Source: Microlunatus phosphovorus NM-1 (GTDB lineage Bacteria > Actinomycetota > Actinomycetes > Propionibacteriales > Propionibacteriaceae). From it: DNA of 64,000 nt. The notes below the pieces were generated by a model. The model was given only the letters and a program-made list of their open reading frames with translations, made no database searches and was not told the DNA's origin. The stretch lies in assembly GCF_000270245.1 (NCBI RefSeq), contig NC_015635.1:5456001-5520000 (forward strand), in the 5' to 3' direction. A program made the translations under genes and the position numbers. Shown here piece after piece: positions 1 through 64,000 of this stretch (position 1 is the stretch's first letter; every line of letters starts with the position of its first letter).

Positions 1-387
1 TCCCGTCGAAGCGACCGGCACCCGAAGGTCGGGCAGGATCTCGATCGAGGTCGCGGCCGCGACGATCTCGGCTTCGATCCCCGAACTGGCGAAGAGCAGA
101 TCGACGGCGACGTTCAACGGGTCGGCGATGAGGCGGACGGTCGAGAGACGCTCGAGGTACTCGTGTTCGACGATCCCCTGAGGCGGGTAGCCGCGAGCGC
201 CGAGTTGATGGATGACCAACTCGGCGGCCGCGTCGTCGTCGACTGCGACGATGAAGTCGACATCCTTCGTGAATCGCGGGATCGACCGGGCAGCAACCGC
301 CAGCCCACCGATCATCGCCCAACGTGCTTCGACCTCGTCCAGGTCGTTCGCGGCTCGCTTCACGGCGGCGTCGAAGGCGCTCACCAT
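1..387 (-). CDS. AbiEii-type nucleotidyltransferase (partial, runs off left edge)
   Basis: The reading frame starts with ATG at 387 and stays open to the window edge (129 codons visible). It reads MVSAFDAAVKRAAND, followed by the nucleotidyltransferase signature AMIGGLAVAARS ... TKDVDFIV. The GG-x-A helix followed by R-x-T-K-D-V-D-F is typical of AbiEii/DUF6036-like minimal nucleotidyltransferases, whose acidic pair in DVDF binds metal. In known systems these enzymes transfer nucleotides to tRNA or protein and act as toxins. The start overlaps the stop of the upstream 77-residue gene by seven bases, so the two are probably translated together. The C-terminus lies outside the window. Whether this is a toxin or a housekeeping-like enzyme is inference. 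Confidence 0.7.
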   Translation of the reverse strand, partial: MVSAFDAAVKRAANDLDEVEARWAMIGGLAVAARSIPRFTKDVDFIVAVDDDAAAELVIHQLGARGYPPQGIVEHEYLERLSTVRLIADPLNVAVDLLFASSGIEAEIVAAATSIEILPDLRVPVASTG

Positions 388-614
388 GCCCGATCCCCCA
401 GCGCATTCCGGAGCCGGTCGGGTTGCGGCGGTGCGATCAGCCACGCGCGAGTCAAGGCATCGATCTCCACGTCGTCAGCGTCGGGGTTCTCCCGGCGCAT
501 TCGTTGGCGGTAAAGCGCCACCCCGAACTCATGCAAGTCGAAGACGTCACGCACGCGCTGGCCCTCGGGAGTCGGCACGAACTCCGACTCCGAGCCCTCA
601 GCAGTAGCGCTCAT
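381..614 (-). CDS. Small protein partnered with nucleotidyltransferase
   Basis: This is a 77-residue protein beginning MSATAEGSESEF. Its core (VRDVFDLHEFGVALYRQ then MRRENPDADDVEIDALTRAW) resembles short actinobacterial proteins found upstream of minimal nucleotidyltransferases, with two predicted amphipathic helices. A longer frame reaches back to 716, but the extra 34 residues are rich in atypical composition, so the ATG at 614 is preferred; no strong ribosome site supports either. It overlaps the next gene, which suggests an antitoxin-like or accessory role. That role comes from arrangement only, since I do not recognise a characterised family. Confidence 0.55.
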   Translation of the reverse strand: MSATAEGSESEFVPTPEGQRVRDVFDLHEFGVALYRQRMRRENPDADDVEIDALTRAWLIAPPQPDRLRNALGDRAW

Positions 615-748
615 CGCGCGATCCAAGCGTTGCGGGTACGCCGACGGCAGGTCACGGCGCAGGTAGAGCCACCAAGGCTCACCAACGTTGCCGCACTGAG
701 AGTGCGGCTGTGCCAACTTCGTCGCATCCTGATAACCATCAACTCAAC

Positions 749-2113
749 TCAATGCATCATGTCCGCGAAGCGACTGTAGTGGCCTTGGAAGGCGACGGTG
801 ATGCTCTTGGTCGGTCCGTTGCGGTGCTTGGCCACATCGAAGTCGGCCTCGCCGGCCCGGTCGGACTCCTTGTCGTACAGATCAGGACGGTTGAGCAGGA
901 TGACCATGTCGGCGTCCTGCTCCAGCGAGCCGGACTCACGCAGGTCCGAGAGCATCGGCCGCTTGTCGGTGCGCTGCTCCGGGCCACGGTTGAGCTGGGA
1001 GAGGGCGACCACAGGCACCTCGAGCTCCTTGGCCAGCAGCTTGATCTGGCGGGAGAACTCGCTCACCTCGAGTTGACGGGACTCGACCCGCTTGCCGGAG
1101 GTCATCAGCTGGATGTAGTCGATCACCACCAGCTTGAGATCATGCCGTTGCTTCAGCCGCCGGGCCTTGGCCCGGATCTCCATCATGGTGAGGTTCGGGG
1201 AGTCGTCGATGTAGAGCGGCGCTTCCGACACCTGGCCCATCTTCGCCGCGACCCTGCTCCAGTCGTCGTCACTCATCCGGCCGCCACGAATATGGCCGAG
1301 CGGGATCTGCGCCTCGGCCGAGAGCAGCCGCATGGTGATCTCGATCTGGCTCATCTCCAACGAGAAGATCACCGAGGTCAGACCGTTCTTGATCGACGCC
1401 GACCGCGCCAGATCTAGTGCAAGGGTCGATTTGCCGCAGCCAGGTCTCGCGGCCACGATCACCATCTGGCCCGGATGAAGTCCGTTGGTCAGCTCATCCA
1501 GCTCGGAGAAGCCGGTCGGCACGCCGCCGAAGGACCCATCCCGGGAGGAGATGGCCTCCATCTCGTCCAGGGTCGGCTGCATCAGTTCTGACAGCGGCTT
1601 GTAGTCCTCGGTGGCGCGGCGCTCGGTGACGGCGTACACCTCGGCCTGAGCCCGGTCGACGATCTCGTCGACCTCACCCTCGCCCGAGTACGACATCTGG
1701 GCGATCCGTACGGACGCGTCGGCGAGTCGGCGCAGGATCGCCTTCTCCCGCACGATGTCGGCATAGAAGCCGGCATTCGCCGCCAGGGGCACACTCTGCA
1801 GCAGGTCGTGCAGGTAGGGCGCACCACCGACCCGGAGCAGTGAGCCGCGCTTGCCCAGCTCCGCCGCCACGGTGACGGCATCGGCGGGCTCGCCCCGGCC
1901 GTAGAGGTCGATGATCGCGTCATAGACCAGCTCGTGGGCCGGGCGATAGAAGTCGTTGCCGCGCAGTGCCTCGACGACCTCGGCGATCGCATCCTTGGAC
2001 AGCATCATCGCGCCGAGCACACACTGCTCGGCCGTCATGTCCTGAGGCGGAGTCCGATCAAGACCGCGGACCGAGTCGTCACCATACTGGGGGATTGCCT
2101 CGGCCAGACTCAC
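749..2113 (-). CDS. dnaB: Replicative DNA helicase DnaB
   Basis: DnaB is the hexameric 5'-3' helicase that unwinds DNA ahead of the replisome. The 454-residue protein has the N-terminal DnaB domain (TPPQDMTAEQCVLGAMM near the start) and the RecA-like C-terminal ATPase. Its Walker A is ARPGCGKSTL at about residues 222-231, and further markers are VVIDYIQLM and the ALSQLNRG motif. Length is normal and there is no intein. I chose GTG at 2113 because AGGGGG lies seven bases upstream; an in-frame ATG at 2164 would add 17 residues. The usual actinobacterial partners rplI, ssb and rpsF are not beside it; csoR lies upstream on the opposite strand. Confidence 0.95.
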   Translation of the reverse strand: MSLAEAIPQYGDDSVRGLDRTPPQDMTAEQCVLGAMMLSKDAIAEVVEALRGNDFYRPAHELVYDAIIDLYGRGEPADAVTVAAELGKRGSLLRVGGAPYLHDLLQSVPLAANAGFYADIVREKAILRRLADASVRIAQMSYSGEGEVDEIVDRAQAEVYAVTERRATEDYKPLSELMQPTLDEMEAISSRDGSFGGVPTGFSELDELTNGLHPGQMVIVAARPGCGKSTLALDLARSASIKNGLTSVIFSLEMSQIEITMRLLSAEAQIPLGHIRGGRMSDDDWSRVAAKMGQVSEAPLYIDDSPNLTMMEIRAKARRLKQRHDLKLVVIDYIQLMTSGKRVESRQLEVSEFSRQIKLLAKELEVPVVALSQLNRGPEQRTDKRPMLSDLRESGSLEQDADMVILLNRPDLYDKESDRAGEADFDVAKHRNGPTKSITVAFQGHYSRFADMMH

Positions 2114-2285
2114 GCCACGTCCCCCTTCGTGCCGCACCCGACGGGCGGCGTCATTAGCAAGCATGTTCGTACGCTACGAGCCACCACTGACAGCCCTTCG
2201 ATGACCGCGATCATCGGAGTCGGCCGGGGCAGCGCGTGCCAAGCTACGCCCGTTCCTCGGTCCGGCGCCAGCCCAGGTGAACAAG

Positions 2286-2553
2286 TTATCCACAGGGGGT
2301 GTGGACAACTTGGGGACCCGTGTGGAGGACACGCGACGGGGTTGTGCACTCCCTGGGTACAAGCCTGGGGACAGTTCCTGCCTACTCCGACAAACTGCTC
2401 TCTGACTAGGTGCGATGTGAATGGCAGCCGGTGGACAGAAACTTCTTTCGGGCGCGTCTTCGCCGTCTCGGACAGCGTCTGTCCCACCTTGACAAAGCCC
2501 TCCTTCACATGAGATTCCACAGGCCTTGTGCACAACCCAACCGATTGTCCAGC
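2286..2553. promoter_or_regulatory. DnaA-box-like cluster in the dnaB-csoR intergenic region
   Basis: The 560-bp gap between dnaB and csoR contains several DnaA-box-like sequences. TTATCCACA (2286-2294) and, five bases later, TTGTCCACA on the minus strand (2300-2308) are both perfect consensus boxes in inverted orientation, separated by GGGGG. Weaker sites are TTGTGCACT (2342-2350), a minus-strand CTGTCCACC (2430-2438), the palindrome TTGTGCACAA (2526-2535) and TTGTCCAGC (2545-2553). The cluster may let DnaA control dnaB or titrate DnaA. No dnaA, dnaN or AT-rich unwinding element is seen here, so I do not call it oriC. Confidence 0.55.
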
Positions 2554-2597
2554 CGCTTTCGGACACCTGCCGTTCGATCGGCGTTTCCGGTCCGGAC

Positions 2598-2636
2598 TTG
2601 GGCGAACGCTCCCGATCGCATACTCTAGGGGGGTAT
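2598..2636 (+). promoter_or_regulatory. csoR promoter with CsoR operator
   Basis: A candidate promoter has -35 TTGGGC (2598-2603), a 17-base spacer and -10 TACTCT (2621-2626). Overlapping the -10 is ATACTCTAGGGGGGTAT (2620-2636), a pseudo-palindrome with ATAC and GTAT ends around a G-tract, the pattern of CsoR-family operators. Its position suggests that apo-CsoR represses its own gene and is released by Cu(I). This is read from the sequence and has not been tested. Confidence 0.65.
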
Positions 2637-2673
2637 CGCGCCGGATGCGTCCGGCCCGTCTCCGAGGAGTCCG

Positions 2674-3021
2674 ATGAGCCACCCGGCCGAGCCCACCATC
2701 GCCGATCCGACCCACCCCGAGGGCCCCACCGGGCACGCTCAGCACGGCTATATCGACGCCAAGGACGACTACCTCAAGCGACTTCGCCGGATCGAGGGCC
2801 AGGCCCGAGGTCTGCAGCGAATGGTCGAAGAGGAAAAGTACTGCATCGACATCCTCACCCAGGTCTCCGCGATGACCAGCGCGCTGCGGTCGGTTGCTCT
2901 CGGGCTCCTCGACGAACATCTCCAGCACTGCGTCGTCCAAGCCGCCGCCGAGGGCGGTGCGGAAGCCGAAGCGAAGCTGCACGAGGCCTCCCAAGCCATC
3001 GCCCGCCTGGTCCGCTCCTGA
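2674..3021 (+). CDS. csoR: CsoR-family copper-sensing repressor
   Basis: This is a 115-residue all-helical DUF156 repressor. The Cu(I) ligand set of CsoR is present: Cys57 (in EEKYCIDIL), His82 and Cys86 (in LDEHLQHC), matching the C-H-C pattern of copper sensors rather than those of the formaldehyde (FrmR) or nickel (RcnR) branches. The N-terminal 25 residues are His/Pro-rich and variable. An operator of the expected type overlaps its promoter. No copper ATPase or chaperone gene lies within the window, so targets other than itself must be elsewhere. Confidence 0.9.
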   Translation: MSHPAEPTIADPTHPEGPTGHAQHGYIDAKDDYLKRLRRIEGQARGLQRMVEEEKYCIDILTQVSAMTSALRSVALGLLDEHLQHCVVQAAAEGGAEAEAKLHEASQAIARLVRS

Positions 3022-3034
3022 GCGCGCCAACTCC

Positions 3035-3601
3035 TCAGCCACTCGCCGGCGGACCCACCGCGTACCGCAGGGTGACGAAGTCCTCGCCGTCCGGTGTCGC
3101 GCTGATCAGTCTGAGCCGAGGCGGGGTGAGACGGCGCGGGAGCAGTGGCGCCCCGCCACCGAGGAACACTGAGCCGACGCCGAGGATGATCTCGTCCAGC
3201 AGCCCGACATCGGCGAACTGACCGACCAGTTCGCCACCGCCGACCAGCCAGACGTTCTTACCGGCCGCGGCCTCGACCATCTGTGCGTGCACCGGCGCCA
3301 CATCGCCGCTCACGAAGCGGATATCGGCACCCGGCACTGCCGGCAGATCACGACTGGTGAACACCCAGGTCGGCTGCTCGTACGGCCACGTCCCTGGCTC
3401 CTCCAGCAGCTCTTCGTGATCGAGAACCCACTGGTAGGTGGTGGAGCCCATCGCGATCGCGCCGACCTCGGCGATGAATGCCGGATACTCCTGCTCTCCC
3501 TCCTCGGACTGCCGCAGGGCCAGCAGCCAGTCCAAGGAGTTGTCCGGATCGGCGATGAATCCGTCGATGCTGGTCGCGGTGAAATACTGCGTACGCGTCA
3601 T
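3035..3601 (-). CDS. Dihydrofolate reductase family protein (RibD C-terminal-like)
   Basis: The 188-residue protein starts MTRTQYFTATSIDGFIA, the N-terminal strand and SxDGxIA motif of the DHFR/RibD-C fold. It continues with GSTTYQWVL and the nucleotide-binding stretch NVWLVGGGELVGQF. Such stand-alone proteins are probably NADPH-dependent reductases of unknown substrate; true folate activity is not implied. It ends 13 bases from csoR (convergent), and its ATG overlaps the stop of the upstream DUF4188 gene by four bases, so the two form an operon. Confidence 0.85.
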   Translation of the reverse strand: MTRTQYFTATSIDGFIADPDNSLDWLLALRQSEEGEQEYPAFIAEVGAIAMGSTTYQWVLDHEELLEEPGTWPYEQPTWVFTSRDLPAVPGADIRFVSGDVAPVHAQMVEAAAGKNVWLVGGGELVGQFADVGLLDEIILGVGSVFLGGGAPLLPRRLTPPRLRLISATPDGEDFVTLRYAVGPPASG

Positions 3602-4125
3602 GTCCTCATCGTGTCAGCGCCCACCGACACTCGCACGGCGCGGACGTCCGTCCCACCCCGGCGGAACCGATCGGGTGCGCGATCACCACGTCGGCCGACC
3701 GGGATCGCGGCCGTCGCCTTGGCAAGTCCGCGAATGGGCATGCCGGCGTAGACGGACTCAGCCACGGCGACCTGGAACGTCTCGTGCCAGATCCCGACCG
3801 CACCCGGCGCTCGCCGAGCGCGCTGATTGAAGCGGGCCCAGGCCGGCCGGTGCCGGGCGTCGGGCCGGGACGCATACGCGTACAGCTTGTCGTGACTGTT
3901 CCAGTACATGACGACCAGCGGCCCGCCCTCCCCCATGGTCAGCCGGTAGCCGAGCATCCCCGAGTCGGGGTCCTTCGCCAGCTCGGCGAGCATCGGTGGC
4001 ATCGCGTTGAAAACAGGCAGCCACAGATCCGGCCGCCACCATCGGTTGATCCGCATCCCGATCAGGAACACGACCAACTCGCCGTCGTAGTCGTGGGTGA
4101 TCCGGCCGTTCTCGATCTTCGCCAT
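3598..4125 (-). CDS. DUF4188 domain protein (heme-aldoxime/monooxygenase-like)
   Basis: The 175-residue protein begins MAKIENGRITHDYDGELVVFL and contains MRINRWWRPDLWLPVF, GYRLTMGEGGPLVVMYW and GIWHETFQV. These match DUF4188 proteins, a dimeric alpha-beta barrel family related to antibiotic-biosynthesis monooxygenases and aldoxime dehydratases. The true substrate is unknown. The last 40 residues are Arg-rich and low in similarity to the core. It is the first gene of the pair with the DHFR-like protein, divergent from the MerR gene, so it is the likely regulatory target of that protein. Confidence 0.75.
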   Translation of the reverse strand: MAKIENGRITHDYDGELVVFLIGMRINRWWRPDLWLPVFNAMPPMLAELAKDPDSGMLGYRLTMGEGGPLVVMYWNSHDKLYAYASRPDARHRPAWARFNQRARRAPGAVGIWHETFQVAVAESVYAGMPIRGLAKATAAIPVGRRGDRAPDRFRRGGTDVRAVRVSVGADTMRT

Positions 4126-4141
4126 CGCCTTCTCCGTCTTA

Positions 4142-4186
4142 TAGATAGTGTCACTGGCTACTCTCTATTATTAGATAGTGTTACTG
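4142..4186. promoter_or_regulatory. Divergent regulatory region with 15-bp direct repeats
   Basis: An AT-rich patch between DUF4188 and merR holds TAGATAGTGTCACTG (4142-4156) and TAGATAGTGTTACTG (4172-4186), identical at 14 of 15 positions and exactly 30 bases apart (three helical turns). ACTCTCTA (4160-4167) and TAGATAGT (4172-4179) also form an imperfect inverted repeat. This is a good candidate operator for the divergent MerR protein or another repressor. Confidence 0.6.
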
Positions 4187-4226
4187 TCCGTTGTCAAGAG
4201 AAGGGCGACGAATGAGGAGGACGAGG

Positions 4227-4874
4227 ATGCGCATCTCGGAGCTGTCTCGGGTCAGCGGCGTCCCGGTGCCGACCGTCAAGTTCTATCTGCGAGAAGGCTT
4301 GCTGTCCGAGGGAGTGCGCACCTCGCCGAATCAAGCCCAGTACGACGATTCCCACCTGCAACGACTACGCCTGATCCGCGCCCTGGTCGGAGCCGGCGGA
4401 TTGTCCCTGGCCACCACCCGGGAGGTCCTCCGCCAGGTCGACGAACCCGCCGAGTTGACGCTGGCCGTGCTCGGCGCCGCGCACGCCGCCGTGTCTCCCG
4501 ATCGTCCCGAGGACGTCGACCTGACCCCGGCCGTCGACCTCCTCCGTCGATGGGGCTGGGCGGCGTGTCTGACGGCTGCCGCGACCGATCCGGGTCAGGT
4601 CGACGACGCCTTGGCGGCCCTGGCGATGGCCGTGACTGCCCTGGCCGAGGCCGGGTTCGAGATCCCCGTCGATACCTTCGACACCTACGCCGACGCCATG
4701 ATGCAGGTCGCCCAGGCCGAGATCGCCAGGATCCCCACCGAGTCGGCCGACGCCGCCGTGCGGTACGTGGTGCTGGGCACCGTCCTGGCGGAACCCGTGC
4801 TGCTCGCTCTCCGCCGACTGGCTCAGCGTGAGGCGTCCGCCGCCCGTTTCCCGCCGTCGAGCGAGCAGCCCTGA
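4227..4874 (+). CDS. MerR-family transcriptional regulator
   Basis: The 215-residue protein opens with MRISELSRVSGVPVPTVKFY, the winged-helix of MerR proteins, followed by the YLREGLL and QAQYDDSHLQRL signatures. The C-terminal 130 residues are helical and probably bind an effector; there is no cysteine metal site, so a metal sensor is unlikely. The ATG at 4227 has GAGGAGG six bases upstream; ATG 4212 is an alternative. It is divergent from the DUF4188/DHFR-like pair. Its last 52 bases overlap the convergent response-regulator gene. Confidence 0.85.
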   Translation: MRISELSRVSGVPVPTVKFYLREGLLSEGVRTSPNQAQYDDSHLQRLRLIRALVGAGGLSLATTREVLRQVDEPAELTLAVLGAAHAAVSPDRPEDVDLTPAVDLLRRWGWAACLTAAATDPGQVDDALAALAMAVTALAEAGFEIPVDTFDTYADAMMQVAQAEIARIPTESADAAVRYVVLGTVLAEPVLLALRRLAQREASAARFPPSSEQP

Positions 4875-5533
4875 CCCTCGCCCAGTTGGGTGAAGGCTTG
4901 TCTCTCGTGCAACAGCAGCGCGACCTGCACACGGTTGGTGGTGCCGAGCTTGGTGTTGATGTTGACCAGATGGGTCTTCACCGTGGCGAGCCCGACGTGG
5001 AGTTCCCGAGCGATCTCGGCATTGGTCAGTCCGCGAGACACCCTCTCGGCCACGGCCTGCTCCCGGTTGGTCAGCCTGGTCAGCGGATCGATCCGCGCCG
5101 GAGCTGGGCGATCCGGCGAACGGCCGGCGCCGGCAAGCGTGACCAACCGGGCAAGCACCGCCGGAGACAGCCGGAGATCACCCTCCGCCGCCCGCAGCAC
5201 GGCATCGACCAAGTCGGCGGGCTCTGTGTCCTTCAGCAGAAACCCTGCCGCACCGGCCTGCAGCGCATCCAGGATGAAGTCGTCGGTGTCGAAAGCGGTC
5301 AACATCACGACCGCCATGCCGTCGGAGGCGAGCTCACGTGCGGCATCGAGGCCATTCCGCCGCGGCATCCGGATGTCCATCAACACGACATCCGGCCTGG
5401 TCGCCCGGGCCAGCTCCACCGCCTGGTCACCATCAGAGGCCTCGGCCACCACCTCGATCCCGCTGGCCCCGTCGAGCAGCATCCGCAGCCCGGTACGCAG
5501 CAGCGCCTCGTCATCGGCGATGAGCACTCTCAC
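4823..5533 (-). CDS. NarL/LuxR-family response regulator
   Basis: The receiver domain has the acidic pair Asp7-Asp8, phospho-acceptor Asp53 in VLMDIRMP, Thr in MLTAFD and Lys in LLKDTEP. A C-terminal LuxR helix-turn-helix follows (LTNREQAVAERVSRGLTNAEIA ... TVKTHLVNI). Start GTG 5533 overlaps the kinase stop by four bases (GTGA), which is why I prefer it to GTG 5545. With the upstream histidine kinase it forms a two-component system. The target is not evident; the divergent CPBP gene and its own operon are candidates. Confidence 0.9.
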   Translation of the reverse strand: MRVLIADDEALLRTGLRMLLDGASGIEVVAEASDGDQAVELARATRPDVVLMDIRMPRRNGLDAARELASDGMAVVMLTAFDTDDFILDALQAGAAGFLLKDTEPADLVDAVLRAAEGDLRLSPAVLARLVTLAGAGRSPDRPAPARIDPLTRLTNREQAVAERVSRGLTNAEIARELHVGLATVKTHLVNINTKLGTTNRVQVALLLHERQAFTQLGEGQGCSLDGGKRAADASR

Positions 5534-6768
5534 CACGGCAGCCACGCCGTCACGACGAACTCCTGTCCCTCAGTTCCGGCGCGGCACCAACCACCGGCCA
5601 GGCGAGCCCGCTCGGCCATGCCGGCCAACCCGAGGCCCGACCCGAGCCCGGCGACTCCAGGTGACTCGCCGGCGGCCACTTGATTGCGAATCTCGATCGA
5701 GACCCCCGCCGAGGGTGCACCGGACAACCGCACCATGACCGGCTGACCGGGCGCATGCTTGCGCGCGTTGGTCAACGCCTCCTGCACGATCCGGTACGCG
5801 TGCCGCGACGTTCCCGCTGGAACGTCCCCGACCATGAACTCCTCGGCAGGCAGCAGCGTCACACCGTCGGTGATCAGCTCGCCCAGTCTGCCGAGATCGG
5901 ACTGCGGTGCCGCCGCATCCTGACCGCTGCGCAGCACGCCCAGGATCTCCCGGAGCTCCGCATTGGCGCTCCGAGCGGCGGACCCGACGGTCGCGGCCGC
6001 CTCCCGGGTCGCTTCCGGACCGAGATCGGCTCGATACTCCAGCACTCCGGCGTGCACCGCGACCAGGCTCAGGTGATGGGCCAGCGAGTCGTGCATCTCG
6101 CGGGCGATCCGGGTGCGCTCGGCTTCTCGCGTCCGGGCCAGCCGGGCCTCGTGCTCGCGCTCTTCGGCTTCTCGCTGCCGCACCAGCGCGGCGTGCTCGC
6201 GCTGGGCGGCCGCCGCAGCCTCGGCCAGCGCGGTGACCTCGGCATCGCGTCGGCCTCGGGCGACACCGATCAGCACCGGGACGCAGAGCAGGATGACGGC
6301 GAGACCGGCCACCTGCCACCAGGGCTGCGGCGGAAGGCGGAGGGCGGTCGACCAGATCCAGTCACTCACCACCGCCGCAACCACCACCATGGCACCGACC
6401 AGTGCCAGCAGGCGATAGGCCCGGGAGGCGGCGGCCCGCACCAAGACCACGACCAGGGCCGGCACCGCCAGCGCTGACACCGAGGTCGTGATCGCGATCA
6501 GCACGGCAGCCCAGACCCGCGTACGGCGTCCCACCGCCGCCAAGACGACGAGCGCCATCGTGCCGACCGCCAGATCGAGCACCAGCAGGGCACCGAGCGC
6601 AAGATCTTGCTCCGGCCGCGGCGGATCCGGCAACAACTCCAGCGTGATGCCAGCAGTGAGCACGAAGAGCCCCAACCCGAGCACGCCACAGATCGCCACC
6701 GTGCGGAGGCTCCGCCACCGGTCGCGAGCCGGTGTCACCGAAGCCGGCGGCTGAGGCGTCGAGGTCAC
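5530..6768 (-). CDS. NarL-type sensor histidine kinase
   Basis: This is a membrane histidine kinase of the HisKA_3 type. Five or six hydrophobic segments occupy the N-terminal half, followed by a basic/acidic coiled coil (REAEEREHEARLARTREAER). The H-box MHDSLAHHLSLVAVHAG holds the phosphorylated His, and a HATPase domain carries the N-box EALTNARKHAPG and G-box GLGSGLGLAGMAERA. There is no extracellular sensor loop of size, so the signal is likely sensed in the membrane. GTG 6768 is chosen because the longer frame to 6885 would run into the divergent CPBP start. Confidence 0.88.
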   Translation of the reverse strand: MTSTPQPPASVTPARDRWRSLRTVAICGVLGLGLFVLTAGITLELLPDPPRPEQDLALGALLVLDLAVGTMALVVLAAVGRRTRVWAAVLIAITTSVSALAVPALVVVLVRAAASRAYRLLALVGAMVVVAAVVSDWIWSTALRLPPQPWWQVAGLAVILLCVPVLIGVARGRRDAEVTALAEAAAAAQREHAALVRQREAEEREHEARLARTREAERTRIAREMHDSLAHHLSLVAVHAGVLEYRADLGPEATREAAATVGSAARSANAELREILGVLRSGQDAAAPQSDLGRLGELITDGVTLLPAEEFMVGDVPAGTSRHAYRIVQEALTNARKHAPGQPVMVRLSGAPSAGVSIEIRNQVAAGESPGVAGLGSGLGLAGMAERARLAGGWCRAGTEGQEFVVTAWLPW

Positions 6769-6877
6769 CCGTAGACGGTACCGAGGCCGCTCCACCGCCG
6801 CCTCCACCGAAGGGTTGAACCTACTCAGGTCCGCGCTCCGATGTGCCCGACCAGTTGGCTCCCCGAGAGTGGCGATC

Positions 6878-7876
6878 ATGACCACACCATCAAACCCGGT
6901 CCCCGAATTCCTCGAGTTTCATCGCCTGGCCCAGCTGTCTCAGCCGTGGCGTTGGTGGCGACCGATATCCGTGCTGGCGGTGGCCCTCGGGCTCTACGCT
7001 GCCCTGTTGATCGTGCCGATTCTGTGCCTGGTCGTGATCGAGGACGTCCATCCCACGATCGCACCGATCGTCGATCAGGTGCTGGGAGCCGACAGTCTCA
7101 ACGATCCGGCCGGCCTCGCGGTGCTCCTGATCCTGATCGCGCTCATGCTGCCGGCGGCGACGCTGGCGGTGCGCCTCGTGGGTCGGCGCCGGGCCGGCAC
7201 CCTGCTGTCGGTCACCGGCAGACTGCGCTGGCGACTGGTGGGCCGGGCAGCCGCCATCACCACCGTCGTCCTGAGCGTCTTCACCGGTGTCATCCTGCTG
7301 ATGGAACCACCGACCAAGGCCATCCCCGCCCAGGACCTCGGCTGGCTGGTGACCAAGGTGATCTTAGTCCTCCTCATCGTGCCCTGGCAGGCCGCGGCCG
7401 AGGAGGTCGTCTTCCGCGGCCTACTGCTTCAAACGGTCGGCAGTTGGCTGCGACACCCTGCCTGGGCGATCCTGCTGCCGCTGCCGCTGTTCGTGGTGGG
7501 CCACGACTACGACGGGTACGGCATGGCCGGCGTAGCCGTCTTCGCCGCCGTGGCCGGCTATCTGACCTGGCGTACCGGTGGGCTGGAAGCGGCCATCGGC
7601 CTGCATGTGGTCAACAACGTCGGCGCCTTCATCCTGGCCCTGCTCACCGGCGCCGATCTGGACGCCACCTCGGTCGATCCGCTGGCGGCCGCGCTCAGCA
7701 TCGCGTACACGTTGATCACCGCGGTGCTGATCCTCGGCTCCCGTCGCAACGAACGACACCCCGTCGCGAGCGACCGCGAACGTAGCGCCGGCTCCGTCTG
7801 GAGTGACGAGCGAGCAGACGCGTTCTTTGTCTGCGAGGGAGGAGCGAAGACGGAGACTTCAGCGCGGAGTGAGTAG
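6878..7876 (+). CDS. CPBP-family intramembrane glutamic protease
   Basis: The 332-residue polytopic membrane protein has the CPBP/Abi motifs: AAEEVVFRGLL (Glu-Glu-x3-Arg), FVVGHDYDG with the motif-2 His, and GLHVVNNVGAF with the last motif. These are Rce1-like active-site residues inside the membrane. Bacterial members act in bacteriocin self-protection or protein maturation; the substrate here is unknown. The final 45 residues are hydrophilic, rich in Ser/Arg/Glu, and look like translated intergenic repeat sequence. The gene overlaps the convergent mannosyltransferase by 18 bases. Confidence 0.85.
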   Translation: MTTPSNPVPEFLEFHRLAQLSQPWRWWRPISVLAVALGLYAALLIVPILCLVVIEDVHPTIAPIVDQVLGADSLNDPAGLAVLLILIALMLPAATLAVRLVGRRRAGTLLSVTGRLRWRLVGRAAAITTVVLSVFTGVILLMEPPTKAIPAQDLGWLVTKVILVLLIVPWQAAAEEVVFRGLLLQTVGSWLRHPAWAILLPLPLFVVGHDYDGYGMAGVAVFAAVAGYLTWRTGGLEAAIGLHVVNNVGAFILALLTGADLDATSVDPLAAALSIAYTLITAVLILGSRRNERHPVASDRERSAGSVWSDERADAFFVCEGGAKTETSARSE

Positions 7877-9478
7877 CGAGTGACTACCAATGGGGAACAA
7901 TTCCTCGCGGTCGGGCTTGCGCCACCACAAGACGATCCCGACCAGCACGGCCACCTGCACGATCGGTGAGATCCCGTAGCGGACCACACCTGAGACCGCC
8001 TCCAATGCCGGCCCGAGCTCGACCGCCCGGCCGGGCACATATGCCAAGGACAGCAGCGTGATCCGCATCAGCATCAGTCGGTCCAGCTTGCTCGCCGCCA
8101 GCACCGCCAACGGCAGCCAGGCGATCAGGTCGTACCAGGACAACGTGTACATGGCGGTCACCAGCCAGGCGACCGACAGCACCAGCGAGGTGCGCAAGGC
8201 CACTGTCAACGGATCTCGCCGCGGATCGGCACCCCGCGGCAGGCCGGGAGCCGCCGTCCAGGGCACCACCTTGGACAGCATCCAGGCGATCACCACCAAG
8301 CCGGTGTAGGAGATGATCCCGGTGACGGTCTTGGCCTGCCACTCGTCCAAGAACAGGTCCAGGAGCAAGAACACCGGGTTCGCCCAAGATCCGACCGAGA
8401 CATAGGAGCCGTTGCGCAGCACCTGGACGAAGGCGGTCGGCTGCCACCAGAGGTACGCCAGGCCCATCGGGATCACCGTGCCCAGGCAGAGCAACAGCGC
8501 CTTCTTCGGCTGTCGCCGGTACGCCCACAGCATGGCCAGACCCCAGATGCCGATACTGAGCTTTGCGCAGCCCGCCAGGCCGATACCGATGCCGGCTCCG
8601 AACGCGCTCTTGCGCATCATCATGATCCCGGCCACCGCGAACATCACCGACAGCGCCTCGTTGTGCCCCGCCGCCACGACCGCCCAGATCAGCATCGGGT
8701 TCGCGATCGTCAGCAGCGCGGCGCGCGCCTGTCGGCGCTTGTCGCCGTGGGCGAGCTGGACGATGCCCGCGCAGGCCACGATGAACGGCACGACCGTGAT
8801 CACCTGCAGCCAGAACACGATGTCATGCATGTTCTCGCCGCCGAGATAGTTGGCCAGCCACTGCAGCCACGAAGTAATCGGCCCGTACACGCTGGGCGTG
8901 TCCCACCAGGGCTGCTCGGTCCAGCGCAGCACCGGGTCGAACTGGCCGCGGAAGATCTCCGCGGGCGTGATCTCGTACGGGTTGCGCCCGATCATCTGCA
9001 ACCGGCCGTAGCCGGCGTACATCAAGATGTCCGCACTGGTCAGCGGCGGCACCAGGATCGTGGCCAGACTCAGGCCCGAGCCCAACGCGAACAGGCGTCG
9101 CGGGCTGGGCAGCCAGCCACCGGCCAGGGCGCGCATGCCGACCCACAGCCCTAGCGCGCCCACCAGGATGACCGCCCAGATGAGGACCGTGACGACCCAT
9201 TCGTTCGGGTGCAGGATCCCACTCGGCAGATACCACGGTGGCAGCAGGCCATCACGCCGCCCGAGGGTCAAGGTGACGACCGATGGGCCGAGGAACCCCG
9301 TGATGAGGGTGAGCACGGTCGCAGCGATGATCAGCCCGATCCCATAGCGATGGTCGCGATGCCACACACTCGGCGCATACCGCCGGATCGGCGGATGGGC
9401 CGGATTGCGGCCAGTCACGTGGTGATGCGGGCGGGGTCCCTTCGCCGAGCCGGTCCCGACGTCCGGACGGGTGCTCAT
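7859..9478 (-). CDS. GT-C polyprenol-phosphate mannosyltransferase (MptB-like)
   Basis: This is a 539-residue integral membrane protein with about 12 or 13 hydrophobic segments. After the first segments it carries LTSADILMYAGYGRLQMIGR, the Asp-containing first periplasmic loop typical of MptB-type alpha-1,6-mannosyltransferases. These use polyprenyl-phosphate-mannose to extend lipomannan-like glycolipids. Further conserved positions are YGPITSWLQW and NPMLIWAVVAAGHNEALS. I start at ATG 9478 (MSTRPDVGTGSAKG) because upstream codons read as Arg-rich noise. Related uncharacterised alpha-mannosyltransferases share these motifs, so the exact linkage is open. Confidence 0.8.
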   Translation of the reverse strand: MSTRPDVGTGSAKGPRPHHHVTGRNPAHPPIRRYAPSVWHRDHRYGIGLIIAATVLTLITGFLGPSVVTLTLGRRDGLLPPWYLPSGILHPNEWVVTVLIWAVILVGALGLWVGMRALAGGWLPSPRRLFALGSGLSLATILVPPLTSADILMYAGYGRLQMIGRNPYEITPAEIFRGQFDPVLRWTEQPWWDTPSVYGPITSWLQWLANYLGGENMHDIVFWLQVITVVPFIVACAGIVQLAHGDKRRQARAALLTIANPMLIWAVVAAGHNEALSVMFAVAGIMMMRKSAFGAGIGIGLAGCAKLSIGIWGLAMLWAYRRQPKKALLLCLGTVIPMGLAYLWWQPTAFVQVLRNGSYVSVGSWANPVFLLLDLFLDEWQAKTVTGIISYTGLVVIAWMLSKVVPWTAAPGLPRGADPRRDPLTVALRTSLVLSVAWLVTAMYTLSWYDLIAWLPLAVLAASKLDRLMLMRITLLSLAYVPGRAVELGPALEAVSGVVRYGISPIVQVAVLVGIVLWWRKPDREELFPIGSHSLLTPR

Positions 9479-9551
9479 CCGCGGCGCCCGCCGGTCGTTT
9501 CCCAGGCAGGGACGACGCGGGCGGCGGGGACAGAACTCACGGGGAAGAACT

Positions 9552-10346
9552 TTAGGCGATGCCGCTGTGCCGCTTGCTCCAGCGAGCGATCGTTCGGGCA
9601 GCCATCGCGGGGTCATCGGTGGTGATTCCGGTCACCCCGCGGTCCAGGCACCAGGTGACCTCCTGCGGCGTGTTGGGGTTCCAGACGTCGATTCCGTGGC
9701 CGCGTTCCAGGGCTCGCGCGAGGTAGTCCGGCTCCTGGAGCAGCAGCTCGTAGTCCGGTCCGACCGTGGTGATCCCCTCCGGGAGCCGGCCGTCCCACCA
9801 GTCGCCGAAGTCCTTCTCGATCAGGAACGTCCGCGGCACCTCCGGCATCAGCTCCCCTGCTCGCTCCAGTCCCGGAAGAGAGAACGAGATGATCCGGACC
9901 GGACTGCCCAGGGTCGTCCAGCCGTACGGCTCCAGCAGCGCCGCGACTCCGTCCTCGACCTCGGTGCCGCGCGGATTGGGATGCTTGGTCTCGATCGCGA
10001 GCGAGACGTCGACTCCTCTGGCCCGCGCGACGGCAGTGAGCTCGATGAGCTCGGCCAACGTGATCAGTCGCCGCTGATCGGGGCTCGGCCGGCGGGTCCG
10101 CCAGGAGCCGAAGTCCAGGATGCGGAGCTCGGCGAGGGAGCGGTCGTACGCCCTGCCGTGGCTGGTCGACGTGCGGTCGACGGTCAGGTCGTGCAGGCAG
10201 ATCAAGTGCCCGTCACCGGAGTAGTGGACATCGCATTCCAGGCCGAGCGGCTGCCCGGTGCGCTCCGCCCAGTCGATGGCTGCCCGGTAGGACGCCCAGG
10301 TCATCTCCGGCTCCTTGGCCGCATAGCCGCGGTGGGCATAGATCAT
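9552..10346 (-). CDS. Glycerophosphodiester phosphodiesterase
   Basis: This GDPD-family TIM barrel hydrolyses deacylated phospholipid diesters to glycerol-3-phosphate. The start MIYAHRGYAAKEPEMTWAS holds the catalytic HRG, and LECDVHYSGDGHLICLHD holds the Glu-x-Asp metal ligands and second His. VWNPNTPQE and GVTGITTDDPA near the end complete the barrel. There is no signal peptide, so it is cytoplasmic. Start ATG 10346 is preferred; a GTG two codons upstream is possible. It lies between the mannosyltransferase and the cytX-like gene, all leftward. Confidence 0.9.
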   Translation of the reverse strand: MIYAHRGYAAKEPEMTWASYRAAIDWAERTGQPLGLECDVHYSGDGHLICLHDLTVDRTSTSHGRAYDRSLAELRILDFGSWRTRRPSPDQRRLITLAELIELTAVARARGVDVSLAIETKHPNPRGTEVEDGVAALLEPYGWTTLGSPVRIISFSLPGLERAGELMPEVPRTFLIEKDFGDWWDGRLPEGITTVGPDYELLLQEPDYLARALERGHGIDVWNPNTPQEVTWCLDRGVTGITTDDPAMAARTIARWSKRHSGIA

Positions 10347-10442
10347 CACCACGGTACGAAGCCTGCCGCATGCCACCTGAAGTCGTCACTCACTGTTCGC
10401 TCCGCGCTCAAGACTTCGCGTGGGGTCGCTGCGCGACGACGG

Positions 10443-11771
10443 TCAACGACGGGCGAGCCGGCCCAGGATGGTCATCAGCAGCGCGCCGACGCCGATCGCG
10501 GCGACCGAGGAACCCAGCCAGGTCGGCGGGGTGAAGCCGATGGCGGCGTCGAACCGGAGCCAGAAGTCGGACCAGATGGGCACCGTGCCGGGATAGATCA
10601 GCTGGTACGCAATGAAGCCGCCTGCCCAGGCCACCACCGGAGGCCAACGCAGCCGGGACGAGGCGCTGACATCCCAGCGCTGCCGACTGACGAAGAGGAA
10701 GTCAGCGGCCGCAACAGCGAACAGCGGCACGAACACCGAGCCGATCAGAAACAGGAACGACTGATACTGACCAAAGTCCAAGAACCCGGCGAGCAGGGTC
10801 GCGATCACGCCGATGGCCACGGCGACGATCCGCCGGTCGACGGTGCCGAACAGGTTCTGCACCGACATCGTGGTCGAGTAGATGTTGGCGAACGCCTCGT
10901 CGACCTCGTCGGTCAACAAGATGGCCAGGGCGACCGCCCCGGCAGGCAAAGCGACCAGGGCGGCGATGACGTCGGTGGCGCCGAGGTGGGCGACCGCGAA
11001 CACACCCAGGGTGTAGTAGGCGACCGCGGCGAGACCGTAGCCCAACGAGGATCCCCAGAACGCGGCCTTGCGGGTCTTGCTGTGCCGGCTGTAGTCGGCG
11101 GCCAGCGGTGCGAAGGAGACAACACCGGCGACGGCCAGATCGACCGCCGGCCAGAATCCGAGGACGGCGTCCTGCGGCATCGGCTGGCGCGGCTGCAGCA
11201 GCACCTGGACGAACAGCACCACCGAGGCGACGAGCACCAGCCAGACCATCACCTTGCGCAGCATCCGTACGCTGCCGAGCGGCCGGACCGCCATCACGGT
11301 GGCGACACCACCGGCCAGGATGACGAACGGCCAGCGCCAGCTGTCACCGAGGATCGCCGACGCCGCAGTCGCGATGACGATGATCTCCATCGTGGCCCAG
11401 CCGATGTTCTGGCCGATGTTCAAGATGGTCGGCGCGATCGAGCCGCGGCGGCCGAGCAGGCCCCGGAGCGACACCATGGCCGGTGCGCCGGTGGTGGCGC
11501 CGAACACTGCGGAGGTGCCGAGCAGCAGTGCGCCGATCGAGCAGCCGAGCACGATGGCGCCGATGGCAAGGGGCACCGAGCCGGTGGTGGCGGCGATCAG
11601 CGCACCGGTCAGCGGGCCGAACAGGCTGATGCCCAGGTTCGCCCACATGGCGAACTGGTCGAAGAACCGCAGTGGTCGTGGCGGTTCGGTGGTCAGGACG
11701 ATCGGCGCTTCGGCCTTGGCGGCTCTGGCCGCGGCGGCTGCGCCGCTGGCTGAGGCAGTGGACGTGGTCAT
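10443..11771 (-). CDS. cytX: NCS1-family permease, CytX-like (thiamine precursor uptake)
   Basis: The 442-residue protein has about 12 transmembrane segments of the purine-cytosine permease family: FDQFAMWANLGISLFGPLTG at the start, APAMVSLRGLLGRRG in TM3 and SFAPLAADYSRHSKTRKAA mid-protein. Members preceded by a TPP riboswitch are CytX, thought to import hydroxymethylpyrimidine. The riboswitch just upstream makes thiamine-linked transport much more likely than cytosine transport. ATG 11771 lies seven bases after GGGAGG, which is the end of the riboswitch itself. Confidence 0.85.
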   Translation of the reverse strand: MTTSTASASGAAAAARAAKAEAPIVLTTEPPRPLRFFDQFAMWANLGISLFGPLTGALIAATTGSVPLAIGAIVLGCSIGALLLGTSAVFGATTGAPAMVSLRGLLGRRGSIAPTILNIGQNIGWATMEIIVIATAASAILGDSWRWPFVILAGGVATVMAVRPLGSVRMLRKVMVWLVLVASVVLFVQVLLQPRQPMPQDAVLGFWPAVDLAVAGVVSFAPLAADYSRHSKTRKAAFWGSSLGYGLAAVAYYTLGVFAVAHLGATDVIAALVALPAGAVALAILLTDEVDEAFANIYSTTMSVQNLFGTVDRRIVAVAIGVIATLLAGFLDFGQYQSFLFLIGSVFVPLFAVAAADFLFVSRQRWDVSASSRLRWPPVVAWAGGFIAYQLIYPGTVPIWSDFWLRFDAAIGFTPPTWLGSSVAAIGVGALLMTILGRLARR

Positions 11772-11781
11772 GGGCGATAAA

Positions 11782-11888
11782 CCTCCCTACGCCGGCATTA
11801 CCCGGTCAGGTTCGGTCGGTCGGCGGACCCGCGGCCCCGTCGGACCGGCACTCCGCCCTCTCAGCCCACCATCTGGTGTGAGCTCCCG
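11782..11888 (-). ncRNA. TPP riboswitch (THI element)
   Basis: Read on the minus strand, the leader has GGGAGCTCACA (11887-11877), CTGAGAGG (around 11864-11857) and AACCTGACCGGGTAATGCC then GGCGTAGGGAGG ending at 11782. These are the P1/P2, CUGAGA and ACCUGA-x-AAUGCCRGCGUAGGGA blocks of the TPP aptamer. A GC-rich P3a extension fills the middle. The final GGGAGG is also the ribosome-binding site of the permease, so ligand binding should hide the Shine-Dalgarno and block translation without a separate expression platform. Confidence 0.95.
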
Positions 11889-12051
11889 AAGTTGTCGCTG
11901 CCCAACCTAGCGCGTCGAAGGCGGCACGGACCATCGGCGGCCCACCAGGTGACCAGGGCGGACCGTGACATCCGCGAGGCTCAGTCCCCGCGAAGCGGCG
12001 TGTCGGGGCTCTGGCAACTGTTGAGCCGCAGCTTTGTCACACCTTGGTCGA

Positions 12052-12360
12052 TCAACTGACGATCGGGTGCCCCTCTGCGTGCCAGCCATAGACGCCGCCC
12101 TCCAGGTTGACGGCCTCGAATCCCTGCTGATTGAGATATTGCGTCACCCGCTCCGAGCGTCCGCCGACCGCGCAGATGCAGACGACCTGTTCGCCGATCT
12201 CATCCCGTCGCTGGACGATCTGGTCCATCGGGATGTGCACCGAGCCCTCGATTCGGCCTTGTGCCCATTCCTCGTCGGTCCGCACGTCGAGCAGCATCCA
12301 GCCCTCGGCCTGCTTGCCTGCAACGTCGGCGGGATGGATGGTCGGGGTCGTCTCGAACAT
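12052..12360 (-). CDS. Single-domain rhodanese-like protein
   Basis: The 102-residue rhodanese domain runs from MFETTPTIHPADVAG through WMLLDVRTDEEWAQG and GSVHIPMDQIV to the active-site loop CAVGGRSERV, in which the Cys carries the persulfide. It probably moves sulfane sulfur in the cytoplasm. ATG 12360 has AGGAG immediately upstream. It follows the Fpg-like gene by 23 bases on the same strand and may be co-transcribed with it. Confidence 0.9.
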   Translation of the reverse strand: MFETTPTIHPADVAGKQAEGWMLLDVRTDEEWAQGRIEGSVHIPMDQIVQRRDEIGEQVVCICAVGGRSERVTQYLNQQGFEAVNLEGGVYGWHAEGHPIVS

Positions 12361-12383
12361 GACTCCTGAGGGTAGTCCCGCCG

Positions 12384-13247
12384 CTACTTGAGCAGGCGAG
12401 ACATTCGGCGATCGGCAAGCTTCTTTCCGCCGGTCTGGCAGGTCGGGCAGTACTGCAACGACGAGTCCGAGAAGGAGACCTCCGCGATGGTGTCCCCGCA
12501 CACCGGGCACTTCTCGCCCTTGCGGCCGTGCACGCGCAGCCCGGATTTCTTCTCCCCCTTCAGATCCTTGGCCGCAAGTCCTTCTGCACGCTGGATCGCA
12601 CCGCGCAGCTCGGACTGGATAGCGTCATAGAGCGTCGTCAACTCCTGGTCGGTGAGCGACGAGGCAGGCTTGAACGGGCTCATTCGGGCCGCATGCAGGA
12701 TCTCGTCGGAATAGGCATTGCCGATGCCGGCGATGACCCGTTGGTCCTTGAGCACCCCCTTGAGCTGCGCGCGCCCCGCCTTGTGGAGCAGTGCGCTGAG
12801 GGCTGCCTTGTCGAAGCCATCGGCCAACGGATCCGGGCCGAGCGTGGCAACGTGCGGGATCAGTCCCGGGTCGTCCACGACATAGACGGCCAGCTTGCGC
12901 TGCGTACCCGCCTCGGTCAGATCGAACCCGGTGCCGTCGTCCAGGTGGACGCGCACCGCCAGCGGACCGCGACCTGCCTTGGGCGGCACGGTCGGTTGCT
13001 GCTCTTTCCAGCGCAGCCAACCCGCCCGGGCCAGGTGGAAGACCAGGTGCAGTCCCTGGGCATCGATGTCGAGGAACTTGCCATGCCGCGCCACCCCCGA
13101 GATCTCCAGCCCGTAGAGCGCCGACGGCGGCGGGTCATAGGTCTTCAGCGCACTGAACGCCACCACGTCGATCCGGGTGATCGTCCGCCCGACCAGTTTG
13201 TCGGTGAGAAAGACGCGGAGCGAGTCGACCTCTGGCATCTCCGGCAT
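12384..13247 (-). CDS. Fpg/Nei-family DNA glycosylase
   Basis: The 287-residue enzyme begins MPEMPEVDSLRVFL. Pro2 and Glu3 are the catalytic residues of bifunctional base-excision glycosylases, so the start at 13247 is firm. The H2TH region is present (QRVIAGIGNAYSDEILHAA) and a C-terminal zinc finger has the form CPVCG ... CPTCQ. It removes oxidised bases and nicks the abasic site. Ser/Lys-rich residues follow the zinc finger. Sequence alone does not tell whether 8-oxoG or oxidised pyrimidines are preferred. Confidence 0.92.
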   Translation of the reverse strand: MPEMPEVDSLRVFLTDKLVGRTITRIDVVAFSALKTYDPPPSALYGLEISGVARHGKFLDIDAQGLHLVFHLARAGWLRWKEQQPTVPPKAGRGPLAVRVHLDDGTGFDLTEAGTQRKLAVYVVDDPGLIPHVATLGPDPLADGFDKAALSALLHKAGRAQLKGVLKDQRVIAGIGNAYSDEILHAARMSPFKPASSLTDQELTTLYDAIQSELRGAIQRAEGLAAKDLKGEKKSGLRVHGRKGEKCPVCGDTIAEVSFSDSSLQYCPTCQTGGKKLADRRMSRLLK

Positions 13248-13416
13248 ACGCCCATTATGCGGCCCACGCATCAGGGTCGGTGCGGCCGAAGTGAGTGCGT
13301 ACTCACTGGAGCGCTGTCGTTGCTTGGATTGCCGCGAAGCAACAACAGGGCACCAGTCGATGAGCCTCAGTCGCCTTTCCCGGAAACTCAGTTGCAGCGC
13401 TTCGTACCGTTGCCGA

Positions 13417-14223
13417 GTGGCTGACCTGTACATCTCCGACCCGGGCGGTGGTCCGGAGGAGCGGGCTCGGCGCGAAGCCGAGCGCGCGGAGCGCCGCGCC
13501 CTGGTGCGGGCGCGCTATGCCCAGCGGATCGTCAGTCAGGCCGGTCTGGACGAGATCACCGCCGACCTAGTGATGGCCGCGTTGTTCGACCACTTCGACG
13601 ATCGGGGCGAGGAGTGCAGGCGCGGCAATCACCCACAGCTTCCCGATGACGGCGAGTGGAGCCATGACGCCGGGTTCGACTGCCCGTGCACCTGGGACGC
13701 AGGTCGACGAGAACTCGAGAAGGCAACCGCCAAGGCGAAGTGGGAGGAGTTTCAGGCCAGCCCGGAAGCCGAGGCCCGGCGGCGCGCCCGGGACGCCGAG
13801 TCAGCGGCGATCGAGGCGTGGATCACTGCGCACCCAGGTGTGACGGCTGACCGCACCGTATTCGCCTGTCCTGAGGTCTGGGAGGGAACGATCGACGGCC
13901 ATTCGTTCTTCTTCCGCGAGCGCCATGGTTCCTGGCGCATCGAGCTCGATCTCGAGCCCGACGGAACGTTCGCCGACCGGGTCGTCGGCACCTCCGCCGA
14001 CGGAGAGATGCTCACCGAACGGATCGAGCTGACCTCGGGACCGGTCATCGCCCAAGGGGACGAGTCCGAGCTCGGCGACGGTGCTGTGGCGCACCTGGCG
14101 TTCGTCGTGGACACCGTCCGTACGCACCTGGCGCGCGCCGCGTGTACCCACGAGCGCGCCGAGCAATACTGCCCGTCCTGCGGTGAGCGCATCACCACTC
14201 TGCAGAGACGTACGTTGTCGTAG
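13417..14223 (+). CDS. Hypothetical protein with Cys/His clusters
   Basis: I do not recognise this 268-residue protein. It starts at GTG 13417 (VADLYISDPGGGPEER), has an Arg/Glu-rich helical N-terminus, a possible metal-binding stretch (EECRRGNH, then FDCPCTWD) and an Ala/Glu-rich helix. A beta-rich middle follows (TVFACPEVWEGTIDGHSFFF, SWRIELDLEPDG), and the C-terminus has CTHERAEQYCPSCGERI, which looks like half of a zinc ribbon. It is divergent from the Fpg-like gene and ends 21 bases before the HigB-like gene. There is no signal peptide or membrane segment. Confidence 0.65.
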   Translation: MADLYISDPGGGPEERARREAERAERRALVRARYAQRIVSQAGLDEITADLVMAALFDHFDDRGEECRRGNHPQLPDDGEWSHDAGFDCPCTWDAGRRELEKATAKAKWEEFQASPEAEARRRARDAESAAIEAWITAHPGVTADRTVFACPEVWEGTIDGHSFFFRERHGSWRIELDLEPDGTFADRVVGTSADGEMLTERIELTSGPVIAQGDESELGDGAVAHLAFVVDTVRTHLARAACTHERAEQYCPSCGERITTLQRRTLS

Positions 14224-14244
14224 GCGATCGTTACCCTCGGCTCG

Positions 14245-14697
14245 ATGACTGGGTCTCGACATTCACGATGCGTCAACCGAGCGGGTGCGCCCTATCTGTG
14301 GGAGTGGTACCGCGATGGCGTGGCGCGCACAGTCGACACGGAGTTGGACAACTGCCTGAACGACTGCTGTACGACCCAATCCGAGTATGAGATGAGGCAG
14401 GCCGAGGTTCGTCAGCGAATGAGACGCGCCGAGCAAGGGGCCCTCGCGCAAGACTCGAGCGAGCTGGGACCAATCAGCCAGCATCCGACTATCTGGGAGA
14501 TGCGGTGGCAATGGGATGGAGGTTCCACCCCGCTGCGCCTCTACCACGCTGAGCCAGCGCATCGACCAGAACTTCTATTGGCACTGCACTTCCACGTGAA
14601 GTCGGTTGTTGGCGGCTACGCCGAGGTAACCGCCGCTCAGAACGCAGAGATCAGCATTGCGGTCACTCGCTTTGACACCTGGAGTCGACAAGCTTGA
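14245..14697 (+). CDS. HigB/RelE-like toxin of a TAC module
   Basis: In this 150-residue protein the C-terminal half (IWEMRWQWDGGSTPLRLYH at 83-101 and ALHFHVKSVVGGYAEVT) follows the Gp49/HigB pattern of RelE-fold mRNA interferases. These cleave mRNA at the ribosome. The N-terminal half is divergent (YLWEWYRDGVARTVDTELD). It is followed by a HigA-like antitoxin and a SecB-like chaperone, which supports the call. No Shine-Dalgarno precedes ATG 14245; TACCCT (14232-14237) lies seven bases upstream, consistent with a leaderless transcript. The fold assignment is by motif only. Confidence 0.7.
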   Translation: MTGSRHSRCVNRAGAPYLWEWYRDGVARTVDTELDNCLNDCCTTQSEYEMRQAEVRQRMRRAEQGALAQDSSELGPISQHPTIWEMRWQWDGGSTPLRLYHAEPAHRPELLLALHFHVKSVVGGYAEVTAAQNAEISIAVTRFDTWSRQA

Positions 14698-14727
14698 CAC
14701 CACCCATAGACTTAAGTCTATGGGTGG
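14685..14727 (+). promoter_or_regulatory. Antitoxin promoter with perfect 28-bp palindrome
   Basis: Positions 14700-14727 form a perfect inverted repeat with half-site CCACCCATAGACTT and no spacer. The right half contains the antitoxin ATG (14720). A promoter fits around it: -35 TCGACA (14685-14690), a 16-base spacer and -10 TAGACT (14707-14712), which places the start of transcription at or next to the ATG. The palindrome is the likely autoregulatory operator of the HigA-like protein, and the mRNA would be leaderless. Confidence 0.75.
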
Positions 14728-15133
14728 AAAGCAACGCTTTGTCTACAACCCCGAATCGCCCGCTCAGAGGCGGGCGAACGCGCTCGCTTTGGCGGACGAG
14801 AAGCTGCATGCCAGGCTCCTGGCAGCCAGGAAGACTGCCGGGTTGTCACAGCAGGACATCGCCAACATCATGGGCGTTTCGCAGCCGACCGTCGCGGCGT
14901 TCGAGCGCTACGACAACGATCCGCGTCTGTCGACGATCCGGCGGTACGCGCATGCGGTTGGCGTCGTCATCGAGCACCTTGTGACTAGAGATGACGGTAA
15001 CGCCAGGTGCGAGTGGGAATCGCACAGCCTGCGCTCCGAGGTCGGCATCCGCGTACAGAGTCCACCCGAGGTCAGCAGGAACTGGATCGATCAGCCTTCG
15101 GAGTTGCTGGCCCGCTTTGAGCGAGCCGCGTGA
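14720..15133 (+). CDS. HigA-like XRE antitoxin with chaperone-addiction tail
   Basis: The 137-residue protein has a Cro/C1-type helix-turn-helix at residues 40-75 (GLSQQDIANIMGVSQPTVAA, FERYDNDPRLSTIRRYAHAV). The tail beyond residue 90 is long and contains Trp99 and Trp122 (CEWESHSLR, SRNWIDQP). In TAC systems such a tail is the chaperone-addiction segment that makes the antitoxin depend on SecB-like help. ATG 14720 sits in the palindrome. Its stop overlaps the chaperone start by four bases (GTGA). Binding of the tail to the chaperone is inferred. Confidence 0.82.
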   Translation: MGGKQRFVYNPESPAQRRANALALADEKLHARLLAARKTAGLSQQDIANIMGVSQPTVAAFERYDNDPRLSTIRRYAHAVGVVIEHLVTRDDGNARCEWESHSLRSEVGIRVQSPPEVSRNWIDQPSELLARFERAA

Positions 15134-15564
15134 CGACCGTTCTCTCCGACCTCGCGGAGATTGCGAGTGCCTATCGCCTGGTCGAGGTCATCGCCTACGA
15201 GCATTCAGGGCGTCGTGAATCGCCGGCGCTTGAGGCAGAGTCTGAGCAAGAGATGAGTGCTCTCGTCAGACGTGAGGCAGGCGTGCTGGAGACTCGGTTC
15301 CGGATGACTGTCAGGACGCGGGATGCCGAAATGCGTTCAGACGTGGGCGCGGTGTTCTCCTCATCCGAGGGCCATGAGGTCGCCGCCGAGGCGGTCGGCG
15401 AGTTCATCAATCAGGTCGGGATCATGGTCGTCTACCCCTACCTTCGCGAGGGCGTCTTCACCTCGGCCTCGAGGCTCGGCGTGTCACCGCCCGTCCTCGA
15501 CCTCGTCAGACGGGGCGAGATCTCGTTCAGCTCAGAACCCGATCAAGGCGGCTCCGGGACGTAG
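15130..15564 (+). CDS. SecB-like TAC chaperone
   Basis: This 144-residue protein fits the SecB fold: antiparallel beta core (VLETRFRMTVRTRDAEMRSD), then helix-loop INQVGIMVVYPYLREGV (about residues 93-109), where YPYLRE is the most conserved SecB motif, then SPPVLDLVRRG. Actinobacteria lack a general SecB but carry SecB-like proteins in HigBA-type TAC operons, such as the one in Mycobacterium tuberculosis. Start GTG 15130 overlaps the antitoxin stop. It should stabilise the antitoxin against proteolysis. Confidence 0.8.
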   Translation: MTTVLSDLAEIASAYRLVEVIAYEHSGRRESPALEAESEQEMSALVRREAGVLETRFRMTVRTRDAEMRSDVGAVFSSSEGHEVAAEAVGEFINQVGIMVVYPYLREGVFTSASRLGVSPPVLDLVRRGEISFSSEPDQGGSGT

Positions 15565-15599
15565 GCCGGACAGCCAATCGTCGGCCGTACGCTCGGAGG

Positions 15600-15980
15600 G
15601 TGAGCATTCCGGTGAGGATCGAGGACCTGGCACAGGCGCTGGCGGAGTACGACTCCGGTTACCTGCTGACCAATCGCGCCGGCCGTACCAAGGTCATCAC
15701 CGTGGAAGCTGTGGTGTCGGGCAACCGCATCGTCGCCGAAGGGGTGGGGCACGGCTCGACCGCCAACCTGGTCGAGAATCCACAGTGCACGCTGATGTTC
15801 CCGCCTGCCGAGCGACACGGCTATACGCTGCTGATCGACGGCACCGGCACGGTGGTCGAGGGGACGCTGACGATGGAACCGACCACCGCGGTCCGCCATC
15901 GACCGGCTGCCCACGCCGACGGCCCACCAGCACCCGGAGCTGCCGCGGACTGCGTCAACGACTGCCGCCCCCTCAGTTGA
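15600..15980 (+). CDS. Pyridoxamine 5'-phosphate oxidase-like FMN-binding protein
   Basis: The 126-residue split-barrel protein (MSIPVRIEDLAQALAEYDSG, then NPQCTLMFPPAERHGYTLLI and HADGPPAPG) belongs to the small FMN/F420-binding pyridoxamine-oxidase-like group common in actinobacteria. The family covers redox enzymes on flavin cofactors; a true PdxH role is unlikely because the protein is too short. GTG 15600 is the start. It lies 35 bases after the TAC module and converges on the Tad operon with a two-base gap. Confidence 0.8.
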   Translation: MSIPVRIEDLAQALAEYDSGYLLTNRAGRTKVITVEAVVSGNRIVAEGVGHGSTANLVENPQCTLMFPPAERHGYTLLIDGTGTVVEGTLTMEPTTAVRHRPAAHADGPPAPGAAADCVNDCRPLS

Positions 15981-15982
15981 GG

Positions 15983-18900
15983 TCAGGCCAGCCTCGCTCG
16001 GACCTGCCCCTCCATCATCTCCTGCAGCACATCGACGGTCTCCGGGAGCAGATCGACCTCCAGCAGTCGCGCATGTGCCGCAAGTTGCAGCGTGAGCCGC
16101 TCGACCTCTGAATGGTTGCCCGCGCGATGCTCGGTCTTGATCCTCGCCACCAACAGCAACTCGTCGCCAGGTGCGACCAGCAACGCTCGCGAGGCCGCCC
16201 AGCGAGCCAAGTCCAGGTTCGACTCGGCGAGCGCCCGTCCGGTCAGCTCAACGCCGATGTCACGAATGGCAGACAGCATGTCGGTCCGCAGTCCCTCGGC
16301 CCAGTGCCACTGGCCGGGTGCCGCGTCGGCCATCGGCGCGCCGCGGACCAACTGCAGGGCCGCCTCCAGGCCACTCGTGCTCGCCCGATTGATGCCACGC
16401 GACGTAAGGATCTGCAGCCGCTGCCAGTCCGAACTGACCGCTGGGTGGAGGAAGATCCGCCCGCTGTAGGCGTCGGGGAGATAGGGCTGGTCGAGTTCGT
16501 CGGAGCCCAGCCAGCTCCGCAGCCGACTCACGTTCGAACGTCGGGTGCCCTCGGCTACCCCCATCACGGTCCCCATCTCGGCCGCTGTCGTGCCTGGATG
16601 CTCGAGCAGCCACCCGCAGTACTCCAGGCATTGCCTGGCGGCCCGCGCGGGAGCCACACCAGCGGCGCCATGGAGCTCGATCGGGCCCAGGAGCCGGAGC
16701 ACCGGGTGGCTCGACGACATCCCGCGGGTGTGGTCTTGTCGCTCCATCGCTGCTCCTTTCCCTTCATCGCCTTGGTTGTCTCGTGCTCGCCATCCCCCGG
16801 ACCTCCTGCCCAGGTAGGTGACGTTGTCGGGCGGGTCGGGCTCGGCGGCGGTCTCCTCGTCGAACCACCAGGGCGCCGGGGTGGTGTCGGTCCGGCCGGT
16901 GGTCTCGACCAGCTCGATGACGGCATCGGCCGCCCGCTCTGCGAGCAATTGCGGCCGTACGGCAAGTCCGTACGGCTCGATCCGCGCTACGGGGCCGTCA
17001 CCTGCGGAGCCACCATCAGCCTCGCTCAGCACGAGGCGGCACGGGGCAGTATCCAGTCCTACCGCGACGGCGGCGATGCTGGCGGGCGGTTCGCTGAGCA
17101 CCAGCTGACGCAGCCGACGCTGCTCGACCGCCGACAGCGGCGTGTTGACGAGCAGAATGGTGGGCACCCAGGGGTCTGCCAGGTCCGGGTCGATCCGGTG
17201 TGCGGCGACGGAGTGTGCGGACGACTGGTTGCGCTGCGCGCTCGCGCGACGCTCCAGCCGGTCGAGCACCGAGTCCAGGTCTTCCGCATACGTAACGTTG
17301 TGCTGCCCGAGTGCGGCCGGCAGCGCCGCACAGGTTCCGATCAGGATGAGCTCCAGCTCCTCGGCCCAGGGCGAACAGGACAGTTCGACCGCGATGGCAG
17401 CAAGCGACGCAGCTGCCGATGCCCGATCGGCGGATTCGATTGAGGTCAACTGCACAGCCTCGATATCGAGAACGACCTGCCCTCCGTCCGCAGTGGCACC
17501 TGCCGTAATCAGCGCAGGATAGGGACGCACCGCGTCCGAGAGCCCCGGCGTCGATCGCAGTCTGTCGACATCCGCTCCGGCGAGGCGCCAGGTAGTACCG
17601 TCGATCTGGAAGCCGTCCGGACCGAGCAGTCCGGGATCGCTCATCTGCAACAGGAGCACGTCATCGGTGACGGTGGCGACCTCCAGCATCGGTAAGGGAT
17701 GCCCGGCGTGATGGCAGTAGGCGGAGATCGCCCTGGTGGCCAGATCGAGCGTGCGCAATCCCATCGGTTGCTGTCGACTGCCCAACTGCGACTCGACCAG
17801 CCAGGCGGCCTGCGTCGGCTGAGAGATCCGCCGACCCAACGGTCGGAGCTGCAGTTGCCGTCGGCGGCGAACCGCAGTCCCCGACACCACCGCGGCGGCC
17901 AGCAGACCGCCCACCCCCGCGAGGCCGGCCAGCAACGGATCCGCCACTGACTCCTCCACCGCCTGCTCGCTCGGCGCCTCCACCGGTGATGCCTGTTCGC
18001 TTGACTGTGGCGGTGCGGGGGGCACCGGCGTCGGCAGCGGAGTCGGATCTGCGTCCTTCGCCGGTCTTTCGACCGACTGCTTGCCTGTCCCCGTCGGACC
18101 GTGGCTGTTGGCTGCCGCCCCTTCGTCTGCCGCCGCCTTCACGGCGCCGCGGTCCGACGCCGACGGCTTTCCAGGCAGCACCAGGCGCAGCCCGACGGGC
18201 AGCTCATCGGGATCGTCCAGCTGGAAGCGGTTCGCCTCGAAGATTCTCGGCCACTGCTCGGGGTCGCCGTAGGCGAGATTCGCGATCGACGAGAGCGATT
18301 CGCCCCGCTCGACCTCGTGCGTCTGCCCGTGACCTGGAGATCCGTCGGGGATCTGCAAGCGCCAGCCCGCCTCGAGGTGATCCGGACCGCCGGTGAGCAG
18401 GTTCGGATTGGCTGCCGCAATCCGTCGCCACTCTCGGCCTTCTCCGTAGAAGCGCTCAGCCAGTGTCCACAGATCATCGCCCCGCTGCACCACGTAGCTC
18501 CTGCCGCTGGTGGCTTCAGTCGTGCCGGACGGAAGCGCCACCTCACGGTGGCCCTCCTCGCGGATCGTCTGGGTGACTTCGGCGACCGTCTCCAGCTGGG
18601 TGGGATCGATCTGCGGCCGGACGATCTCCGGGGCGGCGTGAGCAGGCGCGGAATGGCCAGGAGCGGCATGACTCGCCTGCGGCGCGGCCGCAGCCAACGA
18701 TGCAATAGTCAAAACGAGCGCCGACGCGAGTCGCTGCGGCCCGCCCAGTCCAGGCATGCGGATGCGGAGACGCTGCCGCGACAGGAGAGCCAGCAGTTCG
18801 ACCACGACCGACGCCGTGAAGACCGCCCAGGCGAGCCAGGCCAGGATGGCGATCAGGCTCACCAAGATCGTGCCGTCATCCGGCCTGGTCAGCGCGGAGA

Positions 18901-19051
18901 CGATCAGTGACCATTGGAATGAGGCCGGCAACGGGTTCCCGACGAAGATCACCAGGAAGGCAGGCACCCCGAGCATGGCGACGATCAGCGTCGCCACGGC
19001 GCCCAGTCCCTTGATCAGGCCGAGTCCGTTGATCTTTCCGGGGCCAGCCAT
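15983..19051 (-). CDS. Large membrane LysM-BTAD protein of the Tad operon
   Basis: This 1022-residue multi-domain protein has two membrane segments at about 15-38 and 60-90, and a third signal-like one near 108-128. Two LysM peptidoglycan-binding modules follow at about 185-235 (SYVVQRGDDLWTLAERFYG) and 245-293 (HEVERGESLSSIANLAYGD). A Pro-rich linker leads to another membrane segment near 372-395. The cytoplasmic half ends in a BTAD-like helical repeat domain (from about 775, VLRLLGPIELHG). It could link the cell wall to cytoplasmic control of pilus assembly. It is the last gene of the operon, four bases after tadC. Similar proteins are seen beside actinobacterial Tad genes; function is unknown. 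Confidence 0.85.
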   Translation of the reverse strand: MAGPGKINGLGLIKGLGAVATLIVAMLGVPAFLVIFVGNPLPASFQWSLIVSALTRPDDGTILVSLIAILAWLAWAVFTASVVVELLALLSRQRLRIRMPGLGGPQRLASALVLTIASLAAAAPQASHAAPGHSAPAHAAPEIVRPQIDPTQLETVAEVTQTIREEGHREVALPSGTTEATSGRSYVVQRGDDLWTLAERFYGEGREWRRIAAANPNLLTGGPDHLEAGWRLQIPDGSPGHGQTHEVERGESLSSIANLAYGDPEQWPRIFEANRFQLDDPDELPVGLRLVLPGKPSASDRGAVKAAADEGAAANSHGPTGTGKQSVERPAKDADPTPLPTPVPPAPPQSSEQASPVEAPSEQAVEESVADPLLAGLAGVGGLLAAAVVSGTAVRRRRQLQLRPLGRRISQPTQAAWLVESQLGSRQQPMGLRTLDLATRAISAYCHHAGHPLPMLEVATVTDDVLLLQMSDPGLLGPDGFQIDGTTWRLAGADVDRLRSTPGLSDAVRPYPALITAGATADGGQVVLDIEAVQLTSIESADRASAAASLAAIAVELSCSPWAEELELILIGTCAALPAALGQHNVTYAEDLDSVLDRLERRASAQRNQSSAHSVAAHRIDPDLADPWVPTILLVNTPLSAVEQRRLRQLVLSEPPASIAAVAVGLDTAPCRLVLSEADGGSAGDGPVARIEPYGLAVRPQLLAERAADAVIELVETTGRTDTTPAPWWFDEETAAEPDPPDNVTYLGRRSGGWRARDNQGDEGKGAAMERQDHTRGMSSSHPVLRLLGPIELHGAAGVAPARAARQCLEYCGWLLEHPGTTAAEMGTVMGVAEGTRRSNVSRLRSWLGSDELDQPYLPDAYSGRIFLHPAVSSDWQRLQILTSRGINRASTSGLEAALQLVRGAPMADAAPGQWHWAEGLRTDMLSAIRDIGVELTGRALAESNLDLARWAASRALLVAPGDELLLVARIKTEHRAGNHSEVERLTLQLAAHARLLEVDLLPETVDVLQEMMEGQVRARLA

Positions 19052-19055
19052 CGGC

Positions 19056-19949
19056 TCAGACCTCGAACAGGAGGGTCAGCATTGCGGCTCCCAGGAAGAT
19101 CATGCCGAAGATCAATGCCGGGATCGTCATGTAGATGGTCATTCCCTCCGCGGCCGCGCCGGCTGCGACCTGCTCTCGAGTCAAGTGGGCATTGCGCAGC
19201 TCCTTCACCCGAGCGCGCAATGTGCCGGACAGCGCGGCGCCGCTTTCATCGAGCTGCATGATGTCGGTGAGGTCCCTCAACTCGGGCAGTTCGAGCTCTT
19301 CGGCCAGGCGACGCAGTTCACCGTACGGCGACTGCTGCTCCAGTCGGGCCCGCTCCAGGGCGGTCCTGATCTGAACGAACAGCGGGACGTCGCTGAGCAT
19401 CGCCGCCGACTGCAGGGCCTCGGCAGCGGAGGCATTGGCCAGCCGTTCGAGAGTCACCAGATCTATGAACACCAGCAGCGACTCGACGGCCCGGGACTTG
19501 CTGACCCTCGCCGAGCGGCGCAACAGCACGTCCGGAACCCAGAAGCCGAGCACGAGCCCCGCCAGGGCAAGACCGGCGGGCCACCACGACGGCTGACCGG
19601 TCATCCAGCCCCAGGCGAAGCCGATCAGTGCCGGCAGGACGGCCCCGACGATCGCCATCACAAGCTTGTCGGCGTAGAACTCCGCGATCGGCTTGTTCTG
19701 CAGCCGCAGCAGCTTGCGCTGCCGCCCGCTCAACGGGATCGGTGATCGGCGGTAGAGCAAGGCGCCCAGCCGTTCTGACCGGGAGCTATCGGCGACAAGG
19801 ACCTGGTCGTGTTCGCCGGCCGAGTGTTCGCCGAGGATCCGGTCCAGCGCCGGCTGGAGTCTGGGCGGGGCCGGCAGCGCCGCGGCAACCAGGGTGACGA
19901 TGCCGCCCAAGGTCAACATGCCGGCCAGCAAGATCAGTGAGTCATTCAT
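19056..19949 (-). CDS. tadC: Tad pilus inner-membrane platform protein TadC
   Basis: This is a 297-residue T2SSF-domain protein. It has a hydrophobic N-terminus, two central membrane segments, the cytoplasmic helical domain SLLVFIDLVTLERLANASAA ... LRRLAEELELPELRDLTDIM, and a C-terminal pair of membrane helices. It pairs with TadB to form the platform that the TadA ATPase turns or pushes. Its start ATG overlaps the tadB stop by four bases. Confidence 0.9.
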   Translation of the reverse strand: MNDSLILLAGMLTLGGIVTLVAAALPAPPRLQPALDRILGEHSAGEHDQVLVADSSRSERLGALLYRRSPIPLSGRQRKLLRLQNKPIAEFYADKLVMAIVGAVLPALIGFAWGWMTGQPSWWPAGLALAGLVLGFWVPDVLLRRSARVSKSRAVESLLVFIDLVTLERLANASAAEALQSAAMLSDVPLFVQIRTALERARLEQQSPYGELRRLAEELELPELRDLTDIMQLDESGAALSGTLRARVKELRNAHLTREQVAAGAAAEGMTIYMTIPALIFGMIFLGAAMLTLLFEV

Positions 19950-20827
19950 CTGCTTGCTCCCTCCCTGACCAGCACCCGAGCCCGAGGGGGCTGCTTGGCC
20001 CGGCGCCTGAGCAGAATCAGGGAACCGACGTACGCAACGAGCAGGATCGACAGCACGAGCTGGCCAAGGGGAGTCCGATAGGCGGCGAAGAAGCTCGGTG
20101 ACAAGAGGAACACCCCGACGAGCGTGACCATCGTGATGACGGTGACCTGGCGTACGACGACGTACGGCTTGCTGCGTTCGGTCTCGATCAAGCGTCGGCC
20201 CCGCAACTGATCCTGGATGGACTCGGCGAGCTCGCGCAGGGTCGTCGACGCGCCCACCGCGCCCCGATCGGCAGCCAGGATCAGGGCGGCGACCACGGGA
20301 TCGGCGTCCGCCGCATCAAGATCATCGGCAAACCGTTGCAACGCCTCGTGGGTGTCCCAGCGATTGTCGAGTCGGCTCACCAACATGCCGACCTCATCGG
20401 CGATGAGGGGCGGTGCACTCTGCCGGGACAGCCGGATCGAGTCGGTCACCGAGCGCCCGGTGCTCAGGGTCGCCGCCAGCCCACGGACCCACCGATCCAG
20501 AGCCTCCAGCAGCTGGATGTCGTGCGCCGGCGGGAGACTGAGCAGGTAGGGCAGACCAAGCGCCAGCAACGGAGCGACGACAATCGCGACGATCCAGCCG
20601 GTCACGGCGGCCACCGCGATCCCGACCGCGGTGCTGGCCAGCAGGATCAGATCACGGCGCCGCCCGCGTGACCCCGAGGGTCGGCGGGTCAGCCGGGCCC
20701 AGGCCGAGCGGCCATCGACGCGTCGCACCCGCACTCGTGGGCCCCACCGTCTGGTTGCGCCGGCAACGACCAGCACCATCCCGCCAGCAACGAGTACGCC
20801 TGCTGCTGCTGCGACCTCGGCGGTCAC
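19946..20827 (-). CDS. tadB: Tad pilus platform protein TadB
   Basis: This is a 293-residue T2SSF protein. N-terminal membrane helices are followed by ALDRWVRGLAATLSTGRSVT and DDLDAADADPVVAALILAAD, the TadB version of the platform domain, then two C-terminal helices. It partners TadC in pilus assembly. It overlaps tadA upstream and tadC downstream by four bases each, so the three are translationally coupled. Confidence 0.9.
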   Translation of the reverse strand: MTAEVAAAAGVLVAGGMVLVVAGATRRWGPRVRVRRVDGRSAWARLTRRPSGSRGRRRDLILLASTAVGIAVAAVTGWIVAIVVAPLLALGLPYLLSLPPAHDIQLLEALDRWVRGLAATLSTGRSVTDSIRLSRQSAPPLIADEVGMLVSRLDNRWDTHEALQRFADDLDAADADPVVAALILAADRGAVGASTTLRELAESIQDQLRGRRLIETERSKPYVVVRQVTVITMVTLVGVFLLSPSFFAAYRTPLGQLVLSILLVAYVGSLILLRRRAKQPPRARVLVREGASR

Positions 20828-22344
20828 GATCTGCCCCGCGGACCAGGCCAGAGATCTCGACGAAAGGGCAGCAGCTCGGCTTCGAAGTCGGCATCGGGGA
20901 AGAACCCCGCCGGACGGCCGGAACTACCGCTCGCGTGGTACACGAGATGGGTCACCGGACGTCCGTTCTCGATCGCCCGAGTGACCTGGCGGATCTCGGA
21001 GACAAATCGGCGACGGACCCCGCCTTTCCAGGTATCGTCCTCGAGCTTCACGAAGACGAAGAGCGCGATGTTGTGGGCGATCTGCCGATATGCCTCCTCC
21101 ACGGTCAGCACGCCGCCTTGAGCCACCCGCGAAGCAAGCCGGTCAATGGTCGACTCGGCCGAGTGCGAGTGCGTCGTACTCAACGTGCCCGTGCCGGCTT
21201 GCATCGCCTCGAACATGGCTGCCGCCTCGCTGCCCCGGACCTCGCCCACCACGAGCCTGGAGAGGTTCTGCCGCAGGGCCTCCGGCATCAGGTCGGCGAC
21301 GGAGAAGTCGCCGACCGTGGTCCCGCCACTCACTTCGCCATGGCCCACCCGCGCCTGCAACGCCAGAATGTTCTCCCGGCCGGGCTGCAGATGCGTCATC
21401 AGTTCGTAGTCGGTCTCGATCGTCCCGAATCGCTCGTTCTCGGGAATGGCATTGATCAGGGCTCGGAGCAGCGTCGTCTTGCCCGCACCTTGGTCGCCGG
21501 AGATCACCATCGACTTCCGCGCCAGCACTGCCGCGTCGAGAAACTGCGCGACCTCCGTCGGCATCAGACCGCCCTCCGCGAGATCGGCCAGAGTGACATC
21601 GGTCAGGATGTGCTGCCGGATGACCACGCTCGGCCGGTGCGAAAGACCGAAACCGATGGCATGCAGCCGGAACCGCTCGCCGAGCGCCAGGGTCATCGTG
21701 GGATGAGTGTCGTCGAACGGACGCGAGGGGAGGTTGTTCTGGCCGAGGAACCGGATCGCCTCGACCAGTTCTTCGTCGCTGTCCGCGACCGGCGACATCT
21801 TCTCGCGCCGGCCGTCGCCATACTGGACAACCACTGAGCTCCAGCCGTGGATCTCTATGTTCTCGACGTCCGGCAGATCGAGCAGCGGCTGCAACCGTCC
21901 GTATCCGAAGACGGCGTTCTCGACCGCCCGAACGTAGGCAAGTTCCCGCTCACTGGACCAGAGATCGGCGCCATCACGATGCAGTGCACGGACGTGATCA
22001 CCGACGACGCGCCGAATGATCGCCCGCCCGAGCAACCGCCGATCCTCGACTGTCAAAGGGCGCCCCGACCGACGAGCCTCAGCCTCGGACTCGTCGGTGA
22101 TCGCCTCCGACGCCCGGCGCCGCAGCTCGACCACCTGTGGCCAATCGATGAGATCACCGGCAAGTCGGTCCTCGAACTCGCGCACCTCCGCCTGGCTGAA
22201 CAGGGCGAGCCTCTCGGAGTCGATGGCCGGCGCAGAGCCTGCCTGCCGCCGGGACCGCTTCGGTGCCGTTGCAGGTTCCAGGTCGGCCAGGACCGGAATC
22301 TCGCTCAATCGTCGGGGCCGCTTCGCGACGTTGTCCATGGTCAC
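20824..22344 (-). CDS. tadA: Tad pilus assembly ATPase TadA/CpaF
   Basis: This 506-residue secretion ATPase of the type II/IV family powers Flp pilus assembly. Walker A is ISGDQGAGKTTLLRALI; FGTIETDYELMTHL is the Asp-box region; LSRLVVGEVRGSEAAAMFEA is Walker B; and GTLSTTHSHSAESTI is the His-box. The N-terminal 120 residues are typical of CpaF. The start ATG at 22344 overlaps the tadZ stop by four bases. It acts at the membrane with TadB and TadC. Confidence 0.95.
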   Translation of the reverse strand: MTMDNVAKRPRRLSEIPVLADLEPATAPKRSRRQAGSAPAIDSERLALFSQAEVREFEDRLAGDLIDWPQVVELRRRASEAITDESEAEARRSGRPLTVEDRRLLGRAIIRRVVGDHVRALHRDGADLWSSERELAYVRAVENAVFGYGRLQPLLDLPDVENIEIHGWSSVVVQYGDGRREKMSPVADSDEELVEAIRFLGQNNLPSRPFDDTHPTMTLALGERFRLHAIGFGLSHRPSVVIRQHILTDVTLADLAEGGLMPTEVAQFLDAAVLARKSMVISGDQGAGKTTLLRALINAIPENERFGTIETDYELMTHLQPGRENILALQARVGHGEVSGGTTVGDFSVADLMPEALRQNLSRLVVGEVRGSEAAAMFEAMQAGTGTLSTTHSHSAESTIDRLASRVAQGGVLTVEEAYRQIAHNIALFVFVKLEDDTWKGGVRRRFVSEIRQVTRAIENGRPVTHLVYHASGSSGRPAGFFPDADFEAELLPFRRDLWPGPRGRS

Positions 22345-23123
22345 CCCCGCACCAGCTGATCAGCTCGATCCACGCGAGTCGCGAGTTGCCCAGCAGCGGC
22401 ATGTAGGGACCGGACCAGTCTGGAGCTGTCGAATTTGCGGGACTGCGGCTCACCATCGGACAGGTGCTTGGCCATCGCTGGATCGTGGGCGATCTCGGCG
22501 ACGACCGGCGCCCCGAGCGACTTGCCGATCTCCCGCGCCGTGTACGGCTGGCCGGCGCCCACCACGATCAAACCAAGGCCGCGCTGGTGCGCCTGGAGCC
22601 GCGGATGCTCCCGCAATGCCAGCAGGTGGACTCGGGCCGAGACCACCGAACGAAGACTGCTGCGCAGCACCACCGCGGTCAGGCTCGCTCGCTCCACCAA
22701 TGGCGAGGGCAGACCGCTGTGACTGATCCGACCGGCATCGACGATCACGTCGAACCCATGATCATCGAGCGCGACGAATACGTCGGTGAGGTCCGGCCAG
22801 ACTCCGCCGAACAGTGCCGCGCTGCTCGGCCGGCCGAATCCGGGCAGGAACAGTCGGCTGACTGCCTGATCCTCGACCAGCGGGACCGACTGGTCGATCA
22901 CCACCTCGGTGAGTGACCGACGGTCCCGATGCGCCTCGGCGACCCTCAGCAGTCCCTTCCCCTCAGCGCTGGTGCCGGCCAGGTATCCGGCCAGCACAGC
23001 CTGATGAGCACCAGGGTCACAATCGGCCAGCAGCACCGGCCGCGGCCAGGTCAGCGCCAGTCCGACCCCGAGAGTGGTCACCCCCGGTGCCCCGGAGGCC
23101 GACGTCAGCAGCAAAATCCCCAT
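22341..23123 (-). CDS. TadZ/CpaE-like P-loop protein
   Basis: The 260-residue ParA/MinD-type protein helps place the Tad machine in the cell. The P-loop reads TSASGAPGVTTLG: the lysines of a normal deviant Walker A (KGGxGKT) are replaced by Ala/Pro/Val, a feature known in some actinobacterial members. LLADCDPGAHQAVLAG (switch I) and FDVIVDAG (Walker B) follow. ATP binding may therefore be weakened. It sits six bases after cpaB and overlaps tadA. Confidence 0.8.
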   Translation of the reverse strand: MGILLLTSASGAPGVTTLGVGLALTWPRPVLLADCDPGAHQAVLAGYLAGTSAEGKGLLRVAEAHRDRRSLTEVVIDQSVPLVEDQAVSRLFLPGFGRPSSAALFGGVWPDLTDVFVALDDHGFDVIVDAGRISHSGLPSPLVERASLTAVVLRSSLRSVVSARVHLLALREHPRLQAHQRGLGLIVVGAGQPYTAREIGKSLGAPVVAEIAHDPAMAKHLSDGEPQSRKFDSSRLVRSLHAAAGQLATRVDRADQLVRG

Positions 23124-23129
23124 CTCGAG

Positions 23130-23837
23130 TCACCGCACCGCATCGCGGACGATGGTCAACCGTTCCTGAGCCGACAGCGTCGCGATGACCGCTGCTTGAG
23201 CCGCCGGCACATCCACGTCGACGAAAAGGGATCCGGCATCAGGCCCAGGCACCGAGGAAACGGTCCGCGCGACGAACGTCTTGCCAGCCTGCGGGTCCTT
23301 CTGACCCGGTTGGGCATCCGCAGGTGGGAGCGCGACCAAGCGGATCGGTGATCCGGGAACCAGGAAATCCGCCGGTGCCCGACCGCCGCTGAGCCTGATC
23401 GCGACCACAGCTCGCTCGGGTGCCGGGATGGTCGCTGCGGTCACAGCTGCCGGGGCCAGCAGCGAGCCTTCGACCAGGTCATACGCGGCACGTTGCCCGA
23501 TCAGTTCCGGTGCCTGATCGGCGGCGACAGTCGGCACGCTCGGGTCACCGCTGAGAGTGACGGTCGTCAGGTCGGCAGCCTCGACCAGCTCTCCGCGGTA
23601 AACCGTCGCGGCCAGAGCCACGACCGTGCGCTCGGTGGCGACCTTGGCGTAGATGACGTATGACAGCAGACCACCAAGGCAGACGGCCACGACCCCGAGG
23701 GCGATCCATCGGGGATTGCGCCGAACGGGTGGCCGCGGTGGCTCGGGAGTCACCGGACGCTGCTGCTTCGGCGCGGTCGGCCGACGGCGGGGAAGGGCGA
23801 GCCTTCGCGCTGGGCGGGGTGGGCTGTCTATCGTCAT
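23130..23837 (-). CDS. cpaB: CpaB/RcpC-like SAF-domain protein
   Basis: The 235-residue protein has a basic Pro-rich N-terminus and one membrane helix (RWIALGVVAVCLGGLLSYVI). An extracytoplasmic SAF domain follows (VYRGELVEAADLTTVTL, LIGQRAAYDLVEGSLL). CpaB proteins link the pilus machine to the envelope. ATG 23837 has AGGA seven bases upstream; a longer frame to 23963 lies inside the preceding gene. There is no secretin gene in the cluster, as expected for a Gram-positive cell. Confidence 0.85.
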   Translation of the reverse strand: MTIDSPPRPARRLALPRRRPTAPKQQRPVTPEPPRPPVRRNPRWIALGVVAVCLGGLLSYVIYAKVATERTVVALAATVYRGELVEAADLTTVTLSGDPSVPTVAADQAPELIGQRAAYDLVEGSLLAPAAVTAATIPAPERAVVAIRLSGGRAPADFLVPGSPIRLVALPPADAQPGQKDPQAGKTFVARTVSSVPGPDAGSLFVDVDVPAAQAAVIATLSAQERLTIVRDAVR

Positions 23838-23859
23838 TGAGGATTCCTGTGCTTCTCGG

Positions 23860-24306
23860 TCAGCGCGACTCGTCAGGCCCGACGGCGTTCGATGTGGCAT
23901 GGCCCGTGGCAGAGACCGATCGAATGCCGATGAGGGTGAGGAAGATGGTGCGTTCGCTGGCATGGGTGCGGACGGTGACGACCCCGTTGTTGACCGTCGC
24001 GTGGCCTGAGACGTCGGGCTGACCTGCCAGGAATGCGGCAGCGGCCCGCAGCGAGGCGTCGCCCGGGCTCCGACCCGCGATGGTCTGAGTCACGCCGGCA
24101 TTGGCTGCCGCCCGAGCGGCGCCCGCGGCAGCCGCCTCGGCCCGGCTGGCAGCAGTGATCTTCTGACCACCGTCGATGACCAGTCCGGCAGTCATGATCA
24201 ACGCAGCGAAGACGACGGTGACGAAGACGCTGACGGACTGGCCGCGTTCGTCCCGCCCTGGTAGGCCGGATCCGGGGGCCAGCGAGCCCAGAGCGCGGCG
24301 GCTCAC
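23860..24306 (-). CDS. TadG-like minor pilin / Tad-associated secreted protein
   Basis: The 148-residue protein starts at GTG 24306, which overlaps the upstream stop (GTGA). After RDERGQSVSVFVTVVFAAL, with a positively charged lead and one hydrophobic helix, it has an Ala-rich helix (AAAAGAARAAANAG) and a small beta-rich end. This is the TadG-N/pseudopilin-like arrangement. It has the DERG motif before the hydrophobic segment shared by the other pilin-like proteins here, but no Glu at the usual +5 position, so processing by a prepilin peptidase is uncertain. Confidence 0.75.
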   Translation of the reverse strand: MSRRALGSLAPGSGLPGRDERGQSVSVFVTVVFAALIMTAGLVIDGGQKITAASRAEAAAAGAARAAANAGVTQTIAGRSPGDASLRAAAAFLAGQPDVSGHATVNNGVVTVRTHASERTIFLTLIGIRSVSATGHATSNAVGPDESR

Positions 24307-24731
24307 GATCGGGCCCGATAGGTGTCCAGCGCTGCGGAGCCGGAACTGCGTACGGTGACACTGCCCGGCATACCCGGGATGGCCAGATCGGAGAACGGCA
24401 CCTGGCAGGTCACCGCGGCCCTCACGGTGGCCGGTGTCCCGACCGGAACCCCGAACGCGGAGGTGTCCACGGAGATCGAGTCCCCCGCGCAGCGCAGTCC
24501 ATCGGTGGCGAGCACTCTGGCACCGGCGCTGACCCCGGCTCGGTGCGCACTGCCAGCCGATCTTTCGAGACTGGCCGCGCGTGCGGCGGACTGCGCCGCC
24601 TCGACGACCGTCGCTCGTGCGAACCACAGCCGCCCGCCAGCGATCAACAGACCGAGCATCAGCACCAGCGCCGGCACGATGACCACAAGCTCAACCGAGG
24701 CAGCGCCACGCTCGTCGGCTACTGAGCGCAT
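24303..24731 (-). CDS. TadE-family pseudopilin
   Basis: The 142-residue TadE-like protein starts MRSVADERGAASVELVVIV. The Gly followed by AASVE gives a class III prepilin cleavage pattern with Glu at +5, ahead of a 20-residue hydrophobic helix. The exported part has three cysteines, two of which (Cys in LRCAGDS and VTCQVPF) may pair. ATG 24731 overlaps the upstream stop by one base (TGATG); GTG 24734 is possible. It probably forms a minor part of the pilus. Confidence 0.82.
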   Translation of the reverse strand: MRSVADERGAASVELVVIVPALVLMLGLLIAGGRLWFARATVVEAAQSAARAASLERSAGSAHRAGVSAGARVLATDGLRCAGDSISVDTSAFGVPVGTPATVRAAVTCQVPFSDLAIPGMPGSVTVRSSGSAALDTYRARS

Positions 24732-25108
24732 CACGGTCGGGTCACCCGCTCCACTGGCGCCGATGCGGTCTCACGGATCTGGCCCAGCGGCAGGTCGAGC
24801 ATCATCGGAGTTCGGCCGGCGACGGTGACCTCCACGCGGTTGGCGTTCGTGGAAACAGTCACCGCCACCTCCTGCAGACCCCCGCTCCGGGCGATGCCGG
24901 CGGCGACCTGCTTGGCCTCGCCGGTGCTGCCATGACTGCCACTCGCCACGTCAGCCCCGGCATTCGCCGCTCTGTTGGCGACGTTGTGACCGTGAATCCA
25001 GATACCGGCCTGGATGACGCCGAGCGTCACCAACAACAGCACCGGCCAGATCAGCGCATACTGCGCTGATTCGGTGATGCCTCGTTCGTCGGCCGGCCGC
25101 CGGGTCAT
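24731..25108 (-). CDS. TadE-like pseudopilin
   Basis: This 125-residue protein has the same plan as the next gene: MTRRPADERGITESAQYALI, one hydrophobic helix (LIWPVLLLVTLGVIQAGIWI) and a small exported domain. The normally conserved Glu after the cleavage site is at +4 (ITES) and Gln occupies +6, so processing is less certain. It lies 15 bases after flp and is probably a minor pilin or an initiator of fibre assembly. Confidence 0.75.
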   Translation of the reverse strand: MTRRPADERGITESAQYALIWPVLLLVTLGVIQAGIWIHGHNVANRAANAGADVASGSHGSTGEAKQVAAGIARSGGLQEVAVTVSTNANRVEVTVAGRTPMMLDLPLGQIRETASAPVERVTRP

Positions 25109-25123
25109 GGGCGTTCACATTCC

Positions 25124-25309
25124 TCAGGGAAGTCGGCTGAGCACGAATGACCTGATCGCCGCCACGATGGCTACGGCCACGGCCACCGCGCCAGCGATCA
25201 AGATCGCGTTCTCCGCGGACTGGCTGAGACCGCGCTCGTCGCGAGCCGTCGGCTCCTTGAGCGTGATCACCAGGCCAATCAGCAGGTACGCGATCTGGGA
25301 GAACTTCAT
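25124..25309 (-). CDS. flp: Flp-type major pilin
   Basis: The 61-residue pilin begins MKFSQIAYLLIGLVITLKEP and has ARDERGLSQSAENAILIAG. Cleavage would follow the Gly, leaving a mostly hydrophobic mature subunit (AVAVAVAIVAAIRSFVL) as in other Flp pilins. The leader is itself hydrophobic, which is unusual and could mean the uncleaved form spans the membrane twice. AGGAGG lies eight bases before ATG 25309. As first gene of a ten-gene operon it should be the most highly expressed. Confidence 0.85.
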   Translation of the reverse strand: MKFSQIAYLLIGLVITLKEPTARDERGLSQSAENAILIAGAVAVAVAIVAAIRSFVLSRLP

Positions 25310-25412
25310 CGGGGATCCTCCTGAATGGGACGGCAATTGGCGAGAGAATGTACGCACCGTCGGTGTGATTCGGCCAGTCATGATGGCCATTTCTGACCTG
25401 AATGCGACAAAA

Positions 25413-25428
25413 TGTGATAAACATCACG
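25413..25428. promoter_or_regulatory. CRP/GlxR-like site upstream of the Tad operon
   Basis: TGTGATAAACATCACG matches the CRP-family consensus TGTGA-N6-TCACA at nine of ten positions. It lies about 104 bases before the flp start inside an unusually AT-rich stretch of the 229-bp gap between flp and the sigma-like gene. GlxR-type regulators in actinobacteria use the same consensus. It suggests cAMP-linked control of pilus synthesis. Confidence 0.6.
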
Positions 25429-25538
25429 ATGCCCGTTACCGTGTCGTGCTTGAAAAGCTGAATATTTGCGGCTGCCGAAACCGCTCCTGACCCGCAGTGT
25501 CTGACGCGGCAGTTCACACACCGCTGGACCATGCTGGC

Positions 25539-26273
25539 TCATGCGCAGTTGGCGATCTCAGCCGAGTGGACGGCAAGGCGCCGCAAGGCCTGACTGCACC
25601 GCTGGCGGACGGCGTCGGGCGAGATCTGACGCTGACTGGCCGCCTCGGCGGTGCGGATGCCTTCGGCGTAGACGCTGTTGAGCAGCGCACCGGCATCCGC
25701 ATCGATCAGTTCCAGTTCCACCGCGGCTCTGAGCACATCGCCGGCCGTGAGCACGGCGATGTCGCGATTGTGATCGGCATGGTCTCGCGCGAACTGACGA
25801 TCGACGGCATCGGCGAAACTCGGACCTGGTGGCCAGAGCACGACGCTCGGTGAGCCGGCGAGTTCCCGCTTGGCGAACTTGCGGGCATCGAGCGCCAAGT
25901 TGGCCGCGACGTGGTGTGGCCGCCTGTCGACGGGATAGCGACGGATGCACTCCCACATCGCCAGCAGATAGCAGTCGATGTCGTGCGCATGATCTGCGTT
26001 CGCCATCAGCACGATCTTGCCGAGCATCGCCTGCAAGACGGTGCGTGCGGCAGCCATCGAGCCCGCGTGCACCTCGGTGAGCAGGACCCTCAGCACCTCG
26101 TCCGGTCCGGCCGGGATCCGGGCCAGGACGGCATGGAGATCCTGGCAATCCCGCAGGATCTGATGCCGGGCGGCCCAGTGCTCGACCTCGTCTCGGGCGC
26201 GCAGCGCTTCCCACTCCCGGTTGAGATCGGCGATGATCCGGTGCTGGCCGCCGGCCCTTCCACCCCATGACAT
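25539..26273 (-). CDS. Sigma-factor-like/HTH protein upstream of the Tad operon
   Basis: The 244-residue protein is all-helical. The end (SAVYAEGIRTAEAA-like stretch, then ISPDAVRQRCSQALRRLA) resembles sigma-70 region 4 or a related helix-turn-helix. Its middle (LAMWECIRRYPVDRRPHHV, ANLALDARKFAKREL) resembles region 2-like helices in actinobacterial hypotheticals. ATG 26273 has AGGAG five bases upstream. It is on the same strand as the Tad operon, 229 bases before flp, so it may regulate that operon. Family assignment is tentative. Confidence 0.6.
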   Translation of the reverse strand: MSWGGRAGGQHRIIADLNREWEALRARDEVEHWAARHQILRDCQDLHAVLARIPAGPDEVLRVLLTEVHAGSMAAARTVLQAMLGKIVLMANADHAHDIDCYLLAMWECIRRYPVDRRPHHVAANLALDARKFAKRELAGSPSVVLWPPGPSFADAVDRQFARDHADHNRDIAVLTAGDVLRAAVELELIDADAGALLNSVYAEGIRTAEAASQRQISPDAVRQRCSQALRRLAVHSAEIANCA

Positions 26274-26356
26274 CCGTGCTCCTGCCCCTCGTGATCGTTG
26301 GTCCGTTCACGATGCCCGGACGGTGTTGGCAGGGGTGTCTGCCGACACACCAGAGG

Positions 26357-26467
26357 TGTTGTCCGTTTGAGACAGGTGTTGTCCGTGCAACTCAGCGTTG
26401 TCCCGGGGGACTCAGCGTTGTCCGGGGGACCCAGCGTTGTCCGCGGCAGCTCAGCGAGTTGTCCACA
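26357..26467 (+). repeat. Array of six TTGTCC motifs spaced about 20 bases
   Basis: TTGTCC occurs at 26359, 26379, 26398, 26418, 26437 and 26459, that is 20, 19, 20, 19 and 22 bases apart, always on the same face of the helix. Several are preceded by CAGCG or GGTG (CTCAGCGTTGTCC three times with small changes). The last copy is a perfect DnaA-type box, TTGTCCACA. The array fills the gap between aat and the sigma-like gene, upstream of the latter. Confidence 0.7.
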
Positions 26468-27113
26468 GTGGCGCGGACAGCCGCAGCGCGCGACGCAGCC
26501 GGCGCAGATAGTCCTCGCGGTCGATCTCGATCACCCCGAGCGATGCCAGGTGTGGGGTCTGCCACTGCACGTCCAGCAGCCGGCCTGCTCCCCCAGCCTC
26601 ACGCAGCAGCTCGACCAGTGCCACCAGCGCCACCTTCGACGCATCACGGCCGATCTCGGGGTCGTGGAACATCGACTCGCCGGCGAACAGCCCGCCGATG
26701 CTGACGCCGTAGAGACCGCCTGCCAGCTGCCCGTCGTGGGTCCAGGCCTCCAGCGAGTGCACCACCCCGGCACGATGCAGCTCCCGATAGATCAGCCGGA
26801 TGTCGTCGTCGATCCAGCCGCCCGGACGCTCCGGATCGGCGCAGCGGTCCAGCACCTCGTCGAACGCGGTGTCGATCCGGATCTCGTACCGGGGGATCAT
26901 CTTGCGCAGCGACCGGGTGACCCGCAGCCCGTCCAGCGGCAGGATCCCGCGATCCAACGGCGACCACCAGCCCATCAGCCCCGGCCGCAGCGGCATCGGG
27001 AACACCCCGGCGCGGTAGGCGTCGATCACCATCTCCGCGTCCAGCTCCCGCGACGCCGCGATCAGGTCGTCGTCTCGCCAGCTCCGCGACGATCCGAACG
27101 GGGAGGACTCCAC
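26451..27113 (-). CDS. aat: Leucyl/phenylalanyl-tRNA-protein transferase
   Basis: The 220-residue enzyme adds Leu or Phe to proteins with N-terminal Arg or Lys, marking them for ClpS/ClpAP-type degradation. The family pattern is clear: VIDAYRAGVFPMPL, LMGWWSPLDRGILPLDGLRV, VVHSLEAWTHDGQLAGGLYG, GGLFAGESMFH. GTG 27113 is chosen because GAGAG lies upstream and the family starts with a short lead. The reading frame continues upstream but without family similarity. Confidence 0.92.
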   Translation of the reverse strand: MESSPFGSSRSWRDDDLIAASRELDAEMVIDAYRAGVFPMPLRPGLMGWWSPLDRGILPLDGLRVTRSLRKMIPRYEIRIDTAFDEVLDRCADPERPGGWIDDDIRLIYRELHRAGVVHSLEAWTHDGQLAGGLYGVSIGGLFAGESMFHDPEIGRDASKVALVALVELLREAGGAGRLLDVQWQTPHLASLGVIEIDREDYLRRLRRALRLSAPLWTTR

Positions 27114-27136
27114 CAGTCCAGTCTCTCGCTCCACGC

Positions 27137-27178
27137 CCGGTGGTTCGCGACCGGTGGTTCGCGACCGGTGGTTCAGGG
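27137..27178 (+). repeat. Three 14-bp tandem repeats
   Basis: CCGGTGGTTCGCGA is present twice in tandem (27137-27150, 27151-27164), followed by a degenerate third copy, CCGGTGGTTCAGGG (27165-27178). It lies in the aat-ecsC divergent intergenic region and may be slippage-derived. Confidence 0.7.
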
Positions 27179-27272
27179 GCGGTCCAGGGGAAGACCGGGG
27201 TGCCGCGGCCGGCGCGCAACGTACGCTGGTCGGGAGCGTCGCCCCACGACGCGCCGAAGCCCGGGAGGTCCG

Positions 27273-27968
27273 ATGCCGTCTGCCCAAGATGTCGGCAGAT
27301 TGTTCGCACGAGGCCTGCCGGTGGCCGGCCGGGTCACCCCACAGGTCGCCGGTGGCGCGTTGCGGCACGTGCTGGAGTTGGCGATCGACGGAACCGCCAA
27401 ACTGCCGGGTGCGAAGGCGGCCGCGAGCCGACACCTGCAACGTCATGGCGGATCGGCCGAGTTGGCGACCGAGGCGGTCATCGAGTTCCACGTCGGGCTC
27501 GCGAGTGCTCAGGGCTTCGTCACCAATCTCGGCGGGCTGGCGGCCCTCCCGGTGTCTCTGCCCGCCAACCTCGCCGGCGTTGCGGTGGTGCAGACCCGGA
27601 TGGTCGCCGCGATCGCCCATCTGCGCGGCTACGACCTCGATGACAACCGCGTCCGTACGGCCCTGATCATGTGCCTGCTGGGCGGTGAGCAGGTCGCGAA
27701 ACGGATCGTCACCGGCAAGCTGCCGACCTCGCCGCTGGCCATTGCGACCGCGCCGATGTTCGACCCACAGCTCGACCAGCGCGTCGCCGAAGAGGTGCTG
27801 AGCGACCTCATCCAGCGCGTCGGCGGCAAGAACCTCGCTCTCACGGTCACCCGACGGGTGCCGATCCTCGGCGGCGGCGTCGGCGCGGTGATGGACGGGA
27901 TCGCCACCCACCAGATCGGCAAGTACGCCAAGTCCGAGCTGGTCATCCGTCGCTCGATCGTCGGATAG
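27273..27968 (+). CDS. EcsC-family protein
   Basis: The 231-residue protein matches the EcsC family: Ala-rich helices, GGSAELATEAVIEFHVGLAS and QGFVTNLGGLAALPVSLPAN, then VVQTRMVAAIAHLRGYDLDD. It has some hydrophobic stretches that may associate with the membrane. EcsC began as a partner of the EcsAB ABC transporter, but solitary copies such as this are common and have no known role. ATG 27273 has GGGAGG five bases upstream. Confidence 0.82.
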   Translation: MPSAQDVGRLFARGLPVAGRVTPQVAGGALRHVLELAIDGTAKLPGAKAAASRHLQRHGGSAELATEAVIEFHVGLASAQGFVTNLGGLAALPVSLPANLAGVAVVQTRMVAAIAHLRGYDLDDNRVRTALIMCLLGGEQVAKRIVTGKLPTSPLAIATAPMFDPQLDQRVAEEVLSDLIQRVGGKNLALTVTRRVPILGGGVGAVMDGIATHQIGKYAKSELVIRRSIVG

Positions 27969-28046
27969 CGCCCCTATATTCACCGCTGCCGCTGCCGATC
28001 GCTCCGGGACGAAGGTCCCTTCTGCTGTCTGCTGGATCACAGAGGC

Positions 28047-28093
28047 TTGCTGTTCGACCCAAGACCGACTTACGTTAGGTCAGGCTCACCTAG
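28047..28093 (+). promoter_or_regulatory. efe promoter with IdeR/DtxR iron box
   Basis: TTAGGTCAGGCTCACCTAG (28075-28093) matches the IdeR/DtxR consensus TTAGGTTAGGCTAACCTAA at 16 of 19 positions. It overlaps a candidate -10 TACGTT (28071-28076) with -35 TTGCTG (28047-28052), 18 bases apart. Iron-loaded IdeR would block transcription of efeUOB, which starts at 28159. Confidence 0.85.
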
Positions 28094-28158
28094 GATGAGT
28101 TGCAGAATCGGCCGACGCCGCGGGGGTTGTCGACATCCACTGAGCACGAGGGATACGC

Positions 28159-29025
28159 ATGCTGGCCAACTATCTGATCGGCCTGCGCGAGGGCTTGGAA
28201 GCGGCCCTCGTGGTCAGCATCCTGGTCGCCTATCTGGTCAAGACCGACCGTCGTCATCTGCTGCCTCGGATCTGGCTCGGTGTCGGCGTGGCGGTCGGCA
28301 TCTCACTGCTGTTCGGCGCCCTGCTCACCTTCGGCCCGAAGGGACTGACCTTCGAGGCCCAGGAGGCGATCGGCGGCGCCTTGTCCATCATCGCCGTCGG
28401 GTTCGTCACCTGGATGATCTTCTGGATGGCGACCGCCGCCAAGAGCATCTCCGGCGAGCTGAAGGCCGCCATCGACAAGGCCGCCGACGCCAAGCCGTGG
28501 TCGCTGATGGTGGTGGCGCTGCTCGCCGTCGGTCGTGAAGGTCTCGAGACGGCCATGTTCATCTGGGCCGCCACGCAGGCCAGCACTCGCGGGACCGGAG
28601 CCAGCTGGGTGCCGCTGCTCGGCGCCCTGCTCGGCCTGATCACCGCCGTCATCCTGGGATACCTGTTCTACAAGGGCGCCGTGCGGATCAACCTGACGAA
28701 GTTCTTCACCTGGACCGGCGCCTTCTTGATCGTCGTCGCCGGCGGCGTGCTCGCGTACGGGGTGCACGACCTGCAAGAGGCCGGCATCCTCCCCGGACTG
28801 CACAACCTGGCCTTCGACGTCAGCGAGACCATCCCGCCGACCAGCTGGTACGGCACCCTGCTCAAGGGCATCTTCAACTTCTCCCCGGCCACCACCTGGC
28901 TCGAGGCGACCGTCTGGGTGCTCTACGTCGTGCCGACCATGATCATCTTCCTGCGGCGCATCCGGCGCCGCAGTGCACCCGCCAAGACGGCCGCCACGAC
29001 CGTCCCCGCTCCAGAAAGCCACTGA
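28159..29025 (+). CDS. efeU: Iron permease EfeU (FTR1 family)
   Basis: The 288-residue membrane protein has seven hydrophobic segments and the two iron-binding REGLE motifs, LREGLEAAL near residue 10 and GREGLETAM near 130. These carry Fe through the membrane after EfeB/EfeO processing. The start has GAGGG upstream. It overlaps efeO by one base (TGATG). An IdeR box precedes the operon. Confidence 0.95.
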   Translation: MLANYLIGLREGLEAALVVSILVAYLVKTDRRHLLPRIWLGVGVAVGISLLFGALLTFGPKGLTFEAQEAIGGALSIIAVGFVTWMIFWMATAAKSISGELKAAIDKAADAKPWSLMVVALLAVGREGLETAMFIWAATQASTRGTGASWVPLLGALLGLITAVILGYLFYKGAVRINLTKFFTWTGAFLIVVAGGVLAYGVHDLQEAGILPGLHNLAFDVSETIPPTSWYGTLLKGIFNFSPATTWLEATVWVLYVVPTMIIFLRRIRRRSAPAKTAATTVPAPESH

Positions 29026-30227
29026 TGACCCTGTCCTTCTGCCGCCGCCCAGGCCGCCGTACGCTCGCCGCCACGGCGTCGCTCGCGCTCGCCTTGCCTC
29101 TGCTGGCCGCCTGCACCGACAACGCCCCCGCAGCGGGTGGAAACGACGCCTCGGCCGATCCGCGTGCGCTCACCGTCACGGCGACCGACACCACCTGCGA
29201 GGTCTCGACCAACACCGCACCCTCGGGCAATCTGCGATTCAGCGTGACCAACAACGGCAGCAAGGTCAACGAGTTCTATCTGCTGGCCTCCGACGGCCTG
29301 CGGATCGTCGGCGAGGTGGAGAACATCGGACCGGGGCTGACCCGCGACCTGGTGTTGCAGGCTCCCCCGGGGTCCTACTTCACCGCCTGCAAGCCGGGCA
29401 TGATCGGCGACGGCATCCGCGCCGAGTTCGCCGTCTCCGACTCCGGCGAGACGCTGGCGCCGAACGAGGACGAGAAGGAGCTGGTCGCGCAGGCCAACGC
29501 GCTCTACGCGGCCTACGTACGCGATCAGACCGAGCAGTTGCTGGTCAAGACCGAAGAGTTCACCAAGGCCTTCATCGCCGGGGACGACGACCGAGCCCGC
29601 GAGCTGTATGCCCCGACCCGGGTGCACTGGGAGCGAGTCGAGACCGTCGCGGAGTCGTTCGGTGACCTCGACCCGGAGATGGACGCCCGCGAGGCCGACC
29701 TGGAGAAGGGCCAGAAGTGGACGGGCTGGCACAGGATCGAGAAGGACCTGTGGTCGGAGCGGGCCAAGAACTACACCGCGATGACGCCTGCGGAGCGGAA
29801 GGAGTACGCGGACAATCTGCTGGCCAACACCAAGACCCTGTACGAGCGCACCCGGGACATGACGTTCACCGCCGACCAGATCGCCAACGGCTCGAAGGGG
29901 CTGCTGGACGAGGTGGCGACCGGCAAGGTCACGGGCGAGGAGGAGTACTGGTCGCGGACCGACCTGTGGGACTTCCAGGCCAACGTCGACGGTGCCCGGG
30001 TCGCGTTCGATGGGCTGAAGCCGCTGCTGGAAGCGCGGGGCGAGACCGAGTTGGAGAACCAGATCGAGACCAAGTTCGTCGCCTTGCAGGAGCTGCTGGA
30101 TCAGCACAAGAAGGGTGACGGGTTCGTCTACTACAACGAGCTCACGCCGGATCAGGTCAAGGAGCTCTCCAACGCGGTCAACGCCTTGTCCGAGCCCCTG
30201 TCCAAGCTCACTGCGGCCGTGATCTAG
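29025..30227 (+). CDS. efeO: Iron-uptake lipoprotein EfeO
   Basis: This is a 400-residue lipoprotein: the signal sequence ends in LALPLLAAC with lipid-bearing Cys30. A cupredoxin-like domain follows (about 48-140, with Cys60, Cys122 and Met125 as possible metal residues), then the imelysin/M75-like helical domain (HWERVETVAESFGDLDP, WTGWHRIEKDLW). EfeO delivers iron to EfeU outside the membrane. Both domains are present, as in full-length EfeO. Confidence 0.93.
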   Translation: MTLSFCRRPGRRTLAATASLALALPLLAACTDNAPAAGGNDASADPRALTVTATDTTCEVSTNTAPSGNLRFSVTNNGSKVNEFYLLASDGLRIVGEVENIGPGLTRDLVLQAPPGSYFTACKPGMIGDGIRAEFAVSDSGETLAPNEDEKELVAQANALYAAYVRDQTEQLLVKTEEFTKAFIAGDDDRARELYAPTRVHWERVETVAESFGDLDPEMDAREADLEKGQKWTGWHRIEKDLWSERAKNYTAMTPAERKEYADNLLANTKTLYERTRDMTFTADQIANGSKGLLDEVATGKVTGEEEYWSRTDLWDFQANVDGARVAFDGLKPLLEARGETELENQIETKFVALQELLDQHKKGDGFVYYNELTPDQVKELSNAVNALSEPLSKLTAAVI

Positions 30228-30242
30228 CAGCCTGGGGTTCAG

Positions 30243-31598
30243 ATGTCGACATCGGTGCCGAATCCTCCAGCCGAGGGAGCCGCGGAAGACGGCGAGACCC
30301 TCGGCCGGGAGGTCGCATCCGGGGACCGTCCGCGCGGCGTCTCGCGGCGCGGACTCCTCGGGGCAGCCGGTGCCGGTGTCGTGGGGATCGGGCTCGGGGC
30401 AGCCGGCATGGCGGTGCGGAATCGCCAGCCGGCCGGCTCGGCGGAACCGAGTCCGATCGATCGGGCGTACCCCTTCTACGGCGACCACCAGGGTGGCATC
30501 ATCACTCCCGCCCAGGACCGACTGCACTTCGCGGCGTTCGACGTCACGACATCTTCACGGGAAGAGCTCATCGGGCTGTTGCGGGACTGGACGGCCGCCG
30601 CAGCACGGCTGACCGCCGGCCAGGATGCCGGCGAGATCGGAGCGACGTCCGGAGCCTACGACGCACCACCCGATGACACCGGGGAGGCGATCGGACTGCC
30701 TCCGTCGGGGCTGACCATCACCTTCGGCTTCGGGCCCTCCTTGTTTCGCGCCCGGGGGAAGGATCGGTTCGGGATCGCCGACCGGCAGCCGGCGGCACTG
30801 CGCCGGCTGCCGCACTTCCCCGCCGACAACCTCGATCCGACCAGGTCGGACGGTGATCTGTGCATCCAGGCGTGCGCCGACGATCCACAGGTCGCGGTGC
30901 ACGCGGTGCGGAACCTGGCCCGGATCGCATTCGGGCGGGCGGCGGTCCGCTGGTCACAGCTCGGCTTCGGTCGCACCTCGTCGACGTCGGTGTCGCAGAC
31001 CACGCCCCGGAATCTCTTCGGCTTCAAGGACGGCACGGCCAATCTGAAGGCCGAGGAGTCGGCGCTGCTCGACCAGCATGTCTGGGTGCCGGCCGGCGCC
31101 GACCCGGCGGCCGGCTGGCTGGCCGGCGGCTCCTATCTGGTGGCCCGCCGGATCAACATGACCATCGAGACCTGGGACCGGCAGTCGTTGCGCGAGCAGG
31201 AGGCCGTGATCGGGCGGACCAAGGCCGAGGGCGCCCCCCTGTCCGGCGGTGAGGAGTTCACCGAGCCGGACTTCGCGATGCTGGGGCGTGGGGAGCTGCC
31301 GCTGATTCCCGAGGACTCCCACGTGGCGATGGTGCACCCGGACAACAACGACGGTGCCCAGATGCTGCGCCGCGGCTACAACTTCGTCGACGGCTCGAAC
31401 GGTCTCGGCCGATTGGACGCCGGCCTGTTCTTCATCGCGTACGTGGTCGATCCGCGGACCCATTTCATCCCGATCCAGACCAAGATCGGGATCGGCGACG
31501 CGATGAGCGAGTACCTCCAGCACACCGGGTCGGCATTGTTCGCCGTGCCCCCAGGGGTCAAGCAGGGCGAGTACGTGGGTCAGGCACTGTTCACCTGA
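30243..31598 (+). CDS. efeB: Dyp-type peroxidase EfeB (Tat-exported)
   Basis: This is a 451-residue heme peroxidase. A twin-arginine signal (SRRGLLGAAGAG, residues 34-45) directs export of the folded protein. Dyp motifs: GFKDGTANLKAE with the catalytic Asp, and HVAMVHPDNNDGAQMLRRGY with the proximal His and the Arg that supports peroxide cleavage. EfeB oxidises ferrous iron or heme-derived iron for EfeUO. It lies 15 bases after efeO and completes the operon. Confidence 0.94.
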   Translation: MSTSVPNPPAEGAAEDGETLGREVASGDRPRGVSRRGLLGAAGAGVVGIGLGAAGMAVRNRQPAGSAEPSPIDRAYPFYGDHQGGIITPAQDRLHFAAFDVTTSSREELIGLLRDWTAAAARLTAGQDAGEIGATSGAYDAPPDDTGEAIGLPPSGLTITFGFGPSLFRARGKDRFGIADRQPAALRRLPHFPADNLDPTRSDGDLCIQACADDPQVAVHAVRNLARIAFGRAAVRWSQLGFGRTSSTSVSQTTPRNLFGFKDGTANLKAEESALLDQHVWVPAGADPAAGWLAGGSYLVARRINMTIETWDRQSLREQEAVIGRTKAEGAPLSGGEEFTEPDFAMLGRGELPLIPEDSHVAMVHPDNNDGAQMLRRGYNFVDGSNGLGRLDAGLFFIAYVVDPRTHFIPIQTKIGIGDAMSEYLQHTGSALFAVPPGVKQGEYVGQALFT

Positions 31599-31604
31599 CC
31601 CTGC

Positions 31605-32624
31605 TCAACGCCAGCCGAGCTCGGGGGCGATCAGCTTGACCACGCTCTCCAACACGTGCGCGTTGTAGTCGACCCCCAGCTGGTTCGGCACGGTCAACAG
31701 CAGCGTGTCGGCGGCGGCGATGGCCTCGTCAGCAGCCAGGTCGGCGATCAGCTTGTCCGGCTCGGCCGCGTACGTCTTACCGAATCGCGCGTTGCCGCCG
31801 TCCAGCCAACCGACGGTGTCGGTGGACTTCTGCTCCCGCCAGAACAGTTGCCGGTCCAGGTCGCTGACGATCGGGAAGATGCTGCGGCTGACCGAGACCC
31901 GCGGTTCGCGTTCGTGACCGGCGGTCTTCCACGCGTCCCGGAACAGCTGGATCTGCTCGGCCTGCAGCTGATGGAACGGTACGCCGGTGTCCTCGGTGAG
32001 CAGGGTCGAACTCATCAGGTTCATTCCCTGCGACGCGGTCCACTCGGCCGTGGCGCGGGTTCCCGCACCCCACCAGATCCGCTCCCGCAGACCAGGTGCG
32101 TACGGCTCGACCCGCAACAGACCCGGCGGATTCGGGAACATCGGCCGCGGATTCGGCTTCGCGAAGCCCTGACCGCCCAGGACCTCGAGGAAGACCCGGG
32201 CATGCTCGCGCGCCATGTCCGCATCCGAGCTACCTTCCGGCGGGATGTGTCCGAAGTAGCGGAAGCCGTCGATCACCTGCTCGGGCGATCCCCGGCTGAT
32301 GCCGAGCTGCAGTCGGCCGCCGGAGATCAGGTCGGCCGCACCGGCGTCCTCGGCCATGTAGAGCGGATTCTCGTACCGCATGTCGATGACCGCCGTGCCG
32401 AGCTCGATCCGGCTCGTCCTGGCGCCGGCAGCCGCGAGCAGCGGGAATGGTGAGGCCAGCTGCTGGGCGAAGTGGTGCACCCGGTAGTAGGCACCGTCAG
32501 CCCCCACCTCCTCTGCCGCCACCGCCAGCTCGATGGACTGCAACAGCGCGTCAGCGCCGGAACGAACCATCGAGTGCGGCGAGTCCGTCCAGTGCCCGAA
32601 CGACAGGAAGCCGATCTTCTTCAT
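31605..32624 (-). CDS. LLM-class flavin-dependent oxidoreductase
   Basis: The 339-residue luciferase-like TIM barrel starts MKKIGFLSFGHWTDSPHS. RTSRIELGTAVIDMRYENPL, GRLQLGISRGSPEQVI and ERIWWGAGTRATAEW are typical of flavin-dependent alkanal-monooxygenase-like enzymes. The cofactor (FMN or F420) and substrate cannot be told. It converges on efeB with a six-base gap and has no obvious partner. Confidence 0.85.
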   Translation of the reverse strand: MKKIGFLSFGHWTDSPHSMVRSGADALLQSIELAVAAEEVGADGAYYRVHHFAQQLASPFPLLAAAGARTSRIELGTAVIDMRYENPLYMAEDAGAADLISGGRLQLGISRGSPEQVIDGFRYFGHIPPEGSSDADMAREHARVFLEVLGGQGFAKPNPRPMFPNPPGLLRVEPYAPGLRERIWWGAGTRATAEWTASQGMNLMSSTLLTEDTGVPFHQLQAEQIQLFRDAWKTAGHEREPRVSVSRSIFPIVSDLDRQLFWREQKSTDTVGWLDGGNARFGKTYAAEPDKLIADLAADEAIAAADTLLLTVPNQLGVDYNAHVLESVVKLIAPELGWR

Positions 32625-32732
32625 GGCTCGTCCAACTCCGTCCGCCGAGAGGTCATTCCCAGCGGGCGCTCCCTTCCCCGTCGAAGCCGCTCGGGTTGCT
32701 GATTGTCGCGTCGTCTGCAGATGGAGCGACTC

Positions 32733-33536
32733 CTACGAACCCGAGCGACTTCGCGTCATGGAACGGGGCACGACGGTGGGCACGGGGCGCTTGGGGTCGA
32801 CACCGTCACCGTGCGGCACCCCTCGAATCCCCTTGCCCAGCCAGGGTCCGAGATAGCGGCGGATCCAGTCCACGTCGGAGGCGAGCTGTTGATGGAACTG
32901 CCGCCGGGCCGGCTCGTCGTCCAGCGGCTCGGCCCAGGACTCGTCGGCACCGTCGATCCCCAGCCGCCAGGCGAGGGCAGCCGCCGTACGTTGATGGCCG
33001 AGCTCGTTGCCGTGCAGCCGGTCCTCGAACCACAACCGCGGATCCTCGGCGATCGGGTAGTTCTGGAAGTCCATCACCAAGACCCCGTAGCGCTCGGCCT
33101 CCGCCCGCACGATGTCGTTGAACCGGAACATCCGGTCCTTCAGATGCTTGCCGAACGGGTTGATCGAGGTCGGATCCGGCAGGGTGAAGGTCAGCACGGT
33201 GCAGTCGTGGGCGCGCGCCTCGCCATACATGGCGGCCAGGTCGGCGCGCATCGTGTCGAGATCCCAGCCGACCGCGATGAGGTCGTTGCCGCCGCCGAAG
33301 ATGGTCATCAGGTCCGGCTGCAGCGCAATCGCGTCATCGAACTGGCGGTTGCGGATCTCGTTGAGCCGGAGGCTGCGAACGGCCAGGTTGGCGTACTCCA
33401 ACGGCTCATCCTGGGCGTCAGCGACCAGCTGCGCGAGCCGGTCGGCCCAGCCTCGGTAGCCGCCCTGCCCGTCCGGGTCGACCAGACCCTCCGTACTCGA
33501 GTCTCCGATCGCGACGTAGCGGTGAAAGATAGGCAC
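32733..33536 (-). CDS. SGNH/GDSL-family hydrolase
   Basis: The 267-residue cytoplasmic esterase-like protein begins VPIFHRYVAIGDSSTEGLVD, with block I GDSSTEG holding the catalytic Ser. Block III is TIFGGGNDLI, and block V is DRLHGNELGHQR with the Asp/His pair. It hydrolyses esters of unknown kind. Start GTG 33536 fits the usual distance to the GDS motif. A Pro/Arg-rich tail follows the domain. Confidence 0.88.
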   Translation of the reverse strand: MPIFHRYVAIGDSSTEGLVDPDGQGGYRGWADRLAQLVADAQDEPLEYANLAVRSLRLNEIRNRQFDDAIALQPDLMTIFGGGNDLIAVGWDLDTMRADLAAMYGEARAHDCTVLTFTLPDPTSINPFGKHLKDRMFRFNDIVRAEAERYGVLVMDFQNYPIAEDPRLWFEDRLHGNELGHQRTAAALAWRLGIDGADESWAEPLDDEPARRQFHQQLASDVDWIRRYLGPWLGKGIRGVPHGDGVDPKRPVPTVVPRSMTRSRSGS

Positions 33537-33571
33537 TACTCGATTGTTGCTCGGCGTCGAAAGCTCCGAGT

Positions 33572-33739
33572 TCAGGGGTGACGTACCTTGACAGACCGGA
33601 TCGGACGCTGGTCGGTGTTGCGCTGATCGTGGCGATGGCTGGACGGAAGCTCGGACAGCGTCGGGAAGATCGCCAGCAGCGCGACGACCAGCATGCCGAC
33701 GACGGCGATGCCGGTGACGACGAACTGTGTGATGTCCAT
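33572..33739 (-). CDS. Small single-pass membrane protein
   Basis: This short open frame encodes 55 residues, MDITQFVVTGIAVVGMLVVA and onward, with one hydrophobic helix and a His/Arg/Gln-rich tail. It sits 36 bases upstream of the SGNH hydrolase on the same strand and may lead that operon. No Shine-Dalgarno is seen, and the reading could be chance. Confidence 0.4.
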   Translation of the reverse strand: MDITQFVVTGIAVVGMLVVALLAIFPTLSELPSSHRHDQRNTDQRPIRSVKVRHP

Positions 33740-33881
33740 GTGTCAAGAATGCATCGCAAGTCCATGAAATAGATCACACTTTCCTTTGAACTCACTGTGC
33801 GGACGCTCAGCTACCGGTTGGTCGGGTCTACAGGCCGGGCTGGATCGCTCCGTGTGGGCTGACTTTGGTAGACACGGGTTC

Positions 33882-34589
33882 GTGTCCACGAAAGCCGAGA
33901 CCATCGCCAGCCACTCGACCGCAGTCCTCTCGTTCAGCCAGCAGCTATGGGAGTCCGGAGCAGCCACGTACGCCGAGATCCTGCGCCATCCGTTCCTCAC
34001 CGGGCTGACCGACGGGACGCTCAGCAAGGACGCCTTTCGCTATTTCGTGATCCAGGACAGTCACTATCTCCGCGCCTACGCCCGCGCGCTGTCGCTGGTG
34101 TCGGCCCGGGCGACCGACCCGGAGGCCGTGGCGCTGTTCGCGGGCCACGCCTCGGACGCGATCGCGGTGGAGAAGGAACTGCACGTCAGTCTGCTGCACG
34201 GGCTCGGGCTCACCGCGGCGGCCGTCGACGCCGCCGGCTCGGGACCGACGACCACCGCGTACGCCTCATATCTGCTGGGCGTCTGCGCGACCGGTACGTA
34301 TGCGGAGGCTCTCGCCGCGGTCTTGCCCTGCTATTGGGTCTATCGCGATGTCGGCCGGGAGCTGCTGACACGTTCCTCCCCGGACCCGCTGTATGCGCAG
34401 TGGATCGCCAGCTACGGCTCACCCGAGTTCGACGCCGTGGTCGAGTCCGTCCTGGCCGTCACCGACGGACTCGGCAGCGACATCGGCCCCTCGGAGCGGG
34501 TCCGCTGCCACGAGCACTTCGCGGTCACGACCCGCTATGAGTGGATGTTCTGGGACGCTGCCTACCAGCAGTTGAGCTGGCCGATCTGA
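33882..34589 (+). CDS. tenA: TenA-like thiaminase II
   Basis: This is a 235-residue all-helical TenA-family protein: SQQLWESGAATYAEILRHPF, DAFRYFVIQDSHYLRAYARA, AVLPCYWVYRDVGREL with the catalytic Cys, and RVRCHEHFAVTTRYEWMFWD near the end. TenA salvages thiamine breakdown products by making hydroxymethylpyrimidine. It has no riboswitch of its own, unlike the cytX-like gene 22 kb away. GTG 33882 gives the usual N-terminus; the frame is open further upstream. Confidence 0.9.
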   Translation: MSTKAETIASHSTAVLSFSQQLWESGAATYAEILRHPFLTGLTDGTLSKDAFRYFVIQDSHYLRAYARALSLVSARATDPEAVALFAGHASDAIAVEKELHVSLLHGLGLTAAAVDAAGSGPTTTAYASYLLGVCATGTYAEALAAVLPCYWVYRDVGRELLTRSSPDPLYAQWIASYGSPEFDAVVESVLAVTDGLGSDIGPSERVRCHEHFAVTTRYEWMFWDAAYQQLSWPI

Positions 34590-34598
34590 GCTGGCGAG

Positions 34599-35531
34599 CT
34601 AGGCCGCGCCGGACTCCGCGGCGCTGAGCTCGGCTGCCAGCTTCTCGATCTCGGCCGGGCGGACCCGGCAGCAGCCGCCGACCAGCCGGGCACCGTCCGC
34701 GAGCCAGCCGGCGATCTCACCGGCGAGCAGCGACCCGTCGCCGTACCAGGACTTGTGGACGGCGTCCCACTCCTCGCCGCTATTCGGATAGACCACCACC
34801 GGCTTCCCCGAGGACCGGGCGGCGGTCGCCACCAGATCCCGGGCATCCCCGGGCGGCAGGCAGTTGACGCCGACCGCTATGACCTCCGCGACGTCGGCCG
34901 CCATCGCGAACGCTTCCGCAACCGGCTCGCCGGCTCGGGTGGTCGTCGCGGAGGCGCAGGTCAGCGACAGCCAGCTCGGCACCCCACTGCCGTCGATATC
35001 GCGCAGCAGCGCCTCGACCTCCGCCAGGCAGGGGATGGTCTCGATCGCCAAGACGTCGGCCCCGGCCTCCGCCAGCACCGTCAGTCGCGGCCGGTGCCAC
35101 TGCTGAAGCTCGGTGACAGTCTTGCCATACGTACCGCGGAACTCAGAACCGTCGGCGAGCGTCGCCCCGTAGGGGCCGACCGAGGCAGCCACCCAGGTCT
35201 GGTCCGGGTCGACGGCCGCCTCCCGGGCCGCCGACGCCACGGCCACACTCCGCCGAAGCATGGTCTCGGCAGCCGCCCGGTCGACGCCGACGGCGGCCAG
35301 TCCTTCGAAGGAGAGCTGGTAGGAGCCGCTGATCGCCACCTGGGCCCCCGCCGCGAAGAACCGCCGGTGGGCTGCCTCGACGACCTCGGGCGCGTCCAGC
35401 AGCAGCTGACCCGACCACAGAATCCCGGTCACATCGCAGCCGCTCGACTCCAGCTCAGTGCCCAGTCCGCCATCCATCAGCACCGGGCCCGCCGCGATCG
35501 CGGCAGCCAGTGACCTTCTCCGTCCGGTCAC
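34599..35531 (-). CDS. mmuM: Homocysteine S-methyltransferase
   Basis: The 310-residue enzyme moves a methyl group from S-methylmethionine (or AdoMet) to homocysteine. It has PVLMDGGLGTELES at the start, the zinc-ligand Cys in GVNCLPPGD, and the GGCCR pair near the C-terminus (RLVGGCCRVRPAEIEKL). ETIPCLAEVEAL is also conserved. It is cytosolic and without cobalamin domain. It converges with tenA (nine-base gap). Confidence 0.92.
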   Translation of the reverse strand: MTGRRRSLAAAIAAGPVLMDGGLGTELESSGCDVTGILWSGQLLLDAPEVVEAAHRRFFAAGAQVAISGSYQLSFEGLAAVGVDRAAAETMLRRSVAVASAAREAAVDPDQTWVAASVGPYGATLADGSEFRGTYGKTVTELQQWHRPRLTVLAEAGADVLAIETIPCLAEVEALLRDIDGSGVPSWLSLTCASATTTRAGEPVAEAFAMAADVAEVIAVGVNCLPPGDARDLVATAARSSGKPVVVYPNSGEEWDAVHKSWYGDGSLLAGEIAGWLADGARLVGGCCRVRPAEIEKLAAELSAAESGAA

Positions 35532-35543
35532 GAAGTCACCGCC

Positions 35544-36698
35544 TCAGGAGGTCGCTGCCGACGGCTGCTCGTCGGCGGCGGGTGGCTCGGCACGGGTCGC
35601 CGAGGTCGGCTTCTTCTTCTTCAGCGCGGTCCCGGGTGGCGGGCCGGAGGAGAACAGCAGGCGTACCCACCGGTGCTGCGGCTGGGAGTCGACGAACAGC
35701 GCCCGGATCAGCAATGTCATCGGAATCGCCAGGATGGCACCGAGGCCGCCGAGCAGGAAGGTCCACACGATCAGGGCGAGGAAGGTGAGTGTGGTGTTGA
35801 GCTGGACGCGGTCACCGACGACCTTCGGCTGAATCAGGGTCTGCACCACCACGTTCAGCACCGAGTAGCCGATCACGATGATCACCGCCGTCTCCCAGCC
35901 GATGAGCAGCCAGGCGACCAGCGCCGGAGGCACCAGACCCAGCACGAAGCCGATGTTGGGAATGAAGTTGGTCACGAAGGCCAGCAACGCCCACAGCCAG
36001 GCGTACGGGATGTCGAGGGCGAGCAGCAGGATCCAGTCGAGGACGGCCACGATGGCACCGAAGGTCGCTGCGACCGCGAAATAGCTGCGCGTCGAGATGC
36101 CTAGATTCGCCAAGGCCCGACCGGTCGCCGGGCGCATCCGGACGACCAGGCGCAGCCGGGCGGAGAAGTCCGCGGCGTCCAGGGCCATGAAGAACACCAA
36201 GGCCGCCAGGAAGGCCAACATGGTCAGCACCGACGCAGACACCGACAACAGGGTGCTCGCCAGGTTCACCAGCCGGGCCGGCGAGATGATGGTGAAGATC
36301 TGCTGCACGTTGGTCGGATCGACCCCGAACTGAGCGGCGACCTGCGCAGCCAACCGAGCCACTTCGGTGAACTTGTCACCGTTCTCGGCCACGATCATCG
36401 CGAATCGGGCGAGCGCCAGATAAACGCAGACGCCGAGAAAGACGATCACGCCATAGACCAGCAGCATGCTGAGCACGATGGTGACACCCCTGGGGACTCG
36501 CCGCCGCTCCAACTCGGCCATCAGCGGTCGGAAGATCATCATCAGGAAGAAGGCCAGCAACACCGGGGCGATGATGGCGGCGGTCATCTTCATCGCCGCG
36601 CACACGATCACGATGCCGGCCAGCGTCAGCACCACGGTCGGGACCGAGGTCGTGGAACGCTGCTCGGGTTTGTAGCGGGGGTTCGAAGACGTGGCCAT
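35544..36698 (-). CDS. AI-2E family transporter-like membrane protein
   Basis: The 384-residue protein has about eight membrane segments with a cytoplasmic loop between the early and late sets. It shows the family signature (VTNFIPNIGFVLGLVPPALV, LIQPKVVGDRVQLNTTLTFL). Members are annotated as AI-2 exporters or sodium/proton antiporters; the substrate here is unknown. The last 45 residues are Lys/Pro-rich, as in many actinobacterial copies. Confidence 0.88.
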   Translation of the reverse strand: MATSSNPRYKPEQRSTTSVPTVVLTLAGIVIVCAAMKMTAAIIAPVLLAFFLMMIFRPLMAELERRRVPRGVTIVLSMLLVYGVIVFLGVCVYLALARFAMIVAENGDKFTEVARLAAQVAAQFGVDPTNVQQIFTIISPARLVNLASTLLSVSASVLTMLAFLAALVFFMALDAADFSARLRLVVRMRPATGRALANLGISTRSYFAVAATFGAIVAVLDWILLLALDIPYAWLWALLAFVTNFIPNIGFVLGLVPPALVAWLLIGWETAVIIVIGYSVLNVVVQTLIQPKVVGDRVQLNTTLTFLALIVWTFLLGGLGAILAIPMTLLIRALFVDSQPQHRWVRLLFSSGPPPGTALKKKKPTSATRAEPPAADEQPSAATS

Positions 36699-36749
36699 CG
36701 ACCGACCTTTCCAGATGTCCGGGTGGCAGCGCGAATCCAGCCCGCCTGC

Positions 36750-39700
36750 TCAGAGCATCACCGTATCGGCATAGACCAGCCGCGGCACCAGCGACGGCCC
36801 GGCACCAACGGCGACCGGGTCACCGTCCAGCAGTTCATGCTCCTCGACCAGCACCCGCCAGGCCGTCTGTCGCGGATCGTCCTCCTCCTCGGCGATGGCC
36901 GTGCCCGGCCTACGCAGTCCAGGCCCATCGGGCAGTCGTACCGATCCGGTCCAGGTCGCCCGGTAGCCACCCGACTCGTCGACGCTGACCGCGAGCAGCA
37001 GGGCGGTGGTGACGGTCTGCCAGTCCAGATCACCGCAGCCGGCGGGCCGCGTCTGCACACTGGCCCGGACGGTCCGGGTCTGCTGCAGTCGCATCGCCCG
37101 GATGGCAGCGCCGCCGGTCGGACTGTCGGCACCCAGCTGGTCACCCGGCACCTCCGGCGGCACCTCGGGCAAGCGGAGCCAGTTGACCACCCCGGTCAGC
37201 GTCACCTGGATCTGCTCGGTGTCAGGTCGGCCCACCGTCAACGTCCGGGTCGGCAGCGGCTGCACCCAGCTGGTCAGCGCGACCGGCGACAGCGAGCAGC
37301 CGTCGATCGAGTGTGGCTGGTAGCGCGCCACCGCGAGCCGCAGGAACGGCCACAGCGCCGGGGTCTCCTGGACGGCGACGTCGACGAACCAGCGACCGGA
37401 GTCGGTGTCGTACTCCGGCTGATAGCCCAAGACTCGCACCGCCGGCCGACCACGTGCGTCGCGCAGCGGCACCGACTCCGCAACGGTGACCGGGCAGCCG
37501 GGCACTCGGCGCCAGCCGCGGTCCCGGCTGCCGAGCGGCCGGCCCCCCAGCGGCGGGCTGATGCCGAGCAGGCTGTCGGTGCCTCCATCGGCCAGATCCT
37601 GCAGCAGCTGGTCGAGCCCGAGCAGCGGTGGCACGGTGGGATCGTTGGTCGCGGCGCCGCGGCGCACGATCGGATCGGCGGCCCACAGACTGGTCGCCCC
37701 GTCCGGCGCCTGCTGAGCCTTGGGCTTCGATTCCATTCGGCCGGTGGCGGGATTGCGGACCCATTCGTTGGTGTCGAAGACGCAGACGCCGAGCAGCTCG
37801 CCGTCGCCGGAGGAGAACCAGGGCCGAGCCAGCCAGACCCGTACGCCGGAGCGTCGCACTTGCCGCCAGGCGAACGGGTCCCCCGGCTCCGGACCGGATT
37901 CCCACTGCAGCAGCGGCACCGCATCGAGCACCACCGGAGCCGCCGGGCGGGCCGAGGACAAGATGTCGAGCACCACCTGCTCACCGGCCGGCGGGTCGGT
38001 GGGAATCTGCTCGGGAGCGAAGTACTCCGCGTATCGAGTGCTCCCGGCCGGCAGGTAACTGACTCGCCGATAGTGGGTGTCGGCGAAGGTCTGCAGCGCC
38101 CGGTGGAAGCCGAGTCCACCGAGCTCGCCCGCGTACGGGCCGAACGGCTGGGCGTCGTAGAGAAAGAGCACGCCGGTACGCTGCCGCTCCCCGACTGCGG
38201 AGCGCACCACGACATCCGATTTGCTGACCTGCTCCGGACCGGCCGTGGTGGGATCGTCCACCTGTTCGGTCCAGGTCGCGGTGACCGTGAGCAGATCGGT
38301 GCTCGGTCCGTGCACGTCCACCAGTCCGCTGAGCAGCGCCACCCCACGGCCGGGCGGTCGTTGCGCCACGGCGAGCCCACGGAGCTGTGGCGGGATCACC
38401 GGCACTGGTACCGCATGCACCAGCCGCAGGTCGGTGGCCGGCGTCAGCCACCAGCACCAGCCCGAGGACGCGGCGCGGGTCAGCGCGACCATCGCGGACA
38501 GCTCGTCGGGGGTGTAGCCGTCGGCTGGGTCGACGACACTGGCCAGCTGCGAGCGCCACAGACCGAATCGGTCCAACTCTTGGGCGTCGACGCTGCTCGC
38601 CAGCGCCACCCGGACCTGCTCGCCGGGCGGCAGAGTGACGACCACCTCGTGTCCGTTGACCTGCGCGTCGAGCTCGGTTCCCGGCTGGACGACCAGCCGC
38701 AGCGGCTGTCGAGTCGGCCAGTCGCCGGGGTAGGGCACGCTGACCGCCTGCAGCGCACGCGGCTCCGGCAGTTGGTGCGGGTCTCCTGCTTCATAGAAGA
38801 CGAGTGAGACACCTTGGGCGTACGGGTCGGGCAGATAGGGCAACCGGAGGGCATCGGTGTCGTGGATGACGTATTGGCCCTCGCCGATCGGTCTCCCCCG
38901 GTCCTCGGCGATCTGCTCCAGCGTGGCCCGGTGCGGCGAACCGGTGTCCGCGCCCGGGCGGTCGACCAGCGCTATCCCCGGCTGCTCGACGCTCGCGCGG
39001 GCATCGGCCAGGCTGGGCGCCTGTTGATCGAGCAGCGTGCCGCGCTCGGCCAGCGCGACGGCATAGAGACGGCTGATCTCGGCGGCATCGCCGGTGCCGA
39101 TCGCGGTGTCGAACCGGCCGGCCGCCTCGGCCTCCAGCTGGGTCGACTTGGGTGGGGCGAGATGGCGCTCCGATGTCGACCTGGTGTCGGTGTCTGGTCC
39201 CTCGCCGATACCGGTCCGGACCACCAGCACTGCCGGCTGTTCACCAGTACCGAGCTGCTGACGCGGCACCAGGGCGGGCGGCGGCACCGGCTCCCACCGC
39301 AGATAGGGCCGCGGAGTGGTCACGGTCGGCCGGGCCAGAGCCCGGACCTCGTCGGACAGCGCGAGATCGTCCTGACGGGCCAGCTCGGCGAACTGGTCGG
39401 CATCGATCTTCAACTGAGGGCGTACCCGCGGCACGTCCCGCGCCGCGACCAGCACGTCGGTGGCCTCCCGCAGCCGGTCGAGCTGACGTTGCGCGCCGGA
39501 ACGTACCGGGCGGCCGGCAGCGGCCCGGTCCACCAGCGTCCGCAGAGTCTCGTCCAGCTCGGGCGAGCCGGTGAGCAGCTCTGCGGGCAGCCGCTGCCCG
39601 GGTCCCTCGGGCTGCTCGGCCCTCCGTAGCCGCTCGATCGCCAGGTCACGTTGGCGCGCGGCGACGCCCGAGCTGTCCCGTTGGCGGTACTGCTCCCGCA

Positions 39701-41624
39701 GTCGGTCTAGATGCTGCCGGGCGCGGTCGCGGGCCTCAGCGTCCAGCCGTGGATCCACCGGCAGCGGCCTGCGCGGAGCCGGTGGCACCGAGTTGCCGGC
39801 CAGGTCGACCGCCAGCACCCGGAAGCTGTACGAGGTCCCGTACCGCAGCCGCGGCAGTGAGCCCGGCTCCACCCTCGTCTGGGTCTGTGCACCGTCGATG
39901 GGCTGGTCGGGCGGGGTCTGCACCACCTGCTCGGTCTTGCCGTCGGGACCCGGTGGGGAGACGTGCACGATGGTCAGTCCAGGCCGCGGTGCCGAGAGGC
40001 TCCAACCGTCCCAACCGGCCACCACCTCGTGGACGTAGTAGTCCTCGGTCGGTGCATCGGGTACGCGGTTGAGCGCCGAGAGCTGCAGGAATCCGACATC
40101 GGGGTCGTCGTCCAGGATCGGCACGCCAGCCGGCTGACCGGTGACGGTGACCCGCCGCCGGTGCAGGCTGTGCCATTGCCGGGTCTTGTCGTCCCACACC
40201 TCGACCCGGATGCCGCGGACCAGGTCATCGAGCAGCAGTTCGCGGGTGCCATCGTCCGCTGCCAGAGTCTCGGCCTGCTGGACCCGGGCCCGCAGTTCAC
40301 CCGCCCGACCGGCCCGGGCAAGTGCGAAGCCGGTCGAGCGTACGGTGCCCGGCGCGGAGGTCGCGGGATCACCGTTGGCCTCACTGGCGTACTGGCGGAG
40401 CAGGTTGCGATGATACTGATCCAGCTTCAGACCGGAGGCGTCCGGATCCGCGTCCAGCACCACCCACTCCTGGTCGCCGAGCGGCAACGCACCTCCCACC
40501 CAGGCGTCGCTGGAGCGGGCGGCGAACACGGTGTCGCGGACCTCGACGGCGGTGCGGCGCGGCGGCAGCACCTCCAGATCCGGGTGGGTGGAGGTGATGG
40601 TCACGCTCACCCAGGTCGCCCCGGCGAGTGCCGCGCGGGCCTCGGCCGCATCCATCCCGTCGATGACGACATCGAGGGCAAGCCCGAGCCGACGCAACAG
40701 CGCGGGTGTGGCGCCGAAGGAGGCGAGCTTGGCGTGCACGTCGTGCTCGGGTCGGTCCGGCCGCGGTGGCGGGCTCGCATCGGGATCGAAGTCCGGCGGC
40801 GGATCGGGCTGTGGATGCTCGGGCCGTTCGTAGTAGCGGCGCATGGCGTGTGCATCGGCGATCAACTGAAGTGTGGGGTCGCGGAGGGGGCCACCGCCCA
40901 CCAGCCGATCCAGTTGCCGGGTGAGGCGGGCGTCGGCATCGCGATCGTCGAGCAGCTGCTGGATCGGTGACACCACGTCGGAGATCTCGCTGTCGTAGGG
41001 CGTCAGCGGCGGCAGTTCCCGGTCATGGCGCCGGTCGCTCTCCCAGTCGGGCGGCTCGGTGAGCGGACCCAGCGTGGCCAGCCCCTGCCGTACGCGTTGC
41101 GCGACCACCGTCGCAAACCGGCGGGCGCGTTGGTCGGCGCCCGCCAGCAGCACCCGTCCTGGCCCGTTCGGGTCGAGCTCGGCCAACCTGGTAAGCAGAT
41201 CCTCGGCGAGCGGGTTCCCGGCCAGCCGGGGCCGGGCGGCCGGCGCGGCCGTGATCGCGGCCAGCTGCAGATCGACGGCGTGGTCACTCATCCGGCTGGC
41301 CGGGTTGGTCCGCCAGGTCTTCTCTGACAGCTTCGGGCTTGGGAAGGGCGCGACCAGCGTGTGATCGGGCAGCACCGCCGCCCACGCTTCGGGAGTCGCG
41401 AGCGGCGAGACGATCCGCAACGGCAACTCGGCGGCCGGGTTCAGCGAGGTGGTCAGACTCAGCGAGCACCCGGCCAGGGTGGTGAGCCAATCGGCCGCGG
41501 CCGGGTAGTCCGACAGCTGCACACCGTCCCCGGCCAGCTTGTGCGTGAGGAACACCGTCAGCTGGAACGGGGCGTGGTCGGCGAGCGAGTACGGCAGCGC
41601 GGTCGCCAAAATCGTTGTGGTCAC
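36750..41624 (-). CDS. Giant uncharacterised protein (FN3-like segment), pair member 2
   Basis: I do not recognise this 1624-residue protein. It has no signal peptide or membrane helix. The N-terminus (VTTTILATALPYSLADHAPF) is followed by beta-rich sequence. An FN3-like strand pair lies near residues 594-612 (LRYGTSYSFRVLAVDLAGNS), and a charged helical coiled-coil-like region follows at about 628-670 (RQHLDRLREQYRQRD). The second half is beta-rich with a Trp-rich patch (ASSGWCWWLTPATDLRLVHA). Start GTG 41624 overlaps the upstream stop by four bases (GTGA). Codon use is like its neighbours. Structural, adhesin-like or enzyme roles are all possible. Confidence 0.8.
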   Translation of the reverse strand: MTTTILATALPYSLADHAPFQLTVFLTHKLAGDGVQLSDYPAAADWLTTLAGCSLSLTTSLNPAAELPLRIVSPLATPEAWAAVLPDHTLVAPFPSPKLSEKTWRTNPASRMSDHAVDLQLAAITAAPAARPRLAGNPLAEDLLTRLAELDPNGPGRVLLAGADQRARRFATVVAQRVRQGLATLGPLTEPPDWESDRRHDRELPPLTPYDSEISDVVSPIQQLLDDRDADARLTRQLDRLVGGGPLRDPTLQLIADAHAMRRYYERPEHPQPDPPPDFDPDASPPPRPDRPEHDVHAKLASFGATPALLRRLGLALDVVIDGMDAAEARAALAGATWVSVTITSTHPDLEVLPPRRTAVEVRDTVFAARSSDAWVGGALPLGDQEWVVLDADPDASGLKLDQYHRNLLRQYASEANGDPATSAPGTVRSTGFALARAGRAGELRARVQQAETLAADDGTRELLLDDLVRGIRVEVWDDKTRQWHSLHRRRVTVTGQPAGVPILDDDPDVGFLQLSALNRVPDAPTEDYYVHEVVAGWDGWSLSAPRPGLTIVHVSPPGPDGKTEQVVQTPPDQPIDGAQTQTRVEPGSLPRLRYGTSYSFRVLAVDLAGNSVPPAPRRPLPVDPRLDAEARDRARQHLDRLREQYRQRDSSGVAARQRDLAIERLRRAEQPEGPGQRLPAELLTGSPELDETLRTLVDRAAAGRPVRSGAQRQLDRLREATDVLVAARDVPRVRPQLKIDADQFAELARQDDLALSDEVRALARPTVTTPRPYLRWEPVPPPALVPRQQLGTGEQPAVLVVRTGIGEGPDTDTRSTSERHLAPPKSTQLEAEAAGRFDTAIGTGDAAEISRLYAVALAERGTLLDQQAPSLADARASVEQPGIALVDRPGADTGSPHRATLEQIAEDRGRPIGEGQYVIHDTDALRLPYLPDPYAQGVSLVFYEAGDPHQLPEPRALQAVSVPYPGDWPTRQPLRLVVQPGTELDAQVNGHEVVVTLPPGEQVRVALASSVDAQELDRFGLWRSQLASVVDPADGYTPDELSAMVALTRAASSGWCWWLTPATDLRLVHAVPVPVIPPQLRGLAVAQRPPGRGVALLSGLVDVHGPSTDLLTVTATWTEQVDDPTTAGPEQVSKSDVVVRSAVGERQRTGVLFLYDAQPFGPYAGELGGLGFHRALQTFADTHYRRVSYLPAGSTRYAEYFAPEQIPTDPPAGEQVVLDILSSARPAAPVVLDAVPLLQWESGPEPGDPFAWRQVRRSGVRVWLARPWFSSGDGELLGVCVFDTNEWVRNPATGRMESKPKAQQAPDGATSLWAADPIVRRGAATNDPTVPPLLGLDQLLQDLADGGTDSLLGISPPLGGRPLGSRDRGWRRVPGCPVTVAESVPLRDARGRPAVRVLGYQPEYDTDSGRWFVDVAVQETPALWPFLRLAVARYQPHSIDGCSLSPVALTSWVQPLPTRTLTVGRPDTEQIQVTLTGVVNWLRLPEVPPEVPGDQLGADSPTGGAAIRAMRLQQTRTVRASVQTRPAGCGDLDWQTVTTALLLAVSVDESGGYRATWTGSVRLPDGPGLRRPGTAIAEEEDDPRQTAWRVLVEEHELLDGDPVAVGAGPSLVPRLVYADTVML

Positions 41625-44600
41625 GGGGTCACCTCCGCGGGGACGGGAGCGAAGGCGTCGCAATAGAGCGCCCAGTCGGCGTTCAGGCCATCGGTCTCCG
41701 ACGGCGGCATGATCTCCTTCAGGGTCGGGTCACCCTTGGAGCCGGCCAGCTTCCGCTCCACCGAGATCTCCACCGAGGCGGAGAAGAACAGCACCTCGAC
41801 CTCGACCACCAAGGACGCCCGGCCGATCAGCTTGCCGGTCTCGAAGTGGTAGGTGAGCGAGAGCTCCAGCGTGATCGAGGCGCTGATCAACCCGAGCACG
41901 TCGACCTCACCGCGGATCCGGAAGTAGGCGGTCAGCAGCCCCTTGTCCGACTCCAGCCGCAGATAGACCCCGACCGCGATGGACACCGAGCCGGAGGCAA
42001 CGCCCAGGTCCACCGACAGGCACGCACAGGCCTCCAGGCCGAGTTCCAGCAGCACCAGACCCTTGGGTGAGGCCCGCAGCGCCAGCCAACCACCACCGCC
42101 GATGCACATGACGGTGAGCCGGAACGGCGAATCCTTGCTGCAGAAGTGGAATCCGACCGTGAGCGCATCGCCCAGGAACGGCACTCGGGCATCGGCACCG
42201 AGCGAGATGTTCTCCAGGCTGAACACGCCCACCGACACATTCGGTAGGGTCAAGTCGAAGCCCGCGGTCACGCCCCCGGGCGCCACGTCGACGTACGGCG
42301 GGTCGGCGAAGCCGTCGAACGGGATCAGCTCCCGCAGCCGGTCGACGAAGGAGAGCGGACCGAGGAAGCCGATGCCGCCGAAGACGACGTCGACCTCCGC
42401 CTTGCCGGCCGAGCCGGCGCGGAACCCGATCCGGCGGAACATCAGCTTCATCAGCCCGCCGGAACCGGTGCCGATCAGATTGAGGTCGAAGTCGACGATC
42501 TCGGCCAGGATGTCGACGGCCGGCGGCGCGCTCGCCGAGGCCCGGACCTCGACGTCGAGGTGCAGCGGGTGATCGCTGTGCGGGAAGAAGATGTTCGGTA
42601 CGCCGGACAGCCCCCACGGTTTGATCTTGGGTCGCCAGGACAGCTGGGCGGTGACCTGGCCGCCGGCGAGACCCTGCAGCAGCCGCGCCAACCCGGCGGC
42701 ATCCGAGGCGAGTTCGGTCAGCGTCTTGAGCGTTTGGACCGGCTTGCTGAGCGCGGAGCGGACCGCCGCCGGCACCCCGGGAAGTCCGATGGCGGTCAGC
42801 AGTGGGTCCAGATCGCCGGCCAAGGCGACGGCGGCCGCGCTGACGGCCTCGGGCTGGTCGGGCAGGTTGTGAACCGCGGCGATCAGCGCGTCGGCGTGCG
42901 ATGTCAGGGCCGTGGTCTGCGCGTCGAGGGCATCCTTGGCTTGCTGCGCGATGGCCTTCGCTCCGTCGTGGGCTCCGTCGGCGACCTCGGCGGCCAGCCG
43001 TTGCTGCGCCTCCTCGAGCGCCGCCTTCAACCGCTGGGCTTCGGTCAGCAGCTTGGTGACGGCGTCCAGCGCGTCGGAGACGAAGGCCGGTGCCTCGTCG
43101 AGCCCCGCGGCCTCGAGCAGTTCCAGCAGACTGAACAAGCCGAACAGCTTGGGCATCGCGGCGCCGAGGAAGGCGGTCGGATCGAAGGTGCCGGTCTGCA
43201 GCGGTGAGCCTCCGGTGCCCTTGTCCCCCACCGCGCCGAGGCCGCGCGAGACGGCGTTGACCACCAGATTCGGTGCCACGAAGCCGCCCGAGCGGTCGGA
43301 GCCGGAGGTGAAGTCCACGGCCGGCGGAGAACTGGCGAGGGACAAGATCAGCTCGCCGGCGTTCGGATGGCCCGGACCGGGCTTGGTATCGATCGTCCGG
43401 CTCGGCAGCCCGTGGTCGAGATAGGGCTTGGCCAGCACCAGATCGACCGCCGGCGCCTGCGGTGCGAGGTGTCGCATCGAGGGCAGCACCGCGCGCACCT
43501 GCTTCAGACGCGGCCGCGAGGTGATGTTCGCCGCATCCAGGTCGCCGGTGAAGATCAAGTGAGTGGTCTCCACGGCGGTGTCGCCGGCCTCGACCGGCGG
43601 GGCGACCGACAGGGTCTGACCGCGGCCCGGGATCTGCTGCACAGCCTCGTACAGCCCGGGCGCCTGGTCCCCGTTGATCAGCATCGGACGCCGCAGCCGC
43701 AAGCTCATTCCGGCCTGGACGAAGACCAGCGGCGCCGCCCAGGTCCGGACCTCCCCGGCCCGGTCCACCGTCGTCAGGGTGAAGGTGAAGGGCGTGCCGG
43801 CACGACGCGGGATGAAGGGGCTCTGGTCGCCGTCCTCGGCCGGCACGTCGAGGTCGGGGGTGACCAGCGGACTGAGGGTCACCTGGGCGAACGGATTGTC
43901 GCGATCGGCGCCGTACCCGCGGGTCGGTTGCCGCACGATGATGAACCAGCGCTGCCACAGATAGGCGATCGGCCGGTCGCGGTGTTTGATCTCCCGCTCG
44001 CTGATCTTGACCAGGTAGGCGCGGTGCCCGAACGGGAACAGGAAGCCCGGGTAGACGACTCGGACGTAGCCGTCGCGACCCATGAAGGCCTGATGCCGGT
44101 AGTCGACGATGCTGGCCGGCAGCTCCCAGGACTGCTTCCAGTCCAGCCAGGCGCCGAGGCTGGACAGCGCCAGGTTGCTGACCAGCAGCGGCTTGTCGGC
44201 GTTGGCGGCGAGACCGCCGTGGGTCTGCGCCACGATCGCGGTCCGATCGGAGGAGATCAGCGGCTGGGTGAAGCCCGGTGGCGGGCTGTCCTTGTCGGCG
44301 TTCCAGAGGCCACGGACGATGCGCTGCTTCTCGTCGGTGTCGTCCAGGGTGCCGTCGTCCCGGCGTACGGTCAGGTGGCTGCGCCACAACTCGGTCCGGT
44401 CCGGAGCCGGCCCGACCGGTGTCGGGGAGTGGCGGAAGGCGTTCTGGCTGCTGGGCGAGACGATCAGGTGGTACGGCGCCTCGATCGCGGTCTCGTCGGC
44501 GGCCGGTGGACGTGGGCCGCCGCTGCCACTGGATTCACCCGCGGGCGTGGCATTGGCCGCGACCCGGAGCCGGAGGGTGGGCAGCGCGGTCAGGATCGAG

Positions 44601-44917
44601 CCGAGGTCGTAGTCGATCCGGGTGCCGTCGGGGATCTCGTACGCCAACCGGGTCGGCCCGGCCGCGACGTGACCCGAGGGTCCGCTCGGCACAGGTGGCG
44701 GCGGGATGGCGCCGGCCTGCCAGACCTGCTCACCGAGATGCTGCGGCGGAAAGTGCACGATCAGCAGGGCATCCGGACCGGCCACCAGTTCGGCGCCATT
44801 CTCGGTCGGCTCGAGGTGACAGCCCGGCGCCTCCAGGCGGAGGTCGATCAGGTCGCGTACCCGCAGCAACCGAACATCGACCTGAGACTCTCTGTCACGT
44901 GGATCCGGCTCACCCAT
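41621..44917 (-). CDS. Giant uncharacterised protein, pair member 1
   Basis: This 1098-residue protein has no signal peptide or clear membrane helix. Its N-terminal half has VRVVYPGFLFPFGHRAYLVK and WQRWFIIVRQPTRGYGADRD near residues 285-335, then FTFTLTTVDRAGEVRTWAAP (about 374-394), a fibronectin-like edge. A helical stretch at about 619-692 (EAQRLKAALEEAQQRLAAEV) may be coiled coil. The C-terminal 350 residues alternate Gly and hydrophobic residues (FGGIGFLGPLSFVDRL, GVASGSVSIAVGVYLRLES), suggesting a long beta-sheet or beta-helix-like body. It is translationally coupled to the 1624-residue gene. No characterised family is recognised. Confidence 0.8.
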   Translation of the reverse strand: MGEPDPRDRESQVDVRLLRVRDLIDLRLEAPGCHLEPTENGAELVAGPDALLIVHFPPQHLGEQVWQAGAIPPPPVPSGPSGHVAAGPTRLAYEIPDGTRIDYDLGSILTALPTLRLRVAANATPAGESSGSGGPRPPAADETAIEAPYHLIVSPSSQNAFRHSPTPVGPAPDRTELWRSHLTVRRDDGTLDDTDEKQRIVRGLWNADKDSPPPGFTQPLISSDRTAIVAQTHGGLAANADKPLLVSNLALSSLGAWLDWKQSWELPASIVDYRHQAFMGRDGYVRVVYPGFLFPFGHRAYLVKISEREIKHRDRPIAYLWQRWFIIVRQPTRGYGADRDNPFAQVTLSPLVTPDLDVPAEDGDQSPFIPRRAGTPFTFTLTTVDRAGEVRTWAAPLVFVQAGMSLRLRRPMLINGDQAPGLYEAVQQIPGRGQTLSVAPPVEAGDTAVETTHLIFTGDLDAANITSRPRLKQVRAVLPSMRHLAPQAPAVDLVLAKPYLDHGLPSRTIDTKPGPGHPNAGELILSLASSPPAVDFTSGSDRSGGFVAPNLVVNAVSRGLGAVGDKGTGGSPLQTGTFDPTAFLGAAMPKLFGLFSLLELLEAAGLDEAPAFVSDALDAVTKLLTEAQRLKAALEEAQQRLAAEVADGAHDGAKAIAQQAKDALDAQTTALTSHADALIAAVHNLPDQPEAVSAAAVALAGDLDPLLTAIGLPGVPAAVRSALSKPVQTLKTLTELASDAAGLARLLQGLAGGQVTAQLSWRPKIKPWGLSGVPNIFFPHSDHPLHLDVEVRASASAPPAVDILAEIVDFDLNLIGTGSGGLMKLMFRRIGFRAGSAGKAEVDVVFGGIGFLGPLSFVDRLRELIPFDGFADPPYVDVAPGGVTAGFDLTLPNVSVGVFSLENISLGADARVPFLGDALTVGFHFCSKDSPFRLTVMCIGGGGWLALRASPKGLVLLELGLEACACLSVDLGVASGSVSIAVGVYLRLESDKGLLTAYFRIRGEVDVLGLISASITLELSLTYHFETGKLIGRASLVVEVEVLFFSASVEISVERKLAGSKGDPTLKEIMPPSETDGLNADWALYCDAFAPVPAEVTP

Positions 44918-45046
44918 CTGACATCGCCCCCCGGTTACAAAGGTCTACTCCGCGCAAGAGCCGCGCGCTAGGGGGCGAGTACGGCCGAATGGGCAGACTA
45001 CGGGGCAGCAGATTGCCCGATCGGGCAGGAAGAGGTCAGCGATGCG

Positions 45047-45520
45047 TCAGGAATACAGCCAGCCGGTCTTGGCGTAGTAGTAGTTTCCGGCGGCCGTCTT
45101 GAGTCGGAAGGTGAAGGACTGCCGGGTGTCGCTGCGTACCGTGATCTTCTCTTCGAAGGCGTACTTGGTGCCGAGCGAGTAGTAGTCGAACCCGGTCTGA
45201 CAGTTCCACTTCTTCGTCTTCGTGACGTACTTGCAGCTCGCTCCGCTCAGCCAGACGGTCCGCTGGTATTCGCTGCCGACGTACAGGCAGTAGATGCCCC
45301 CTTCGGGGACCCGCCACACCTGCATCGTGGCGTAGTCGAGCACCTTGCCGTCGCGTTTGAAGGACACCGTCTTGACCCGGACCAGATCACCCCGAGCGCA
45401 GGTCTCCGTCGCGGTCGAGGCAGCGGCTGTGGTGGTCAGCGGGTTGATCGCGATCGTCGACGCCAGCAGCGCCAACACGGCAACGATCACGGCGACGGTG
45501 CGGCGGGTCCAGACGCGCAT
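45047..45520 (-). CDS. Small secreted protein
   Basis: The 157-residue protein has a Sec signal peptide (MRVWTRRTVAVIVAVLALLA ... TTAAAST). A beta-rich mature part has four cysteines (TCARGDL, IYCLYVG, SCKYV, NCQTGF) that could form two disulfides, and it ends in a Tyr-rich stretch (NYYYAKTGWLYS). It is not assigned to a known family. It lies 130 bases upstream of the giant pair on the same strand, so a shared role is possible but not shown. Confidence 0.65.
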   Translation of the reverse strand: MRVWTRRTVAVIVAVLALLASTIAINPLTTTAAASTATETCARGDLVRVKTVSFKRDGKVLDYATMQVWRVPEGGIYCLYVGSEYQRTVWLSGASCKYVTKTKKWNCQTGFDYYSLGTKYAFEEKITVRSDTRQSFTFRLKTAAGNYYYAKTGWLYS

Positions 45521-45600
45521 GAGGTCGATCCTTTCGAACGGCGGCCTCCTCGGCCTGACCCGGCGTACGGGTATGGCGGCCCATCATCGCAGGGCGGGAG

Positions 45601-46788
45601 TCAGTCCGGCGACCCGGCGCTGTCGCGAGCTTGGACGAAGGCGGCGACGCACCGGCGGATCTGGTCCTCGGCGTGAGCTGCGGACAGCTGCACCCGAATG
45701 CGGGCCGCGCCGCGCGGCACCACCGGGAAGCTGAACGCCGTGACATAGACCCCGTGGCGCTGCATCTCGGCGGCGATCCGGGCGGTGAGCGCAGCATCGC
45801 CGAACATGACAGGGATGATCGGGTGCTCTCCAGGCAGCAAGTCAAAGCCCTCGGCCTCCATCAGCGACCGGAAGAGCCTTGCGTTGCTCTGCAGCCGCTG
45901 GCGCAGTTCGCCGGAGCCCTCGATCAGGTCCAGCGCAGCCAGGGTGCCGGCCACGATGGCCGGGGCAAGCGTGTTGGAGAACAGGTATGGCCGGGATCGC
46001 TGCCGCAGCAACTGCACGATCTCCCGATGTGAGGAGACGTAGCCACCAGAGGCGCCGCCGAGCGCCTTGCCGAAGGTGCCGGTGTAGACGTCGACCCGAT
46101 CGGAGACCCCGCACAGCTCCGGCGTACCGGCGCCGTGCTCGCCGATGAACCCGACGGCGTGGGAGTCGTCGACCAGCACCAAGGCGTCATAACGATCGGC
46201 GAGGTCGCAGATCTCCGCCAGCGGCGCGATGTAGCCGTCCATGGAAAAGACCCCGTCGGTGACAATCACTCGGAACCGGGCATCGGCGGCGAGTTGGAGT
46301 TGGCTTTCGAGGTCGGCCAGGTCACGGTTCCGGTAGCGGAATCGGCGTGCCTTGGACAGCCGGATGCCGTCGATCAGGGAGGCGTGGTTCAAGGCGTCGG
46401 AGATGATCGCGTCCTCGGGTCCGAACAAGGTCTCGAAGACTCCCCCGTTGGCGTCGAAGCAGGAGGAGAACAGGATCGTGTCCTCGGTGCCCAGGAAGCT
46501 CGACACGCGCCGTTCCAGTTCCAGGTGCTGATCCTGGGTGCCGCAGATGAACCGTACGCTGGCCAGCCCGTAGCCCCACTCGTCGAGCGCCTGTTTAGCC
46601 GCTGCGACCAGCCGGGGGTCGTCGGCCAGACCCAGGTAGTTGTTGGCGCAGAAGTTGAGCACTCGGTTACCTGCGACGTCGACCTCGGTGCCCTGCGGGC
46701 CGGCGATCCCCCGTTCCCGCTTCAGCAACCCCGCGCCTTCGATGCCGGCGAGCTCGGCTTCGAGGTGGTCCTTGAGTGCCCCGTACAT
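45601..46788 (-). CDS. kbl: Glycine C-acetyltransferase
   Basis: This 395-residue PLP enzyme (2-amino-3-ketobutyrate CoA ligase) splits 2-amino-3-oxobutanoate to glycine and acetyl-CoA. It has [17 protein letters not shown], the cofactor Asp in [17 protein letters not shown] and the PLP-binding Lys in [14 protein letters not shown]. It completes threonine breakdown with tdh, whose stop overlaps its ATG by one base (TGATG). Confidence 0.95.
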
Positions 46789-47837
46789 CACAACTCCGTC
46801 CAGTCGAGAATGATCTTGCCCGTGCCCGCGGCAGCCGCCGCGGCGAAGCCGGATTCCCAGTCGGCGGCAGGGATCCGGCGAGTGATGATGGAGCCGATGT
46901 CTTCGCGCAGCTGGGCGCTGGTCTGCAGCATCGCGCCCATCGCGTTCCAGGTTTCGAACATCTCCCGACCGTAGATGCCGCGGATAGTCAGCATGTGAGT
47001 GACCACCTTGCCCAAGTCGATCGGGAACGGCTGACTCGGCAGACCGAGAATGGCGATCCGTCCACCGTGGTGCATGTTGTCGATCATGTCCGGCAGTGCA
47101 CTCGCCGAGCCGCTCATCTCCAGACCGACGTCGAAGCCCTCGCGCATGCCCAGCTGACGCTGGGCGTCGCTGACCCGGCCGGTGGAGACGTCGATGACCG
47201 CGTCCGCGCCAAGGCGCCGCGCCATTGCCAGCCGTGGCTGGCTCACGTCGGTGGCGACGACGAACCGGGCGCCGACGTGCCGCGCGATGGCGATGGCCAT
47301 CAGGCCGATCGGGCCGCAGCCGGTGATCAAGACATCCTCGCCTGCCAAGCGGTACGCCAGCGTGGTGTGCACGGCGTTGCCGAGCGGATCAAAGATCGCT
47401 CCGAGATCGGGATCGATGTCGGCGTGATGGACCCAGACGTTGCTGGCGGGCAGCGACAGATACTCGGCGAACGCTCCGTCGCGCTGGAGCCCCAGGCCGA
47501 CGGTGCGGATGCACATCTGGCGGCGACCGGCCCGGCAGTTGCGACAGGTGCCGCAGACGATGTGGCCCTCGCCGGAGACGCGGTCGCCGACGGCGACGTC
47601 ATGGACCAACGGCCCGACCTCGACCACCTCGCCGTAGAACTCATGACCTGGGATCAGCGGCGTAGTCACCGCCGACGCAGCCCAGTCGTCCCAACGCTGG
47701 ATGTGCAGATCGGTGCCGCAGATACCGGTCCGATGGACGCGGATGATCACCTCGTCGGGACCGGCGACAGGGTCGGGGCGGTCCACGAGTGCCAGCCCTG
47801 GCTCCGGAGTCGGCTTGAAGAGCGCCTTCACAACCAC
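46788..47837 (-). CDS. tdh: L-threonine 3-dehydrogenase
   Basis: The 349-residue zinc-dependent medium-chain dehydrogenase oxidises threonine to 2-amino-3-oxobutanoate with NAD. Ligands are the Cys in [10 protein letters not shown] and GHEFYGE for catalytic zinc; [15 protein letters not shown] holds structural zinc. The NAD-binding motif is [12 protein letters not shown], and [13 protein letters not shown] is threonine dehydrogenase-like. It is coupled to kbl, and the divergent LysR gene probably controls both. Confidence 0.95.
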
Positions 47838-47881
47838 CAGTAGACGACCGGGCTTTGGTGAAGATCAAGCGCATCTTTCTG

Positions 47882-47911
47882 TACTGTTATGTAAGTAAAT
47901 GCTTCACAGTA
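47882..47911. promoter_or_regulatory. LysR-type operator candidate
   Basis: TACTGT (47882-47887) and ACAGTA (47906-47911) are a perfect inverted pair with an 18-base spacer, in an AT-rich patch between tdh and the divergent LysR gene. The left half is part of TACTGTTATGTA. The spacing is longer than the usual T-N11-A core, so the exact boundary is unsure. Confidence 0.5.
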
Positions 47912-47924
47912 AGGCGGCGGCGAG

Positions 47925-48869
47925 ATGGAGATCCACCAACTACAGATTCTGCGGGAGCTGGGTGCGCTGGGGAGCGTTTCTGCGGTAGCAGAGGCGCTCG
48001 AGGTCAGTCCGTCAGCGGTCTCACAGCATCTGGCGTCACTGCAACGCGGGTTCCAGACTCCGCTCACCCGCAAGCAGGGCCGCACCTTGGTCCTCACCGA
48101 GGCTGGGGCGGTGCTCGCAGCGGCCGGGGTAAGCGTGGTCGACGCGATGGCCGCCGCTCGGACAGCCGTCGAGGAGTTCGAGCAGACCAGGGTGGGCAAG
48201 GTGACGGTGAGTGGGTTTCACAGCGCCGGTCAGGCCCTGTTCGGTGGTCTGATCCGCGACTTGGCTGCCCATCCGCCTGGACCGGAACTGTACTTCAGCG
48301 ACGAGGACGTTGCGCAGGACGACTTCCCGCGCCTGACCGCTCGCTATGACCTGGTGCTGGCGCATCGGCTGGAGCACAGTCCGCCCTGGCCGACCACTGG
48401 ATTGCGGGTGGTCCCGCTGCTCAGCGAGCCCTTGGACGTCGCCCTCGCTGCCGACCATCCGCTGGCCGAGCGAACCACCTTGACCTCGGTGGATGTCGCC
48501 GGCGAACGGTGGGTGACGAGCAGGCACGGCTACTCCCCCGACGATGTCTTGGATGCGGTCGCCGCGGTTGCCAACCGCAGCCTCGAGGTGGTGCACCGGA
48601 TCAACGACTATGGAGCCGCATCGGCGGTGGTCGCCGCCGGCGACGTCATCTGTCTGTTGCCCCGCTTCACCTCGCCCGCCGCTCACGACGATCGGATCGT
48701 GCTGCGTCCACTGACCGACGTCGCCGCCGCACGCAGCATCGACGTACTCGCTCGACCGGAGACACTGCGGCGCCGCTCCGTACGCCTGGTCGTCGCCGCG
48801 CTGCGTCGCGTCGTCGGCGACCTCACCCAGGGGCAATGTCACGGTGGTTCGGGTGGTCGGCTGCGGTAG
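47925..48869 (+). CDS. LysR-family transcriptional regulator
   Basis: The 314-residue protein has the N-terminal helix-turn-helix ALGSVSAVAEALEVSPSAVS and a periplasmic-binding-like effector domain (VGKVTVSGFHSAGQALFGGL, PLDVALAADHPLAERTTL). Divergent position relative to tdh-kbl suggests it controls threonine degradation. Its end overlaps the convergent HNH gene by 31 bases. Confidence 0.88.
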   Translation: MEIHQLQILRELGALGSVSAVAEALEVSPSAVSQHLASLQRGFQTPLTRKQGRTLVLTEAGAVLAAAGVSVVDAMAAARTAVEEFEQTRVGKVTVSGFHSAGQALFGGLIRDLAAHPPGPELYFSDEDVAQDDFPRLTARYDLVLAHRLEHSPPWPTTGLRVVPLLSEPLDVALAADHPLAERTTLTSVDVAGERWVTSRHGYSPDDVLDAVAAVANRSLEVVHRINDYGAASAVVAAGDVICLLPRFTSPAAHDDRIVLRPLTDVAAARSIDVLARPETLRRRSVRLVVAALRRVVGDLTQGQCHGGSGGRLR

Positions 48870-50218
48870 TGGTGTCCGGTGGGGGTGGTGATCTCAACAG
48901 TGTGGCTGTCGGTGTCGACGACTCGGACTGTCCAGCCGGGGAGTTCGCGGATGTAGTTGCCGCGTTCACACACCCCACGCCCATTCATCCCGGTGGTGGG
49001 TCCGCCGTCGGCATGCCGGTGGATGTGATCGAGATGCCGGATCGGCGCCCCACAATGCGGATCCGTGCAGATTCGGTCGCGGCAGCGGATCAAGTGGGCC
49101 AGCCAACTGCTGAACCGACGCTTGCGCTTGTCCGCATCGACGATCAACTGTCCGCCATCACCGGTGGGGCGGGTGAACAGCCGGCGCCACCAACAGCGTG
49201 CTTCGGCGTCTTTGATCAGGTCACGGATCAGATCGGCGGGGAGCAGGTCGTGGCCGATGATCTCCGTCGGTCGCTGATCACCCGGATCAAGGAGTGTGCC
49301 CAACGGCATGATCAGCCCGACCTCGAACCCGGTGTCCTCCGCCTTCTCCTGCCCGGTCAACCGGGCGACCAGCGTGTCAGCCATGATCTGGCCTTTGCTC
49401 CGTTGATCACCGGCCGCTTTCGCCGATTTGGCGGCGGCGTCGAGGGCGGCGTAGCAGGCGACGCCTTGCTCCACCGGCAGCAGGCCGGTGAGCAGACTCA
49501 TCGTGTCCGGCGCCGGCCGCAACGTCACCCGGCGGTCCTTGCGCGCTTTCCTCGCTCGTTCGGTCGCGGCGGCCGGATCCGCCTCATAGGCGAGTCGCTT
49601 CGCCGTGGTTTCGGCTTGCCGGGATCCCATCGACCCCAGGTCCTGACCGGCCAACTCGGCGTCGAGTCGGCTGCGGGTGGGACGGTCGAGGTGGGAGAAC
49701 TGGCCGACGATCAGCCGGGCGGTCCAGCCACCGATCTCCCCAGTGGCCAACAGATCCAGAGTGTGGGGCATGTCCAACACCAGATCCCTGGCCATATTCA
49801 ACCGGCGCGATCCCTCGGTGGGCGACACTTTGCAGGCCAGCGCGATTTGGTCGGCGATCCCGCTGCCGATCTTGCTCGGATGCACCCCGAGCCGCATCTG
49901 TTCGGTGGACTGGGATTGCGCGAAGGCGACCATCTCCACGGCTTTGACGGCTTCGAGACTGGCTTGGAGGCGTTCGCACACCGCAATCCGATCAATCCGG
50001 GCCGCATCCGACATCAGACCCTGATCCACGCCACGCGCCGAGACGAGACGGTGTAGCCAGTCCAACATCTCATCCAACCGAACCGTCACATCATCAGCCG
50101 CGGCAGCCGTCGGCGCATCCTCGGCGGCAGCGGCATCGTCGGGCGCGGCAGGATCGGGCAGGACGGTGTCGGGCAGGTCAGTCTCCTCGCCTGCCTCCAA
50201 CACCGCCGCTGCACTCAT
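48839..50218 (-). CDS. DUF222 HNH endonuclease
   Basis: The protein of about 459 residues combines the DUF222 domain (DEMLDWLHRLVSARGVDQGL, ERLQASLEAVKAVEMVAFAQ) with a C-terminal HNH nuclease (RDRICTDPHCGAPIRHLDHI, HRHADGGPTTGMNGRGVC). Such proteins are numerous in actinobacterial genomes and are often linked to mobile or 13E12-type repeats. The N-terminal 40 residues are Ala/Asp-rich and low in complexity. ATG 50218 is preferred. Confidence 0.9.
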   Translation of the reverse strand: MSAAAVLEAGEETDLPDTVLPDPAAPDDAAAAEDAPTAAAADDVTVRLDEMLDWLHRLVSARGVDQGLMSDAARIDRIAVCERLQASLEAVKAVEMVAFAQSQSTEQMRLGVHPSKIGSGIADQIALACKVSPTEGSRRLNMARDLVLDMPHTLDLLATGEIGGWTARLIVGQFSHLDRPTRSRLDAELAGQDLGSMGSRQAETTAKRLAYEADPAAATERARKARKDRRVTLRPAPDTMSLLTGLLPVEQGVACYAALDAAAKSAKAAGDQRSKGQIMADTLVARLTGQEKAEDTGFEVGLIMPLGTLLDPGDQRPTEIIGHDLLPADLIRDLIKDAEARCWWRRLFTRPTGDGGQLIVDADKRKRRFSSWLAHLIRCRDRICTDPHCGAPIRHLDHIHRHADGGPTTGMNGRGVCERGNYIRELPGWTVRVVDTDSHTVEITTPTGHHYRSRPPEPP

Positions 50219-50649
50219 ACCCATGACGGTAGACGGGACCACTGACACTTTCGGCTCTACGTTCGATCAGAATGGCCCATATGACCTGAGAATTCGCTAT
50301 GAGATTCGACTTCGCAGGGGCTGCTGTACAGATCCGGCCACGAGCTCCCTGCCGGCCCGCGCATCTGACGCCCACGGGCCACAAACGACCGCGGGCCAGG
50401 CGTGCGCCGCGTACGTCTTGCGCCCACGGGCCAAGAACGATCGTGAACCTCGCGTGCACCGCGTACGCCTTGCGCCCAGGGGCCACGAGCGATCGCAGAC
50501 TCGACGCCAGCTTCGTACGCCTCGCGCCGCCGGGCTGAGGAAATGTAGGGCGCCCTTCATCGTGGGCAGGGCCCACGACGGTACCGATCCACACCCACTT
50601 GACCAGCCGATTTGGCGGCGTGACGATATATCCGGTCAAGGTGGGGGCA
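50219..50649. repeat. 52-bp tandem repeats in intergenic region
   Basis: The 430-base gap before the TIR-type gene contains direct repeats in which CGCCCACGGGCCA recurs at 50369, 50421 and (as CGCCCAGGGGCCA) 50473, with a partial copy near 50525. The period is 52 bases, and GCGTACG also recurs. The repeats cover about 50369-50540. No open frame of coding quality is seen across them. Upstream of 50369 I see nothing distinctive. Confidence 0.75.
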
Positions 50650-51470
50650 ATGGCTGAATCCGCTGCACGATCGACCGGTCGAATCTTCATCAGCTACCGG
50701 CGAGATGAGGCCGCGTATCCGGCCGGCTGGCTCTACGACCGACTCGCAGGTCAGTACGGCAGCGCGCAGGTCTTCAAGGACATCGATTCGATCAAGCCGG
50801 GCGACGACTTCGTCCACGTGATCACCAGGGCGGTCGCATCCTGCGACGTGCTGCTGGCGTTGATCGGGGCCCAGTGGGCTCACTGCCACCAATGAGCAGG
50901 GGCGGCGGCGCCTCGATGACCCCGAGGACTTCGTCCGGCTGGAGATCGAGGCGGCGATGTCGCGCGACGTGCCAACCTCCGGCGAAACGGCCCGACTCGC
51001 GGTGGCCGAGGGCGATCCGGTGAAGCGGGCCAACCGGCGCCGAACGGTCCGCCGTGCCTTGATGATCGGTGGGCCGCTGGCGGCGCTTCTGGTGAGCTAC
51101 CTGACCATCCAGTTCCTCGTACCGGCACTCACGGCGTCCCCAGGCAACGGTGACACGCAATCGTCCGTAACCGGCGAGATCACCGAAGACGCACCGTGGC
51201 GACTCGTCATTCGCGATGATGGGGCCAGCGCCCGGCTGCGTGATCACGCTGGTCAACAGTGACACCCAAGAGACCTGGTCCAACGGGTACGAGGTGGACT
51301 TGCATGGCAACCAGCGGTGCGAGCTCGCGCTGCACGACGTCGCCACGGGAGCGGTCCCGGACGTCGGCGAACTGAACGACGAGCGGCACAGCCTCACGCT
51401 GGATCCTCGGGATTCACTCCTTGTCTACCTCGACAATGGCACCTGCGCCGTCGAGGTCACCCCGGGCTGA
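50650..51470 (+). pseudogene. Frameshifted TIR-domain membrane protein gene
   Basis: The gene starts at ATG 50650 with RIFISYRRDEAAYPAGWLYD and VFKDIDSIKPGDDFVHVITR, a TIR domain up to CDVLLALIGAQW, then stops at 50895. In the next frame the TIR continues (TNEQGRRRLDDPEDFVRLEI) followed by a membrane segment (GPLAALLVSYLTIQFLVPAL) and stops at 51262. A third frame continues with GCVITLVNSDTQETWSN and ends at 51470. Each junction needs one extra base, at G-runs near 50876-50878 and 51221-51224. The TIR also seems to lack its last part. This is a decayed gene or carries sequencing errors. Confidence 0.75.
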
Positions 51471-51675
51471 CGGGTGCCACCGAGATCAGCACGACACCGA
51501 GGTCTCGGACCTGCGCCAGGAGCCCATGCAACGCCGCCTGATCGGTGATCGGCCCGGTGAGCGTCGAGGTGCCGTCGTCGTTGTGACGGACGGTCAGGTC
51601 AGCCAGCCAATCTGCCCAATGACCGTCGAGATGACCCTGGACGCGGAACTCGTAGACCGGGCCCCTGGTGCTCAT
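51457..51675 (-). CDS. Small conserved protein at the end of the membrane-protein operon
   Basis: The 72-residue protein (MSTRGPVYEFRVQGHLDGHW, TSTLTGPITDQAALHGLLAQ, VRDLGVVLISVAPV) is a conserved small actinobacterial protein often found near LuxR-type regulators. Its ATG overlaps the stop of the DUF2306-type gene by four bases, and its end overlaps the TIR pseudogene by 14 bases. Function unknown. Confidence 0.75.
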   Translation of the reverse strand: MSTRGPVYEFRVQGHLDGHWADWLADLTVRHNDDGTSTLTGPITDQAALHGLLAQVRDLGVVLISVAPVSPG

Positions 51676-52373
51676 CGGACGGCTCCGACTGTCGCTCCAG
51701 CCCGATCGGAACGACGTACGCGCTGACGTCGGATCACCCATTCGGCAACCGCGAGGTTGACGATCCAGGCGGCACCCTTCGCCAGATCACCGGCAAGCAC
51801 ACCGGTGCCGAAGACAAGGCCACCCACTCCTTCGGTGACCACCTGGGTGCCCGCGCCTAGCGCAAGCGCGTACGCACGGATCATCCAGGCGCGATGGCGC
51901 GCGACGTCACGGCGGCGGATCGCGAGGAAGCCCTGGACGAGACAGACCGCCATCGCAGGTGCAACGACGAGCCGAACAACGAAGAGCACTCGACCAGTGC
52001 CGGGTGGGGCCTCGTAGAACAATGTCAGCCATAGGGCGGAGGCGACCACGAGGAAGCCGGTCACGACCAGTATCCGTCCGGCACGACGATGCCAGTTGCG
52101 ATGCCGCCGCCGGAACCGCGGCACGAACTGGAACGCCCCGACGAGAGCAAAGACCGCGGAGCCGCCGATGTGCAACACGAGGGCGGTCGGGAACGCGTCG
52201 AACCGTGGATCAGCCGGTCGGACCGCAGGACCACCGGCGAGCTGGATCAGCCGGAGTGCCCCGGCCGTCAGCGGGATCACGCTGAGCACGATCAGGCCGA
52301 CCGCGACAGACCACCCGCTCCGGCCATCCGGCCGAGGACGGGCCGGACGGTGAATGGGCTCCCGGATGATCAT
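51672..52373 (-). CDS. DUF2306-type membrane protein
   Basis: The 233-residue protein has six to seven hydrophobic segments. RRRHRNWHRRAGRILVVTGF and RRRDVARHRAWMIRAYALAL are typical of the DUF2306 family, with conserved His residues in short loops (HRxAGR, HRxWM). A heme or metal function has been suggested for related proteins, not proved. It overlaps both neighbours by four bases. Confidence 0.8.
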   Translation of the reverse strand: MIIREPIHRPARPRPDGRSGWSVAVGLIVLSVIPLTAGALRLIQLAGGPAVRPADPRFDAFPTALVLHIGGSAVFALVGAFQFVPRFRRRHRNWHRRAGRILVVTGFLVVASALWLTLFYEAPPGTGRVLFVVRLVVAPAMAVCLVQGFLAIRRRDVARHRAWMIRAYALALGAGTQVVTEGVGGLVFGTGVLAGDLAKGAAWIVNLAVAEWVIRRQRVRRSDRAGATVGAVR

Positions 52374-53050
52374 CTGACGGCTGCCTGCTCGGTCGCATCC
52401 ACGACAGGCTCCGGGTCGGCCGTCGTACGGCTGCTTCGGTAGAGCGAGATCCCGAGGCCGATCAGGGCGACGCCTACCGGCACCGCGAACGGGCGGCTGA
52501 ACGACTCGGGCAGCGCGGACAGCGCCAAGGCGGACACGGTGCCGACGGCGAAGAGCGCCGACGCCCAACGAGCGAGGATGCCGGCCCGGAAGAGAGCAAT
52601 GCCAAAGAGCAGGCCACCCAGCGAGTAGCCGATACCGGTGACCAGGAACAGCTCTTGGATATGGCCGATGTCGCCGCTCGGGCTGCCGCCCATCGCCGCA
52701 TCGAGATAGTCCTGGACGTAGCCGGGGCTGGTGCGCGCCACGACCGGAAGGACGTAGCCGACGATGCACTGGTTCGCGAACATCGCCAGATAGCCGGTGC
52801 TCACCAGTACGTAGCCGATGACGCCGAGCGGACCGAATCGGCGCCGGTTGTGCAGGAACATGCCAGCGAATCCGGCCAACGCCAGGACTGCCATCAGGGC
52901 CTTCGCCGTCTCGCGGACCACGAACTCGGTGGTGACGACCTGAGCGACCTCGGCCGGCGGATGGTTGATCTGAACGCCGATGTAGATAGCGCCCGCGACG
53001 GCGGCGCAGAGCCCGGCCGCAGCGGTGATGCGGTTGATGGTGAGGGTCAT
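52370..53050 (-). CDS. Polytopic membrane protein (DUF4386-like)
   Basis: The 226-residue protein has six hydrophobic segments (ITAAAGLCAAVAGAIYIGVQ at the start, LGVIGYVLVSTGYLAMF, LGGLLFGIALFRAG). The pattern resembles DUF4386 proteins. It is the first gene of a three-gene operon and lies behind a perfect inverted repeat. The neighbouring MalT-type regulator is on the same strand upstream, so regulation is likely but unproved. Confidence 0.7.
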   Translation of the reverse strand: MTLTINRITAAAGLCAAVAGAIYIGVQINHPPAEVAQVVTTEFVVRETAKALMAVLALAGFAGMFLHNRRRFGPLGVIGYVLVSTGYLAMFANQCIVGYVLPVVARTSPGYVQDYLDAAMGGSPSGDIGHIQELFLVTGIGYSLGGLLFGIALFRAGILARWASALFAVGTVSALALSALPESFSRPFAVPVGVALIGLGISLYRSSRTTADPEPVVDATEQAAVR

Positions 53051-53126
53051 GTCGGACTCCTTGGTTCTCGGCCAGCCGGAGGTTCCCCGGTCTTGCTCGA
53101 GACGTTAGGAATCGATGTGGTGAGGG

Positions 53127-53145
53127 CACATCACCAAGTGATGTG
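53127..53145. promoter_or_regulatory. Inverted repeat operator candidate
   Basis: CACATCAC (53127-53134), a CAA spacer and GTGATGTG (53138-53145) form a perfect inverted repeat 77 bases before the DUF4386-like start, in the 143-base gap downstream of the LuxR-type gene. A further GGTGGTGATT copy follows on the right (53151-53160), resembling one half-site. Confidence 0.65.
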
Positions 53146-53193
53146 ATTGAGGTGGTGATTGGGCCGTGGTGGGCCGCCCAGGGCAACAGTTGG

Positions 53194-55914
53194 TCAGAGC
53201 AGACCGAGGTCCCTGGCCCGACCGACTGCGGCGCGGCGGGTGTTCACGTCGAGCTTGGTGAAGATGTGCTTGGTGTGGGTACGCAGGGTGTTCACCGACA
53301 CGAACAGGTGCCGCGCGATCTCCGGACCGGTCAGTTCGGTCGCCAGCAAGTGCAGGACCTCGAGCTCCCGCTCACTGAGGACCGCGTCAGGAGGCGATGC
53401 TGCCGCCGCGGACACGGGCTCCGGCGCTGGTGGCGCGCCTACCAGCAGCGCCTGGGCGCAAGCCCTTACGTCGTCCGCTCCCACACTCGTGATCTCGGCA
53501 AGCAGGTCGGTCACCGCTGGCCCTTCGTCCAGGAACAGTCGGCGGTATCCGGCGGGCACCGCGCTGCTGAGTGCCGCGCTGAGGTCGGCGATCGCAGCGT
53601 TGGCATCGCCAGTCGCCCGCCAAGCAAGCGCTCGGACCAGGCGTGCCTCGGTCAGATTGCCATCGCGCCCGGCTCTCTTTGCAGCCTGGATGACCCGCTC
53701 CAGCAGCCCGATCGCCTCGGTGGCTGAGCCTTCGGCAACCAGCAGCCGGGCGAGGGTGAGATGGTCGTATTCGGTGAGGTACGCGGGTTCGCCCACCGAA
53801 TCCAGCCCACGCTCTCGTGCCCAGGCGCGGGCGTTCTCGAGCCGACCCTGGGCGATGTTCACGCGGGCCCGGGTGGCTGCGATCGGCCGGACATCCGGGA
53901 AGTACCCGGGCAAGGACAACGGCTCGGCGCGGTCGAGCATCGCTATCGCGCCATCCAGGTCGCCCCGAGCGCGCAGCAGACCGGCCGACGCCGTGTACCA
54001 GCGATGCCGGTTCTCCGGCAGCGATGCCTGCTCACCGAGCTCGCGGGCGATCTCCAGGTGCAGCGCGGCCGCATCGAGCTCGCCCTGCTCGCGGAGGATG
54101 TCTGCCAGACCCACGTGCAGGTCGCCGACCGTAGCCAGGGGCGGGCCAGGATGCCTGTCGGCAGCGGCGAGTGCCCGCTCATAGAGTCGTCGCGCCTCCA
54201 TCGGTCGACCGAGATCCAGCGACAGACTGGCGAGCACGACCGTGGCACCCAACTCGTCGGCGATCATGCCGGCCGCGCGCAGACTCGCGACCGCTGCACT
54301 GAAAGTGTCAACGGCGGCGACCAGGTCGCCGGCCGCCCACGCCGCAAGACCCAGGAAACCGGCCGCCGCGCCCCGCGAGAAATGATCCGTCGGTCCGGCC
54401 ACGTCGAGTGCCCGCTGGGCATGCCTGACTGTGCCGTCGACATCACCGCGCGCCTGAGCGACGGAGGCCCGATAGACCGCGATCATTGCCGGCAACTCGC
54501 GTACCTCGTTGTCGCGGGCCTTGACCGCCTCAACGAGCGGAACCGCCGCCGTCAACCCGGCGGCGATCCCTCGCGGACTGGCGAGCGCGGCCTCCGCATC
54601 GTCCAGCCATGGCTCGACTCCCTCATGGTCACCGGCGGCCAACCGACTCCATCCCATGGACGTCGCGAGCAGCGGCCGTCGGCGCACCATGTCCTCGGGC
54701 AGCGCCGAGAGCCACTCCACGATGGTGCGGTCCTGTCGACCGCGACGGAGACCGGACAGGGAGAGTTCAACCAGGTCGGCGGCATACTCATGGTCCCCGG
54801 CAGCGACGGCGTGCCTGATGGCGTCGGCCAGCAGCCCGTGCCCGGCGAGCCACTGACCAGCAGCTTCGTGGAGAATGCCGAGGCGGTCGGGGTGCCGACT
54901 GGCGAGCCTGGCACGCAATGCCTCGGCGAAGAGGTGGTGATAGCGATACCAGCGGTGCTCGTCGTCGAGCGGAATCACGAACACGTTCTCCCTCGCCAGC
55001 TTCTCGAGCTGCTCGCGCGCGTCGACTCGGCCAGTGACCGCGTCGCACAGTGGCGCCGTCAGCTCACGCAGCACCGAGGTGTCGAGCAGGAAGGCGCGGA
55101 CCTCCTCGGACTGGCGATCGAGGACCTCCTCCATCAGATAGTCGAGTACGAAGCGGTGGCTGCCCGCGAAGGCTGCCACGAACGCGGCCCCGTCTTCGCG
55201 GTCACGTATCGACAACGCCGCAAGCTGCAGACCCGCAGCCCAGCCTTCGGTCCGCTCGCCCAGCGCTTTGACATCAGCCGGGGCCAGGGCCAGGCCCAAC
55301 ACCTGGTTGAGCAGGGTTTCGACCTCATCGGTCGTGAACCGCAGGTCAGCCGCCCGCAACTCGACCAGGCAGGCGTTGCTGCGCAGCCTCGCGAGAGGAA
55401 ACGGTGGGTCGGACCGGGTCGCCATGGCGATCCGGAGCTGCCGAGGCATGTGGTCGAGCAGGAAGGTCAGCGCTCGGTGGACCGCCGGCGCGGTGATCAC
55501 GTGGTAGTCGTCGAGCACCAGGACGGTCGGCCCGGCGTACGTGTCGAGATCATTGACCACGCTGGTCAGAACCAACTCGGCGGGCACCTCCGGCGTCTCG
55601 TCCACCATCACTTGTGCATCCAGGCCGAGGTCGCGGTGGGTGGTCCGCAGGGCCGCGATCAGGTGGGTCAGGAACCGCCGAATATCGTTGTCGCCAGCGT
55701 CGAGCGAGAGCCAGGCGAGGTTGCGCTCACCCGCTTCGGGACGAGTCAGCCATTGGGTGAGCACCGTCGTCTTGCCGAACCCGGCAGCAGCCGAGACCAG
55801 GATCAGCCGCGTCGCATCGTGTTCGGCGGCAGCCAAGAGGTCGTGCAGACGCGGCCTGGGCACCAGGTCGGCACGCAGCTCGGGTACGTGGAGCTTCGTG
55901 GCCAGGACCGGCAT
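53194..55914 (-). CDS. MalT-like LuxR-family STAND regulator
   Basis: The 906-residue protein has MalT plan: a P-loop ([20 protein letters not shown], about residues 38-57), [11 protein letters not shown] as Walker B, and [16 protein letters not shown] as sensor region. A helical TPR-like middle (about 400-800) and a C-terminal LuxR helix-turn-helix follow ([37 protein letters not shown]). An effector would open the ATPase to allow DNA binding. The start [20 protein letters not shown] at 55914 is the family N-terminus. It faces the membrane-protein operon downstream. Confidence 0.9.
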
Positions 55915-55993
55915 GGCACGAGCGTAGATCCTCCCAACATGCGCGTAAGGATGATGCAATTGTCCGACGGCGCAGGTCCAGGATCGAGGAACG

Positions 55994-56473
55994 TCAGCTC
56001 TCAGGGCGATGCAATTCATCGGCCACATCGGGGATGTCGACGATGAAGTAGTCGTAGTACTGGTTGAACAGAACTGCGAACTTATCAAGGAAGCCTCGCG
56101 AGCCCAGGACCCCCTGGAAGGGCATCTGAAGCCTCTGGTCAAGCACGAACGCAACGCGCGCAGTCCACGACAGCCCATCATTGTTGGGCACAGACAGGTC
56201 AACGTCCTCGTACTGGACCTGCCAGGTCCCGCCGAGGATGGTCACCCGTCCCAGTTCGGCGCCGGCGGGCCGGATCTTGACGTTGAGCGCATCCGCGACG
56301 CCGCGGTCGAAGAAGGTGACTGGGGCGCCCGTGTCGACCAAGGCCCTGCACGTCCAATCACCGTGCGGTCCGAAGGTCAACCGCACGTCCAAGGATGGGC
56401 GGAGGATTGGCGGATTGCCTTCTTCACGGTACGGGAAGAGATGACCCGAGACGAGGCGACGTTTAGCCGACAC
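55994..56473 (-). CDS. Retropepsin-like aspartic protease
   Basis: The 159-residue protein has the single-domain retropepsin pattern: [20 protein letters not shown] carries the catalytic Asp in DTGA, and [20 protein letters not shown] is the C-terminal G-x-x-G flap-like motif. Such proteins act as dimers. It starts at GTG 56473, overlapping the DUF5678 gene by 11 bases. No membrane segment is seen. Substrate unknown; the pairing suggests that it cleaves or is controlled by the DUF5678 partner. Confidence 0.75.
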
Positions 56474-56678
56474 CGATGACGATACTGTCCTGGCGACTCG
56501 GGACGAATTGCGCAACGGCACCGCTGCCCCTCGCACCCAACTCGATCACCATCTTCACAAGCTCATTCGAGTTGTGTGCAGCGGCGATCACTTCGCCATC
56601 TTTGACGGCGACCCACATACCGATCCAACGGTCGAGTCCCGGGTCCCTTCGGATCGGCTCCACGCTCCGAGAACTCAT
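56463..56678 (-). CDS. DUF5678-like small protein
   Basis: The 71-residue protein MSSRSVEPIRRDPGLDRWIG continues WVAVKDGEVIAAAHNSNELV and [18 protein letters not shown], the DUF5678 pattern in which a short beta/alpha unit begins with W-V-A. The start at ATG 56678 is the family length; upstream residues are Arg-rich and not conserved. It overlaps the retropepsin gene. Confidence 0.75.
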   Translation of the reverse strand: MSSRSVEPIRRDPGLDRWIGMWVAVKDGEVIAAAHNSNELVKMVIELGARGSGAVAQFVPSRQDSIVIGVG

Positions 56679-56943
56679 ACCACGAGGGTATCCCGGGATC
56701 GCGCGCGCCGCAGTACTATCAGCCGCGCGCCGACTTCGCGTGGAACGAACTGGTCGCAGTTGCCGAGTTGGTCGAATCACGCTCGATCATCGGAAGCGAT
56801 GAACGTCGACGTTCCGGCCTGACACCGAGACAGACCAGGTAGGGCTCCAAGCAAGCCGCCTGCATGGCCGTGCCGAGAAATCCAATCGAGAAAGTTATGG
56901 TTTGGCCGCCCGATCGCGCTCATGCCGTGACTTTCCCGACGAC

Positions 56944-59808
56944 TTAGCTATTGCCAGCCGACGAGGCTGTCCCGGTCAGCTCATGCAGGGCTGCCTCGGT
57001 GTCTTGGATGTCCAGATGCGTCGCCGGTCGCAGGACGGCGCGTTGCTGATCGAGGATCGTACGCAGCTCGGCGACAGCTTCTCGGGTGCTGCCCAGCTGA
57101 GCCAGGGCGCAGGCATGGTCGTAACGGATCCGGAGTCGGTCCGGTGCCGGTGTGGTTTCGCTGGCGCTGTCCACCAGGCTGGCCAGCATGGTCCGCGCCG
57201 CCTCCCAATCGCCGAGGCGGCCGTGCGCGAGGGCGAACTCCTCGGTGCAACGGAGAGTGTCCGGGCTCGACGGTCCGAAGAGGGTCAGGGATGCGGACTG
57301 GAGCTCCGCCAGGTCGGCGAGCGCAGCCGCGTCACCCGTCCGGGTGCGCAGCACGGCCAGATGACGGCGCGCCCGCAAGGTGTCGGGGTGCTCCCGGCCG
57401 GCGACCCGGACCCAATCGGCCACGAGGGACGAGAGGTTCTCGATGGCCAGTTCACGCAGGTCGGGCCGGTTCTCCGACAGGCCCGTTCGGGCTCGCCAGA
57501 TCTCGAGCTGCAGCCGCGTGCGGAGAATGCCGAGCCTGTTGTCCGACATGAACTCCCGTCGCCGCGGCAGCAACCGCTCCAGTTCCTCGAAGGCAGCCCG
57601 CGGATCGCCGGCACGACCGATCCAGAGCGCTCTGACATAGCGGCCACGCAGCGTCTCCTCCTCCGAGCCTGCTTCGGCGGCCCACTCCGAGATCACGACC
57701 TCCAGGTCGGTGATGGCGCGCTCCGCGTCCCCGGCCCAGCCGTAGTTGCTCGCCAAATCCTGTCGGAAGACTCGGAACAATCTCAGATTCCTCTGCGGGT
57801 GCTGCTCGTAGTCATGCACCACATCCTCCAAGAGCTGGATGGCGGTGGCGATGTCGCCGGCCCTGCCATGCCAGACGGCTGCCCGGCCCCGGAGCTCGAG
57901 GGTGGCCAGATGCGTTGCGCCGAACCGTCGCTCGGCCTCGGCCGCCAAGGCGGCATAGTGCTCGGCGGCGAGTGCGTACTGGCCACTCTGGCCGAGGCTC
58001 TCGAGCGATCGGATGATGAACTCGGTGACGTGGTTCTTGGCGGCCGCGTCGCGCCAGATGGTCTCCGGCGAGTTCCGTTCCAGTGCCTGCGCGCAGGTCC
58101 GCAGCAAGGCGTTGCGGCCGGGGTTGGGTTCGGCTCCACCCCAGAGCCGCCGCAGGGCCCGAGCCGCCACCGACGCCGCTTCGGGGATCTGGTCGGCGTA
58201 GGTCGCGAGCACGACGCGCTTGGCGATGTCGTGGATGCGTACGGTGCCCTGGGCCAGGTAGGGCGCGGGATCGGCCTGCTGGCTGTAGCTGAACCACAAC
58301 AGACCTCGGGTCGAGAGCCGGACCGCACACCGCCGCGCATCATCGGCCGTCATCGGCTCGCCGTGCCCGAGATAGCTGAGCGCCGGATCGTCCATGAACA
58401 ATTTCACCGGAACCGTCGGCCCGCAGAGGGCGACCAGCAGGACCATCCGCGCCTCGAGCCCGGCCGGCGGCCGGTAGATGGTGCGCGCCAGGCCTTCCAT
58501 CCAGTTGGCGGCGGCGATCCGTTCGTTGGCGGGGACCCCGTCGATGTCGACTCTGCCGTCGAGCCGTCGGCAGTATTCACGACAGGTGATGGACTCGCGC
58601 AGGATCGTCGTGGCGGCGGTGTCGAGACTGAACGGCAGATAGTGCAGCTGCGCGGCGAGATCATCACCGGCATCCAGCGCGTCGTACGGGATCAGCGCCG
58701 ATTCGACACTCGGAGCAAGCCGCAGTTGGAGGAAGAGCTTCGCCTCCTCAGGGGTGAAGGGGCCGACCCGGACGATGGCGTACTCGGCCGTCAGCCGGCT
58801 GTCCAGGCCCTCCAGCCGCGAGGTGACATAGGTGCGGCCGCCGGTGCCGGTCGGCAGCTTGAGACCCCTCAGGTGGTCAGGATCGGTGAGGTCGTCCAAG
58901 ACCACGTACCAGGGTCGGGAAGACGTGGCGATGATCTCGCAGACGGTGTTCGCCACGACCAGCGGATCGGAACTGCTGAGCGGGTTGTGCCGGCCGAGCG
59001 GCAGGGCTCCTCGACGACTCCCCTGGACCCGCCTGCCGGCCCGGGCGAAGCCGTCCAGAATCGCTTCCCTGCTGGTCGCATGAATCCAGATCCCCTGCTC
59101 GTTCTCCCGCTCGCCGAGGTCCTGATCGATCAGCCGCATGACCAGTGAGGTCTTACCGGCGCCGCTTGGCCCGCAGAGCACCAACGGACGTCGCCGGTTC
59201 CGGCCGCCGTCGGCCAGCTCGGCCTGACACTGCTCCCGCAGCCGCCGGCGATCGACGGTCGTCCGAGCCAGGGGCGGATCGTCGGCCAGGTTTCGAGCGG
59301 ATCGCAATGAGTGGTTGTCGACCCGGCGACTCCGGACCTCGGCAGCCACCTCGTCGGCCCTGATCGGCTCGTTCGCCGGCTCCTTCGCCAACCGCTCGTT
59401 GAGCATCGACAGCCGGGACCGTTGCCGGTCGGACAGGGCGAGGCCGTCGGCCAACTCGCGCAGATAGTTCGCCCCCAACGGAGCCGCCGGGAGATCACCG
59501 CCGTCGCGCCGGAGCGCTGCCCCGACGCGCTTGCCGCGGTTGGCGAGCGGCGCCGAACCCTTGCCGGCCCGCCGACAGGACTCCTCCAGGGCCGCGACGG
59601 CCGGCTCGTCGTCGGCGCGAATCCCGGCCGCACCCATCAGCATCACGAACGCCAGCAGGCGATTGTTCGGGACGAAGACTCCCTTGACCGTTTCGCCGGG
59701 CGGCCGGAACATCGGCCGCTTCTTGAGCTGGTCCAAGACCTCGGTGGCCTGGCAGATCTCCACCAGCAGATCGATCCGGGCCGAGACTGCCGTCGGTTGG
59801 CTGGGCAT
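56944..59808 (-). CDS. STAND NTPase with TPR-like C-terminus
   Basis: In this 954-residue protein residues 1-180 are an unassigned helical N-terminal domain (MPSQPTAVSARIDLLVEICQ). The NB-ARC-type ATPase has Walker A VLCGPSGAGKTSLVMRL (213-222), Walker B PWYVVLDDLTD (300-308) and the R-box GGRTYVTSRLEG. A winged-helix-like block follows (VRIHDIAKRVVLATYA), then tetratricopeptide-like repeats to the end (ATLELRGRAAVWHGRAGDIA, TLRARRHLAVLRTRTGDAAA). STAND proteins sense a ligand and oligomerise; some are phage sensors. The effector would be the N-terminal domain. It is divergent from a lipoprotein/membrane pair. Confidence 0.8.
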   Translation of the reverse strand: MPSQPTAVSARIDLLVEICQATEVLDQLKKRPMFRPPGETVKGVFVPNNRLLAFVMLMGAAGIRADDEPAVAALEESCRRAGKGSAPLANRGKRVGAALRRDGGDLPAAPLGANYLRELADGLALSDRQRSRLSMLNERLAKEPANEPIRADEVAAEVRSRRVDNHSLRSARNLADDPPLARTTVDRRRLREQCQAELADGGRNRRRPLVLCGPSGAGKTSLVMRLIDQDLGERENEQGIWIHATSREAILDGFARAGRRVQGSRRGALPLGRHNPLSSSDPLVVANTVCEIIATSSRPWYVVLDDLTDPDHLRGLKLPTGTGGRTYVTSRLEGLDSRLTAEYAIVRVGPFTPEEAKLFLQLRLAPSVESALIPYDALDAGDDLAAQLHYLPFSLDTAATTILRESITCREYCRRLDGRVDIDGVPANERIAAANWMEGLARTIYRPPAGLEARMVLLVALCGPTVPVKLFMDDPALSYLGHGEPMTADDARRCAVRLSTRGLLWFSYSQQADPAPYLAQGTVRIHDIAKRVVLATYADQIPEAASVAARALRRLWGGAEPNPGRNALLRTCAQALERNSPETIWRDAAAKNHVTEFIIRSLESLGQSGQYALAAEHYAALAAEAERRFGATHLATLELRGRAAVWHGRAGDIATAIQLLEDVVHDYEQHPQRNLRLFRVFRQDLASNYGWAGDAERAITDLEVVISEWAAEAGSEEETLRGRYVRALWIGRAGDPRAAFEELERLLPRRREFMSDNRLGILRTRLQLEIWRARTGLSENRPDLRELAIENLSSLVADWVRVAGREHPDTLRARRHLAVLRTRTGDAAALADLAELQSASLTLFGPSSPDTLRCTEEFALAHGRLGDWEAARTMLASLVDSASETTPAPDRLRIRYDHACALAQLGSTREAVAELRTILDQQRAVLRPATHLDIQDTEAALHELTGTASSAGNS

Positions 59809-59816
59809 ACCTGCGA

Positions 59817-59889
59817 GTACTAACACTCATGCGCTACGACGTCAATTGCTGGGCGTCTTCTCTGTTTGTAAGTATCTGTAAGTACTAAC
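59817..59889. promoter_or_regulatory. Repeats in the STAND/lipoprotein divergent promoter
   Basis: AGTACTAAC occurs at 59817-59825 and 59881-59889, and TGTAAGTA occurs twice just before the second copy (GTAAGTATCTGTAAGTACTA around 59868-59887). The 136-base gap is AT-richer than its surroundings. It may carry operators for both divergent units. Confidence 0.55.
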
Positions 59890-59944
59890 CACTACCTCCC
59901 ACGAGTAGTCAGAATCCACCAACACCACCAGTGAGGAGGCGAAC

Positions 59945-60748
59945 ATGTCCATACACCAGTCCACACAGGGTACGAGGACCAGCGGTCCCGGCCCACACAT
60001 CCGGCGCGGCCCGTTCATCCGACGCGGCATTGCCGCGGCGGCGCTCGGCGTCCTGGTCGCCAGTTGCTCGGCCCAACAGGCAGGCGACAGCCAGACCAGG
60101 CCCGTCGGGACCTCCTGCCCGGAGACGATCACCCGGCTGATCGATCCGAGCAAGACAGCCAGCGCCGAGGTCAATCTGGCGGTCGACAAGACGAAGTCGT
60201 TCATCGACTCCCCCGATGCCCAGGCCAGGTTGGAAGCCCAGGTCCGAGCAGCCACGGCCAAGGCAGTCGACCAGGCACAAGCCCTGCGGGTGTCGGTGTT
60301 CACGGGCTCGGTGGCCACCGTCCGGGTGGTGTTCGCGTGCCCGGTGCTCGCGGCCAAGTACAACAACCCGGCCGCCCGGGAGAAGCGGACCGCCCATCTG
60401 CGGCAGGTCGCCGGCGATCAGGTGTGGGCCGCGGTCCGCGACACCGCTCCAGGCGCGGGCGGGCGCGGTTCCTCGATCGTCGGTGGCTGGGCCTTCTTGG
60501 CTGCTGCCGCGCCGTTGGCCGAGCAACGGCACGCCGTGATGCTCTCCGACGGCCGGGGCAAACAGGAGAAGGTCGCCGTCGATCTCTCCGGCTTCACTTC
60601 CGTGAGCATGTTCTCGGTCGGCCGTGTCGCCGCCAGCGCCGCCGACACGAAGTCCACCACGGCCCTGGTGAACCGGTGGCGGACGTGGTTGACCAAACAC
60701 GGCGCCCCCGCCGACGGGCTGACCGTCACGTCCGGGGAGCTCCAGTGA
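59945..60748 (+). CDS. Lipoprotein with VWA-like domain
   Basis: The 267-residue protein has a basic N-terminus, a hydrophobic helix and a lipobox (AALGVLVASCSAQQAG) that places it outside the membrane. The mature part resembles a degenerate von Willebrand factor A fold (DQAQALRVSVFTGSVATVRV, SSIVGGWAFLAAAAPLAEQR, AVMLSDGRGKQEKVAVDLSG), without a full metal site. ATG 59945 has GAGGAGG seven bases upstream. It overlaps the next gene by four bases. Confidence 0.7.
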   Translation: MSIHQSTQGTRTSGPGPHIRRGPFIRRGIAAAALGVLVASCSAQQAGDSQTRPVGTSCPETITRLIDPSKTASAEVNLAVDKTKSFIDSPDAQARLEAQVRAATAKAVDQAQALRVSVFTGSVATVRVVFACPVLAAKYNNPAAREKRTAHLRQVAGDQVWAAVRDTAPGAGGRGSSIVGGWAFLAAAAPLAEQRHAVMLSDGRGKQEKVAVDLSGFTSVSMFSVGRVAASAADTKSTTALVNRWRTWLTKHGAPADGLTVTSGELQ

Positions 60749-61824
60749 CCGCGCCGGAGCAGCTGCCGGCCCTCGGCTCCGAACAGCTGACCGCCCTGGT
60801 CCACGGCCTGCGACGCTCGACCGACGGCGGTCGGCCACCGCGAGCCTGGGCCCGGTGGCGGTCGTGGGCCGTGGAAGCCCAGGCCGACGCCGACCGGCTC
60901 AAGGCCCTCGCGGTTCTTGCCATGAGCATCGAACGCTCCACTCGAACCACGTTGGACAACACTCCGCGCGTGCTCCGTGACCTGCCGGCGTGGCTGTCGG
61001 CGACGATCACCGTGCTGCTGATGTGCGCCGGCCTGTTCACCCTGCATGCCATCCTGGCCGTCGCCGACGTACCTCCCTTGGAGTCCTGGCTGCTGCCGGC
61101 CGCGTTCGGTCCGGTGTTCGTGATGTCGATCAAGACCTACGTCGGCTGGTGGCTCGGTCAGGTCGACAACGAGCGGCGCGCCCGCCGGCTCCTGGCCCGG
61201 GTCTTGGTCCCCGCGCAGTTGCTGGCCTTCGCCGCCGCGGTCGGTGGTATCGCGATCAAGTCGATGATCATCGGCACCCTGACGCCGCTCGGCGAGACCA
61301 GTTCGATGGTGTCGTCGGCGATGATGTTCGGTGCCGTGGTCTTGATGGAGGGGGCCGGGGCCGTCGCGCTCGCCGCCCGTCAGCACCGTCCCGGCGCCAG
61401 GGAGTTCGAATGGGCAAACGGCGAGCATCGGCGGGCGCGGCGGCGAGCCCGCCGGGCTGTCGACCGGGCTCTGCAGGCCGAGATGATCGCCCGCCGCGAG
61501 GCCGCCTGGATGGCCGGTCGACAGGAATGGGCCGCCGGTCGCGTCACCGCCGGGCTCGTACGCGGCTGGCACCGGGCCGTCCAGGACGCTGCCGACGGCG
61601 ATCCGATCCTCGACCGCGTGGCTGTCGATGACCTGCGCGTACCGGTGGTCCCAGCGGTGGCGGCCCGATCCGCTCTCGCGTCCGACTCCGACCAACAGCC
61701 CTCGGTAGAACGGTCGGTAGGGCAGTCTGTGGCCACCTCGGACTCCGTCGACGACATCGACGCCGAGTTCCGCCGGATGCTCGCCGGTCGGGACAACCAC
61801 CAAGGACAGGATCCGCTCTGGTGA
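60745..61824 (+). CDS. Membrane protein with cytoplasmic tail
   Basis: The 359-residue protein has a soluble N-terminus, four membrane segments between about 95 and 215 (LSATITVLLMCAGLFTLHAI, LLPAAFGPVFVMSIKTYVGW, AQLLAFAAAVGGIAIKSMII, AMMFGAVVLMEGAGAVALAA) and an Arg-rich helical tail (RRARRRARRAVDRALQAEMI). I do not recognise a named family; the layout resembles membrane proteins of actinobacterial plasmids or integrative elements. It starts at GTG 60745 inside the lipoprotein stop. It probably works with the lipoprotein and perhaps the STAND NTPase. Confidence 0.7.
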   Translation: MTAPEQLPALGSEQLTALVHGLRRSTDGGRPPRAWARWRSWAVEAQADADRLKALAVLAMSIERSTRTTLDNTPRVLRDLPAWLSATITVLLMCAGLFTLHAILAVADVPPLESWLLPAAFGPVFVMSIKTYVGWWLGQVDNERRARRLLARVLVPAQLLAFAAAVGGIAIKSMIIGTLTPLGETSSMVSSAMMFGAVVLMEGAGAVALAARQHRPGAREFEWANGEHRRARRRARRAVDRALQAEMIARREAAWMAGRQEWAAGRVTAGLVRGWHRAVQDAADGDPILDRVAVDDLRVPVVPAVAARSALASDSDQQPSVERSVGQSVATSDSVDDIDAEFRRMLAGRDNHQGQDPLW

Positions 61825-61952
61825 CCTGGCGTGCCTCCAAAGTCGTACCGGGTGCGAACCGCAATACATAGGTCTCGTCCCGGGGAATGACCTGGGTCAG
61901 GCGGACTGAAGAACGCCGACGGCTTTGAGAGCCTCAGCCACGGAGACCTGGG

Positions 61953-62399
61953 CTAAAGACTGTGGACGAACCGACGGTCCTCAGGTGCGAGGGTCGGGGC
62001 AAGCTTCCGATCGAAGGTGACCAGGCGAGCAGAGTGGCAGGCAGCCAGATTGACCAAGTGGAAATCAGTGACCTGACGGAATCCGACGAGTCCGACGAGA
62101 TCGATTGTCGGTAGGGCGAGCGAGGTGTCATCGGCAACGTACTCCACTCGCTTGTCGGCTCGTACGGAGTTCAGCGAGGACATGGCGTCATCAAGGGAGG
62201 TGACCTGGCCGGCGACTGCGGGGTTGAGTGCCATCCGGATGAACCCGGACTCGGTGATCGGCGTGGTGGCAAACCGCTCAACCGAGGTGAACCATGCCTG
62301 CGCTTGGAGGTGATGGACGTGAGCCGGATGCAACAGCGCGACAAGCAAGTTCACGTCTGGCAGGTCTAGCAGGGCAGGAGGCGCGGGCTCAGGGAGCAC
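61953..62399 (-). CDS. vapC: VapC-type PIN-domain toxin
   Basis: The 148-residue PIN nuclease has the conserved acidic residues: Asp15 in LDLPDVNLLVALLH, Glu50 in TPITESGFIRM and the later Asp in QVTDFHLVNLA and VTFDRKLAP. It cuts RNA (often tRNA) when free of its antitoxin. GTG 62399 is chosen, 20 bases after vapB; an in-frame TTG at 62444 would overlap vapB. The pair is the type II VapBC module. Confidence 0.88.
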   Translation of the reverse strand: MLPEPAPPALLDLPDVNLLVALLHPAHVHHLQAQAWFTSVERFATTPITESGFIRMALNPAVAGQVTSLDDAMSSLNSVRADKRVEYVADDTSLALPTIDLVGLVGFRQVTDFHLVNLAACHSARLVTFDRKLAPTLAPEDRRFVHSL

Positions 62400-62418
62400 A
62401 TCGAGTTCGCCGGCGAGG

Positions 62419-62649
62419 TCAGTCGTCAAGGAGTGCCTCGGCAACCATCTCGTCGGTGATGACGTGCCCCGGAGCTGCCGGAAGCAGAACCAGTCCGTTG
62501 GCCTCGGTAGTCGCCGAGGAGCTCGATGTGGCCAGGCCAGTCAGCGCCAAGGCAGAGACAGCCTCGCCGATACTCCTGTTCTGGCCTGCGTTCACCCGGG
62601 AGCGTGCCGCAGTGAGGACTCGCGGGTCCAAGTCGAGGGTCGTTCTCAT
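62419..62649 (-). CDS. vapB: VapB-type antitoxin
   Basis: The 76-residue protein begins MRTTLDLDPRVLTAARSRVN, a ribbon-helix-helix DNA-binding fold. It ends with EANGLVLLPAAPGHVITDEM, an extended C-terminus that wraps VapC. The start at 62649 has a TATCAT box six bases upstream on the minus strand and no Shine-Dalgarno, so a leaderless transcript is likely. A near copy of its C-terminal coding sequence occurs at the right end of the window. Confidence 0.88.
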   Translation of the reverse strand: MRTTLDLDPRVLTAARSRVNAGQNRSIGEAVSALALTGLATSSSSATTEANGLVLLPAAPGHVITDEMVAEALLDD

Positions 62650-62655
62650 GCACCA

Positions 62656-62685
62656 ATGATACGTCGCATCACGCATCGCGCATCA
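62656..62685 (-). promoter_or_regulatory. vapBC promoter with 7-bp repeats
   Basis: On the plus strand CGCATCA, CGCATCG and CGCATCA follow one another (62665-62685). On the minus strand these lie over the likely -35 region, and TATCAT (62661-62656) is the -10, six bases before the vapB ATG. The repeats are likely VapBC operator half-sites. Confidence 0.6.
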
Positions 62686-62770
62686 GATTGGCTCTCTAGG
62701 GAGGTCGTGCAGTCCAGACTCGCACTCTCCCGAGCACGAAGAGTCCCTCGCAGTACGTAGGCTTCCGGTC

Positions 62771-63010
62771 ATGCGCGAAGCCGTCGGCCATCTCGACCGG
62801 ATCACCAGTGATCCGTTGATCTGCCGCGGCGCACCGACGATCCGCGGAATGCGCCTGCGGGTGCAAGACGTTCTCGAACTGCTGGCCTCCGGCATGGCAT
62901 ATGACGAGATCCTCGCTGACTACGACGAACTTGAACGAGACGACATGCTCGCTGTCCTCGAGTTCGCCGCACTCGACTCTGCCAGTCGCCCTCGACACGT
63001 TGTCGTGTGA
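62771..63010 (+). CDS. DUF433 antitoxin
   Basis: The 79-residue protein (LDRITSDPLICRGAPTIRGM, VLELLASGMAYDEILADYDE) is a DUF433/VapB45-type winged-helix antitoxin. Its partner is normally a DUF5615 PIN-like toxin encoded just downstream; only a truncated remnant follows here. ATG 62771 has TAGGCT seven bases upstream, so it may be leaderless. It is divergent from vapBC. Confidence 0.85.
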   Translation: MREAVGHLDRITSDPLICRGAPTIRGMRLRVQDVLELLASGMAYDEILADYDELERDDMLAVLEFAALDSASRPRHVVV

Positions 63011-63042
63011 CGGCGTTCCTTGTCGATCACGATCCCAACTGA
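63007..63042 (+). pseudogene. Truncated remnant of a DUF5615-like toxin start
   Basis: A GTG at 63007 overlaps the DUF433 stop by four bases (GTGA) and reads VTAFLVDHDPN before a stop at 63040-63042. The overlap and the FLVD motif are how DUF5615 toxins begin, so this looks like the first 11 codons of a lost toxin. Too short to be certain. Confidence 0.45.
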
Positions 63043-63064
63043 GTGGAGCTTCGTAGCCGAAGTC

Positions 63065-63592
63065 ATGGCGGCCGCGGAGCAAGCATCAGCTCTAGCAGCA
63101 TCCAGAGCGTCAACCATCCATACGGCAGCGCACAGCACCCCGACCTATCGCCACGCGGCCGCAGCGCGGACATTGAATCGCGCACCTACGCCAGCCGGCC
63201 GCTGCGCGATTGGCGCTGGCATCCTCTTTATGTGCGCAACGCTCGCTGTGGTTGGTCTGGGAGCGCTGGCTGCCGGCGCTGAGCACGTGGGTCCGGCGAT
63301 CCTGGTCGCACTTGTCGGGCTGGTCGCATGGGTGGGCGCCGCCGCTCTCGTTGCGGCCGGGACGGCAGATCTGCGTGGCCGGTCCCGCGGACTGGGTGCC
63401 GCAGCCGTCCTCTTGTGCTGGGCTCCGGGGGTGGCGCTGTGGATCGTGCTGGCGGTGTCATTCCACAACGACCCGGAACATCCCTCTGCCCCATGGCTGT
63501 TCACAGTGGTCGCCGGCATGGTCGTGCCCGCCGTCATGACGGCTGCGGGTGTCAGCCGTCAAGGCGTGCTTCCACAACCATTTCGTCGGTGA
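63065..63592 (+). CDS. Four-helix membrane protein
   Basis: The 175-residue protein has an Ala-rich N-terminus (MAAAEQASALAASRAS) and four membrane segments (CAIGAGILFMCATLAVVGLG, VGPAILVALVGLVAWVGAAA, AAAVLLCWAPGVALWIVLAV, LFTVVAGMVVPAVMTAAG). I do not recognise a family. The frame is open from TTG 63020, so the start could be earlier. Its 3' end overlaps the convergent chimera gene by 41 bases. Confidence 0.6.
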   Translation: MAAAEQASALAASRASTIHTAAHSTPTYRHAAAARTLNRAPTPAGRCAIGAGILFMCATLAVVGLGALAAGAEHVGPAILVALVGLVAWVGAAALVAAGTADLRGRSRGLGAAAVLLCWAPGVALWIVLAVSFHNDPEHPSAPWLFTVVAGMVVPAVMTAAGVSRQGVLPQPFRR

Positions 63593-64000
63593 TGACCTGC
63601 CCCGGAACTGCGGGAAGCAGAACCAGTCCGTTCGCCTCAGGTTCCATCGAGGAGACCGAACTGGCATTCCGACCGAATCGGCTACCGAGCCAGAGGTGTA
63701 TGTCTTCGAGTGCCGCCCTGGCGACGAATGTCTCGTGAGCGGTGAAGCCATGAGGCGCGGCCGGGTAGACGCGTAGATCGATGTCGATACCTGCTGCGGA
63801 GCGTCGCGCGGCCATGGCGAGGTTGTCATCCAACAGGATGTCCTCTTCGACGATCAGCACCGGAGGCAGATTCGCCAGGTCAGCGTAGATCGGGGAGATG
63901 TCCGGTTCCGCACGGCGATTGGGGGCGGCTGGCGTCGGGGAGTGAATCCTCACCGGGACCGTGCGGTCGCCGCAGCCGACAACTTCAGTGACCGCGGGAG
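63552..64000 (-). pseudogene. Chimera: internally deleted alpha/beta hydrolase with VapB tail (partial)
   Basis: The frame is open from the window edge. It begins VTEVVGCGDRTVPVRIHSPT, as in the N-terminal part of alpha/beta-hydrolase-3 enzymes, but the nucleophile region (HGGG and GxSxG) is absent. The C-terminal part follows directly: ISPIYADLANLPPVLIVEED, then AAPHGFTAHETFVARAALED with the catalytic His. After LWLGSRFGRN the sequence changes to EANGLVLLPAVPGQVITDEM, nearly the same as the vapB C-terminus at 62419. It is a remnant made by deletion and recombination; activity is unlikely. Confidence 0.75.

Follow-up and report, generated by a model that had tools for sequence, protein, structure and literature searches.

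Hydrogenase and DMSO reductase are Tat hitchhiker complexes. Large lipid-handling proteins with amphipathic beta grooves are represented by the AsmA/TamB and vitellogenin type, and the Tc and other toxin complexes consist of very large co-encoded proteins. PaoABC of Escherichia coli is also a Tat hitchhiker complex (PMC4273604), and in such complexes one partner of the two has been described as bearing the signal (PMC4273604, PMC10924467).

Here we analysed two adjacent genes, A and B, in a 64,000-nucleotide stretch of the Microlunatus phosphovorus NM-1 genome (positions 5,456,001-5,520,000; the whole stretch is referred to as the window). Like the Tat hitchhiker complexes, the A-B pairs bearing a Tat signal have the signal peptide on a single partner and are encoded by adjacent genes, with partners expected to be folded before export. 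However, no cofactor enzyme family was matched, the proteins reach about 3,300 + 1,900 aa, and the signal is absent from most copies, including that of the window. A resembles the AsmA/TamB and vitellogenin type in having long alternating hydrophobic strands within a large protein, but differs in that it has no Pfam match, no membrane anchor is seen, a partner is co-encoded, and the fold of A is modelled at low pLDDT. The pair is similar to the toxin complexes in its very large, co-encoded proteins and in the hemopexin-type propellers encoded close to it in a few loci, whereas neither protein has a sequence match to any such family or toxin subunit in Pfam, NCBIfam or PDB. Literature searches at the level of listings and of the openings of abstracts named no such two-gene pair.

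The gene pair in the window

Both genes lie on the minus strand and share the bases of their junction:

41621-44917, minus strand: gene A, the first of the pair (1098 aa, ATG start; the window copy has no signal peptide)
36750-41624, minus strand: gene B, the second of the pair (1624 aa, GTG start within the GTGA overlap)
41621-41624, minus strand: GTGA overlap, combining the B start and the A stop (read from the junction sequence)

The junction reads ...CCCCGTGACC..., and both open reading frames were verified as the initial annotation had given them, two genes of 1098 and 1624 residues overlapping by GTGA. Such an overlap would fit translational coupling of A and B. A TTG start of B at 41663 (1637 aa) was dropped because the relatives in the B family alignment begin at the GTG position. 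An antisense 694-aa ORF at 36723-38807 on the plus strand was rejected as non-coding (codon score 0.003).

A codon model trained only on 13 other window genes gave scores per codon of 0.397 for A and 0.255 for B, the latter under the lowest of those 13 genes (0.293-0.561). The GC3 values of 0.894 (A) and 0.850 (B) fall within the range of the same genes (0.809-0.925). Comparison with a Cellulomonas relative showed differences at codon positions 1/2/3 of 0.19/0.13/0.42 for A and 0.21/0.17/0.47 for B. Codon use, GC3 and the third-position excess of differences show that A and B are translated and under selection, in agreement with the earlier proposal, with a low codon score for B.

Searches of Pfam, NCBIfam, PHROGs, PADLOC and PDB sequences gave no convincing match to either window protein. 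A Pfam scan of 22 A members gave an apolipoprotein-type match in two of them (best E 5e-5; place within the protein not shown), plus five weaker families. For B, the Pfam scan covered the protein of the window plus five distant sequences (whole proteins or pieces), and Pfam was also run on a few distant A proteins. PDB yielded no sequence or profile match to either protein (best E 0.24 overall), and searching it with profiles from 22 A and 21 B sequences returned nothing (best E 1.2 and none up to 10, respectively). Three weak matches were rejected: a PHROG baseplate hub on the coil of A (E 0.01), PADLOC ZorA on the same coil (E 0.028, the best PADLOC match), and an NCBIfam tail-tube model matched by a single distant B protein (17.6 bits vs. 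a cut-off of 60; E 0.002). A phage origin was also rejected, as 50,697 phage records contain no match to A, and IMG/VR no relative of either protein. The profile search that the initial annotation had proposed therefore found no characterised family into which the pair would dissolve.

Distribution, inheritance and neighbours

A and B are a real two-gene module of patchy presence, found in Actinomycetota and in Alpha- and Betaproteobacteria. All loci were found through homology to A, and the 46 that hold both genes were counted; A is followed by B on the same strand in every one. This count includes the near-identical L083 and L084, each counted, and leaves out L017, L065 and L074 (a duplicate of L011). 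Of 396 Actinomycetota genomes, 14 gave an A match and 12 a B match, and all 12 B genomes are among the A genomes (the two counts come from two draws whose listed genomes coincide). The two genomes with A alone in this count are G302, in which direct reading shows B adjoining A, and G364, with a weak A match (E 6e-4). Weak matches for both A and B occur in G148 (L065), and A fragments in G683 and G735. A scan of species genomes with A gave nine loci, eight of them with B adjacent. Among the genomes of the window's order, A is present in 16/342, and a B match lies next to A in all 14 of those that were read; within these 14, B is broken in L074, cut by the contig end in L076 and located behind two WD40 genes in L025. 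B of L011 is broken into three frames. Solo genes are rare, one case being L017, the ninth locus of the species scan, with an A fragment and no B match in the locus DNA read, and G364, G683 and G735 being possible further cases, so that co-occurrence, which had been suggested as a check, leaves the pair intact.

Further relatives are found in G009, G010 and G047 (two pairs), and the window's own genome (5,683,123 bases) has a second A-B pair at 582.7-589.4 kb. Thirteen plasmid or megaplasmid records with A all contain B (nine by tblastn, the other four by profile); their hosts are Rhizobium, Cupriavidus, Diaphorobacter, Streptomyces, Sinorhizobium, Agrobacterium and Ruegeria. The largest pairs are those of Sinorhizobium meliloti (about 3,050 + 1,770 aa) and Ruegeria (about 3,310 + 1,900 aa).

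Quick trees, with some long branches, were built from 38 A and 38 B sequences; L011, L046, L052, L055, L059, L063, L076 and L084 were also absent from them because of a near-duplicate locus or a gene that is broken, split or truncated at a contig end. The A and B trees have 24 of 35 splits in common (at most 2 in 200 label shuffles), and the correlation between the A and B distance matrices is r = 0.90 (1000 shuffles reached no more than 0.30). The A tree places the window copy, with full support, in a group with copies from Cellulomonas (three), Arthrobacter (one) and Blastococcus (one), and the next row outside this group is G674, a genome of the window's own family. The A proteins of L011 and L074, also from that family, are 72-73% identical to window A. 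Copies of the window's own genus (G009 and G010) and the second pair of the window genome are placed elsewhere in the tree. Since the window's group mixes several actinobacterial families, the phylogeny suggests that the pair has spread by horizontal transfer. G005, of the same genus, has no A match; the two genes downstream of B are conserved there (78% and 67% identity), and other genes occupy the site where the pair would be. This arrangement fits either a gain in the window's lineage or a loss or rearrangement in G005.

No third gene is conserved beside the pair in the 35 loci whose neighbours were compared. In this comparison, which excludes L074-L087, the widest neighbour cluster covers five loci, with two members annotated as ABC transporter ATPases, and no small gene is common to the loci compared. 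Individual loci have genes with hemopexin repeats (a tandem of two immediately upstream in L083, a single one in L061); in L084, the near-duplicate of L083, the nearer of these genes is also present, judged by its sequence start. WD40 genes lie near the pair in L025. Zincin peptidases occur near the pair in L025 (matrixin-like), L086 (astacin-like) and L053 (M35), patatin-like genes near B in L046, L047 and L077, and a zinc phospholipase C in L053. These associations serve as a lead only, because the genes were picked from the gene lists as interesting-looking.

Anatomy of the two proteins

The following parts were delimited in the two proteins (all on the minus strand):

43754-43768: A residues 384-388, VDRAG motif (sequence)
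42665-43084: A residues 612-751, helical, coiled-coil-like segment (AF2 helices, alignment gaps)
41750-42655: A residues 755-1056, amphipathic beta-strand module with long strands (conservation, beta-moment, AF2 strands of low pLDDT)
39795-39809: B residues 606-610, VDLAG motif, an FN3-like strand by eye (sequence)
39300-39767: B residues 620-775, variable insert (alignment gaps; conservation about 0.17-0.42)
37245-39299: B residues 776-1460, part with invariant residues (conservation over 38 rows)

The AF2 models have low confidence, with a mean pLDDT of 40.9 for full-length A and 44.6 for residues 754-1098, and therefore only their secondary structure was used. The N-terminal half of A is mixed. 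The helical, coiled-coil-like segment that had been noticed in A corresponds to a long helical stretch at about residues 612-751 of the low-confidence model. Ten-residue blocks within residues 621-740 have pLDDT values of 59-84, and this is the sole long part of the model above 50. The segment is poorly conserved (0.24-0.30) and is absent in five distant rows of the A family alignment (L022-L026).

The C-terminus of A, modelled as long consecutive strands, is indeed the alternating Gly/hydrophobic region of the initial annotation, and its alternation is extreme. The beta-moment over a 100-residue stretch is 1.54 in window A, compared with a maximum of 1.36 in 534 control genes. The median across 48 A gene rows is 1.48, and 36 of the 48 rows (the window and 35 of the 47 others) exceed the control maximum. 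The giant proteobacterial A proteins (L051, L052, L053 and L087) have weaker values of 1.15-1.26, and in L052 and L053 the best stretch is not in the C-terminus. Values below 1.36 were also obtained for L024, L026, L059, L063, L064 and L086, and two pieces of broken A genes gave 1.04 and 0.94. Residues 851-1050 are among the most conserved of A (0.55-0.59), equalled only by residues 251-300.

In B, the variable insert is largely missing from five distant rows of the family alignment. Ten charged positions (His counted), R776, H1070, D1123, R1262, R1267, E1276, D1317, D1415, R1434 and R1460, together with Q1436 and S1446, are invariant in 38/38 rows. D607 of the VDLAG motif is present in 35/38 rows. 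The VD(L/R)AG motif is present in both proteins, as had been reported, but a homology of A and B through this strand was rejected: a profile comparison of A with B aligns the stretch with a probability of 0.2%, and thus the motifs are no evidence of homology.

Tat signals on A and the proposed complex

The window copy of A has no Tat motif and a low N-terminal hydropathy, which confirms the earlier statement that signal peptides are absent; some relatives differ, and the Tat signals on A in related loci were not foreseen. Under a strict rule ([ST]RRx[FLVI][LIVMA] followed by a hydrophobic stretch), which was set after the hits had been seen, the motif is present in 12/46 A genes, 0/46 B genes and 3/468 flanking genes (Fisher p 2e-11 vs. 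flanking genes and 2e-4 vs. B, relatedness uncorrected). A loose rule, whose background is high, gives 14/46 for A, 1/46 for B and 43/468 for flanking genes (47/488 with slightly different counting); the sole B hit, in L056, is about 350 residues upstream of the start of the B alignment. As 32 of the 46 A genes, that of the window among them, have no Tat motif even by the loose rule, export is not general across the pairs. By parsimony, with 11 of the 38 rows bearing Tat, the Tat state changes three times on the A tree and four times on the B tree, and the window copy lies in a 22-row branch without the signal. The Pfam Tat model agrees weakly in L053 (E 0.0036, below cut-off). On the S. meliloti plasmid, tatA is located 50 bp downstream of B. 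Of the hallmarks of a hitchhiker system, co-encoding with co-inheritance is found throughout (order in 46/46 loci; 24/35 splits), and a signal on exactly one partner is found in part of the family and not in the window copy.

The best explanation, to which we assign a probability of about one half, is that A and B form an obligate complex that is exported by Tat in some lineages, with B riding on A, and is cytosolic in the window. These odds follow from the pairing and the signal pattern. Most likely, the two obligate partners would fold as one large complex. In the Tat-bearing loci (about a quarter to a third), A would most likely carry folded B across the membrane, A being the likely carrier because the Tat signal is on A and none is on B. 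The window copy, from a signal-free branch, most likely works inside the cell. The conserved C-terminal amphipathic sheet of A may provide a hydrophobic surface for B, lipid or membrane, and B, with its invariant charged residues, could be a ligand-binding or catalytic partner, although these residues may instead be structural. Two points count against co-export: B might stay cytoplasmic where A is exported, and a Tat cargo of up to about 3,300 + 1,900 aa would be very large. Of the initial interpretation, the idea of a coupled pair with the potential to form a large complex is well supported by gene order, co-occurrence and congruent trees, which point to a probable association of the proteins, whereas the filament, enzyme and toxin readings are not backed by any match in the libraries searched.

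The extreme beta-amphipathicity of A, together with the apolipoprotein-type matches in two A members and the patatin-like and phospholipase C genes in the four loci named above, would suit an envelope or secreted assembly that handles lipid or acts on membranes, in which the beta module of A binds lipid or inserts in the membrane, B is its partner and partner enzymes such as phospholipases vary by host. This explanation is unlikely: neighbour clusters cover at most 5 of the 35 loci compared, the AF2 models are too poor to reveal a barrel, groove or pore, and the window copy has no export signal. Patchy presence, plasmid location, nearest relatives in several families, and the occurrence of zincin peptidases and of hemopexin or WD40 propellers beside some copies could also indicate a self-contained conflict or mobile accessory module, a secreted or delivered weapon or a defence, that is horizontally spread. 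However, there is no meaningful PADLOC, PHROG or NCBIfam score, the 35 loci have no small gene in common, and the phage records (for A) and IMG/VR (for both) contain no relative, which makes such a module quite unlikely.

Adjacency and co-inheritance need not mean binding, and A and B could be separate enzymes of one pathway that are merely co-transcribed, to which the invariant charged residues of B would lend themselves. Constant adjacency across large divergence and the one-sided Tat signal suit a complex better, and we regard separate enzymes as improbable. The baseplate hub and tail-tube matches would be in line with structural proteins (baseplate or tail-like) from a contractile particle, an explanation that was already unlikely. 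Inspection of the gene lists by eye showed no sheath, tube or tail cluster, and with A unmatched in the phage records and both proteins without an IMG/VR relative, such a particle has hardly any probability left.

The preferred obligate complex could be extended, as a long shot, to an unnamed class of giant two-protein machine: a mobile two-gene cassette with a cytosolic form and a form exported whole by Tat, with the amphipathic beta sheet of the latter acting on lipid or membrane beyond the cytoplasm. The analysis delimits about 8 kb of conserved sequence, nameless in the libraries searched, and gives it a hypothesis that can be tested. Should A carry B through Tat, the largest pairs would be an unusually large folded cargo that tests the size limits of the pathway, and the occurrence of the same module with and without the signal would offer a natural example of a complex that changes compartment.

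Small gene upstream of A in the window

Window 45047-45520 (-): small secreted-looking protein of 157 aa, directly upstream of A, which with B forms the two-gene module

The Pfam scan of the 157-aa protein showed a sub-threshold match to Trp_oprn_chp located on the signal region, and no relative was found among the A-B loci compared for neighbours.

Second A-B pair of the same genome

L026:10677-17447 and L027: second A-B pair with its surroundings, at about 582-594 kb of contig 1 (G000:C1)

The second pair is flanked by formate dehydrogenase-like genes and selD/selA/selB-like genes, as named by eye. A selD-like gene is also present in L065, a locus with a divergent copy; clustering of 35 loci placed it in the same protein cluster as that of the second pair.

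Neighbours at other A-B loci

L083:5156-7854 (two) and L061:18198-19406 (one): bacterial hemopexin-repeat proteins
L022:19029-20000 and L024:15527-16771: secreted-looking protein
L051:24670-24837: tatA, Sinorhizobium meliloti plasmid
L052:25672-29176: dpdE and dpdF, by annotation

The hemopexin-repeat proteins of L083 and L061 match Pfam Hemopexin with E-values of 2.6e-26 to 3.3e-34. The two genes of L083 lie in tandem, the second overlapping the start of A, and the single gene of L061 is located downstream of B.

The secreted-looking proteins directly 3' of B in L022 and L024, both pairs with a twin-arginine (Tat) signal on A, are related, forming one protein cluster among the 35 loci; the Pfam scan of the L024 protein returned no match. 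In L051, tatA follows B after a 50 bp gap, with a giant A (3052 aa) alongside. The giant A-B pair on the Agrobacterium vitis plasmid (L052) is positioned just upstream of dpdE and dpdF, genes of a DNA modification system.
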